From positions 1 to 31,322 of IMG/VR virus record IMGVR_UViG_3300017710_000032: DNA of 31,322 nucleotides. One strand, 5' to 3'. This DNA comes from a virus. The notes under the pieces are model-generated. The model searched no databases. It had not been told where the DNA came from and worked only from the letters and a program-made list of their open reading frames with translations. Each line of letters opens with the position of its first letter. Within the stretch, counting starts at the first letter, position 1. This document shows positions 1-31,322 of this stretch, one piece after another. The position numbers were made by a program, and so were the translations under genes.

Positions 1-1214
1 AATCTATCACTTTGGGCTTCAGCAAGTTCACCTACTGACTTACCGTCTTTTTCTACTATACGGTAACGTCCGTGAACTATTCTATTACCTAAAGAACCTA
101 CGTCTTGATCAAGGTTGGCTTGTGGTCCTTGCCCTACTCTAGTGTGCATAGGGGAATACTCGTCATTGAATAATGGTTCGTCGCCGTACTTACTACCGAA
201 TGCTCGTAGATTAAGTTCTCCGTACTTACTAGGTGTTTCTGCACTGAGCGGATAATTTTCTCCAGTTTTCAACATGTAAATTTGGTTACGACCTTCAGAG
301 TCTTTAAAAGGAAAGTCTTCATCAAAACCTTTAATTTCTGGGTCTATTTTGCGTATAAAGGGCGTACCGTCACTATAACGTAGCCCTTCTGGTTGTTCAG
401 CAAGAGAAGGTTCTACTTCAAACTGTGTGTGGCTTTCTTTAAACCTCATTTTGTTCTTTTGTATTTCCGCTTGTAGTTCTGCAGGACTAGCTTTACCTTT
501 AGCTAAAAATTCTTTACTGACAAAATTTTCAAACTGTCGTTTTACTTTAGGGTTAGTTAGTTTTTTGTTGTCTGGGTTATTATGATACTTAGACATTCTA
601 TTGATCATTTCTTCTATAGGGTAGGGTTTATTAAAGTCGAAGCCTGGAGCCTTGACTACTGCTTCTTCTGCTAAAGACATTACGGGAGGTGCATAACCAC
701 CTTGTCTTGGACCCAGCTTCATATCTACTTGATAGTCTGACGGTCCAACGTTAGGGCTAATAGGCGGACCACCCACCATGTCCTCATCTATAGGTTTTGC
801 TGCTCGTGTGCCTCTACCTAATATTCTTGTTACGTCGCCTGCTAAACCTGCTGCCTTACCCACTACAGGAATCATACTCATAGCGTTAAGCCCACTAATT
901 AAATAGTTACCTGCTGCGTCGAGTTTTCTACCTTCTTTTCTAGCTGTATCGCCACGTTCTTTAAATTCTGGTATTTCATATGTAGCCAATGCTTCGCCAG
1001 TGACAGGTGCCACGCCATAAAGTAATTGATCCATAATAGGTAGTTTTTCAAAACCTTCTTTATAGGCTTTATCTAAATCTCCCTCTGCTATACCTTGAGT
1101 TAAAGTGTCTCGTGCTGTTTGTGCACCTAGTTGTTTTTGATAGTCTTCAAATTTAGGACGCATACCAAAAGGCAAGTCGCCGAATAGTCTAAGATATTCT
1201 TGGTATTCATCCAT
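1..1214 (-). CDS. Partial phage protein, possibly virion-associated (C-terminus off the left edge)
   Basis: The frame is open from the ATG at 1214 to the window edge, 404 codons with no stop, so the C-terminus is missing. The start overlaps the stop of the upstream nuclease gene (ATGGATGA arrangement), which supports it. The N-terminus begins MDEYQEYLRLFGDLPFG. A short Gly/Ala/Val-rich, weakly hydrophobic stretch lies at about residues 90-120 (SMIPVVGKAAGLAGDV), and the rest is polar and Pro/Lys-rich. I recognise no enzymatic motif. Hydrophobic patches of this type occur in phage internal virion proteins, but that assignment is inference only. Confidence 0.75.
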   Translation of the reverse strand, partial: MDEYQEYLRLFGDLPFGMRPKFEDYQKQLGAQTARDTLTQGIAEGDLDKAYKEGFEKLPIMDQLLYGVAPVTGEALATYEIPEFKERGDTARKEGRKLDAAGNYLISGLNAMSMIPVVGKAAGLAGDVTRILGRGTRAAKPIDEDMVGGPPISPNVGPSDYQVDMKLGPRQGGYAPPVMSLAEEAVVKAPGFDFNKPYPIEEMINRMSKYHNNPDNKKLTNPKVKRQFENFVSKEFLAKGKASPAELQAEIQKNKMRFKESHTQFEVEPSLAEQPEGLRYSDGTPFIRKIDPEIKGFDEDFPFKDSEGRNQIYMLKTGENYPLSAETPSKYGELNLRAFGSKYGDEPLFNDEYSPMHTRVGQGPQANLDQDVGSLGNRIVHGRYRIVEKDGKSVGELAEAQSDR

Positions 1215-1548
1215 CTTGTTTGTGTAAGTTTATAAAGTATTCTGCGTCAACTAAAGCTAACGGTTTACTTTTGTTTCTTTTTATTATAACTAGACTTTCT
1301 ACGTTTGGGCTAGTGTTACTTGAACATTGCTCGTAGGCTTTCCACACGTTGACGGCTTCTTGGTTTTTACACTCCACACTATAAGGAAATAGTTTTTTAG
1401 TTTGTACGCCCATAATGAGGTCTTCACCACTACTGCCCATGGGTCGTGATTCTATGTCCTCTGGGTCCACGGACAATAGTTCTATGAGCTTAGTCCGTAC
1501 CCATTGTTGTAGGCGACGACCTTTAGCTTTAGCTGAGCTAGTTTTTAT
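1207..1548 (-). CDS. PD-(D/E)XK-type nuclease-like phage protein, probable ATA start
   Basis: The protein has the pattern of a small phage PD-(D/E)XK endonuclease: an N-terminal basic segment (KTSSAKAKGRRLQQWVR), then SSGEDLIMG with the metal-binding Asp, and FPYSVECKNQE with the E-x-K pair. An in-frame TTG at 1476 would remove the basic N-terminus that I recall as conserved in this family. Upstream of 1476 the frame stays open but has no ATG, GTG or TTG. The best position is an ATA at 1548 that overlaps the TAA stop of the preceding gene exactly where an ATGA overlap would be expected, with GAGGG about 8 nt upstream. Function as a nuclease is inferred from motifs; the start is uncertain. Confidence 0.7.
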   Translation of the reverse strand: MKTSSAKAKGRRLQQWVRTKLIELLSVDPEDIESRPMGSSGEDLIMGVQTKKLFPYSVECKNQEAVNVWKAYEQCSSNTSPNVESLVIIKRNKSKPLALVDAEYFINLHKQDG

Positions 1549-1679
1549 TTGCCTTGCCCTCTGTATTTTTTACGTCGTTGATTTTTATTGGTGCCTGCTC
1601 CGTGGCTCATGCGTGAGTTACCTATAGATGTCTTCTTTTTGACATGCTCTATTCTTTCTTTTGACCACTGTTTAGGCAT
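1545..1679 (-). CDS. Small, very basic phage protein (44 aa)
   Basis: A 44-codon frame starting with ATG at 1679 and ending with TAA at 1545. It is strongly basic: it begins MPKQWSKERIEHVKKKTS and ends KKYRGQGK. Small proteins of this kind directly before a PD-(D/E)XK nuclease are familiar to me from marine phages; no function is known to me. It overlaps the preceding gene by 8 nt and its stop overlaps the likely start of the nuclease gene, so the three genes look translationally coupled. Such charge suggests nucleic-acid binding, but this is inference. Confidence 0.7.
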   Translation of the reverse strand: MPKQWSKERIEHVKKKTSIGNSRMSHGAGTNKNQRRKKYRGQGK

Positions 1680-2016
1680 TACGGTTTAGTTTAAACTCTT
1701 TACGAGCATTAGCCAAGTGTTCTCTATTTTGCATAATTAACACAGGGACCACGGTCGAGTTGCCACCTTCATCAGGATGTGACCAAAACCACTCTGCTTC
1801 AGGGTACTCATCTGCTAGTTCGTGTGCCGTGGACTCTAGGACTTTGCGACACACCGTGCTATGAACTTTGAATAAAATAGCAGGATACTTGTCTAGTTCG
1901 CTATATAACTCACGTACTAAAGGCTCTGAATAATGTAGTATGGGTATTTCTCCGTTGTCAAAGTGCTTTAGACTAAAAGGGCAAACCTCAGTTATTGATT
2001 TCAAATAGTCTCTCAT
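1672..2016 (-). CDS. Hypothetical protein (114 aa)
   Basis: A 114-aa soluble protein beginning MRDYLKSITEVCPFSLKHF. It contains an aromatic-rich segment (AEWFWSHPDEGG) near residue 75 and ends in a basic tail (ARKEFKLNRNA). I do not recognise the family. Unlike most genes here, the ATG at 2016 has no Shine-Dalgarno sequence; instead a near-perfect A/T hairpin (2019-2047) lies immediately upstream. It is the first gene of a leftward unit of four overlapping genes running to the window edge. Confidence 0.65.
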   Translation of the reverse strand: MRDYLKSITEVCPFSLKHFDNGEIPILHYSEPLVRELYSELDKYPAILFKVHSTVCRKVLESTAHELADEYPEAEWFWSHPDEGGNSTVVPVLIMQNREHLANARKEFKLNRNA

Positions 2017-2295
2017 AGCTAAAAAATTTTGCAGTAAAAATTTTTAGTAGGAGTCCCTTTCCGCGTCATACTCAGTATTTTATAGTGACTGACCTAAAAG
2101 TAAAGTTTATAGTAAATGGCTCCTCTGATTATTGACGCAGGCGTTACGCTATGCATATCTGCTATAAAGGGGGGTGGGGGGTGGCACAGCGGACTACTGG
2201 AGGACTGTTGATCTGTGACAGCTGTTACGTCTGTTATAGCTGTGCGTCTGTCTTTTCTGCGTCTGTCTGTCTGTCTGTTTTGTCTTAGTTTGTAT

Positions 2296-2327
2296 CCGCC
2301 GAAGGCGGCAGATCTCGCCGTAGGCGA
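2296..2327. repeat. Two GC-rich triloop hairpins (CCGCC-GAA-GGCGG; TCGCC-GTA-GGCGA)
   Basis: Two adjacent perfect 5-bp inverted repeats with 3-nt loops, at 2296-2308 and 2315-2327. Both belong to the same family as three longer hairpins at 3044-3152, all built around CGCC-(GAA/GTA/GTCA)-GGCG. The C(GAA)G closure is the one known to give unusually stable DNA mini-hairpins. Confidence 0.7.
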
Positions 2328-2329
2328 CG

Positions 2330-2419
2330 GTCGTAACCGCTCGGGTTACGGGCGTAGTAAGTACTTACTAACCTAAAGTAAGTACTTACTTACGTATAAA
2401 AGTCGTAACCGCTCGGGTT
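2330..2419. repeat. 18-bp direct repeat with hairpin potential
   Basis: The 18-mer GTCGTAACCGCTCGGGTT occurs at 2330-2347 and 2402-2419. The first copy continues into a perfect 7-bp stem (CGTAACC/GGTTACG around GCTCG, 2332-2350); the second keeps only the inner AACC/GGTT pairing. The copies flank the two palindromes at 2355-2391, giving a symmetric array. Confidence 0.7.
2355..2391. repeat. Pair of 16-bp perfect palindromes around AGTAAGTACTTACT
   Basis: The perfect palindrome AGTAAGTACTTACT occurs twice (2356-2369 and 2377-2390), each extended by one matching base pair on each side, with 5 nt between the two 16-mers. Paired palindromes of this size in a non-coding region suggest binding sites for a dimeric protein or an origin-type iteron pair; function is inferred only. 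Confidence 0.7.
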
Positions 2420-2555
2420 TAAAGGGCGTTAAAATTAGTACGTTTATTTTAGTATATAACGGTTATAAGCCTTTATATTTAGTATAATTACCTTAGTTAT
2501 TAAATAAAGGGCGTTTTTTAACTACTTTTTTAACTAGCCCTAAAGGTAAAATAAT

Positions 2556-2870
2556 ATGACTAAAACTAATACTAAAAAAGCTACTACTAGCGTTACTACT
2601 AACGTTACTAGTAATACGGTTATTACTAAAGATAATATAGGTACTATTAACCCTATATTAACTTTTAATAATAAAGGGCGTTTAGCTAACGCTAATAGTA
2701 AAAGGGCTAATAGCGTTAACGGTAAAACCTATAAAGACGCGTTAGCGTTTTACGGTAGCGTTAAAGCGTTAAACCCTAATAACCCTAAGTTAAAACCGTT
2801 AAGGGCTTTAACTTACGATATATTTAAAGTTAAAAGCCTAAGCGTACCTAAAGGCTATACGCTAGGCTAA
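2556..2870 (+). CDS. Small Lys/Thr-rich phage protein, paralogue family, unusual composition (104 aa)
   Basis: One of only two supported longer genes on the plus strand. AAAGG lies 9 nt before the ATG and a strong terminator follows, so it is a single-gene unit. The N-terminus is rich in Thr, Asn and Lys (MTKTNTKKATTSV). The C-terminal half matches two other small proteins here: SVNGKTYKDALAFY, then LTYDIFKVKSL. No Cys, His, Gln, Trp or Glu and no internal Met occur, because the DNA contains no CA and only one TG. That composition differs sharply from its neighbours. Function unknown; an abundant nucleic-acid-binding protein is one guess. Confidence 0.7.
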   Translation: MTKTNTKKATTSVTTNVTSNTVITKDNIGTINPILTFNNKGRLANANSKRANSVNGKTYKDALAFYGSVKALNPNNPKLKPLRALTYDIFKVKSLSVPKGYTLG

Positions 2871-2881
2871 TAACCTAACCT

Positions 2882-2910
2882 AAAGGGCTAGTTTAACTAG
2901 CCCTTTTTTT
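2882..2910 (+). terminator. Rho-independent terminator after the 2556-2870 gene
   Basis: Perfect 7-bp stem GGGCTAG (2885-2891) / CTAGCCC (2897-2903) with loop TTTAA and a following run of seven T. Three A before the stem pair with the T-run, so it could work in both directions. Confidence 0.85.
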
Positions 2911-3002
2911 ACGCCTAAAATAAATTTTAAGATTTTAATCATATATACAGGGATCGTGATCCTAGGGCGACTGACCTGCTTCCTGGAATCTGGGCTTCCC
3001 GA

Positions 3003-3039
3003 GATCTGTGAGGTCCTTGCTTCCTGGGATCTGTGAGGT
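3003..3039. repeat. 12-bp direct repeat GATCTGTGAGGT
   Basis: Identical copies at 3003-3014 and 3028-3039. They lie in a longer stretch of related units (2975-3125) containing GCTTCCTGG, GGCTCCTGG and GTTCCTGG, so the segment looks built from degenerate tandem pieces. No gene is seen here. Confidence 0.6.
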
Positions 3040-3043
3040 GTGT

Positions 3044-3152
3044 CCGTCGCCGTAGGCGACGGCTCCTGGATCTTGGTGCGTCGCCGTCAGGCGACGCTCC
3101 TGGTTCCTGGTGTCTGGTTCCTGTCTTCTGTTGTCGTCGCCGAAGGCGACGA
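3044..3152. repeat. Three GC-rich hairpins of the CGCC-loop-GGCG family
   Basis: Perfect 8-bp stems: CCGTCGCC/GGCGACGG with loop GTA (3044-3062), GCGTCGCC/GGCGACGC with loop GTCA (3078-3097), and TCGTCGCC/GGCGACGA with loop GAA (3134-3152). The cores match the two hairpins at 2296-2327, while the outer base pairs change on both arms together, as in REP-like palindromic elements. Confidence 0.75.
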
Positions 3153-3166
3153 TCGCGATCGCGATC
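3151..3166. repeat. 16-bp palindrome with three GATC sites
   Basis: GATCGCGATCGCGATC is a perfect palindrome carrying three GATC sites. It contains the octamer GCGATCGC, which is the cyanobacterial HIP1 element, but a single copy says nothing about the host. Confidence 0.6.
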
Positions 3167-3176
3167 TAATGGTCAG

Positions 3177-3206
3177 GAATAAAAAGAGGGGAGCCGAAGC
3201 TCCCCT
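3177..3206 (-). terminator. Rho-independent terminator of the 3212-3436 gene
   Basis: On the minus strand an 8-bp stem AGGGGAGC/GCTCCCCT closes a stable TTCG tetraloop and is followed by a T-rich tract (TTTTTATT). It begins a few bases past the stop codon of the leftward gene. Confidence 0.9.
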
Positions 3207-3211
3207 GACCG

Positions 3212-3436
3212 TCAGCCTAGCTTTAAGGACTTGATTTTATTCAAGTCGTATTTTAAAGCTCGCTCCTTTAAGCCGAGCGTCTTATAGTGCTCTATAGCCT
3301 GTTCGTAGGTCATACCTTGAACGGCTTTAGCTCGTTTGACGTTGTGCTCGGCGCGAGCTTTATTAGGGACGTAGGTCAACGTTTGAGCGTTGACTTTAGG
3401 AGCTACGGATTTAGTAGCCTTTTTAGTATTAGTCAT
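3212..3436 (-). CDS. Small Lys-rich phage protein, paralogue family (74 aa)
   Basis: A 74-aa basic protein starting MTNTKKATKSVAPKVN. The second half (RAKAVQGMTYEQAIEHY, then LKYDLNKIKSL) matches the proteins at 2556-2870 and 9600-9872, and more weakly the C-terminus of 14263-14814. AGGAGG is 5 nt before the ATG. It has its own promoter (3466-3494) and its own terminator (3177-3206), so it is an isolated single-gene unit convergent with its paralogue at 2556-2870. Base composition is ordinary, unlike that paralogue. Function unknown. Confidence 0.8.
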   Translation of the reverse strand: MTNTKKATKSVAPKVNAQTLTYVPNKARAEHNVKRAKAVQGMTYEQAIEHYKTLGLKERALKYDLNKIKSLKLG

Positions 3437-3465
3437 AAAAACCTCCTTTTTAACTAACTGACTAT

Positions 3466-3494
3466 AGTATAAGCCCGATCGTATATAAAGTAAA
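3466..3494 (-). promoter_or_regulatory. Sigma70-like promoter with GATC in the spacer
   Basis: On the minus strand: -35 TTTACT, 17-nt spacer, -10 TATACT, 30 nt upstream of the start codon of the 3212-3436 gene. GATC occupies spacer positions 9-12, as in five other promoters in the window. Confidence 0.75.
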
Positions 3495-3916
3495 TAGCTC
3501 GTATAAAAAAGATTAAATTAATTTGGGATCCTGGGATCATGATCCTACCCCCTTTATACCCTTGATCTGAACCCTGGACCACGGACCGTTGTGCGTGTCA
3601 TTACGATCGTGGTGGGTGGTTTGGCAGTTTTCCTGGATCTAGGACCGTGGACTGTAGCTTTTTGTTCCCCCTCCGTCTCCCGAGGGGATCATAGTTGGTG
3701 CTATATAGGGGAACAGTGGATTCCTGATGATATCAAAAATAAGCATCGCACGTTGTTATTGGCTGTTAAGAGCCAATAGGTCGGTAATAGGTTAGGCAAT
3801 AACCTTAATAAACATCGTAGTGTCAAGGGACCACGGACCATGCACTATTGGCTTATTGGCTGTTTTCTCTACAAGATAGAAAACAATCCATGTCTCCATC
3901 GATCCCTTAATAGGCA
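3495..3916. other. Non-coding region with many hairpins
   Basis: No gene with a credible start and ribosome site. It holds a perfect 12-bp palindrome (GGATCATGATCC, about 3533-3544), a 6-bp stem CCCCTC/GAGGGG (3668-3687), an 8-bp stem TATTGGCT/AGCCAATA with 6-nt loop (3757-3778), a stem AGGTTA/TAACCT (about 3788-3804), and a 7-bp stem GTTTTCT/AGAAAAC (about 3863-3885). TATTGGCT recurs in tandem near 3845-3860. A GGACCACGGACC motif occurs near 3574 and 3831. Confidence 0.6.
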
Positions 3917-4135
3917 TCACTTTCGTTTTGACCTCAATAACCCTCTCATGCTGAGAGTTTTATCCCAGCGTTCTTGCATCTCTTCGTTCCAGAGTGTATC
4001 AAAGTAGTCACTGGGACACGCAGGGTGGTCTTCCTTCATAGTACTAATAAACATCTGGTAGGTATAACCTTCCCCATGTATTAGGCACTGGGCTGTAGCC
4101 TGTGCGTCAAGCATAATATCTTTTAGATTACTCAC
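3917..4135 (-). CDS. Hypothetical protein (72 aa)
   Basis: Small soluble protein beginning MSNLKDIMLDAQATAQC. That N-terminus matches the gene at 7631-7834 (MSKLKDLMLDVQCDLEL), suggesting a shared module or a duplicated start region; the rest differs. It ends in a basic tail (RGLLRSKRK). The start overlaps the stop of the previous gene by 4 nt, making it the last of three coupled genes behind the promoter at 4688-4716. Function unknown. Confidence 0.7.
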   Translation of the reverse strand: MSNLKDIMLDAQATAQCLIHGEGYTYQMFISTMKEDHPACPSDYFDTLWNEEMQERWDKTLSMRGLLRSKRK

Positions 4136-4419
4136 ATTTCCTCCTCTAGCATTAATTTAAACATATGGTACACTAACTCATAAAGTTCTAAATCAGTAAA
4201 GCGTTTAGGAATTTTAAACCCTCCCGCATTAAAAGCAGCACCAGAAGTTTCAAAGTAAGTATTCTCTTCGTCGTACATAAAAGTAGTATAAAGACCTTCA
4301 CTAATTTTAAGTTTATTAGGGTGATCAAACATCATTTGTAGAGTAACACCTTCTGGTATTTCAGATTCCACAGCAGGGTAGTGAGTAGCCCAGTCGTCAT
4401 AGTTATTAATTACTTTCAT
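4132..4419 (-). CDS. Hypothetical protein (95 aa)
   Basis: Acidic 95-aa protein beginning MKVINNYDDWATHYPAVES and ending with a charged helix (MFKLMLEEEM). A Gly-containing segment (SGAAFNAGGFKIPKRF) lies near residue 60. I recognise no family. Both ends overlap neighbours by 4 nt (ATGA), which supports it as the middle gene of a three-gene operon. Confidence 0.7.
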   Translation of the reverse strand: MKVINNYDDWATHYPAVESEIPEGVTLQMMFDHPNKLKISEGLYTTFMYDEENTYFETSGAAFNAGGFKIPKRFTDLELYELVYHMFKLMLEEEM

Positions 4420-4649
4420 AACTCACCCCTTGACTTTTTCATTAGGTATTTTTGATGTTCAGGCTTTAAGCTACCGAACACGAAACTAGGTATATTATCA
4501 ATCTGCTCAAGGTACTTGACCTTATCGTTGAATTTTACTTTTTTATAGACGTCTAAAGTAAACATATCAATGTACCAGTTTGACTCGCGTCCGTCTTTGA
4601 AAAATCCCTTAGGGTAAGGGATATTAATTAAAGTATCTAATCGTTCCAT
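4416..4649 (-). CDS. Hypothetical protein (77 aa)
   Basis: First gene of a three-gene leftward operon, beginning MERLDTLINIPYPKGFFKDG. GGAGG is placed 8 nt before the ATG, and a GATC-type promoter (4688-4716) lies just upstream. The protein is lysine- and aromatic-rich without a recognised domain. Confidence 0.7.
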   Translation of the reverse strand: MERLDTLINIPYPKGFFKDGRESNWYIDMFTLDVYKKVKFNDKVKYLEQIDNIPSFVFGSLKPEHQKYLMKKSRGEL

Positions 4650-4687
4650 AGTTAGTTCCTCCTTGTTTATATTTAACTATTAAATAT

Positions 4688-4716
4688 ATAATAGCCCTGA
4701 TCCCTATGATGGTTAA
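4688..4716 (-). promoter_or_regulatory. GATC-spacer promoter of the 4649-3917 operon
   Basis: Minus strand: -35 TTAACC, 17-nt spacer with GATC at positions 9-12, -10 TATTAT. The extended block CTTAACCATCATA is shared with the promoters at 6748 and 7582, and nearly with 8358. The sequence upstream of the -35 (TGAACTAGC) contains the stop codon of the dehydrogenase gene. Confidence 0.75.
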
Positions 4717-4722
4717 GCTAGT

Positions 4723-5556
4723 TCAGGTATGATAGTTAATATTATTACGACGCTCTCTTTCGTCAGGAGCGTACAACCGTCGGTACTTATTATTGATACG
4801 GTCCACGAACCTTAGTAAACTGAACTTTTTCTTACTAAAGTGAAACAAAGCATTCACGTCCTTAGGAAGACACGCACCACCGTACCCTCTTTTACGCCCA
4901 CCGTCACCTACCTTAGTATGACCCTCACCTATACGCTTATCACTAGTTACGGTATCTACTATTATTTGATAGTCGGCACCACAGCGATTAGCTAAGTCAT
5001 ACAGTTGATTAAAGAAGGTAACTTTGGTCGCTAGAAAAGCATTTGTTGCGTATTTAACTAGGCTCGCTTCTTGTTTAGTCATAACGACAAAGTCTTTATG
5101 TCGTAAGTTTGACTGCTCACGGTAGAGTTTCATAACTCCACTACAGGCTGCAGGTTCTCCACCCAGTATATGATATTCAGCGTTAATAAAATCTTCCTCA
5201 GCGTTAGCTTCCGTTAAGAACTCAGGGTTATAAACCACTCTAGAACTAGTGGGTATTAGACCAGGAGTAACGGTTGACTTAATAATAACGATGGCATCAG
5301 TATTACGCAGTATATCGTCTGTACATTTTTGTACGATACGTGCGTCTATTTCACCAGAGTCAAGCGAAGGAGTGGGTACACATACGAATACGAAATCAAT
5401 AAACGCATCAGATGCACGGTTTTTATCATAGAGTAGGCTAATGTCGTTGCCTAGTATGGGGTCCACGGACCAAACTCTACCTCTATAGGGATGGAAAGCA
5501 TTTGCCACTGCCTGCCCAACAAAGCCAAAACCTAATATGCCGATGTTATAACTCAT
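4723..5556 (-). CDS. UDP-glucose/GDP-mannose dehydrogenase-like protein (277 aa, short)
   Basis: Rossmann-fold nucleotide-sugar dehydrogenase, normally oxidising UDP-sugars to uronic acids with two NAD+. Seen: N-terminal dinucleotide motif GILGFGFVGQA, FVCVPTP, KSTVTPG, the substrate-loop motif NPEFLTEANA near residue 133, a central helical region, and the catalytic-Cys motif GYGGACLPKDV near residue 227. The protein ends shortly after this motif, so the C-terminal UDP-sugar-binding domain of the roughly 400-residue bacterial enzymes is missing. It starts in an ATGA overlap with the gene upstream. In a phage with a glycosyltransferase (20534-21331) it could help supply a sugar donor; that link is inference. 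Confidence 0.85.
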   Translation of the reverse strand: MSYNIGILGFGFVGQAVANAFHPYRGRVWSVDPILGNDISLLYDKNRASDAFIDFVFVCVPTPSLDSGEIDARIVQKCTDDILRNTDAIVIIKSTVTPGLIPTSSRVVYNPEFLTEANAEEDFINAEYHILGGEPAACSGVMKLYREQSNLRHKDFVVMTKQEASLVKYATNAFLATKVTFFNQLYDLANRCGADYQIIVDTVTSDKRIGEGHTKVGDGGRKRGYGGACLPKDVNALFHFSKKKFSLLRFVDRINNKYRRLYAPDERERRNNINYHT

Positions 5557-5726
5557 TTTTTATCCATCATTTCAAATAGTGTTATTAATTCTCCCATATA
5601 TTTTGCAACTGCTTTTGTAGAGATGCCTGACAGAGTTAGCCCATGCTCATCACAAAACTCTTTTAATTGTTTATGTGTGTCTGCTGCGATATATATACAT
5701 TTATATTTTTCTTCTTCATTATACAT
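5553..5726 (-). CDS. Small hypothetical protein (57 aa)
   Basis: A 57-codon gene with AGGAG 7 nt before the ATG at 5726. It overlaps the dehydrogenase start by 4 nt (ATGA). The sequence (YIAADTHKQLKEFCDEHGLT, then a helix with KAVAKYMGEL) has a beta-strand then two-helix pattern reminiscent of ribbon-helix-helix DNA-binding proteins, which is only a suggestion. Its tight coupling to the dehydrogenase indicates joint expression. Confidence 0.7.
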   Translation of the reverse strand: MYNEEEKYKCIYIAADTHKQLKEFCDEHGLTLSGISTKAVAKYMGELITLFEMMDKK

Positions 5727-5740
5727 TTTTTTCTCCTATG

Positions 5741-6247
5741 TTATTGGTCTAAAATAAAGTCTAAATTACTCTTACCTTCATGAAGGTTAAAGAAAGGTAG
5801 CCCTAGTCTGTCTGAAATAAAGTCAAGTGCATTACCTACACCACCACTAGTGGGGTCAACTATTTCATGAACCGCAAAACCACTACAGGTTTGATAATAC
5901 TCATGATCAAGTAACGCATACACAACTCCGTCTTCCCATAAATCAAAGTGCTCACCAAAAAGTTCAAGGGCTAATTCTTTACTCAGTAGCTTACGGTGTT
6001 CAGCAGTAAGTTCAATAGCTAGGCTGGCACCAGTTTCCTCGCCATACTGGGCATATATTAAAGGTATGTCACCTTTAAAGGCTCCAGGTTCGCCACTAGC
6101 CTCAAACTTTATTAAATTTTCTTCATCAACACATAAGTCTTGAGGACGTATACTACAATATTGAAGTAAGTAAAATTCATTGTGGTGTTTATTAATAGCT
6201 TCAACCACAGGCTGAGCGTACTTAACATATGTTTTAAAATTATTCAT
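5741..6247 (-). CDS. Hypothetical protein under a putative structured leader (168 aa)
   Basis: A 168-aa acidic soluble protein, start ATG at 6247 with AGGAG 7 nt upstream. Features visible: N-terminal helix (MNNFKTYVKYAQPVVEAINK), a Glu-rich middle, and a Gly-rich SGGVGNALDF near residue 136. I recognise no family. A structured RNA element (6267-6333) lies 19 nt upstream of the start. The same element precedes the MazG-like gene at 8383-8712, so the two genes may respond to the same signal. Confidence 0.75.
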   Translation of the reverse strand: MNNFKTYVKYAQPVVEAINKHHNEFYLLQYCSIRPQDLCVDEENLIKFEASGEPGAFKGDIPLIYAQYGEETGASLAIELTAEHRKLLSKELALELFGEHFDLWEDGVVYALLDHEYYQTCSGFAVHEIVDPTSGGVGNALDFISDRLGLPFFNLHEGKSNLDFILDQ

Positions 6248-6266
6248 AATTTCTCCTAAAATTTAA

Positions 6267-6333
6267 GTGGTTCGTTTGCGAGCACAAGTGAACCACGCTT
6301 GCTAATATAGAGGACTAATTAAACCTCTTGCTC
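6267..6333 (-). ncRNA. Putative cis-regulatory pseudoknot RNA, copy 1
   Basis: Read on the minus strand, four helices can form: P1 GAGCA/TGCTC (6329-6333 with 6280-6284), P2 AGAGG/CCTCT, P3 CAAG/CTTG (6298-6301 with 6285-6288), and P4 GTGGTTC/GAACCAC (6290-6296 with 6267-6273), where P4 pairs the P3 loop with sequence beyond P1, a pseudoknot. Copy 2 at 8741-8805 keeps the block GGYTCACTTGTGCTC and the AAACGA segment, while P4 changes GGTTC/GAACC to GGCTC/GAGCC, a compensatory change. It lies just upstream of a start codon; riboswitch-like control is inferred. Confidence 0.6.
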
Positions 6334-6371
6334 TAAACTAGCCTCGTTAGTATGGAGGACAGAGAGACTAG

Positions 6372-6719
6372 TCATTTGACTACTAATTCAAGCATACCGT
6401 CAACGACATTGTCAACCCATAAACTTGAGTTATCATATTCCGTAAATACGTCAAATAAGTCGCCATGTTTACCGTCTACATAAGTTAAGTAGTGGTGAAT
6501 GACGTAGTTAAACTCACCATGGGAACAGCTATATATCACTAACCCACCTGTGCTTAACTCTACTTCCGCGTCAGTATTGACTTGATGAGCTTTTAGGTCT
6601 TCACGCCAGTTATCAACGGTAACTTCAATATCGGTATCAATACTCATACCTTTAACGAAGTCTTCACACGTATCATAGGAAATATAAGTAACACCTTTTC
6701 TTAGACTTTTTCTATTCAT
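6372..6719 (-). CDS. Hypothetical protein (115 aa)
   Basis: Acidic 115-aa protein beginning MNRKSLRKGVTYISYDTCED with Asp/Val-rich beta-type stretches and a His-containing segment (GEFNYVIHHYLTYVDG). No recognised family. GGAG lies 8 nt before the ATG and a GATC-type promoter (6748-6776) sits directly upstream, so this gene starts a transcription unit that includes the structured leader at 6267-6333 and the genes to 4723. Confidence 0.7.
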   Translation of the reverse strand: MNRKSLRKGVTYISYDTCEDFVKGMSIDTDIEVTVDNWREDLKAHQVNTDAEVELSTGGLVIYSCSHGEFNYVIHHYLTYVDGKHGDLFDVFTEYDNSSLWVDNVVDGMLELVVK

Positions 6720-6747
6720 AGTTTTACTCCTTATTTACTATAGGTTT

Positions 6748-6776
6748 ATAATAGCTACGATCTATATGATGGTTAA
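6748..6776 (-). promoter_or_regulatory. GATC-spacer promoter of the 6719 gene
   Basis: Minus strand: -35 TTAACC, 17-nt spacer with GATC at positions 9-12, -10 TATTAT; CTTAACCATCATA is identical to the promoter at 4688. Confidence 0.75.
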
Positions 6777-6798
6777 GTAATATCATAAATTATTTTAA

Positions 6799-6871
6799 AG
6801 CCGTTAGACCGTTTGATGTATAGGGGTAAGGGGTAGGTAGCCCTAAGTAAATCATAGCCTTAAAACGCGTC
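6799..6871. repeat. Dispersed intergenic repeat, copy 1
   Basis: Shares with 13930-14003 an identical 15-mer GCCTTAAAACGCGTC (6857-6871) and a similar block (AGCC, TTAGA, CGTTTGAT) about 40-50 nt away in the same order. Both copies lie between the end of one leftward gene and the start of the next. Confidence 0.6.
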
Positions 6872-6886
6872 CTATAGCGTCCTATT

Positions 6887-7099
6887 TTAGGCATCATACC
6901 GTAGCCCTATAGGTAATAAACAATATAATTCAATATAAGGAGTTTGTTCCTCAACTCCTGAATGGCTTGAATGTACTTCAAACCTAGAAGTTTCATAATC
7001 CATCGATTTATCGTTTTCTAACTCATATGGGACGAGTATATCAACTCGTGCCTCAGGGTTTATCGTTTCAAGCTGTTTTATTAATTCTGCAACTGTCAT
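6887..7099 (-). CDS. Hypothetical phage protein (70 aa)
   Basis: Begins MTVAELIKQLETINPEARV, the pattern of a widespread small phage protein with an N-terminal helix followed by a strand (VDILV). No catalytic motif. It is separated by only 2 nt from the preceding zinc-ribbon gene and probably shares its transcript from the promoter at 7582-7610. Confidence 0.7.
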   Translation of the reverse strand: MTVAELIKQLETINPEARVDILVPYELENDKSMDYETSRFEVHSSHSGVEEQTPYIELYCLLPIGLRYDA

Positions 7100-7101
7100 A
7101 A

Positions 7102-7299
7102 CTACCTCCCAATAGTTTCAAGATCATTTTCTGTAATGTATTGATAAGCTCCTTTATTGTACACAGGAGCCACCTGCTGTTTACGAGTATTAGCGAGTGT
7201 TTGAGCCTCTTTTTCACCACAGGTTAAACAAGTAAAATAGCCGAGAGCATAACGCTCCCGACTAATATTAAGTTCACCACAGTTTTTACACTCAACCAC
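7102..7299 (-). CDS. Zinc-ribbon small protein (65 aa)
   Basis: Two CxxC knuckles, CKNCGEL at residue 4 and CLTCGEKEA at residue 24, make a single four-Cys zinc-binding module, followed by a polar tail. The start is GTG overlapping the TAG of the gene upstream. Small zinc ribbons of this kind in phages often act in transcription or as DksA-like factors, but no specific role can be read from this one. Confidence 0.75.
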   Translation of the reverse strand: MVECKNCGELNISRERYALGYFTCLTCGEKEAQTLANTRKQQVAPVYNKGAYQYITENDLETIGR

Positions 7300-7541
7300 T
7301 AGCGACCCATTTTATATTGAAATAACGTAGGGGCATTCTCAAATTCTTCCAGTAACTCTGGAGTATAATCCCTTTCGTTTATTACGTGCTTAGAATTAAG
7401 CCTAGTGACATAAGCACCATCGTAAAAATGAGCACCATTTCTACTATATTTAAGTGCCTGAGCAGTATGAAAATACATACCGTCTTCCTTACGAGTCATA
7501 AATAAATTATCCTCGATTTGTTTAGTTACACTACTTACCAT
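7299..7541 (-). CDS. Hypothetical protein (80 aa)
   Basis: 80-aa polar protein beginning MVSSVTKQIEDNLFMTRKED with aromatic-rich segments (YFHTAQALKYSRNGAHFYDG). No family recognised. AGGAGG is 5 nt before the ATG, and a degenerate member of the repeated promoter family lies 40-70 nt upstream, so this is the first gene of a unit with 7102-7299 and 6887-7099. Confidence 0.7.
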   Translation of the reverse strand: MVSSVTKQIEDNLFMTRKEDGMYFHTAQALKYSRNGAHFYDGAYVTRLNSKHVINERDYTPELLEEFENAPTLFQYKMGR

Positions 7542-7581
7542 AACATCCTCCTATAATTAATTGTTTAGTTAAGTAGCTTTT

Positions 7582-7610
7582 AATATAGCTTTGATGTATA
7601 TGATGGTTAA
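7582..7610 (-). promoter_or_regulatory. Promoter of the 7541 gene, degenerate GATC-family member
   Basis: Minus strand: -35 TTAACC, 17-nt spacer, -10 TATATT. CTTAACCATCATA and the upstream TGAACT are conserved, but the spacer has CATC where the other promoters have GATC. Confidence 0.65.
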
Positions 7611-7630
7611 GTAAGTTCAGTAAAAAGATT

Positions 7631-7834
7631 TTAGTAAAGATCTGCATGACCACCTTGCATCGTAAGGTCATACACTTGTGTAATAAACTCGGTATCTACA
7701 AACTCACGTTTAGATAACTCACGTGCGACAGCAACAGTAGCGATAGCTTGACTTTTAGTTAAATGAGGTTTATTAGAAATGATAAGTTCTAAATCACACT
7801 GAACGTCTAACATTAAATCTTTAAGTTTACTCAT
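7631..7834 (-). CDS. Hypothetical protein (67 aa)
   Basis: Mostly helical 67-aa protein beginning MSKLKDLMLDVQCDLEL, an N-terminus shared with the gene at 3917-4135. The start overlaps the stop of 7831-8007 by 4 nt (ATGA). Its 3' end lies just upstream of the promoter at 7582-7610. Function unknown. Confidence 0.7.
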   Translation of the reverse strand: MSKLKDLMLDVQCDLELIISNKPHLTKSQAIATVAVARELSKREFVDTEFITQVYDLTMQGGHADLY

Positions 7835-8007
7835 CGAATGTTTTCCTTTCTTTTATCTAAAACTGATTGATAGCCGTCTAGGTATTCATTGTTATACGGT
7901 CCATAAAAGTCAGAAGCATTTTTACGCTCCCTGCCGTTAGTGGCATCTTCAACGCCATGATTATAAGCATTTTCTGCTTGTTGTTTATGACTTAGTTTAC
8001 TATACAT
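7831..8007 (-). CDS. Small hypothetical protein (58 aa)
   Basis: A 58-codon gene with an excellent ribosome site (GAGGAG, 5 nt spacing) before the ATG at 8007, and an ATGA overlap with the next gene. The sequence contains AYNHGVEDATNGRER and EYLDGYQ, a pattern seen in small phage and bacterial proteins that combine an AY-GxxDA helix with a C-terminal GY motif. No function is known to me. Confidence 0.75.
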   Translation of the reverse strand: MYSKLSHKQQAENAYNHGVEDATNGRERKNASDFYGPYNNEYLDGYQSVLDKRKENIR

Positions 8008-8016
8008 AATATCTCC

Positions 8017-8325
8017 TCAACTTTTATTAACTTTATCAATAAATTCATTAACAACTTTATCAACATAAAAAGGTTTATAATCTTCATTAGTTTTAAGATT
8101 CATAAAGTCTTCTTTACTAGCTGAGTCAATACAGTTAGAACACAGCACGGTTTCACGTGTATCTTCAAACTCACTACAGCTAAGTTCCACGAGCCACGTA
8201 TCAAGTGGCATAGAACGGTGTCGTTTAACACCGCTTACTTGTTTTTCACCTAATTGTTGACAGCCGTCACAATAGTCGGTAAACCTGCGTTTAGGTAACA
8301 TGTTTATAATAGGGTTATCGCTCAT
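8017..8325 (-). CDS. CxxC-containing hypothetical protein (102 aa)
   Basis: Two paired cysteines, CDGC near residue 19 and CSNC near residue 63, suggest a zinc-binding domain. The upstream in-frame TTG at 8337 is rejected as start because GGAG overlaps it and is correctly spaced (6 nt) for the ATG at 8325 (MSDNPIINML). It is first in a unit behind the promoter at 8358-8386 and is followed by 7831-8007 and 7631-7834. Confidence 0.75.
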   Translation of the reverse strand: MSDNPIINMLPKRRFTDYCDGCQQLGEKQVSGVKRHRSMPLDTWLVELSCSEFEDTRETVLCSNCIDSASKEDFMNLKTNEDYKPFYVDKVVNEFIDKVNKS

Positions 8326-8357
8326 AATATTCTCCAAATATTTATTTAACTACATAT

Positions 8358-8386
8358 ATAGTAAACGCGATCAATACGATGGTTAA
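8358..8386 (-). promoter_or_regulatory. GATC-spacer promoter of the 8325 gene
   Basis: Minus strand: -35 TTAACC, 17-nt spacer with GATC at positions 9-12, -10 TACTAT. The -35 hexamer overlaps the TAA stop of the MazG-like gene. Confidence 0.75.
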
Positions 8387-8712
8387 GGTAGTTCAGGTAC
8401 ATCACTATTCTTTTTAAACAGCCCATCTTCAAGTACTCCCTTACGGTTTTTGATTTCATCGTACGCTTGGTCAATACACTCTGTTACTTTTAAATCTAAC
8501 TGCTCAGCTAATACCACTAAGCAAACAAATACATCACCTATACCGTCAGAGGTAGACCACTTGTCTCGGTAAGCAACACCCTTAGCAAGTTCACCTACTT
8601 CCTCAACTAGTTTAAGCATTTGTTTTTCAGGCTGAACGTCAGCGGTCAAAAGTCCACGTTGCCTAGCCCATATTACTATTAATTCTTCTAGTGAATTTAA
8701 ATCTCTAGCCAT
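8383..8712 (-). CDS. MazG-like nucleotide pyrophosphohydrolase (109 aa)
   Basis: All-alpha NTP pyrophosphohydrolase of the MazG type, which hydrolyses (d)NTPs to monophosphates and PPi. Seen: the metal-binding helix KLVEEVGELAKG near residue 33, and the second acidic motif DGIGDVFVCLVVLAEQ near residue 56, the two parts of the family's four-helix core. Length fits a single-domain phage enzyme. AGGAG precedes the ATG at 8712. The leader contains the second copy of the putative pseudoknot RNA (8741-8805), so expression may be controlled after transcription starts. Phage MazG-like enzymes are proposed to adjust nucleotide pools or alarmones; the substrate here is unknown. Confidence 0.85.
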   Translation of the reverse strand: MARDLNSLEELIVIWARQRGLLTADVQPEKQMLKLVEEVGELAKGVAYRDKWSTSDGIGDVFVCLVVLAEQLDLKVTECIDQAYDEIKNRKGVLEDGLFKKNSDVPELP

Positions 8713-8740
8713 TATATACTCCTATGTTGTTTAAATATAA

Positions 8741-8805
8741 GGCTCGTTTCTGAGCACAAGTGAGCCAAACTTGCTATGAAGGGACAATAATACAACACCC
8801 TGCTC
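8741..8805 (-). ncRNA. Putative cis-regulatory pseudoknot RNA, copy 2
   Basis: Same architecture as 6267-6333: P1 GAGCA/TGCTC (8801-8805 with 8752-8756), a short variable P2, P3 CAAG/CTTG (8770-8773 with 8757-8760), and pseudoknot P4 GGCTC/GAGCC (8762-8766 with 8741-8745). Relative to copy 1 the middle P4 pair has changed on both strands (T-A to C-G), whereas unpaired AAACGA and the 10-mer ACTTGTGCTC stay identical. It lies 28 nt upstream of the MazG-like start codon. Confidence 0.6.
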
Positions 8806-8868
8806 AATTAGAAGAGTCTTTGTTGATTTAAGTGAGTGACAAAACTCTTGCAAACTAAAAAATCTCAC

Positions 8869-8913
8869 TATGTTGACGCACATTATAAAGGAGGTAAAGG
8901 ATACGTCAACATA
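8869..8913. repeat. 10-bp perfect inverted repeat across a gene end
   Basis: TATGTTGACG (8869-8878) and CGTCAACATA (8904-8913) with a 25-nt loop. It spans the stop codon of the 8906-9115 gene. No T-run follows, so a simple terminator is unlikely; RNA stability or a protein site are alternatives. Confidence 0.55.
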
Positions 8914-9115
8914 TAAAAGCCTCCTGTATAACCTCATCTTTTTTTCGTTTATCCTTATAAGAACGCACTTGTTTGCCATTCTTATAGTAGGTCGTAGTGT
9001 AGTCAATGTTTTTCGCTTTATTAATTACACGAGTCATAGCTGTAACGGAACTCATATCACGTTCCTCTACTAACTCTTCGTTACGTTTTTTGACTATATC
9101 TTTATACTGTGTCAT
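8906..9115 (-). CDS. Small basic hypothetical protein (69 aa)
   Basis: Charged, helical 69-aa protein (KKRNEELVEERDMSS; KNGKQVRSYKDKRKKDE). It begins in an ATGA overlap with the upstream DUF3846-like gene, so it is coupled to it. No family recognised. A longer overlapping frame (8731-9006) lacks a ribosome site and is not preferred. Confidence 0.65.
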   Translation of the reverse strand: MTQYKDIVKKRNEELVEERDMSSVTAMTRVINKAKNIDYTTTYYKNGKQVRSYKDKRKKDEVIQEAFIC

Positions 9116-9495
9116 GATATAGGTATGAACTGCATGAAGGGTTCTTCTCTATAGCCTTCTGGAATCCACTTAACTAGCTGGTCTTCCACAACACTAGCAA
9201 CATAAGTACAGTCAACTGTTTCACCTTCTTCGTCATAACCTAATATTACTGCCTTACCAGCAAAATTATAGTTAATCGGAGCCCAATGAAAATATCGGTT
9301 AGGGTTTCTACATAAACCGTCATCATCAAGGACTAGCATATTATTTTTATCAAGGGTGACTATAGTAATACAAGATATATCCATCCACTTTTTTAACTCC
9401 GCCATATAATCGTCTCTGACAGGGTACGCAACACGAACCTTTTCTTTAAAAGGGTCAATCAGTATAGCTCGTAAGCCATTATTTTCTTCTTTCAT
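9112..9495 (-). CDS. DUF3846-like protein (127 aa)
   Basis: The pattern LRAILIDPFKEKVRV at the N-terminus, LVLDDDGLCRNPNRYFHW in the middle and GKAVILGYDEEGE towards the C-terminus matches, from memory, DUF3846, a small domain common on phages and plasmids with no established function. AGGAGG is 5 nt before the ATG. A GATC-type promoter (9528-9556) lies just upstream, directly after the terminator of the 9600-9872 gene. Confidence 0.7.
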   Translation of the reverse strand: MKEENNGLRAILIDPFKEKVRVAYPVRDDYMAELKKWMDISCITIVTLDKNNMLVLDDDGLCRNPNRYFHWAPINYNFAGKAVILGYDEEGETVDCTYVASVVEDQLVKWIPEGYREEPFMQFIPIS

Positions 9496-9527
9496 ACTAC
9501 CTCCTAAGGTATTTATTTAAGTAATTA

Positions 9528-9556
9528 AATTTAAAACTGATCAAAAACAAAGTAAA
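9528..9556 (-). promoter_or_regulatory. GATC-spacer promoter of the 9495 gene
   Basis: Minus strand: -35 TTTACT, 17-nt spacer with GATC at positions 9-12, -10 TAAATT. The -35 lies in the T-rich tail of the upstream terminator. Confidence 0.65.
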
Positions 9557-9588
9557 GTAAGATGGGGTAAAACTTAACCCCACCTTAC
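9543..9588 (-). terminator. Rho-independent terminator of the 9600-9872 gene
   Basis: On the minus strand GTAAGGTGGGGT (9588-9577) pairs with ACCCCATCTTAC (9568-9557), 12 bp with one G-T pair and an 8-nt loop, followed by a T-rich tail. Confidence 0.75.
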
Positions 9589-9599
9589 ATTGAGCAAAA

Positions 9600-9872
9600 C
9601 TAAGCGATCTCAAGAGTTTTGACTTTTTCAATGTCATATCTGATACCACTCATGGTATACAACCCAGTAGCTATAGCTTCTTTGATTGTTTTACCACTGA
9701 CAGCTTTTACACGCTCATTATTGTGCTCGGCTGTTACTCGTTTCCCAGTCGCTTTTAATTTAGCGTCTGGGCTATATTTACCGAATTTAACTTTCGGCGT
9801 TGTTGTAGCAGTTTCAGTTTGAGTCTTAGCACTGCTTAGCATTGACTTTTTGGTAGCTGTTTTATTAGCCAT
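9600..9872 (-). CDS. Small Lys/Thr-rich phage protein, paralogue family (90 aa)
   Basis: The N-terminus is Lys/Thr/Ala-rich (MANKTATKKSMLSSAKT). The C-terminal half (RVKAVSGKTIKEAIATG, then IRYDIEKVKTLEIA) aligns with the proteins at 3212-3436 and 2556-2870 and with the last 40 residues of 14263-14814. AGGAG is well placed before the ATG. It has its own GATC-type promoter (9913-9941) and terminator (9543-9588), the same isolated single-gene arrangement as 3212-3436. Function unknown; high independent expression of a basic protein would fit DNA or RNA binding. Confidence 0.8.
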   Translation of the reverse strand: MANKTATKKSMLSSAKTQTETATTTPKVKFGKYSPDAKLKATGKRVTAEHNNERVKAVSGKTIKEAIATGLYTMSGIRYDIEKVKTLEIA

Positions 9873-9912
9873 ACATTCTCCTATAAATGGGTATATAAAT
9901 ATACCAGTATAT

Positions 9913-9941
9913 ATAGTATAAACGATCGGAGTTTTAGTAAA
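9913..9941 (-). promoter_or_regulatory. GATC-spacer promoter of the 9872 gene
   Basis: Minus strand: -35 TTTACT, 17-nt spacer with GATC at positions 9-12, -10 TACTAT, about 40 nt before the start codon. The same -35 hexamer as the promoter of its paralogue at 3466. Confidence 0.75.
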
Positions 9942-9960
9942 GTTAGATCAGAAAGTTTTT

Positions 9961-10335
9961 TTACACGAAACGATTGAGGTTTCTTGGCGACACAGGTTTT
10001 GACCAGCCTCCATCTCTACGCATTGAAATACCTTTATTTTTAGAACGCTGAATTTCATTCGCATAACCAATGTTGCTTTCAATTAGTTCAGCTTGTGCAA
10101 GTATAACAGGGTCAACGTAATGTTCGTCATAAGAACCTGCCCAAGAGGTACTAACGTGTTCGCCTTCTATAAGACCTATAGGACCACACGCTCCCATACC
10201 ACTTTCTGCATAAACAGATTTATTGAGAGAATAATTCTTTTGTTTTGAACACTCATCTGAGCAAAATTTTCTACGGCGACCAACACCTTCAGGTTGTTTA
10301 ATAGGTTCTCCGCACCACGTACAGAGGTTAGTCAT
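9961..10335 (-). CDS. Zinc-finger hypothetical protein (124 aa)
   Basis: N-terminal zinc-binding motif CTWCGEPI followed by RRRKFCSDECSKQ (CxxC then CxxxC, residues 5-29), the arrangement of a treble-clef or FCS-type finger used for nucleic-acid binding. The rest of the protein is acidic and unrecognised. It starts directly after the stop of 10338-10634, with no clear ribosome site, so translational coupling is likely. Confidence 0.7.
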   Translation of the reverse strand: MTNLCTWCGEPIKQPEGVGRRRKFCSDECSKQKNYSLNKSVYAESGMGACGPIGLIEGEHVSTSWAGSYDEHYVDPVILAQAELIESNIGYANEIQRSKNKGISMRRDGGWSKPVSPRNLNRFV

Positions 10336-10337
10336 TA

Positions 10338-10634
10338 TTAATTGTTGAGTACTTGGTCATAGCTTTGTTCTTTTATATCGTATATGTCTATATCTCTAGC
10401 AAAAGACTCACTGGGGTCAATATTCAAGTGATCGTAAACCACATTACTAGCAGTTTCTATAAGCGACACACGTTTTTCTAAACGTTCAAATTCACCTGCG
10501 TTAGCTTTCATAATGGCTTGCTCAGGGCTGATAGCTTTTATTGGATAATAGTCAACCTGTATAGAGGTAAACGGTACATAGTATGTAGTCAGGTTGGGGT
10601 TATTGCTAACTAGTTTTAAACGTGGTGGTTTCAT
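10338..10634 (-). CDS. Hypothetical protein (98 aa)
   Basis: 98-aa protein beginning MKPPRLKLVSNNPNLTTYY. The middle (ISPEQAIMKANAGEFERLEK) looks helical and the C-terminus is Asp-rich (ARDIDIYDI). No family recognised. AAGGA precedes the ATG. It is the first gene after a 411-nt non-coding gap. Confidence 0.65.
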   Translation of the reverse strand: MKPPRLKLVSNNPNLTTYYVPFTSIQVDYYPIKAISPEQAIMKANAGEFERLEKRVSLIETASNVVYDHLNIDPSESFARDIDIYDIKEQSYDQVLNN

Positions 10635-11045
10635 AATTATTCCTTGTTTTTAAAAAATTACCTATAAGGTTATTTAGCCTTACATCGCAAAAATAATAAA
10701 GCCCTATGTAAAAATAAAAGGCGTGAGGCGGATAGGTTACCAACCTAACTCTTATACTGTTGTCGTGTAGCCCCACTAAACTAAAAGGCGTGGCGAGGAT
10801 TTGGTGGCAATTATTTAGTCCTCATTAAGCAATCGTGTCGACGTTACCATACTGCACCACTAAGTTAAGAATAAGAGATATTGCGTTTCTTGGCGACTTG
10901 AGTTTCACACTTAGCCACTTATGGGTTCTTCACCTCTAACAAAGTAGCGTTTTCCTTCTTGGCGACTCGAACGCCTTAAACTTAACCTAATTTTATTAAA
11001 CCTTAGATGTAAAAAAGATAAAAGGTTTTTGTTAGCATCATTATA
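10635..11045. other. 411-nt non-coding region with short repeats
   Basis: No gene is supported. Plus-strand TTCTTGGCGAC occurs at about 10887 and 10957, and again inside the 9961 gene at about 9981. AAAAGGCGTG occurs at about 10706 and 10783. A 6-bp hairpin TAGGTT/AACCTA lies at 10733-10747, and GAGGA/TCCTC pair across about 10794-10822. The minus-strand segment GGCG-TTCGAGT-CGCC (about 10960-10975) resembles an isolated tRNA T-arm, but no acceptor or anticodon stems are found. Confidence 0.55.
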
Positions 11046-11753
11046 CTATTCAAATGCTCCTAATAACCAGAACACTAATAAATATCTATCGCCTTTTTTA
11101 ACTGGTAGCCCACGGTGCAAGTGACTGAAACTAGGAAAGAATAAAGCATGACCAGACGGAAGCGGATCTACAACTCCCCTACCATGAAACTCTGTACCAC
11201 CACCCTCATATTCACCAGTATTTAAGGGAACTACAACGCTAATATCTGCAGACGTATCATGATGCCAGGCACCTTGATTCTTATCAGCTAAGTTGTAGTT
11301 CGCTAACTGTATTGAGCCAGGACGGTCCACGTACCGTTGCCAAATACTCATAAAGACAGGGTTCATATAATTAAGTACCACGCTCCACATATTATTAAAC
11401 AACTCGGGACAACGGTCATGAAGCGTAATCTCTGGTATTTGTCTAAGTTTATCTTCGGTAGGGTTAACATCAAAACCAAAAACTTTTTCCATATTTTTTA
11501 TTTCATCAAGCATCATGGTACAAAATTCTTCAGTAAATAACGGTATAGAGTAAACGTCTTTTACTTCTTCCTTTACGTACTCCTGTACAATATTTTCGAT
11601 ATTGACCTGTGCCCACTTGTCTTCATATTCTTGTATGGTAGGTTCGCTTTCCTGGATTAATTCGATAGTTGTTTTGTCTATGCACCAACTACTGTTTATA
11701 CCCAGCATAGTATTCTTTAATCTGTATGGTGCTAACTTACTGTACTCAGGCAT
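11046..11753 (-). CDS. 2OG-Fe(II) oxygenase, prolyl-4-hydroxylase-like (235 aa)
   Basis: Double-stranded beta-helix dioxygenase using Fe(II) and 2-oxoglutarate. Iron ligands are the HxD in WHHDTSADIS near residue 165 and the distal His in HLHRGLPV near residue 211; the Arg in GDRYLLVFWL is the expected 2-oxoglutarate contact. The GGGTEF strand between them is typical of P4H/PLOD-like members. The N-terminal 130 residues are helical and unassigned. The start overlaps the previous gene by 8 nt. Substrate (protein, nucleic acid or small molecule) cannot be told; in this genome DNA-base oxidation is possible but unproven. Confidence 0.85.
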   Translation of the reverse strand: MPEYSKLAPYRLKNTMLGINSSWCIDKTTIELIQESEPTIQEYEDKWAQVNIENIVQEYVKEEVKDVYSIPLFTEEFCTMMLDEIKNMEKVFGFDVNPTEDKLRQIPEITLHDRCPELFNNMWSVVLNYMNPVFMSIWQRYVDRPGSIQLANYNLADKNQGAWHHDTSADISVVVPLNTGEYEGGGTEFHGRGVVDPLPSGHALFFPSFSHLHRGLPVKKGDRYLLVFWLLGAFE

Positions 11754-11928
11754 CTTTTTTCCTCGCTGGGTTTATTAATTCAAAATAGAATTTTTTGTTT
11801 TCAATGTGCTCAGCCACTATTTCCATCATCTCATCAATAGATGTTTTGTCATTAAATACATCTTCATCAGTCATAATGCAAAGTTTCATAACTTGAACGT
11901 GCTTAGCTTCTTTTTTGTTTTTTGACAT
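11746..11928 (-). CDS. Small hypothetical protein (60 aa)
   Basis: Charged 60-aa protein beginning MSKNKKEAKHVQVMKLC and ending INPARKKDA, with an acidic middle helix (TSIDEMMEIVAEHIENK). It overlaps the genes on both sides (26 nt upstream, 8 nt downstream), fitting the compact operon. Function unknown. Confidence 0.6.
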   Translation of the reverse strand: MSKNKKEAKHVQVMKLCIMTDEDVFNDKTSIDEMMEIVAEHIENKKFYFELINPARKKDA

Positions 11929-12019
11929 TCTTATTTTTGCCTATCGCAAGTTTGATAACTTTTTGTAGCCTACCAGACTTCATAAGTTGATCAAATTTTT
12001 TATACGCAGTTTTTTTCAT
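11903..12019 (-). CDS. Very small Lys-rich protein (38 aa)
   Basis: A 38-codon frame whose ATG overlaps the stop of the AlkB-like gene in an ATGA junction, preceded by TTAGG and CAGG sites. Sequence MKKTAYKKFDQLMKSGRLQK is basic and helical, with a Lys-rich tail. It overlaps 11746-11928 by 26 nt. The junction supports translation; the function is unknown. Confidence 0.5.
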   Translation of the reverse strand: MKKTAYKKFDQLMKSGRLQKVIKLAIGKNKNVKKQKRS

Positions 12020-12600
12020 AGACCTGACCTAAAGGTTAAATTAATTCTTTCTTCAGCTAAAGGTAAATCAGGCACAGCGTGAGTACTTTTCATTTGAGAG
12101 TGACCGTCGAATATAAGTACGTCTCCGTGTTCTAAAATATAAAACGTTTCTTTGTTTAGGAAATTTTCCTCGAAAAAAATATCGCTAGTATTAGTGTGTT
12201 TCTTAATAGGGTTTTGGTAAGTACGCCAAGCAAAAACTCTAGGTGCACCAAAACTTACAGACACAACCACATCATCAAGAGTAGGTACGGTATCACTGTG
12301 GTGGGGTATGCCTTCTTCACCAGGATATAAACCACAAAGACAAAAGGTAAATTTAATTGAATCTAAATAAATAGCACTAGCTAAGTTTTCAGCTTGATCT
12401 TTTATAGCCTCTAGTTCAGGAGTCCACGGTTCAGGATTCATATGCTTACCAGCATATTCAAACGGTGCGTCACCAAAGCCACGACTAGGTCTACCATAGA
12501 CCATACCGTTTTTAGTTTTACGCACGACAGGTTCATCCCAGTGGTCAAACTGAGGGTTGAAGTGTTTAAGTGCTCCCTTTAGGTAATGAATATTCGACAT
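12016..12600 (-). CDS. AlkB-like 2OG-Fe(II) oxygenase (194 aa)
   Basis: Fe(II)/2-oxoglutarate dioxygenase of the AlkB type. Visible: substrate-lid region (NGMVYGRPSRGFGDAPF), LYPGEEGIPHHSDTVP with the HxD iron ligands near residue 100, SFGAPRVFAWR, HGDVLIFDG, STHAVP with the distal His, and RINLTFRSG with the 2-oxoglutarate-binding Arg. AlkB proteins repair alkylated bases; phage copies may repair or modify DNA or RNA. It overlaps the terminase small subunit gene by 35 nt. It is the second dioxygenase within 1.6 kb. Confidence 0.85.
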   Translation of the reverse strand: MSNIHYLKGALKHFNPQFDHWDEPVVRKTKNGMVYGRPSRGFGDAPFEYAGKHMNPEPWTPELEAIKDQAENLASAIYLDSIKFTFCLCGLYPGEEGIPHHSDTVPTLDDVVVSVSFGAPRVFAWRTYQNPIKKHTNTSDIFFEENFLNKETFYILEHGDVLIFDGHSQMKSTHAVPDLPLAEERINLTFRSGL

Positions 12601-13069
12601 TTTCTGTTTCTTCTTTCTCTAGTTCTATCACTTTACCAGTAGGCAGTATGCCACCTGTATCATGATAGAGTTGTTTCATACGTTCTAAGACTTCTTCTTT
12701 TGACATAACGTCCACACGGTTGACGGTCAGTTCACTACGATTAACGTACAGTCCTGCTGCCTTACCCCTAGCCACTTCTGCAGTGACTGCTGCTGACCAT
12801 GCTCCGTTACGCAAAGCTCCCTCTCGTATATCTTTTAGGTCGGTAAGATGTGTAGCTAAATCAAGAGCCACTTTGTTACTGGCTTTTTCTTGAAGTGCTT
12901 GTATTTTTTGCTGTACGTGAGGGTTATTTTTACTGGCTAATTCGTAACCTGTTTTAACAGCTTTCTTTTCACTGTACCCTGCTTTAATGGCAGCATCTTT
13001 TTGAGTCATACCTTTAGCCACGTTCTGTGCAAACTTTTCTTGCTTAGGTGTTAATTTCTTTTTCTTCAT
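12566..13069 (-). CDS. terS: Terminase small subunit (167 aa)
   Basis: DNA-packaging terminase small subunit, which recognises the packaging site and regulates the large ATPase/nuclease. The N-terminal signature LTPKQEKFAQNVAKG, DAAIKAGYSEKKAVKTGYEL and NPHVQQKI (residues 5-57) is the HTH domain of the Terminase_2 type. It is followed by a helical, probably oligomerising region (KVALDLATHLTDLKDIREG) and an acidic tail. No large subunit gene is next to it; the neighbours are an AlkB-like oxygenase and small unknown genes, which is unusual. Confidence 0.85.
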   Translation of the reverse strand: MKKKKLTPKQEKFAQNVAKGMTQKDAAIKAGYSEKKAVKTGYELASKNNPHVQQKIQALQEKASNKVALDLATHLTDLKDIREGALRNGAWSAAVTAEVARGKAAGLYVNRSELTVNRVDVMSKEEVLERMKQLYHDTGGILPTGKVIELEKEETENVEYSLPKGST

Positions 13070-13223
13070 TAAGATGTTTAAAAGCTATCATTAAAATAAT
13101 GTGTCCGTCTCTACGTTTGAGGTAGCTCTCTGAAGATTCATCGACTTTAGCCAACATTAAAACTTCAAAGGGAGTAGCATACTCTTGATCCCTCCAATAT
13201 TCTTCTAATATTTTTATAGACAT
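13044..13223 (-). CDS. Small hypothetical protein (59 aa)
   Basis: A 59-codon frame from ATG at 13223, starting 14 nt after the preceding gene and overlapping the terminase gene by 26 nt. The sequence (MSIKILEEYWRDQEYATPFE; LKRRDGHIILMIAFKHL) reads like a real soluble protein, and the frame fills an otherwise empty 167-nt gap. The ribosome site is weak (AGG far upstream). Function unknown. Confidence 0.5.
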   Translation of the reverse strand: MSIKILEEYWRDQEYATPFEVLMLAKVDESSESYLKRRDGHIILMIAFKHLNEEKEINT

Positions 13224-13236
13224 AATTTATTATAAC

Positions 13237-13614
13237 CTAATTCATTTTCATAAGTTTACGATTTTCAAGGTCATATACAGGTAATTTAGTGAAGATATCA
13301 AAGCAACAATCTAAAATTCCTTGGACTACTAAACCAGTTTCTTCATCAAATGGTCCTACAATTTTTACTCTCATATGAGGGTCAACTTTGTTACCTTGAG
13401 CATGTTCATGTACGCATAAAGGAAGCACAGGGTATAGTAATTCTTCAGGCTCATACCCAAACCTTTTGATAGTCATAAAAAACTTATCAATATTTAACGC
13501 TCTGTTGTAATCATTTTTTGTTGCGTGTTCGTTAGCTTTTGTTAGGTCTGAGTACTTCATAACACGAGGGTCTTTATAAAAACCTCCTATATCTTCTTTA
13601 CTTTTTTTACTCAC
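13237..13614 (-). CDS. Hypothetical protein (125 aa)
   Basis: 125-aa protein starting at GTG 13614, with GGAG 6 nt upstream, overlapping the previous stop by 4 nt. It begins MSKKSKEDIGGFYKDPRV and has a conserved-looking core with Cys/His (VLPLCVHEHAQGNKVD) and a C-terminal VQGILDCCFDIF. These residues could bind metal, but the spacing matches no domain I know. Confidence 0.7.
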   Translation of the reverse strand: MSKKSKEDIGGFYKDPRVMKYSDLTKANEHATKNDYNRALNIDKFFMTIKRFGYEPEELLYPVLPLCVHEHAQGNKVDPHMRVKIVGPFDEETGLVVQGILDCCFDIFTKLPVYDLENRKLMKMN

Positions 13615-13853
13615 TCAACTCTCCAAACTCTTAGTTTCTTAACGCCTTCCTCGTAAACTGTACGAGTGGTTATTTTAGCCCTATGCCTTTGACCATGAGC
13701 CGAAGCTGAAGTTCGTAAACGTGTTACTTCTCTTTCGTCAGTAAACGGTATAGCAAAACTATCCCCTACTTCTAATCTATGAAAATTCCACTTTTCTTTA
13801 TAGTTGGGTTTTGGTAATTCAATACCTTTTTCAACAACTGGTAATTCTTGCAT
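13611..13853 (-). CDS. Hypothetical phage protein (80 aa)
   Basis: Core HRLEVGDSFAIPFTDEREVTRLR then basic AHGQRHRAKITTR and a C-terminal VWRVE. This layout (GDSF motif, Arg-rich segment, VWRV end) is common in small phage proteins of unknown role, possibly DNA-binding. The upstream in-frame TTG at 13865 is rejected: GGAG sits 6 nt before the ATG at 13853. Confidence 0.75.
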   Translation of the reverse strand: MQELPVVEKGIELPKPNYKEKWNFHRLEVGDSFAIPFTDEREVTRLRTSASAHGQRHRAKITTRTVYEEGVKKLRVWRVE

Positions 13854-13929
13854 AAATATCTCCAATAAATTTATAGTTTAGTATATAAGTATTCACTTAG
13901 AAGTTATAGTATAATCCTAATATAATTAG

Positions 13930-14003
13930 AGCCTTTTAGAGCGTTTGATTTACCTAGCCTATACTTACCCTACCCTTTTAAAAGCAACGCCTTAAAACGC
14001 GTC
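13930..14003. repeat. Dispersed intergenic repeat, copy 2
   Basis: Shares GCCTTAAAACGCGTC (13989-14003) and a CGTTTGAT-containing block (about 13930-13949) with 6799-6871, in the same order and at a similar distance. It fills the gap between the 14025-14279 stop and the next gene. Confidence 0.6.
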
Positions 14004-14024
14004 ACACTAAGCCCTAAATTAAAA

Positions 14025-14279
14025 TCATTTATAAAAAGGTACGCCTTTAATACGCAAACATTTAAACCGTGAAACTCTTTTATTCCTTATAGTTTTGATG
14101 ATAGCGGAAGCTATTTTATCCCGATTATCTTCTACCCATTGATAAAAATCAGGAGATTTTGAAATACTGTTATTTGTATCGACCTCTATTAAAAGTCGAG
14201 CAGGTGTGCCTTCAACTTCTTTAGGGTTATGGTAAACCATTTCCCAAAGTAATTCGTAACGACTAGCCTTTCGTGACAT
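14025..14279 (-). CDS. Hypothetical protein (84 aa)
   Basis: Basic 84-aa protein beginning MSRKASRYELLWEMVYHNP, with a helical segment (YQWVEDNRDKIASAIIKTI) and an Arg/Lys-rich end. No recognised family. The start overlaps the previous gene by 17 nt, with TTAGG just upstream. Confidence 0.65.
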   Translation of the reverse strand: MSRKASRYELLWEMVYHNPKEVEGTPARLLIEVDTNNSISKSPDFYQWVEDNRDKIASAIIKTIRNKRVSRFKCLRIKGVPFYK

Positions 14280-14814
14280 AACCTAACTTAATATCATATT
14301 TGATAGCACGTATATCAAGAACACCTTTATCAAGTACGTCTTGAATAGTTTTAATATTCTCGTATTGTTTCATACGTTCAATATTTTTAGAAGCCATAGG
14401 CATCTTATTGGTACGAGTAAGTTTTTGACTTGTGTCGTAAGGGTCGCGAGCACTTATAACTTTACACAGTGGGTCTGGTTTAGGTTTGCTACGGTCAACT
14501 TTAAAAACTTTGCTTCTACTCATATCTCTCTCCTCTGGCTTGACAGCCATTTTACTAAAAAGATTCCAAAGTTTAATTTGACAATCTTTTTTATTTTTAA
14601 AATTCTTGAGTTTACGTTTAGCAAATTTATTGTAAACTTCAAGAGCTTTTGATTCTGGTATAATTGTATTTTGATGTGACATAAAAGCAGGATCACCAAT
14701 ACGTTGATAACCTTTAACAATAGTATGTAGTTCTGCCATATCAACTTTCACCACCCTTGAATAATCAGGGGTGGTGAAACATAAAAACTCTATAGAGTTA
14801 TGCTGCTTCCGCAT
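14263..14814 (-). CDS. Basic protein with C-terminal module of the Lys-rich paralogue family (183 aa)
   Basis: Basic, probably nucleic-acid-binding protein. The last 45 residues (NIERMKQYENIKTIQDVLDK, then IRAIKYDIKLGYV) align with the C-terminal halves of the small proteins at 2556-2870, 3212-3436 and 9600-9872. The middle is Lys-rich (KFAKRKLKNFKNKKD). Start uncertain: the ATG at 14814 overlaps DUF932 by 17 nt but has a poor ribosome site. An internal ATG at 14739 lies 6 nt after an 11-bp hairpin and would give 158 residues. Confidence 0.7.
   Translation of the reverse strand: MRKQHNSIEFLCFTTPDYSRVVKVDMAELHTIVKGYQRIGDPAFMSHQNTIIPESKALEVYNKFAKRKLKNFKNKKDCQIKLWNLFSKMAVKPEERDMSRSKVFKVDRSKPKPDPLCKVISARDPYDTSQKLTRTNKMPMASKNIERMKQYENIKTIQDVLDKGVLDIRAIKYDIKLGYVTKG
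14746..14779. repeat. 11-bp perfect inverted repeat near a gene start
   Basis: TTTCACCACCC (14746-14756) and GGGTGGTGAAA (14769-14779) with a 12-nt loop. It lies inside the first 25 codons of the longest form of the 14263-14814 gene and 6 nt before its internal ATG. No T-run follows, so translational control is more likely than termination. Confidence 0.65.
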
Positions 14815-15835
14815 ACTCTATAGCTTTAGTCATAGCACGGTTTTTAAGTGAAGCACGAGCACCAAACCAAGCGTTATGCATTGATGCGTCACGGTCGTGA
14901 CCCCACTTATGGTCAACCACGTAAGTTACTGCGTTAACAGCACCCCACCACGTACCCTTAGAGCTTTTAAGGTCAGCTCCAGGTTGCTGCTCAAGAGCCT
15001 CATAAACTTTATGAGGAGTACGTTGAAACTCTTCAAGCGTTCTAAGTTTAGACTCGGCTAAAGCAGTATCTATATTTTTACTATTCTCTACAATTATTTT
15101 TTCTTGTAAAGCCAGTTTAGGCTGTAGTAAGTCAGCTATATAACTAACAACTTTATTTTCGTTATACTTTTTACTGCTTAAAAACTCAGCACTTTTTTGA
15201 TACTCGTCAAGTCTAACACTCGCTAACCCTAACGCTTCTTCTGCAGTAGTTATTAACTGACTGTCAAATACTTTAGTGTGAGGCATTTTAAACGCAGGCT
15301 GTGACTTATCAGCTAAAGCCATTGATAAAGTATTATTACAAACTACACGTACTGGTGTAAACCTAATTTCATTAGACTTACCCCACTCATGGGACACGGA
15401 CACTAATAAGTAGCCTTCAATCCTATCGTCGCCTGGCAGGGTAAAGCCGTCATTAATTTCAGCTAACCCCCATATTTGCTTACCGTTGCGTAATGAACCT
15501 GCAGTATGCATATTCATATTACCAGCGTCTGTAAACTTTTTAAAGAAAGTAAAAGCCTCCTGGTTTTGCGTTGGTATAAACCTTGGTCCACACGGTCCAA
15601 GTATATTGTTATCACTATCACGCACAAGCATGTAGTAATCATCAGACATAATAAGGTCGTCAGCTTTGTCGCTAACTGCGTTATTATATGTGAATATATT
15701 ACGCTTACTCACTGTCCAGTCAAGTCCAGCTTGTTTAAGCATCTCGTCAGGTGTTAAGTTGCCGTCAACTTGTACACCAAGCCCATGCCAAGGTACTTCC
15801 CCAGCGTAAGCCATAGTCTCAATATTATGAGCCAT
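14798..15835 (-). CDS. DUF932 phage/plasmid-like protein (345 aa)
   Basis: Matches the DUF932 (phage/plasmid-like) family: N-terminal GEVPWHGLGVQVDG, then the WTVSKRNIFTY region, YYMLVRDSDNNILGPCGPRF, and a C-terminal LVSVSHEWGKSNEIRFTPVRV domain; the 345-residue length is normal. Proteins of this family are widespread on phages and plasmids, resemble part of plasmid stability or recombination gene sets, and have no settled biochemical role. AGGAG is 6 nt before the ATG. The gene has its own leader with a hairpin (15857-15877), suggesting a separate promoter. Confidence 0.85.
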   Translation of the reverse strand: MAHNIETMAYAGEVPWHGLGVQVDGNLTPDEMLKQAGLDWTVSKRNIFTYNNAVSDKADDLIMSDDYYMLVRDSDNNILGPCGPRFIPTQNQEAFTFFKKFTDAGNMNMHTAGSLRNGKQIWGLAEINDGFTLPGDDRIEGYLLVSVSHEWGKSNEIRFTPVRVVCNNTLSMALADKSQPAFKMPHTKVFDSQLITTAEEALGLASVRLDEYQKSAEFLSSKKYNENKVVSYIADLLQPKLALQEKIIVENSKNIDTALAESKLRTLEEFQRTPHKVYEALEQQPGADLKSSKGTWWGAVNAVTYVVDHKWGHDRDASMHNAWFGARASLKNRAMTKAIEYAEAA

Positions 15836-15856
15836 AAGTTTCTCCTATCTTAAATG

Positions 15857-15877
15857 CCTATTAACTTATTTAATAGG
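15857..15877. repeat. 8-bp inverted repeat in the DUF932 leader
   Basis: CCTATTAA and TTAATAGG with a 5-nt loop, 22 nt before the DUF932 start codon and just upstream of its ribosome site. It could be an operator or a leader hairpin. Confidence 0.55.
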
Positions 15878-15920
15878 TACGTATAACTTAACTTAGATTA
15901 GCTACTGATAAAAGGAAGAT

Positions 15921-16157
15921 CTAACTATTCTTATAGTTTTTTATACACTCTCTTTTTTGCCGAGGTAGGTAGTCTTCCCAACAACGAACAACTATTAGCT
16001 TCTTTTCGACTTCCGTAAAAGTGTTCCAGTCCCTAATTTCTGCGGCAGTCCTACCACATCCTTTACAGGTACGTGTACCCCACTGAGTAACAGTACACAT
16101 GCCAATACAAGGGGAGTCGTGAAGACTAGTAGTTTCATGCAGTAATTTTTGTGTCAT
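15921..16157 (-). CDS. DUF1289 protein (78 aa)
   Basis: Clear DUF1289 signature: SPCIGMCTVTQWGTRTCKGC then GRTAAEIRDWNTFT. Four cysteines (SPCIGxC and CKGC) form the likely metal-binding core. The family is common in Proteobacteria and their phages, is often annotated as Fe-S or zinc binding, and lacks a known function. It overlaps the preceding HTH gene by 23 nt. Its presence mildly favours a proteobacterial host. Confidence 0.85.
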   Translation of the reverse strand: MTQKLLHETTSLHDSPCIGMCTVTQWGTRTCKGCGRTAAEIRDWNTFTEVEKKLIVVRCWEDYLPRQKRECIKNYKNS

Positions 16158-16449
16158 TTCTACTCCTGATGAGTCTAACGTCGTGTTCTCTTAGCCAGTT
16201 TCTCATCATGTTCTTACGTTCAAGTTTACTAAGGCTCGTATCATTTAGTAAAGCATTATTAAACTCAGTATATGCATCGTATCCTCGGTAATAATCTCCT
16301 GCTCCTATGTGATTAAACCTAACGATTTGCCATACTCTTTGTTTAGTGATCTTAAACTTAACACCTATTTCTTCAAGTGTCATGTTAGTGTTCATTGTTA
16401 TCATGAAAATTTCAAAATACTTAGCTCTTTGTCTATCTCTATGTGACAT
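16135..16449 (-). CDS. HTH protein resembling sigma factor region 4 (104 aa)
   Basis: Residues 20-45 (NMTLEEIGVKFKITKQRVWQ, then IV) have the pattern of sigma-70 region 4, where the conserved form is TLEEIG...T..RVRQI, the domain that contacts the -35 element. The remainder is basic and unassigned. The start is placed at ATG 16449, which has GGAG 7 nt upstream; a longer frame to 16482 has none. It sits directly after the polymerase gene. It may redirect transcription to phage promoters, but it lacks region 2 and so could equally be a simple repressor or adaptor. Confidence 0.75.
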   Translation of the reverse strand: MSHRDRQRAKYFEIFMITMNTNMTLEEIGVKFKITKQRVWQIVRFNHIGAGDYYRGYDAYTEFNNALLNDTSLSKLERKNMMRNWLREHDVRLIRSRNDTKITA

Positions 16450-18307
16450 TAAAATACTCCTTGAAGTTAATAGTTGCTTCACCCCAGCTTTGACCTATTT
16501 CAGCATCAACTTTATTAGGCACAACTAACGGCACACAATCAGCCATAATTTGTATAATTTTTTCACAAGTTTCTTTAGAGTCCACAGATATGTCTAACTC
16601 ATCATGTACTTGTGTGTGGGCTAGTATGCCTTCCTTATATAACTCAACCATAGCTTTTTTAGTCATGTCAGCAGCAGAGCCTTGTATAAGCCTATTCATA
16701 GCTTTATAGGTAAAAGAACGCTTAATGTCCTGACCGTATTTATCTAAAGCATCTGAGAACGGTAAAGGCGTACTCCCAAACTCGTATCTAGGTTCGTATA
16801 AATTAAATCGACACTTACGCCCTAGCACAGTAGTTATAAACCCACGGTTACTACCCAACCTAGCACATTGATCACGCAACCCTTTAATAAAAGGTACACG
16901 GCTATGAAAAGTATCGAATAATATTTCAGCTTCCTGCGGTGAAATATCTAACTGACGGATAAGTTTATCTTTCCCCATACCATAACTTAAACCTAAATTA
17001 ATAATCTTAGCTTCTTTACGACTTATGTTAGCCATATCTGCTACTACTTGATGAAAGTCTGCGTCTTTATTACGGTAGGCATCTACTGCGTCGTCTGAGC
17101 CTTCTTGTTGAGTTTTATAAGCATAGTGTACGGTAAGTCTAGGTTCCTGTTGAGAGTAGTCAAAAGCTCCCCAGTGCATACCTTCCTCTGGTATAAATAT
17201 ACTCCTGATAAGAGGTCCTATTTCATCGTGTCTAGCTGGCACTTGCTGTAAGTTTGGCTTACTACTACTGAACCTACCAGTAACAGTACCGCCACGGTCA
17301 CTACGTAAAGGATGTAATTCCCCATGTATTCTACCCTTAACATTATGGTCTAATATCATGTTATCTATAAAGGTGGTTCTAGCTTTATTTAATTGTCTAG
17401 CTCTGGCAATATCTTTAGCTAGTTTGTGCTCATGCCCTTCAAGCCAAGCTGAGGTAAAACTAGGAGCGTTAGTTTTTTCTGTCCTAGGGTAACTAAGTCC
17501 TGCTCTATCAAATACAGTAGCCACTGATGCTGCTGCCCATAAGTCTGGAGCTACACCATATTCTTTATGAATACCCTCTAGTATTTTGTTTTCTTCGTTA
17601 GTTAATTTCTTATTAATTTTTTCAGCTTTTTCTAAATCTACACGTACACCTTTCCAACGCATATCTAGTAATAAAGGAATTAAAGCAGTTTCTAACTCGT
17701 ATATTTTCATAACGTTTTCTTTAACTAAAAGGTCTTTTAATATACCCCAAAGTTTTAGAGTTAGCCCTGCGTCTTGTTCGGCATATGGTCCAACATACTT
17801 AGCTGGTAGTTTATACATTTCGCTTTTAGGATTAAGACCGTAGGCTTTTGCTGCATCTTCTAACAGACTTTCATCTTTAAGTTCACCCACGTATCTTTCA
17901 CCCAACTTATTTAAAGAATACCCATATTGATTTTCATTAATTAACGGTGCAGCAAACATAGTATCATGTATAGTTCCGTTTACCTTGACACCTAAACGCC
18001 TTAACCAACCTAAATCGTATAAAGAGTTATGAAAAACTTTGTCATTGTTATAGCTAAACTGTTTATTCATCCAGTTTATAACCACACGCTTATCTAAATT
18101 CCCACCACCAACGTGTTGTATAGGTAAATAAATTTGAAAGTCTTTAGTAGCCACAGCTATACCAGTTACATGACCTTTATTTTCAAACGCCCAAGACGGT
18201 CCGTGAGACATGAGTAACGGATCATAAGTCTCTAAGTCAATAGCTACCTCACTATAATTAGATAGGTCTGGTAAACTACTAGGGGGAACCCAGTCCGTCT
18301 CAGGCAT
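16439..18307 (-). CDS. polA: Family A DNA polymerase with 3'-5' exonuclease (622 aa)
   Basis: Replicative polymerase of the Pol I/T7 type. Exonuclease motifs intact: AIDLET (Exo I), HNSLYDLGWL (Exo II), YAEQDAGLTLKL (Exo III). Polymerase motifs: TVTGRFSSSKPNLQQVP, motif A DYSQQEPRL, motif B RKEAKIINLGLSYGMG, motif C VHDELD. No 5'-3' exonuclease domain. The motif B residue equivalent to E. coli Phe762 is Leu (INLGLSYG), a variant known from uncultured viruses. An alternative GTG start at 18325 adds six residues but has no ribosome site. It overlaps the following HTH gene by 11 nt. Confidence 0.95.
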   Translation of the reverse strand: MPETDWVPPSSLPDLSNYSEVAIDLETYDPLLMSHGPSWAFENKGHVTGIAVATKDFQIYLPIQHVGGGNLDKRVVINWMNKQFSYNNDKVFHNSLYDLGWLRRLGVKVNGTIHDTMFAAPLINENQYGYSLNKLGERYVGELKDESLLEDAAKAYGLNPKSEMYKLPAKYVGPYAEQDAGLTLKLWGILKDLLVKENVMKIYELETALIPLLLDMRWKGVRVDLEKAEKINKKLTNEENKILEGIHKEYGVAPDLWAAASVATVFDRAGLSYPRTEKTNAPSFTSAWLEGHEHKLAKDIARARQLNKARTTFIDNMILDHNVKGRIHGELHPLRSDRGGTVTGRFSSSKPNLQQVPARHDEIGPLIRSIFIPEEGMHWGAFDYSQQEPRLTVHYAYKTQQEGSDDAVDAYRNKDADFHQVVADMANISRKEAKIINLGLSYGMGKDKLIRQLDISPQEAEILFDTFHSRVPFIKGLRDQCARLGSNRGFITTVLGRKCRFNLYEPRYEFGSTPLPFSDALDKYGQDIKRSFTYKAMNRLIQGSAADMTKKAMVELYKEGILAHTQVHDELDISVDSKETCEKIIQIMADCVPLVVPNKVDAEIGQSWGEATINFKEYFNVT

Positions 18308-18314
18308 AAATAAA

Positions 18315-18623
18315 CTACTCTGCACTGGGTGGGTGTAATTTTAAGCTAGAAGCATACGCCTCTACTAAATAAAGGTAACAACGTAAATCACGTATATCGT
18401 CTAGTATACCAGCATTACTAGGGTCATCTAGTATGGCACCAAATACGTCCCAATGGTTTTTCATTGATTGGTTTTCTATACGGTCAAACTTACGTGCTAA
18501 CATCATAAACGCACCAACGCCACCACGTTTACGCCAACTATCACCGTAACTTTTTTCAGCGTGTTTTAGCTGTGCTATATCACGTTGAGCTAACTTTTCT
18601 ATTTTATCAAAATCTGCAGGCAT
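18315..18623 (-). CDS. Conserved phage protein resembling DUF1599 (102 aa)
   Basis: The central block HAEKSYGDSWRKRGGVGAFM, then ARKFDRIENQ and LDDIRDLRCYLYLVEAY, resembles from memory the DUF1599 family (nucleotide-modification-associated domain 1), a helical protein frequent in phages near nucleotide-metabolism genes. AGGAG precedes the ATG. It lies between the nuclease and the polymerase in the replication block. The family call is moderate; the biochemical role is unknown. Confidence 0.7.
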   Translation of the reverse strand: MPADFDKIEKLAQRDIAQLKHAEKSYGDSWRKRGGVGAFMMLARKFDRIENQSMKNHWDVFGAILDDPSNAGILDDIRDLRCYLYLVEAYASSLKLHPPSAE

Positions 18624-18634
18624 ATAATCTCCTA

Positions 18635-19315
18635 TTAAATTCTATTAGGGCAAATATTTTGTTTACCATAATAACACCACTTACATTTAAATTGTGAAGG
18701 TTTAGCAGGGAACTCAGTAGCAGTGGTCATGTCTACAGCCCTATCATTTAAACGTTCACGCTTACCGTCTACAGTAGGTTTGTCGTACTCATAACGGTCT
18801 AACTTACCATGGTCAAGATACCATAACTCAGTAGTTATAGTTTCTAACTCTGGTAACCTTTCAAATACTATGCTGGCATAAAGCTCACATTGTTCTCTGT
18901 GACCTTCTTGATTACCCTCATACCTACCTGTTTTAAAATCTATTACTCTAGCATTTTTATCACCTTCAATATGAACAAATGCATCTACTTTAGCCCTACC
19001 CCAAGTGTCTTCATCAAACCAACCAGTAGACTGCCACTCTTTATCAAAAGCCCAGTCACCTTCACAAAGTACATGACCTTTAAGGTGTAAGTCTTTTAAT
19101 AAATCAAAAGCTTCTTTAAATTCACTAAGTTGTGAAGGGGTTTCATCATAACGCCCACGTATATATTCCTCACACATTTTATGGATATCTTTACCACGAT
19201 CCATAGCTTTATTGCCAGGTTCTTTTATACGTTGTATAAAAGCATATTCTGCTTTCTTAGGGCACGCCTCATACATTTTCAGTCGGCTATACGACCACTG
19301 TGTAATATTACTCAT
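18635..19315 (-). CDS. RecB/Cas4-like PD-(D/E)XK exonuclease (226 aa)
   Basis: Nuclease of the RecB/Cas4 superfamily. It opens with the usual WSYSRLKMYEACPKKAEY motif and has GKDIHKMCEEYI, the metal-binding Asp in KVDAFVH, and the D-x-K motif in ARVIDFKTGRY near residue 145. A Cys cluster (CKWCYYGKQNICP) at the C-terminus, with the early Cys, can hold an Fe-S cluster as in Cas4/AddB. It probably processes DNA ends in phage replication or recombination. The start directly follows the stop of the thymidylate-synthase homologue. Confidence 0.9.
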   Translation of the reverse strand: MSNITQWSYSRLKMYEACPKKAEYAFIQRIKEPGNKAMDRGKDIHKMCEEYIRGRYDETPSQLSEFKEAFDLLKDLHLKGHVLCEGDWAFDKEWQSTGWFDEDTWGRAKVDAFVHIEGDKNARVIDFKTGRYEGNQEGHREQCELYASIVFERLPELETITTELWYLDHGKLDRYEYDKPTVDGKRERLNDRAVDMTTATEFPAKPSQFKCKWCYYGKQNICPNRI

Positions 19316-20332
19316 TTACTTTCCTTTGTTACTTATAGATTTATTTAGCCAATTATAAGCAGCAGTACCCCAGTCACTAGCTAGGCAAGACTGTACTTCA
19401 ATTAACGCTTCATCATATTCTTCGCTCTTGTATAAATACCAAGCATCTTGTAATGGAACTGCCACCTCACTAAAGAAAGGGTCAGCAAAATCTACAGACG
19501 ACATAGGTGCACGGCATAAAAACCATGTTAAGTCTTGTTCCCAAGTCATGATATCTGTGCTAATAAGTGGGAACGAATTAATAGCTTTATTATCGTAGGG
19601 GTTTCTTAAACTCATTTGACTGTAAAAGTCAAAAGCATCTTCTGCCTCCATTTGATTATACATATCATAAAATAAATCTGTGTAAGCGTGTAGGCTATCG
19701 CTAACTTGGGTGTATGTGCCTATCTCTACACCTATACCGTATGCCATATATTCTTGAAGTATAGACATATGTACAACGTTAGCACCAAATGCTCCCCATA
19801 TAACATCATTAGACCTGTTACTAACGGTCATATCTAACTTACCTTCACGTACTTTAAAATAAATAGCTGTGTTACAAGGAACGTCTACACTTTCAGTGTT
19901 AAAGTCAACATACGGATCCCACATTTGAAGCACACATCTTCTGTCAGTAGGGTCATTACGTAACCTTTCTATAATTACGCCTAACTGATCACCACCAAAA
20001 TGCTCACGCCACCTAAAGCCATAAGAACCTTGTAGTGTTTCACCGTCATCACTAAACTGACTCATGCGTTTATTGTAATACTCTATATACTCTAGGTCAT
20101 TACAGCCACCTAACATCCATAAACTTTCTATTAAGTGGAAGAAGGGATTAGCATTACGTGCGTCTTCAAATAAAACTCTTTCTTTTGAATTACGATACAC
20201 TGTTGCTACAGGCTCAGGTACTTCTATAACTTCGCCAGCCCTACTAGGAAAAGTGTATTGTTTATTTTGACCAATAAGATCCATAGCTTTAACAAAGCCA
20301 TCGTTAACGTTTCTACAATTTAATACTATCAT
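19316..20332 (-). CDS. Thymidylate synthase / dUMP hydroxymethylase homologue (338 aa)
   Basis: Member of the thymidylate synthase/pyrimidine hydroxymethylase superfamily, acting on C5 of dUMP or dCMP with a folate. Seen: PFFHLIESLWMLGG, LQGSYGFRWR, the phosphate-binding DRRCVLQMWDP, the catalytic Cys in DVPCNTAIYF near residue 155, RSNDVIWGAFGANVVHM, and the SLHAYTDLF His/Tyr motif. The Asn after the RSxDV motif suggests uracil rather than cytosine as substrate. The His usually following the catalytic Cys is Asn here, so this is not a standard ThyA. Because it sits with base-modification genes, dUMP hydroxymethylation is plausible; plain dTMP synthesis is the alternative. Confidence 0.85.
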   Translation of the reverse strand: MIVLNCRNVNDGFVKAMDLIGQNKQYTFPSRAGEVIEVPEPVATVYRNSKERVLFEDARNANPFFHLIESLWMLGGCNDLEYIEYYNKRMSQFSDDGETLQGSYGFRWREHFGGDQLGVIIERLRNDPTDRRCVLQMWDPYVDFNTESVDVPCNTAIYFKVREGKLDMTVSNRSNDVIWGAFGANVVHMSILQEYMAYGIGVEIGTYTQVSDSLHAYTDLFYDMYNQMEAEDAFDFYSQMSLRNPYDNKAINSFPLISTDIMTWEQDLTWFLCRAPMSSVDFADPFFSEVAVPLQDAWYLYKSEEYDEALIEVQSCLASDWGTAAYNWLNKSISNKGK

Positions 20333-20550
20333 TGACTATCCTTGAATTTTAAAACAAAATCTACCATTTCTATTTTTTCTTGTATGGCAGCTAACTTTTC
20401 TATTAGCTTATCTACCTCTACTACAATATCTACGTGTTCTGGTATACTGGTAGGGTTATCAAGTAGTACACTTAGATTAACTGTTACAGAATCCCGTTTA
20501 CCTTTAAGTTCCGACTTATATCCATTTAGGATATCAGAATAATTCGCCAT
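20329..20550 (-). CDS. Small hypothetical protein (73 aa)
   Basis: Helical 73-aa protein (MANYSDILNGYKSELKGKRD; VDKLIEKLAAIQEKIEMVDF), probably a coiled coil. It is locked between the glycosyltransferase (17-nt overlap) and the thymidylate-synthase homologue (4-nt ATGA overlap), so it is co-translated with the base-modification genes. No known function. Confidence 0.7.
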   Translation of the reverse strand: MANYSDILNGYKSELKGKRDSVTVNLSVLLDNPTSIPEHVDIVVEVDKLIEKLAAIQEKIEMVDFVLKFKDSQ

Positions 20551-21331
20551 TTTGTGCTCCTAGTTTTAATGCTTTTTTCCATTGTATGTTGACGTCTTTA
20601 CGTATAACCGTGCCTTCTTTTCCTGCACCCCAAGCTGTCTTAGTTTCCCTTTCTACTACCCTAACCACATCAGGGTGATGAGATTTTAAAATTTCCGCAC
20701 CCTCTGACTGCATTTGAACATTACGCCATTCACTACAACCACCAGGAGCATTACTACTGCCATGACCTTGGGCGTAATAATAGCTGACCTTATTAGGTAA
20801 TCCTTTGCTTAATAATTGTAAATTCATATCAAAGTCACTCATAACTTTAGTTCTGAATAACTCAATACCTTTACCTTTAAACATATCAAGATTGTATGCT
20901 AGTACACGCATATACCTAGTAGTTTCAGCAGATAAGTGTTCAACGCGATTATTACCTTCCCTAGCACTTACGCCACAGTGGGCGTAGTCATCAAGCCATT
21001 TATCAAGTAACCCAAATAAAGCGTGAAACTCATCAGGCTCTAAGTATCTAAGGTGCCAGTCGTTAGTAGCTTTACGAATATAAAAACGTAAGTCATCGTC
21101 TAACATAACTATTTTACCACCACCTGCGTTTTCACAAATATACTTACGTTTACTTGCTATATCGTAGACAACGGACTCAGGACAAGCCATAATTTGACAA
21201 TCATATTTATCGTATAAATCTTTTTCATATTCATTGACAACTAACGTAACTTGTTTACGTAAGTCCTCAGGAAAATGGGACAAGGTCACTTGATCGTCAG
21301 CCCTGCCTCTGGTCGGAATAAATATTTTCAT
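20534..21331 (-). CDS. GT-A glycosyltransferase, TET-associated (TAGT)-like (265 aa)
   Basis: GT-A fold glycosyltransferase. It begins MKIFIPTRGRADDQV, carries the metal/donor-binding IVMLDDDLRF near residue 90, YAHCGVSAREGNNR near residue 130, VMSDFDMNLQLLSKGLPN near residue 185, and SNAPGGCSEWR. From memory these match the TAGT family, glycosyltransferases tied to phage DNA hydroxymethyl-pyrimidine modification. AGGAGG is 7 nt before the ATG, and it overlaps the HMUDK/AGPT-like gene (ATGA). The likely role is adding a sugar to a hydroxymethylated base in phage DNA; donor and base are unknown. Confidence 0.75.
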   Translation of the reverse strand: MKIFIPTRGRADDQVTLSHFPEDLRKQVTLVVNEYEKDLYDKYDCQIMACPESVVYDIASKRKYICENAGGGKIVMLDDDLRFYIRKATNDWHLRYLEPDEFHALFGLLDKWLDDYAHCGVSAREGNNRVEHLSAETTRYMRVLAYNLDMFKGKGIELFRTKVMSDFDMNLQLLSKGLPNKVSYYYAQGHGSSNAPGGCSEWRNVQMQSEGAEILKSHHPDVVRVVERETKTAWGAGKEGTVIRKDVNIQWKKALKLGAQNGELF

Positions 21332-22173
21332 AGGTTAACCTCCTCAGTCTTTGGTTTATATTTAGCACGTGGTCTACCTTGACCTAAACGCACCCTCTCG
21401 TATTTATCAAACTCACAAAGACAATGTTCTATGTCTCTCATTTCTAGAGGTTCCATATGTCCTTGTAAATAATTAGGTGAAAGGTCTAGTAATTCCTGCA
21501 TCTCAAAGTTAAGCCTATCTTTCTTAATGGTTTTATTTAACTCTCTATCTTTTATTCTGTTAAGCCCACGCTGTGCTCCAGGACCAGGATTAGCCCAAGT
21601 CATAATATCTTCAGCTTTATTCAAAAATTTAGTGTGGCGTAAATCAGTAACTACCTCATAAGCCATAAAACCACTAAACCCTGCTTTTTGTAAATAACCT
21701 TTCCAAGTTTCTTCTAGTGACCAAGTTATCATAGAGGGGTGGTGTTCGTATAACGGTGTGAGTATCTTATCTATAGTTTGCTCTATTTTTGTACCACCTA
21801 AAGTGCCAGTTAACATATACGCACCAGTATAGACCTTATCGCCTCTATCTTTTCTAGCTTGCATAATAGCTTTTACCTTTTCTGGTTCCCAAGTTTCAGG
21901 AAACCCTATTTCCTCTAAAGTATCTGGCCAATTTATTTGCCTAGCCACACCCATAGCAAAAGGTAGGTTTTTATGGTCAGCATAAGGTTCACGCCAGTTA
22001 ACTCTTATCCACTCAGTAACTCTATCTAACTCACGGTACACGTTACAAAAACTATACTCGGTAAGTATAGCGTCGCTAGTCCACGGATAAGCTACACCGT
22101 TCTGTCGGCGTAAGTATATGATATGACGTTCGTTTAAATAATTAAAAAACTTTTGTATATTTTCCTCTATCAC
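21328..22173 (-). CDS. Putative DNA base hypermodification protein (HMUDK helical / AGPT-Pplase family, 281 aa)
   Basis: Residues 14-55 contain ERHIIYLRRQNGVAYPWTSD, AILTEYSFCNVYRELDRVTE and WI, the hallmark of the helical domain of 5-hydroxymethyl-dU DNA kinases and alpha-glutamyl/putrescinyl-thymine pyrophosphorylase (AGPT-Pplase) proteins, which install hypermodified thymines in phage DNA. No P-loop is visible (only GTLGGTK), so the kinase half is absent or elsewhere. The start is set to GTG 22173, which forms a GTGA overlap with the previous stop and has GAGGAG 5 nt upstream. Which reaction this lone domain performs is unclear. Confidence 0.75.
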   Translation of the reverse strand: MIEENIQKFFNYLNERHIIYLRRQNGVAYPWTSDAILTEYSFCNVYRELDRVTEWIRVNWREPYADHKNLPFAMGVARQINWPDTLEEIGFPETWEPEKVKAIMQARKDRGDKVYTGAYMLTGTLGGTKIEQTIDKILTPLYEHHPSMITWSLEETWKGYLQKAGFSGFMAYEVVTDLRHTKFLNKAEDIMTWANPGPGAQRGLNRIKDRELNKTIKKDRLNFEMQELLDLSPNYLQGHMEPLEMRDIEHCLCEFDKYERVRLGQGRPRAKYKPKTEEVNL

Positions 22174-22679
22174 GCACACTCCTCAACTTGCCAACTAGTG
22201 TTCCACCAGTTAGGTTTAGGTCTAGTTTTATTCCAAGCAGCATAGTGCTTTTCATTAATTAAGTAGTTACGATACGCCACGACAGGGTCAGCGTTTTTGT
22301 ACTGATCAGGCATAGCTTGAGCTATAGGGGTAAGTCCTAAGCTAGGCATAGAGGCAGGTATGTACGATAAGGTACGCCTTAGTTTAGTATCACTAGCGTG
22401 CACCTTACCGTAGCGATACGTGTACTCGTCACATAAAGCTACAAAATGTTTATAAAGCCATTCATAGTTTTCTAAACTTTCCCTAGCCCATATAGTACAA
22501 GGGTGGTTTACGTATGCTGTTTTATAAATTTCTAACTGGTCACAATAGCTACTGTGAAAATAGTAGCGTTGAGTAGTGCAAAGCATTTGAGCTGATTCTA
22601 AAGGCATTTTAACTACAAGCTTGTCAGGTAAAGACTGAGCAGCAAGTACTGGGTCGTTATATGTATAAAATATATTCAT
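22170..22679 (-). CDS. Conserved phage protein of unknown function (169 aa)
   Basis: Sequence blocks KLVVKMPLESAQMLCTTQ, YVNHPCTIWARES, NYEWLYKHFVALCDEYTYRY and RPKPNWWNTSW. I recognise it as a protein widespread in marine phages, rich in His, Cys, Tyr and Trp at fixed places (KxxxE near the N-terminus, HPC, WLY, EYxxRY), which suggests an enzyme, but I cannot name the activity with certainty. It is the gene directly upstream of the hypermodification protein (GTGA overlap), so it may belong to the same pathway. Confidence 0.7.
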   Translation of the reverse strand: MNIFYTYNDPVLAAQSLPDKLVVKMPLESAQMLCTTQRYYFHSSYCDQLEIYKTAYVNHPCTIWARESLENYEWLYKHFVALCDEYTYRYGKVHASDTKLRRTLSYIPASMPSLGLTPIAQAMPDQYKNADPVVAYRNYLINEKHYAAWNKTRPKPNWWNTSWQVEECA

Positions 22680-22706
22680 AGTATTTATCTCCGTAATAGT
22701 TTATTT

Positions 22707-22724
22707 TACTTTACTTGTAAAGTA
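22707..22724. repeat. 18-bp inverted repeat in the leader of 22170-22679
   Basis: TACTTTACTTGTAAAGTA is palindromic except for its two central bases. It lies in the 54-nt gap between the helicase stop and the next gene, just upstream of the ribosome site, and could be an operator. Confidence 0.5.
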
Positions 22725-22733
22725 GAAGTAAAG

Positions 22734-24233
22734 TTATATCATAACTTTAAACTCTTTTCTAGTTTTACCTTGCACTATATGTAGATTTTCTTTAGTCCTA
22801 GTAACACCTACATAAAAAGCACGACACTCATTATCAGGACTTTTATATAATTCCTCATAAGTTTTATTAGCTACGTCAGTTAAAAGCACAACATTATCAC
22901 ACTCACCTCCCTTAGTAGCGTGTATAGTGTTCAATTTAATTCTTGAAGAATTTACTTTTTCACCCTTACGTAAACCAGAAATAATGTACTCACGTTGAGC
23001 ATCGCCTATTAAATCAAAAGACTTATGCCATATATCGTCTACTAATAATCCGTAATTCTTTTTCAATTGATTAATGTTTAAAATTAAATCAGGACTAGCT
23101 TGTTTCATAGTTTTGTAGCCAGTACGCACACCTTTACCTGCTCTCATGTGACCATATATTTTTTTGATTCTATTCGCTTCTATACTTTCACCTTTACGTA
23201 AAAGTTCCCAATCTTTAATGGCGTTCAATAAGTTTTCACTTACAGAAGCTCTATTATTTTTGGTAAAAAAGTACCCATTAGTACGTAAATGTTTTTCTAC
23301 GTTATTCAATAAATAGTTATTCCTAGCTAAGAACAACCAATCACCGTCAGAAATATCTATATGTTCAAAATTATTATGGTAGGTAACGCTTCCTTCTTCC
23401 TCTCTAGGTATCCAAGTTTTATGTCTACGATTACGTATTCTCTTTACTATGTTTAATGCTACGTCATGAACCTTTTTAGGCACACGGTAACTTTGCTCTA
23501 AGTATATTTCTTTACCAGCTAAATTTATAAAGTGATCTGGGTCAGCACCTGCCCACTTATAAATAGCTTGGTCATCGTCCCCAGCTATATAAACATGGTC
23601 AACATCTTGAGCTAGTTTATGTACACACTTCCATTGTAGTGCCGATAAATCTTGAGCTTCATCTACAATTAATGCTTTTAAAGGTGGTCTAGTTTCAAAC
23701 TCTAAGAAACCTGTTAGCATATCTGTAAAATCCATTAAGTAATTCAACGCTTTATACTGGTTATAGTTTTTACAAAACCAATCAAAATGTATCCAAGATA
23801 TATCAGTGTTGGCTTTATTCCAAGTTAGCCGATAAGGTTCACCTTTGTTACGTGCCATATTTTCTAAGAATAACATCTGATCACCCTTAGAGTTTAACGC
23901 CATTAAGTTTTCACCATCCCAAGCAGAACTTATTTTTTCACCTACAGTTTGACTAAACGCTCTTAAATCTTTTCTATCTAATACATCAGACTTACTTAGT
24001 CCTTGCCAGAAATAGCAAAGTGAATGTATCGTTCTAAAATAAACTAATTGATCAGGTTCATATTCAAACTTTTCTACAGCTCTTTGTAGAGCTTCCGTTG
24101 CTGCCTTTTTAGTAAAAGCAAGATATGCTAACTCGTAAGGTTTTATATCTTTTTTAAATAATTCTTCAACAGTTTTTAATAGGTAAGTAGTTTTACCTGT
24201 TCCAGGAGGACCAAGGACAACGTTCCAAGTCAC
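22734..24233 (-). CDS. UvrD/Rep-like superfamily 1 DNA helicase (499 aa)
   Basis: SF1A 3'-5' helicase with all motifs: Walker A VVLGPPGTGKTTYL (residue 5), Ia LAFTKKAATEAL, Walker B LIVDEAQDLSALQ, III AGDDDQAIYKWAG, IV LEQSYRVPKKV, V LNTIHATKGGECDNV, VI AFYVGVTRTKENLHIV. Shorter than bacterial UvrD (about 720 aa) because the 1B/2B subdomains are reduced. It starts in a 4-nt overlap with the primase gene, so primase and helicase are made together, likely as the fork enzymes of the phage. Confidence 0.95.
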   Translation of the reverse strand: MTWNVVLGPPGTGKTTYLLKTVEELFKKDIKPYELAYLAFTKKAATEALQRAVEKFEYEPDQLVYFRTIHSLCYFWQGLSKSDVLDRKDLRAFSQTVGEKISSAWDGENLMALNSKGDQMLFLENMARNKGEPYRLTWNKANTDISWIHFDWFCKNYNQYKALNYLMDFTDMLTGFLEFETRPPLKALIVDEAQDLSALQWKCVHKLAQDVDHVYIAGDDDQAIYKWAGADPDHFINLAGKEIYLEQSYRVPKKVHDVALNIVKRIRNRRHKTWIPREEEGSVTYHNNFEHIDISDGDWLFLARNNYLLNNVEKHLRTNGYFFTKNNRASVSENLLNAIKDWELLRKGESIEANRIKKIYGHMRAGKGVRTGYKTMKQASPDLILNINQLKKNYGLLVDDIWHKSFDLIGDAQREYIISGLRKGEKVNSSRIKLNTIHATKGGECDNVVLLTDVANKTYEELYKSPDNECRAFYVGVTRTKENLHIVQGKTRKEFKVMI

Positions 24234-25735
24234 ATCATATCCTCTGTAAAATCATGACCGTCAAGTGTTTCATCTTTATAGTCAATCTCAGGTATGTACC
24301 AAACATTAGTTCCCCTACCTTTTAGGTTCCAGAACGTATGTTTAGCTTTTAGGTCTCGTAATTTACTAGCTATTTTATTAGTGTCTAGCTCAGTGAATCT
24401 ATGTTTAACTAGGTACTCACGTAAATCTTTAATTCTAAAGTGGGTGTTACCATTTTCTGTATAGGGTTTACCTAGTAAAACTTCTTCACGTGTACTGGCT
24501 TGGGCTAGGTCGGTACAAAACGATTCTAGTAAATCTTTAAACTGACCGTCTAATGACACGTCATTACTAACCTCTATAATTTCCATACCACTATCCATTA
24601 AACTTTGTATTTGTGCCTGCCAAGCACGTTCATTAGTTTTAGGTGGCATAAGATTTATAACATCCATACAGGCACGTTGAAACTTAGTTTGATTTTGTAG
24701 TTGTTCAGTAGTAAGCTCTAAACGTTTATCATCAATAGATAAAAACCATAAAGGTGGTTTAGTATCTAGTTTAGCTAGACTAGAAAATGTAGGAGCAGTA
24801 TTACCTTTTCCTACGCCAAACTTACAAGTACGACATTTTTGTACATCACAGTAAGAGCGTATAGGTTCATCACTACACTTATAGTTATAATCTTTTTTCT
24901 TTAATGTACTTATTAAAGTAAGTACTTCTTGAGCAGGGAGAGGCGGAGTAACAAATTTTCTATTGTAGTCTTCTATTTCAGTTTCCCATTTATCGGGTGT
25001 AGCTTGTTTTAAATATACACCTACATTAAATAAACCATTATTACGAGTGCCTTCAGGAAAACCTTGTTTGAGTAGTGTTTTTAAACATGGAGGACCACCT
25101 TTTAATTCTTCTATTTCTGGTACAGATAAAGCATTTAATACGTCAAGACTTACTCTACGCTTTTGTACAAAAGCTATAAACTCTTCTGGGGTAAGTGCCT
25201 CACCTTTTACACTTAACGCATATCTTACTGAGGCACTACCTTCAAAGTAAGGCATATTTAACCAACTACCTATATCTCCACGGTCTACAAGTACCTCACG
25301 TTGTTTAGGAAATATTTCTACACCACCGTAACCCAACCCTGCAGCCAACTCTCTAAGTTTATCCTGCATATCCCCAGCTTGTACCCAATCATCGGTAAAG
25401 CAGAATACGTGGGCTCCACCACTTTTACTTCTACATACTATAAGTGGTAATTTAAAATCTTCTATTTTTTGTACTAGTTTAGGTAAGTCAAGAGAGTATG
25501 TATCAATATCAATAACTCCCCATTTAACTAAATTATTTTCATTAATAGGTATGATACCTATGCCAGTTTTACCTTCTAAATGATCTGTCCAGTTTTGTAG
25601 GGTGGCACCTACGGTCTTTATAGTGCGAGCAACACCTTGTTGCTTTTGACCATTATTATAATCATTGATATCAAATATGCCGTGTGCACGTTTAGAGCCT
25701 TCAAAAATTTGACTAAACTGTTGTGCAAGTTCCAA
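24230..25735 (-). CDS. AEP-family (archaeo-eukaryotic) DNA primase (501 aa)
   Basis: Primase-polymerase of the AEP superfamily. Catalytic motifs: KWGVIDIDTY (D-x-D), CRSKSGGAHVFCF (sGGxH) and VEIFPKQ. A middle helical PriCT-like region (GTRNNGLFNVGVYLKQAT) and a CDVQKCRTCKFG Cys cluster follow; the C-terminal third resembles a winged-helix DNA-binding domain. The longest frame starts at TTG 25774, but that would run through a terminator hairpin. A TTG at 25735 with AGGAG 6 nt upstream is a much better start. It makes primers for the family A polymerase, and it overlaps the helicase gene. Confidence 0.9.
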   Translation of the reverse strand: MELAQQFSQIFEGSKRAHGIFDINDYNNGQKQQGVARTIKTVGATLQNWTDHLEGKTGIGIIPINENNLVKWGVIDIDTYSLDLPKLVQKIEDFKLPLIVCRSKSGGAHVFCFTDDWVQAGDMQDKLRELAAGLGYGGVEIFPKQREVLVDRGDIGSWLNMPYFEGSASVRYALSVKGEALTPEEFIAFVQKRRVSLDVLNALSVPEIEELKGGPPCLKTLLKQGFPEGTRNNGLFNVGVYLKQATPDKWETEIEDYNRKFVTPPLPAQEVLTLISTLKKKDYNYKCSDEPIRSYCDVQKCRTCKFGVGKGNTAPTFSSLAKLDTKPPLWFLSIDDKRLELTTEQLQNQTKFQRACMDVINLMPPKTNERAWQAQIQSLMDSGMEIIEVSNDVSLDGQFKDLLESFCTDLAQASTREEVLLGKPYTENGNTHFRIKDLREYLVKHRFTELDTNKIASKLRDLKAKHTFWNLKGRGTNVWYIPEIDYKDETLDGHDFTEDMM

Positions 25736-25747
25736 TACAATCTCCTG

Positions 25748-25772
25748 TAAAAGAAGGGGGCATAAAGCCCCC
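25748..25772 (-). terminator. Rho-independent terminator between the SSB-like and primase genes
   Basis: Minus strand: GGGGGC (25772-25767), loop TTTAT, GCCCCC (25761-25756), then TTCTTTT. It starts 5 nt past the stop of the SSB-like gene and ends just before the primase ribosome site, so it likely lowers primase/helicase expression relative to SSB. Confidence 0.85.
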
Positions 25773-25777
25773 AAGAG

Positions 25778-26554
25778 TTAAAACGGTGCATCCTCAGTTG
25801 AGGCTTCACCACTGTTACTTGACATACTAACTTCTCCTACAGATGAAGCAAAGTCTTTTGCTGCTTCGTAGAAAAACATATCTTCTTCACTAATTGGTCC
25901 AAGGTTAGTAATATTCCAACCGAACCAAGAGCCACGGTCATTGGACTCTTGTACCGTTTTCATACTATACCTGTGACTAAAGCTAGGTGGGGTAAACACC
26001 TTATCACCTGATCGTAGTTTTAAACTAGCCATAACAGAGTTCCAAGTACGTGACTTTTTAAGCTGTGTACCAGCCATAGGAATTACTGCTTGGTCAAAGC
26101 TACCGTCGCTATTTAATACAATAACAAAATGGTTAGCTGAGGTTTGTATATAGTTACCGTTTTCAAGTACATCCTGACCCCTATCGTTCTTAGTAGTTTT
26201 ACTAAGGATAGATTGGTCATCATGCGACGTAACTAAACCACCACCAGAGTCTCTAGGTTGCCACTCTAAAAACAAACGTTTATAACTCACAGGTAAAACT
26301 ACCAGAGGGTTTTCATCGTTATAGAGCTTACTAGTAACAGTATTAATTGCGTCACCAGCATCGGCACCTTCAACATACTTACCGTCACGCTTGTTTACTT
26401 CTGGGCTTAACGCTTGAAGTATTTTTAAACGAGGTATGGTAAGGTCATCAGAGGTTATATTTTCTAAACCACTGTTAGCGTCTTCCATAAAGGCTGACGG
26501 CACAGCTAGTTCAGTAGTTTTCTTTTCACTTATTTCACTTTTTTCTTGTGTCAT
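25778..26554 (-). CDS. Putative phage single-stranded-DNA-binding protein (258 aa)
   Basis: A family common in phages: DDLTIPRLKILQALSPEVN near residue 35, then the beta-rich core (NPLVVLPVSYKRLFLEW; HFVIVLNSDG) and a Ser/Glu-rich flexible tail ending EDAPF. An acidic tail with a terminal Pro-Phe is the partner-binding tip of bacterial and T7 SSB-type proteins, which supports an ssDNA-binding role. Its position just before primase and helicase and the terminator after it (high expression relative to the enzymes) agree. The family is often left as hypothetical, so the call is an inference. Confidence 0.65.
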   Translation of the reverse strand: MTQEKSEISEKKTTELAVPSAFMEDANSGLENITSDDLTIPRLKILQALSPEVNKRDGKYVEGADAGDAINTVTSKLYNDENPLVVLPVSYKRLFLEWQPRDSGGGLVTSHDDQSILSKTTKNDRGQDVLENGNYIQTSANHFVIVLNSDGSFDQAVIPMAGTQLKKSRTWNSVMASLKLRSGDKVFTPPSFSHRYSMKTVQESNDRGSWFGWNITNLGPISEEDMFFYEAAKDFASSVGEVSMSSNSGEASTEDAPF

Positions 26555-27084
26555 TTTTTAATTATCCTTGTTTTTTGACCTATATAAACATTAAAAGTTT
26601 CTAAGGGCAGGTCGGAACCCTTTTCCACTTGTTCCCGTACAAAAGCCTTGAGTGTCATAGGTTCTACCCACTTTTTTTGAGCGGTAGCGTACCCATTATC
26701 CTCTAAGCTATCTACGAGCTTCTTAGCAGAGTCGTCTTCTTCTCTACCAAAACTTACAGAAACAGTATTTTTAATAATATCAGCAAAGCCATTATCATTA
26801 AGCCATTGAAAAGCCTCGTCACGTTTGTCCTCACTTATACGTGCTGAATAGTAACTAGTGGTACTTATTTTATTACCATTAGCTAGTGTAATTTCACTAA
26901 GCCCTAACTCACTAAGCATACTCGGTATGTCTACCTCGCTTATTTCTCTATACATGGCTTTATATTTACCTAGTTCTTCTTCTATATCTTTAATAGCGTT
27001 GTCTAGGTTTTCTAGTTCTTTAGATTTATCAGATAACGCTTTAAGGGAAGCGTCGCCCATTGGTTTATCTTCTGGTTCAAACAT
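26551..27084 (-). CDS. Conserved phage protein with N-terminal coiled coil (177 aa)
   Basis: N-terminal half is a heptad-rich coiled coil (LKALSDKSKELENLDNAIKD; IEEELGKYKAMYRE), followed by SMLSELGLSEITLANGNKIS and a C-terminal KTRIIKK. I know this type as a conserved protein next to SSB genes in many marine phages, without assigned function. It overlaps the SSB-like gene by 4 nt (ATGA), which suggests that the two act together, perhaps as an SSB partner. Confidence 0.7.
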   Translation of the reverse strand: MFEPEDKPMGDASLKALSDKSKELENLDNAIKDIEEELGKYKAMYREISEVDIPSMLSELGLSEITLANGNKISTTSYYSARISEDKRDEAFQWLNDNGFADIIKNTVSVSFGREEDDSAKKLVDSLEDNGYATAQKKWVEPMTLKAFVREQVEKGSDLPLETFNVYIGQKTRIIKK

Positions 27085-27388
27085 TTGTATTTACCTCAAT
27101 GTTAAAGTATTTATATTCACGGTTATCCCATTTAAGTAAGTTAGCCCTACCTCTATTATTTTGTAAAGCGTAATGTACACATACACCTATAACTGCGGGA
27201 TCGCCAATTAATAAAAGGTAGTCGTCATCATTGAAGTCAATTAGTTTTTTACGTATTTTAGCTACAGTTGGAACAGGACTGAATATCATATCTGGAGTTC
27301 TATCTAGAATGAATTCAAAGTCCCCAAACTGGGAAGCGGAAAGTATGTTCTTTTTACTATCTGGTTTTTGTACTACGTATACTGCCAT
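27077..27388 (-). CDS. Conserved phage protein of unknown function (103 aa)
   Basis: First gene of the leftward replication block. The C-terminal half, YLLLIGDPAVIGVCVHYALQ, NNRGRANLLKWDNRE and YKYFNIEVN, is a pattern I recognise from many marine phage genomes at the head of replication operons. No function is established. Start ATG at 27388 with a weak AGAGA site; the stop overlaps the next gene by 8 nt. Confidence 0.75.
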   Translation of the reverse strand: MAVYVVQKPDSKKNILSASQFGDFEFILDRTPDMIFSPVPTVAKIRKKLIDFNDDDYLLLIGDPAVIGVCVHYALQNNRGRANLLKWDNREYKYFNIEVNTNV

Positions 27389-27414
27389 CTTGTCTCTTTT
27401 TATCTTAAAATCAC

Positions 27415-27447
27415 GGCTACCTACTAATTAAGGGTAAGTAGATAGCC
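27415..27447. repeat. 10-bp inverted repeat (one wobble) between divergent units
   Basis: GGCTACCTAC (27415-27424) and GTAGATAGCC (27438-27447) with a 13-nt loop. It lies in the leader of the leftward block and just before the small rightward frame at 27465. Confidence 0.6.
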
Positions 27448-27464
27448 ATGAAAGGAGATTACAT

Positions 27465-27551
27465 ATGAATAACCTTAACACTAAGTTAAGCTACCCTATA
27501 AAAAATTATAAACCTAATCTACTAAAAAATAAAACCCTATGTGCTATATAG
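27465..27551 (+). CDS. Possible 28-aa leader peptide
   Basis: ATG at 27465 has AAAGGAG with 7-nt spacing, a near-ideal ribosome site. The frame encodes MNNLNTKLSYPIKNYKPN and ten more residues before TAG. A good ribosome site with such a short product ahead of a structured leader and the helicase gene suggests a leader peptide or a decayed gene. There is no protein family evidence. Confidence 0.35.
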   Translation: MNNLNTKLSYPIKNYKPNLLKNKTLCAI

Positions 27552-27641
27552 GTAAAAATAATTTATGTTTTAAAAATCCAAAAACATTTGTGTTTAGCTA
27601 ATAGCTGTAATAGAATTTTTTTAAACGCTTATTATATAAAG

Positions 27642-27682
27642 GCTAGTAGCGTATTGGCTGAACGTATTACGTCGCTATTAGC
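27642..27682 (+). ncRNA. Leader hairpin 1 of the SNF2 helicase gene (putative)
   Basis: GCTAGTAGCG (27642-27651) pairs with CGCTATTAGC (27673-27682): ten base pairs with one G-U, loop of 21 nt containing a smaller ACGT repeat. No T-run follows, so it is not a standard terminator. Confidence 0.45.
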
Positions 27683-27736
27683 ATAAAACATACAATAGGC
27701 TTTTAATTCATACTGAAGTAATTTATTATTACCTAT

Positions 27737-27808
27737 AAGTAAAGGTCGTAAGTCCTGGACAAATAGACTAGGCTACAACGGTTAAGTTACGGCTTAACAC
27801 CTTTACTT
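27737..27808 (+). ncRNA. Multi-branched leader structure before the SNF2 helicase gene (putative)
   Basis: A 10-bp perfect outer stem AAGTAAAGGT (27737-27746) / ACCTTTACTT (27799-27808) encloses a 6-bp hairpin GTTAAG/CTTAAC (27781-27798) that abuts the 3' outer strand, plus a 34-nt segment with further pairing (for example AGTC/GACT). The topology recalls an acceptor stem stacked on a T-arm, yet arm lengths do not fit a tRNA. It ends 18 nt before the GTG start. Confidence 0.5.
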
Positions 27809-27826
27809 CTTTAAGAGACTAAGATA

Positions 27827-29272
27827 GTGAAAGATTTTAAATTTAAAACTAAACCATACGAACACCAGTTAGAAGCATTAGAAGTATCTCATGATAAAGA
27901 TGAGTATGCTCTATTTATGGAGATGGGTTGTGGTAAATCAAAAGTTATAATAGATAATATTGCTTACTTATATAGCCAAGGCAAGATATACAATGCACTT
28001 ATAGTTGCACCTAAAGGTGTATATGATAATTGGGTAAGTAAAGAAATACCAACACACTTACCTGACCACGTACCTTATGACATAGTGAAGTGGCAAAGTA
28101 ACCACACCAAGTCTTTTCAAAAAGAATTAAAAGTAATTTATTCTTCTGACTTCAATTTAAAAATACTAGTTATGAACATAGAAGCATTTAGCACTAAAAA
28201 AGGTGTAGAGTTTGCTAATAAGTTTTTACAACTAAGTAAGTCAATTTTTATTATTGATGAAAGCACTACTATAAAAAATCAAGACGCTAAACGGACAGCG
28301 AACTGTGTACGACTAGGTAAGTACGCTTACTATAGAAGAATACTCACTGGCTCACCTGTTACTAAAAGTCCTCTAGACTTATATAGTCAGTGTATGTTTT
28401 TGAACCCTGCGTTATTGGGCTTTAGTAGTTATTATAGTTTCCGTGCACGTTACGCAGACATGGTAGAAAAGAGTGGTCAAGGTAGAACTTTTAAATTTGT
28501 CACAGGTTATAAAAACATGGATGAGTTAAATGAGCTACTTACTAAGTTTAGCCATAGAGTTTTGAAAAAAGATTGTTTAGACCTACCTGAAAAAGTTTAT
28601 ATTAAACGAACTATAGAAATGACAAAAGACCAACAGAAAGCGTATAAAGAATTACAACGTTTTGCTGTCACTTTATTAAAAAATTCTAAGACCGTTACTA
28701 TTAAAAACGTTATAACACAAATTATACGTTTACACCAAATTTCATGTGGATTCACAGTGACCGATGACGGAGTTACTACCGAAATAACTTCTCAAAGACT
28801 CCCAGAATTGCTCTCTATTTTAGAAGAAACTGACGGAAAAGTCATTATTTGGGCTAATTATAGATACGACATACAAAAAATAGAAAAGACTTTAATTGAC
28901 ATTTACGGTAGAAATTCAGTAGGAACTTATTACGGTGGCGTTGAACAAGCTGAACGTGAAAGGGTAATTGATGAGTTTCAAGACCCAAATAGCCCTTTAA
29001 GATTTTTTGTAGGTAATACTCAGACAGGTGGCTACGGAATAACACTAACTGCTGCCAGTACAGTTATCTATTATAGTAACAACTATGACTTAGAAAAACG
29101 GTTACAATCAGAAGACCGTGCTCACCGTATTGGTCAAACTAATAAAGTAACGTATATAGATATAGTTTGTGAACGGACAGTAGACGAAAAGATAGTGAAA
29201 GCGTTACGTAGAAAACAGTCTATAGCTAACTTAGTATTAGGTGAAGAAACGTTTACTGATTGGTTAAAATAA
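27827..29272 (+). CDS. SNF2-like superfamily 2 helicase/translocase (481 aa)
   Basis: SF2 ATPase of the SNF2 type. Motifs in order: Q-like YEHQLEAL, motif I FMEMGCGKSKVIID, motif II FIIDESTTIKN (DExH-box variant DEST), III LTGSPVTKSPLDL, IV KVIIWANYRYD, V TQTGGYGITLT, VI QSEDRAHRIGQT. Phage SNF2-like proteins probably translocate on duplex DNA and remodel forks or bound proteins. It starts at GTG 27827 with a weak ribosome site after a structured leader, and it is the only large rightward gene, ending 1 nt from the convergent gene at 29274. Confidence 0.95.
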   Translation: MKDFKFKTKPYEHQLEALEVSHDKDEYALFMEMGCGKSKVIIDNIAYLYSQGKIYNALIVAPKGVYDNWVSKEIPTHLPDHVPYDIVKWQSNHTKSFQKELKVIYSSDFNLKILVMNIEAFSTKKGVEFANKFLQLSKSIFIIDESTTIKNQDAKRTANCVRLGKYAYYRRILTGSPVTKSPLDLYSQCMFLNPALLGFSSYYSFRARYADMVEKSGQGRTFKFVTGYKNMDELNELLTKFSHRVLKKDCLDLPEKVYIKRTIEMTKDQQKAYKELQRFAVTLLKNSKTVTIKNVITQIIRLHQISCGFTVTDDGVTTEITSQRLPELLSILEETDGKVIIWANYRYDIQKIEKTLIDIYGRNSVGTYYGGVEQAERERVIDEFQDPNSPLRFFVGNTQTGGYGITLTAASTVIYYSNNYDLEKRLQSEDRAHRIGQTNKVTYIDIVCERTVDEKIVKALRRKQSIANLVLGEETFTDWLK

Positions 29273-29273
29273 T

Positions 29274-30392
29274 TTAACGACGAAGAACAGACCTAGTATC
29301 CTCAGGAACTAAACTAGTAATACCACTAAACACAGGAAAGTCCATAGTGCCGTAACCTGCATTATAAATATTATTCATTATTCCTCTTGTAATGTCCTGC
29401 ATAGGGTTATTACCAGTGTAATAACCACCTATATTATTAAACCTTGTAGGATCCATATACATTTGATTTTGAATATCATTAAACTGTATTCCTGTGGGGT
29501 TATTGTATAAATCAGTTATGTTAGGATTCATAACAGGATTAGTTATACCTGGATTATAAACATCTCCTGCGTACCCTGAACCAGCGTCGCCTTCTGATGG
29601 AGCTGTGCCTGTGTCGTCTGGGCTAGGAGCAGGAGCAGGTGTCGGTGCATATAAAAAATTACCGTAAGTTTGCCTTTGCATTTGTAGTAGTCTGTCCATA
29701 TCTGTAGTAGCTGGTCTGCTATATCCAGGGTCAACTATTTGATTAATTTGTGGAGCTGTGAAGTAGCTACCTAAACCAGTCATACTGCCTTCTGGTACTT
29801 CTACATTAGGAGTTATTAAATTTCTATCGTCAACTGTAGGTGTAACAGTAGTTATACCACCGTCCACGATTGTTGGGCTAGGTTCAGAAAAAACTGAGGG
29901 CGGAGGAGGAGCAACATATGGTCCTTCAACGACTGTTCCTGCTGGACCATCACCGCCACCTACTACGACACCTTCTGGTAAGTCGTCTTCACTTTCGTAA
30001 ACTTCACCTGTTTCTGGATTTAATATACCTAAATCATAACTATTGTTATCAACTACATCTTCTACTACTTCATCAGAAACGCCTGTATCTTCTAAACCAG
30101 TTTCAACAGGTTCTACTTCTGGTTCTATAGCTGGTGGTTGATAACCAAATATACCTTGTGGCATATTGGCTAATATATTATCTAAAGTTATTTGAGGAAT
30201 ACTAAAACCACCTAAACCACCACCTAAATTAATTTGTTGTTGCGGCATAACAGGTGGAGTAGCCATTTGATTACTAGGTGGAGTAATTTGAGAACGAACG
30301 TCATCCATTGCTCTTCTAATAAAATTACCTTGAGACGGCAGTTCCTCACGTTCATCAAATCTGTTTAAATTAAGTCTGTCGTATACGCTCAT
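29274..30392 (-). CDS. Pro/Gly/Asn-rich protein, possibly virion-associated (372 aa)
   Basis: Low-complexity protein: N-terminal charged region (MSVYDRLNLNRFDEREELPS), Pro-rich middle (PPSNQMATPPVMPQQQ), acidic stretch (EDTGVSDEVVEDVVDN), Gly/Pro repeats and an Asn-rich C-terminus (NPVMNPNITDLYNNP). There are no Cys residues and no enzymatic motif. Such composition is common in phage structural or accessory virion proteins; this is inference from composition only. It starts 1 nt after the preceding gene and ends tail to tail with the helicase. Confidence 0.75.
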   Translation of the reverse strand: MSVYDRLNLNRFDEREELPSQGNFIRRAMDDVRSQITPPSNQMATPPVMPQQQINLGGGLGGFSIPQITLDNILANMPQGIFGYQPPAIEPEVEPVETGLEDTGVSDEVVEDVVDNNSYDLGILNPETGEVYESEDDLPEGVVVGGGDGPAGTVVEGPYVAPPPPSVFSEPSPTIVDGGITTVTPTVDDRNLITPNVEVPEGSMTGLGSYFTAPQINQIVDPGYSRPATTDMDRLLQMQRQTYGNFLYAPTPAPAPSPDDTGTAPSEGDAGSGYAGDVYNPGITNPVMNPNITDLYNNPTGIQFNDIQNQMYMDPTRFNNIGGYYTGNNPMQDITRGIMNNIYNAGYGTMDFPVFSGITSLVPEDTRSVLRR

Positions 30393-30393
30393 G

Positions 30394-31322
30394 TTAGTAT
30401 TTTAACTCCATTAACGGTTCTCCGCCTCTATTTAGTTCAGTAATTTCAAGTTCTTCTATTGGTTGATTGAGTAAAACAGGATCAGCTGTTTCTATTTGAC
30501 CTGTTTCTGGCTCATCAAAACCTGAAACTAAACTTGTTTCTCTACCGTAAGTTCTACTTAAACCTTTCACTATCTGTACAACTTTAGGATCTTGTAATAT
30601 TTTACGCATTTTTATTGCGTCTCTGTATCTTTGAGGGTTAAGCATTAAATCGACAAACTTAGCATTTTTATGCATACCTAAAAGTTGTTTAGTGAAACTT
30701 AATGCCCTACCAGGAGCAGTAAAAAACCCTACGTAAACTCTTGCTACTTTATTCATCAGCTCAATTAAAGCAGGATCATCAAAAACTGCACCTTGTCTGG
30801 TTTTCATACTTTTAATTAAATTTGAGTATTCTCTTAAATTTTTAACTACATCTTTAGGATACCATTGTTCAAGCATAGCACCATAGTTGTCTATATAGTC
30901 CACTATTTTAGTGCCTTTAAAATTATCTGTTTGTTTACGCATATCATTTAAAATCATTAAACGATACTCATCAGCTAATTCTTGGTTGTCTCCAATAATA
31001 TCTTTAACTTTTCTAGTTTTAGTTATGCCTTCTTTTTGAGTTGTCCATGTATTTTTAAAAATAAACTCTGGATTAGCATTCGCTTCAGAGTTCCAAGGTA
31101 ACCTCCTTAACTCATCAATAGCTTTTTCATTACGCCTAACTTCTCTATTTAATTGTCTACCTAAAAGACTTGCGTTTTCAAAAATTTTAGCGTCAGCAGG
31201 GTCAAATAAATCTTCTATAACATTTTTATTATCCGTAATAAATTTTTGATGTTGATCTGGTGTTAAAGGTATAAGATTACCAGACTCATCAGCAGTCATT
31301 GATTTTTTATATTTATTTTTTA
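30394..31322 (-). CDS. Phage protein, possibly the C-terminal part of a large virion protein (5' end uncertain)
   Basis: The frame stays open beyond the first in-window ATG (31299) to the edge of the window (KNKYKKS precedes it), and that ATG has no ribosome site, so the true start probably lies outside. The sequence is helical and charged (FENASLLGRQLNREVRRNEK; YRLMILNDMRKQTDNF) with one hydrophobic patch (VYVGFFTAPGRALSF). It looks like part of a long structural or internal virion protein, but no family is recognised. Confidence 0.7.
   Translation of the reverse strand, partial: KNKYKKSMTADESGNLIPLTPDQHQKFITDNKNVIEDLFDPADAKIFENASLLGRQLNREVRRNEKAIDELRRLPWNSEANANPEFIFKNTWTTQKEGITKTRKVKDIIGDNQELADEYRLMILNDMRKQTDNFKGTKIVDYIDNYGAMLEQWYPKDVVKNLREYSNLIKSMKTRQGAVFDDPALIELMNKVARVYVGFFTAPGRALSFTKQLLGMHKNAKFVDLMLNPQRYRDAIKMRKILQDPKVVQIVKGLSRTYGRETSLVSGFDEPETGQIETADPVLLNQPIEELEITELNRGGEPLMELKY

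Follow-up and report, generated by a model that had tools for sequence, protein, structure and literature searches.

The window (the whole stretch of DNA analysed, 31,322 nt, positions 1 to 31,322 of the IMG/VR virus record IMGVR_UViG_3300017710_000032) belongs to a marine clade of uncultured phages; we found no cultured phage of the clade, and one scan of genome contigs for its host gave no clear candidate. Near one end of the window lies a small gene, P0001, embedded with its possible control elements in DNA that is almost devoid of a single dinucleotide motif. We call this motif TS (5'-T[G/C]-3', counted on both strands) and its mirror ST. The features of this island, its flanks and the paralogues of its gene are as follows.

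2160-2310, no strand: TS-abundant flank with TCTG repeats and palindromes
2330-2347, plus strand: 18-bp direct repeat GTCGTAACCGCTCGGGTT, copy 1
2342-2931, no strand: core of the TS-free island (7 sites), from segmentation; the CA/TG-free extent is 2311-2940
2356-2369, no strand: operator-like palindrome AGTAAGTACTTACT, copy 1; exact matches lie beside an island or paralogue in several relatives
2377-2390, no strand: operator-like palindrome AGTAAGTACTTACT, copy 2
2402-2419, plus strand: 18-bp direct repeat GTCGTAACCGCTCGGGTT, copy 2, containing two of the few TC sites
2483-2488, plus strand: possible -10 box TATAAT, a consensus match only, kept in the copies
2542-2546, plus strand: possible ribosome-binding site AAAGG, lacking GA (the paralogue P0002 has AGGAGG)
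2556-2870, plus strand: island gene P0001, 104 aa, without C, E, H, Q, W or internal M; TS count equal to the protein's minimum
2882-2910, plus strand: intrinsic terminator with an 11-bp stem, 3-nt loop and U run (fold -15.7 kcal/mol, z = -4.0)
2941-3180, no strand: TS-rich flank with repeats GTCGCCGTAGGCGACGG and GATC
3212-3436, minus strand: paralogue P0002, 74 aa, 38 TS sites (minimum 14)
9600-9872, minus strand: third paralogue, 90 aa, ordinary composition, 60 TS sites (minimum 15)

The missing motif and the layout of the island

Between 2311 and 2940 there is no CA, 7 TC, 7 GA and one TG, the latter in the ATG at 2556-2558, giving a sum of 15, and the mirror steps are frequent (AC 46, GT 41, AG 40, CT 46); TA is in excess (odds 1.71) and AT is low. 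The lack of CA, and of any TG beyond the start codon, had been noticed in the original prediction, with which these counts agree. Because CA and GA read on the opposite strand are TG and TC, the four absences reduce to a single rule, by which TS is missing from both strands; the two rules originally described, one for CA/TG and one for TC/GA, thus concern real absences but are not separate. In 2000 mononucleotide shuffles of the segment the four dinucleotides summed to 140 on average and to 109 at the lowest, in keeping with the earlier view that neither codon bias nor chance is at work. The two longest CA/TG-free runs of the window (383 and 248 nt) both lie within this segment, and the third measures 65 nt. 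Likelihood-ratio segmentation delimits a core of 590 nt with a score of 102, against a best score of 14.6 among 73 relatives that lack HMUDK_hel (a gene described below; 1.02 Mb in all). On the shuffles and on the segmentation of these relatives we reject chance and composition, and the absence of TS is real. An assembly artefact is likewise rejected, as other metagenomes yielded one identical copy and several that have diverged.

Both AGGAGG and TTGACA contain TS sites and are avoided in the island, where the possible TATAAT and AAAGG are retained; a TTGACA -35 element is impossible in TS-free DNA for this reason. A sigma-70 scan of the island found no convincing promoter and did not pick up the TATAAT, and an Rfam search gave no match. 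The 14-bp palindrome AGTAAGTACTTACT occurs twice in the upstream half of the island, and it also adjoins members of the small-gene family in relatives (G007:40708, G010:10248, G015:38780 and G017:1257, 1996 and 2041), where it is likely to serve as a shared operator or binding site. The flanks at 2160-2310 and 2941-3180 consist of TS-dense, palindrome-rich repeats with their TS sites mostly on the plus strand. At 2025 stands AATTTTGCA, immediately upstream of the leftward gene that neighbours the island, as it does in most relatives (G006, G007, G011-G013, G015 and G017); this possible promoter element has TS sites.

Coding minimum and conservation in relatives

We took as the coding minimum the fewest TS sites that any synonymous coding of a given protein can reach, and in all six homologous island ORFs the observed number equals this minimum (5, 5, 6, 5, 5 and 6); random synonymous coding of the six would give about 46-48 sites. 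C, H, Q and W are wholly absent from the six proteins. A diverged island from other phages, available in two copies, has 5 TS sites in its ORF versus a minimum of 5. The paralogues in the window are unpurged. The island protein has no significant match in Pfam or PHROG, and its structural model (pLDDT 79.5) gave no significant fold match.

Homologous segments in other phages obey the same rule, as the original prediction had proposed to check: islands that differ at up to 113 of ~530 aligned positions keep it, and copies that differ at 110 of 534 aligned sites still conform, when 100 random substitutions would create about 58 TS sites. The changes between island copies are mainly transversions (47 transversions to 13 transitions in one comparison, 73 to 37 in another), with a ratio of at least about 2:1 in most diverged pairs. 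Less related phages also have islands, in G011 (5 sites, minimum 5), G016 (15, minimum 5) and G017 (8, minimum 4), whose proteins match the family profile when a small set is searched (E values from 6e-18 to 4e-11). G012 and G013 have islands too, and that of L018 is partly relaxed (19 sites, minimum 11); the G012 island frame matches the profile weakly (4e-4). That frame (G012:19542-19745, locus L233), like the one in G013, has no ATG, GTG or TTG start, and it reads AAG where the paralogue has ATG, so it could represent a non-canonical start or a pseudogene. One relative, IMGVR_UViG_3300030104_002855 (loci L002 and L007), has two different islands, one at each contig end, as would be seen if a circular or redundant genome carried them in tandem. 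An imported element with unusual rules, one of three candidates offered originally, is disfavoured, since islands encoding this gene family recur in related phages and stay TS-free as their sequences diverge.

Putative modification genes and TS depletion across the clade

Phage thymidine hypermodification targets the dinucleotide TS (PMC6449724, PMC7653180). The hypermodification-resistant sites in phages M6, ViI and phi W-14 share this motif (PMC6449724), and protection after 5hmdU-kinase treatment is limited to sites with TG or TC (PMC7653180). Our reading of the island in terms of TS modification preceded the search for HMUDK_hel and TAGT and the assignment of a hydroxymethylase; the thymidylate-synthase-like protein was already in the annotation before that reading, and its hydroxymethylase assignment came later. 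The relevant features of the window are these.

19316-20332, minus strand: thymidylate-synthase-like protein, candidate dUMP hydroxymethylase; 44% identity to M6 gp58, best PDB match CMP 5-hydroxymethylase
20534-21331, minus strand: TAGT glycosyltransferase (PF20691, E = 9e-19; phrog_842)
21328-22179, minus strand: HMUDK_hel (PF18723, E = 4e-46), homologue of M6 gp55, overlapping TAGT by 4 bp
27389-27826, no strand: divergent promoter region, partly TS-depleted (TS/ST 0.46)

The PF20691 score of TAGT is 68.6 bits versus a curated cut-off of 27.5. HMUDK_hel, which also occurs in G002, G007 and G010, has a predicted fold (pLDDT 92.7) with weak PDB matches, the best being a 5-phosphomethyl-dU glycinyltransferase and the base-flipping 8-oxoguanine DNA glycosylases. 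All relatives' contigs of at least 35 kb with the island gene or a paralogue have both HMUDK_hel and TAGT, and so do the diverged relatives with islands of the same small-protein family. Genes for MethyltransfD12 or N6_N4_Mtase proteins were found neither in the window nor in seven relatives.

The genes resemble the M6/ViI/phi W-14 pathway in the hydroxymethylase-like thymidylate synthase homologue, in HMUDK_hel and in the TS target, but the M6-type pathway has a P-loop kinase (PF18748), whereas in the clade none was detected and TAGT overlaps HMUDK_hel instead. No such kinase was found in nine TAGT-bearing contigs of the clade, and M6 gp54 has no match in the window, itself a genome fragment. 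The kinase was detected in YuA, FP1, RHph_I65 and others; TAGT has no match in the kinase-bearing phages YuA, FP1, Pam3, RHph_I65, SBSphiC and G014, and LuckyBarnes, a TAGT carrier, has no match to the kinase. With no PF18748 kinase detected in the clade, TS targeting would have to come from HMUDK_hel or TAGT. Since kinase and TAGT occur in separate sets of phages, glycosylated 5hmU is to be expected in the clade, with HMUDK_hel as the DNA-recognising partner, and HMUDK_hel plus TAGT without the kinase is possibly a kinase-free, sugar-adding branch of the pathway. A UDP-glucose dehydrogenase-like gene lies at 4723-5556, and the sugar donor for TAGT could be derived from its predicted product. 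A sugar on a hydroxymethylated pyrimidine would be shared with T4-type glucosylated hydroxymethylcytosine and with kinetoplastid base J, and the TAGT of the window matches the T4 glucosyltransferase PHROG; the difference is that hydroxymethyluracil in a TS context is the base predicted here.

Depletion of TS is not confined to the island. Across 40 HMUDK_hel loci the divergent promoter regions have a pooled TS/ST of 0.60 (0.40-0.83), against 1.11 (0.91-1.34) for the same regions in 38 relatives without HMUDK_hel, although the loci are interrelated and the counts therefore not independent; HMUDK_hel presence was settled for each locus by tblastn. Two GC-matched members of these 38, L188 and L190, have a divergent-region ratio of 1.05. 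Segmentation of 1.28 Mb, made up of the window and 79 HMUDK_hel loci, finds 36 TS-depleted segments versus 4 for the mirror motif, and many of the 36 sit in the divergent region upstream of an SNF2 helicase gene. The clade's coding DNA is mildly TS-poor, mostly across codon positions 2-3 (0.42 vs 0.88 in L190). The idea that TS-free islands are a general trait of HMUDK_hel phages is not supported: the kinase-type phages M6, YuA, FP1, Pam3, PaMx11 and RHph_I65 show little or no depletion, and the same holds for the TAGT phage LuckyBarnes and for HMUDK_hel loci in bacterial and archaeal genome records, which lie outside the marine clade. The pattern is thus confined to one clade, with a TS-free gene island and depleted promoters; M6 has no more than two tracts of 36-37 nt. 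These longest TS-free tracts of M6 (NC_007809, 3489-3525 and 29642-29677, loci L112 and L113) fall in its two largest annotated intergenic gaps.

Why a gene might be kept free of TS

We consider it probable that selection has cleared this gene unit of the TS sites that the phage itself would modify, so that host RNA polymerase has access to it. Modification pressure fits best among the candidates of the original prediction. The sequences themselves show the motif, how strictly it is avoided and how well this is conserved, its link with HMUDK_hel and TAGT, and the contrast with paralogues and flanks. What we infer concerns the chemistry in this phage, the roles of HMUDK_hel and TAGT, and early transcription as the reason for the purging. 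Thymine in the phage DNA would be replaced by 5-hydroxymethyluracil, and a bulky group, probably a sugar, would be added at T before G or C, with HMUDK_hel as the targeting protein and TAGT as the probable transferase. Selection would then strip TS from operator, promoter, ORF and terminator on both strands, at a cost: fewer codons and amino acids to choose from, and neither a standard -35 nor a standard Shine-Dalgarno motif. With its TS sites removed, the island would stay unmodified in the virion and in replicated DNA, and so be readable by host RNA polymerase at any time; most likely its gene would belong to those transcribed first when fully modified DNA enters the cell. The same reason may explain the partial purging of other key promoters.

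On a 5hmU template treated with 5hmdU-kinase, E. coli RNA polymerase output falls to 10% of the 5hmU level and 37% of that on natural DNA, and the product of the treatment is phosphorylated 5hmU (PMC6457204). According to work cited in PMC11550810, bacterial RNA polymerase usually fails to initiate at promoters whose major groove carries bulky groups. Templates with glucosylated 5hmC are reported to remain active in transcription, so that a sugar does not necessarily bring RNA polymerase to a halt. A further point against the transcription reading is that both strands are purged, which is more than a block on the template strand needs; that the whole ORF is cleared on both strands points to a part for elongation or duplex recognition as well, or to some other process that uses the region. 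Also against the explanation are the absence of a P-loop kinase match in the clade and the little or no depletion in the TAGT phage LuckyBarnes, in the kinase-type HMUDK_hel phages and in HMUDK_hel loci from elsewhere.

The purging of both strands would also suit an island spared TS modification as a replication origin, packaging site or other protein-binding region, in which the ORF is incidental, and so would the two 14-bp palindromes and 18-bp direct repeat in the upstream half and the relative with an island at each end of its contig. We think this unlikely, because a binding site needs no purged 315-nt ORF, yet an ORF of a conserved family is purged to its exact codon minimum, the depletion extends to the terminator, and diverged islands again encode the same protein family. 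Perhaps the clade simply has a compositional habit (codon usage, TA-rich regulatory words) that is independent of modification and linked to HMUDK_hel and TAGT by shared ancestry, as the limitation of the depletion to one clade and its absence from other HMUDK_hel phages might suggest; but the depletion is missing from GC-matched relatives that lack HMUDK_hel, composition cannot account for eight ORFs that sit exactly at the coding minimum, and the motif is the published modification target, all of which makes a mere habit distinctly improbable.

Read on the opposite strand, TS is SA (adenine after C or G), and the avoided motif could accordingly be the target of a Mom-like or broad m6A modification by phage or host. 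We regard this as very improbable, given that the window and seven relatives have no gene of either methyltransferase family searched for, and that thymidine pathway genes are present with TS as their documented motif. A context-dependent mutational process, with C changing to T at TC and CA, could have emptied the region of TS, and the TA excess, the low AT and the mildly TS-poor coding regions of the clade would be in line with it. This candidate of the original prediction now seems scarcely credible: TS-rich non-coding DNA lies tens of bases away on both sides, the paralogues in the same genome are unpurged and the copies differ mainly by transversions. Local selection accounts better for these facts.

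Selection against a short motif is familiar from restriction-site avoidance in phage genomes; here, however, the motif is just two bases long, is the phage's own modification target, and is almost totally avoided locally, in one gene unit. SPO1-type hydroxymethyluracil phages use promoters in a base-specific manner, and their middle promoters require modified T; transcription there too depends on the state of the modified T, but in the island the modifiable T is removed. The enzymes belong to known families, and we rate as new, judging by the sequence facts and a literature search that found no precedent for a TS-free gene unit, the existence of a gene unit free of the phage's own modification dinucleotide. 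Going further, we can only tentatively suggest, and with some doubt, that a modification-exempt gene is a new class of viral genetic element: in phages with glycosylated 5-hydroxymethyluracil at TS, targeted by HMUDK_hel and given its sugar by TAGT without a kinase, a small regulator gene, exempt from promoter to terminator, would be expressed first from fully modified DNA, and its product would redirect the host's RNA polymerase, or other machinery, towards the modified genome.

The island bears on how the first genes of heavily modified phage DNA are read by an unmodified host polymerase. HMUDK_hel with a glycosyltransferase points to a candidate kinase-free version of the thymidine pathway. 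A purged gene offers a sequence signature, down to the amino acids used, for predicting the modification motif in uncultured viruses, and the same signature could predict which genes must be read from modified DNA.

Follow-up and report, generated by a model that had tools for sequence, protein, structure and literature searches.

A conserved pseudoknotted RNA element with associated anti-Shine-Dalgarno-like loops at operon boundaries of mostly marine tailed phages

Results

Two copies of one element precede separate operons

The window, i.e. the whole stretch of DNA analyzed here, is the 31,322-nt IMG/VR virus record IMGVR_UViG_3300017710_000032 (positions 1 to 31,322), from an uncultured virus of bacteria. 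Its phage DNA polymerase is 49–55% identical to those of the seawater phage 023Pt_psg01, the lake phage DSL-LC04, and the pelagiphages HTVC023P and HTVC027P, relatives that make a marine proteobacterial host likely, if unproven. All genes, helices, and hairpins given below for the window lie on the minus strand. A MazG-like NTP pyrophosphohydrolase gene (8383–8712; PF03819, E = 7.6e-6) is preceded at 28 nt by one copy of the element (copy A, 8741–8805), and a gene for a 168-amino acid protein (5741–6247), for which no match was found in Pfam, PHROG, or isolate phages, is preceded at about 20 nt by the other (copy B, 6269–6333). The 168-amino acid gene shares its operon with a UDP-glucose-dehydrogenase-like gene (4723–5556), and the stop codon of a 115-amino acid gene (6372–6719) adjoins the copy B composite and is overlapped by its upstream hairpin, H0.

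A first-pass annotation had placed both copies 19–28 nt from a start codon, and their sequences, positions, and spacing were borne out. The core pattern AGCAAG-N(2–10)-CACTTGTGCTC matched exactly twice in the window and in none of 100 shuffles, and a repeat search of the window recovered the two copies as a 65-nt repeat family of 71% identity. P1 (GAGCA/TGCTC; 8801–8805/8752–8756 in copy A and 6329–6333/6280–6284 in copy B) and P3 (CAAG/CTTG; 8770–8773/8757–8760 and 6298–6301/6285–6288) are identical between the copies. P4 is GGCTC/GAGCC in copy A (8762–8766/8741–8745, with the linker at 8746–8751) and GGTTC/GAACC in copy B (6290–6294/6269–6273), the base-pair switch on both arms that had been claimed. 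P2 likewise differs in sequence yet pairs, as GGG/CCC plus a contested A-U in copy A (8798–8800/8781–8783) and as AGAGG/CCTCT in copy B (6324–6328/6309–6313).

Homologues and covariation

Homologues were gathered by pattern scans of IMG/VR and by two scans of protein-relative contigs. With the window included, 21 viral contigs proved to hold 28 copies, one or two per phage, in records of up to 62 kb; in L105 and L056 the copies form tandem pairs. A covariance model (R1) was built from seven seeds with both window copies left out, and the model used for alignment did not include P4. As non-seed sequences, copy A matched with E = 7.5e-14 and copy B with E = 4e-12. The much diverged non-seed copy of L046, a contig fetched only via its relative of the 168-amino acid protein, matched with E = 6e-6, and hand alignment gave P1 as GTCGG/CCGAC and P4 as GGTGC/GCACC.

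Across 20 distinct rows, standard pairs filled 98.0% of cells (shuffled, 88.1 ± 0.9), and 10 of the 18 pairs changed on both sides (shuffled, 4.0 ± 0.9). Cells with both-sided change numbered 33, compared with 9.5 ± 2.1 after shuffling and three or fewer in slid registers; sliding the pairing partners thus destroys the signal. When all 3,240 column pairs were ranked by pairing and both-sided change, the third pair of P4 (C-G, U-A, A-U) came first, followed by the third pair of P1 (G-C, C-G) and then two P2 pairs. Because P4 was absent from the alignment model, its top rank is an independent confirmation of the pseudoknot helix. The covariance-model search proposed in the first-pass annotation therefore yielded homologues that covary. 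An explanation of the knot as a promoter is ruled out by helix arms that change in pairs. Open frames span the L056 and L105 copies, but a coding explanation was rejected because linker and P2 lengths vary by non-multiples of three and the frames break.

The isolates nearest by DNA polymerase (023Pt_psg01, DSL-LC04, HTVC027P, and HTVC023P) carried no copy. A pattern scan of bacterial genome contigs gave 21 matches, none of them a credible bacterial or prophage copy; the best by the model, L184 (E = 0.004 for a pattern-selected sequence), cannot form P4 and was taken, with the weaker ones, as chance. A further match at L046:3631–3718 was rejected (E = 0.1, P3 lost, strand opposite to the genes). 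In L028 the P4 3′ arm is damaged near the contig end, possibly an assembly artefact.

No family in Rfam 15 (including manA, wcaG, glnA, and Downstream-peptide) came near its gathering score with the window copies or the tested homologues, and no credible match appeared at E ≤ 10, in keeping with the earlier remark that the element resembles no known riboswitch class. A literature search that covered few subscription papers found no description of the motif. The fold, almost certainly real, lies outside the RNA catalogue, and we regard the element as a new RNA family.

Anatomy of the fold

By comparison, P1, P2, and P3 form a three-way junction in which the P3 loop pairs, as P4, with a segment 5–8 nt downstream of P1. 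P1 has 4–5 bp, P2 has 3–7 bp and a variable loop, J2/3 has 6–7 nt, and P3 has 4 bp. In all aligned copies the P3 loop is exactly 9 nt long and consists of 3 nt, the 5-nt 5′ arm of P4, and one invariant A. The 3′ arm of P1 follows P3 directly (with one extra nucleotide in L046), and the linker to the P4 3′ arm mostly ends in AC. Invariance among unpaired positions is confined to the A that separates P4 from P3 and the T that immediately precedes P4; the linker AC and a purine before P3 are nearly invariant, and otherwise few unpaired bases are conserved. Comparison among the copies proves selection for each of the four helices.

Folding of single sequences without pseudoknots gave either P1 and P3 or a P4 hairpin, so that a two-state switch, in which these structures alternate and never form a simultaneous pseudoknot, is a live structural rival and one compatible with several of the functional readings discussed below. 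An inner UUGU/RCAA helix could lengthen the P4 hairpin in many copies, as such a switch might use, but this helix is absent from the first copy of L056 and weak in copy A. The 9-nt loop and its constant 3-nt and 1-nt connectors, moreover, are needed by a coaxial pseudoknot and not by alternation, and from them we infer that P1/P3 and P4 coexist. P3 and P4 would adopt the standard H-type geometry, with a 3-nt loop over the 5-bp P4, so simultaneous P1, P3, and P4 should be sterically ordinary. Alternation without a pseudoknot is accordingly considered unlikely.

Genomic context

Copies were always intergenic and in sense orientation, placed after the stop codon that ends one small operon and ahead of the next operon. 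The upstream stop codon is often 9–13 nt from the element or bridged to it by one hairpin, whereas the next start codon may be as near as about 8 nt or more than 600 nt away. The gene downstream is MazG in the window, L056, L057, L060, and L061–L063, and the 168-amino acid gene in the window, L002, L005, and L006; in L004 the element directly precedes an orthologue of the UDP-glucose-dehydrogenase-like gene. An HTH-like small gene and then a serine-recombinase-like gene follow in L105, and integrase-like genes, called by inspection of translations, occur in the downstream operons of L102, L111, L113, and L127. Genes of no assigned kind follow in L080 and after the second copy of L060. The next gene is 100–330 nt away in L061, L080, and L060 (second copy), and L046 has none within 600 nt downstream on the strand of the element.

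Three MazG relatives (L058, L059, and L066; 84–88% identity) have, at the site of the knot, an anti-Shine-Dalgarno (anti-SD) hairpin and a second, simple hairpin; none gave a significant match to the model (best E = 0.3). The knot is therefore neither required for MazG nor tied to it. Mini-operons that lack the knot have a different shared promoter element.

Anti-Shine-Dalgarno loops accompany the knot

Upstream of copy A, H0 (8869–8913) has a 13-bp stem, TATGTTGACGTAT/GTGCGTCAACATA, equalled in 0 of 300 shuffles, and its loop, CCTTTACCTCCTTTATAAT, contains the anti-SD sequence ACCTCCTT, with CCTCC at 8890–8894. This hairpin overlaps a promoter-like TTGACG-16-TATAAT (8882–8909); apart from copy A and its close relatives, no copy has a good promoter-like site upstream. 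The H0 of copy B (6336–6373) has the stem GACTAGTCTC/GAGGCTAGTT, with 3 of 300 shuffles as good, and the loop TCTGTCCTCCATACTAAC, with CCTCC at 6354–6358. Hairpins with a CCUCC loop also lie upstream of the element in L056, L057, L060 (second copy), and L061/L062; the six H0 hairpins have mutually unrelated stems of 7–13 bp, each equalled by 0–6 of 300 shuffles. In L056, L102, L111, L105, L046, and L061, CUCC lies inside the P2 loop (element positions 11–13).

CCTCC occurred in 8 of 11 leader units, compared with 8 of 206 upstream regions taken as controls from the same contigs, a large effect (binomial p of about 8e-10) for a motif that has a functional meaning but was chosen post hoc, after the sequences had been seen. 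For CTCC the counts were 9 of 11 and 41 of 206, respectively; L127 and L080 contain no CUCC at all. It is thus shown statistically that an anti-SD-like loop travels with the knot, either in a separate upstream hairpin or in the P2 loop. Complementarity between loop and SD spans only 4–5 bp, and the invariance of SDs leaves no room for this pairing to covary. The loop is the best functional clue and points toward the ribosome-binding site.

Discussion

We see the element as a structured RNA, encoded in cis, of tailed phages that are mostly marine. Our preferred reading, held tentatively and at somewhat less than even probability, is that it acts post-transcriptionally at operon boundaries, where the anti-SD loop would act on a nearby ribosome-binding site and the knot would fold, shield, or position that loop. 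After transcription the compact knot would fold and hold the CCUCC or CUCC loop ready, and the loop could then bind a ribosome-binding site of GGAG type close to the boundary. Normally this would be the site of the next gene, and in some phages perhaps also an AGGAGG where the previous gene ends. The outcome would be lowered or timed translation of the next mini-operon; conceivable signals that turn the element on or off are ribosomes that occupy the upstream gene, a protein of phage or host origin, or RNA processing. The main difficulties are L046, with no gene near, and L127 and L080, with no CUCC; since L046, L061, L080, and the second copy of L060 lack a close downstream gene, occlusion of a downstream ribosome-binding site cannot explain everything.

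In another reading, the intergenic region would be cut to release a trans-acting small RNA, in which the CCUCC loops bind the SDs of other mRNAs and the pseudoknot confers stability. The loops do sit in hairpins, as do the anti-SD loops of alphaproteobacterial small RNAs, and it is the upstream stop codon, not a downstream gene, to which the composite is usually linked. Such a product is nonetheless improbable, given that no conserved promoter or terminator surrounds the element, that most copies lie directly before a ribosome-binding site and start codon, and that two units lack the loop.

An operator for a putative phage or host protein, such as a translational repressor or antitermination factor perhaps common to several operons, would account for one element before different genes. 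The few conserved unpaired bases fit recognition of shape, and the knot-less mini-operons with their own shared promoter element are what a small regulon would lead one to expect. The anti-SD loops would be left unexplained, and we give this possibility a low probability.

The same objection applies to an exonuclease-stopping or 5′-protecting role, in which a fold with the topology of class 1 flaviviral exonuclease-resistant RNAs (xrRNAs) would halt 5′–3′ decay (RNase J) or mark processed 5′ ends, so that the downstream mRNA survives. The two agree in helix order ([P1 [P2] [P3 loop = PK 5′] ] PK 3′), L105 and L056 have tandem copies as flaviviruses do, and genes follow at variable distance; a flaviviral xrRNA, furthermore, blocks bacterial RNase J1 in vitro (PMC5760640). 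In xrRNAs, however, the 5′ flank has to pass through the ring, and here that flank shows no conservation; no Rfam model matches, and the L046 element protects no gene, so that this role is also doubtful. The fuller scenario, in which a DNA phage independently evolved an xrRNA-like knot, single or in tandem at operon boundaries, that stops 5′–3′ decay and protects the mRNA of the next genes, is a long shot.

Of the earlier proposal that a shared leader suggests a common metabolite or protein, the conserved pseudoknotted RNA before two separate operons stands, and the common metabolite does not fit the unrelated downstream genes; its nucleotide-related version is further weakened by the few invariant unpaired positions and by close MazG relatives that lack the knot. 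A metabolite riboswitch, although a compact pseudoknot in 5′ leaders would suit one and some riboswitches do occur as tandem copies, is very unlikely: the downstream genes share no pathway, spacing to an expression platform is not constant, no highly conserved unpaired core is present, no Rfam class matches, and a metabolite ligand is not supported, as nothing points to one.

Reading of one phage sequence has led to a family of structured RNAs that is absent from Rfam, covaries strongly, and joins a pseudoknot to its own copy of the anti-SD sequence of the ribosome. Should the element control translation, phage mini-operons would have in it a compact, portable switch; should it block nucleases, it would be, to our knowledge, the first xrRNA-like fold in a bacteriophage. 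The competing hypotheses are simple to test in vitro.

Among known systems, class 1 flaviviral xrRNAs are likewise viral, with a three-way junction, a P3 loop that pairs just 3′ of P1, and tandem copies. Their 5′ flank is conserved and forms pairs within the junction, the 5′ end passing through the ring, whereas the 5′ flank of the present element varies freely; in its absence the element is not classed as an xrRNA, and the likeness is one of topology. P1 and P3 are also short, Rfam gives no match, anti-SD loops are present, and the carrier is a DNA phage, in which the element lies between genes and mostly on their 5′ side. The glutamine riboswitches glnA and Downstream-peptide (RF01739 and RF01704) combine three-way-junction and pseudoknot features and sometimes occur in tandem. 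They too are small marine RNA motifs, but the element matches neither model, has no link to nitrogen genes, and lacks what we take to be the glnA core sequence. The nearest known kinds are manA and wcaG (RF01745 and RF01761), structured RNAs that marine phages carry in 5′ UTRs, in front of varied genes (PMC2864571). They were described from T4-like cyanobacterial phages and are phage-borne marine motifs like the element, and neither model matched the focal stretches of the window at E ≤ 10. Alphaproteobacterial anti-SD small RNAs of the CcsR/cuckoo type form hairpins that present CCUCC in the loop. The units described here resemble them in that 9 of 11 leader units have a loop that could pair with the SD; by contrast, the element, known here from sequence, is intergenic, with one loop per unit, and that loop is joined to a pseudoknot.

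Further repeated elements and small genes

Four other mini-operons in the window are each preceded by a second repeated leader element (4688-4716, 6748-6776, 7582-7610 and 8358-8386, all on the minus strand). Its layout is TTAACC-17 nt-TATTAT/TATATT/TACTAT, and the spacer, CCATCATA..GATC, is conserved. The element resembles a family of promoters that carry an operator; it is absent from the knot-bearing operons. A possible regulator of this promoter family is a 57-aa protein encoded inside the operon of pseudoknot copy B (5553-5726, minus strand), for which a weak match to Arc-like repressors was obtained (PHROG 3180, E = 0.003).

Hairpins with CCUCC (anti-Shine-Dalgarno) loops were seen at 8869-8913 and 6336-6373 of the window, as well as 5' of MazG in the related viral contigs L058, L059 and L066, and occur more widely than the pseudoknot. 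Near the MazG copies, the loop could pair with an AGGAGG located 25-40 nt upstream; in the three contigs, this AGGAGG may also serve as the ribosome-binding site of a small open frame (35-36 aa) that spans the hairpins.

Small Lys/Thr-rich proteins are encoded in the window at 2556-2870 (plus strand), 3212-3436 and 9600-9872 (both minus), with a further family member, by its C-terminus, at 14263-14814 (minus). They seem to have a C-terminal motif in common, the last part of which is 'YDi.Kv..l'-like. Long non-coding stretches at ~2020-3210 carry GC-rich inverted and direct repeats (GTCCGTCGCCGTAGGCGACGG...), in contrast to the AT-rich remainder of the genome.

A relative of the Lys/Thr-rich family is encoded downstream of the pseudoknot element in the related contig L046. 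This contig also contains a different repeated leader (5890-5970 and 6553-6640), with TAGCAYTATGCTAGGTGATC within a G/C-rich stem, preceding the homologue of the 168-aa protein and the next gene; it occupies the site where the window has the pseudoknot.
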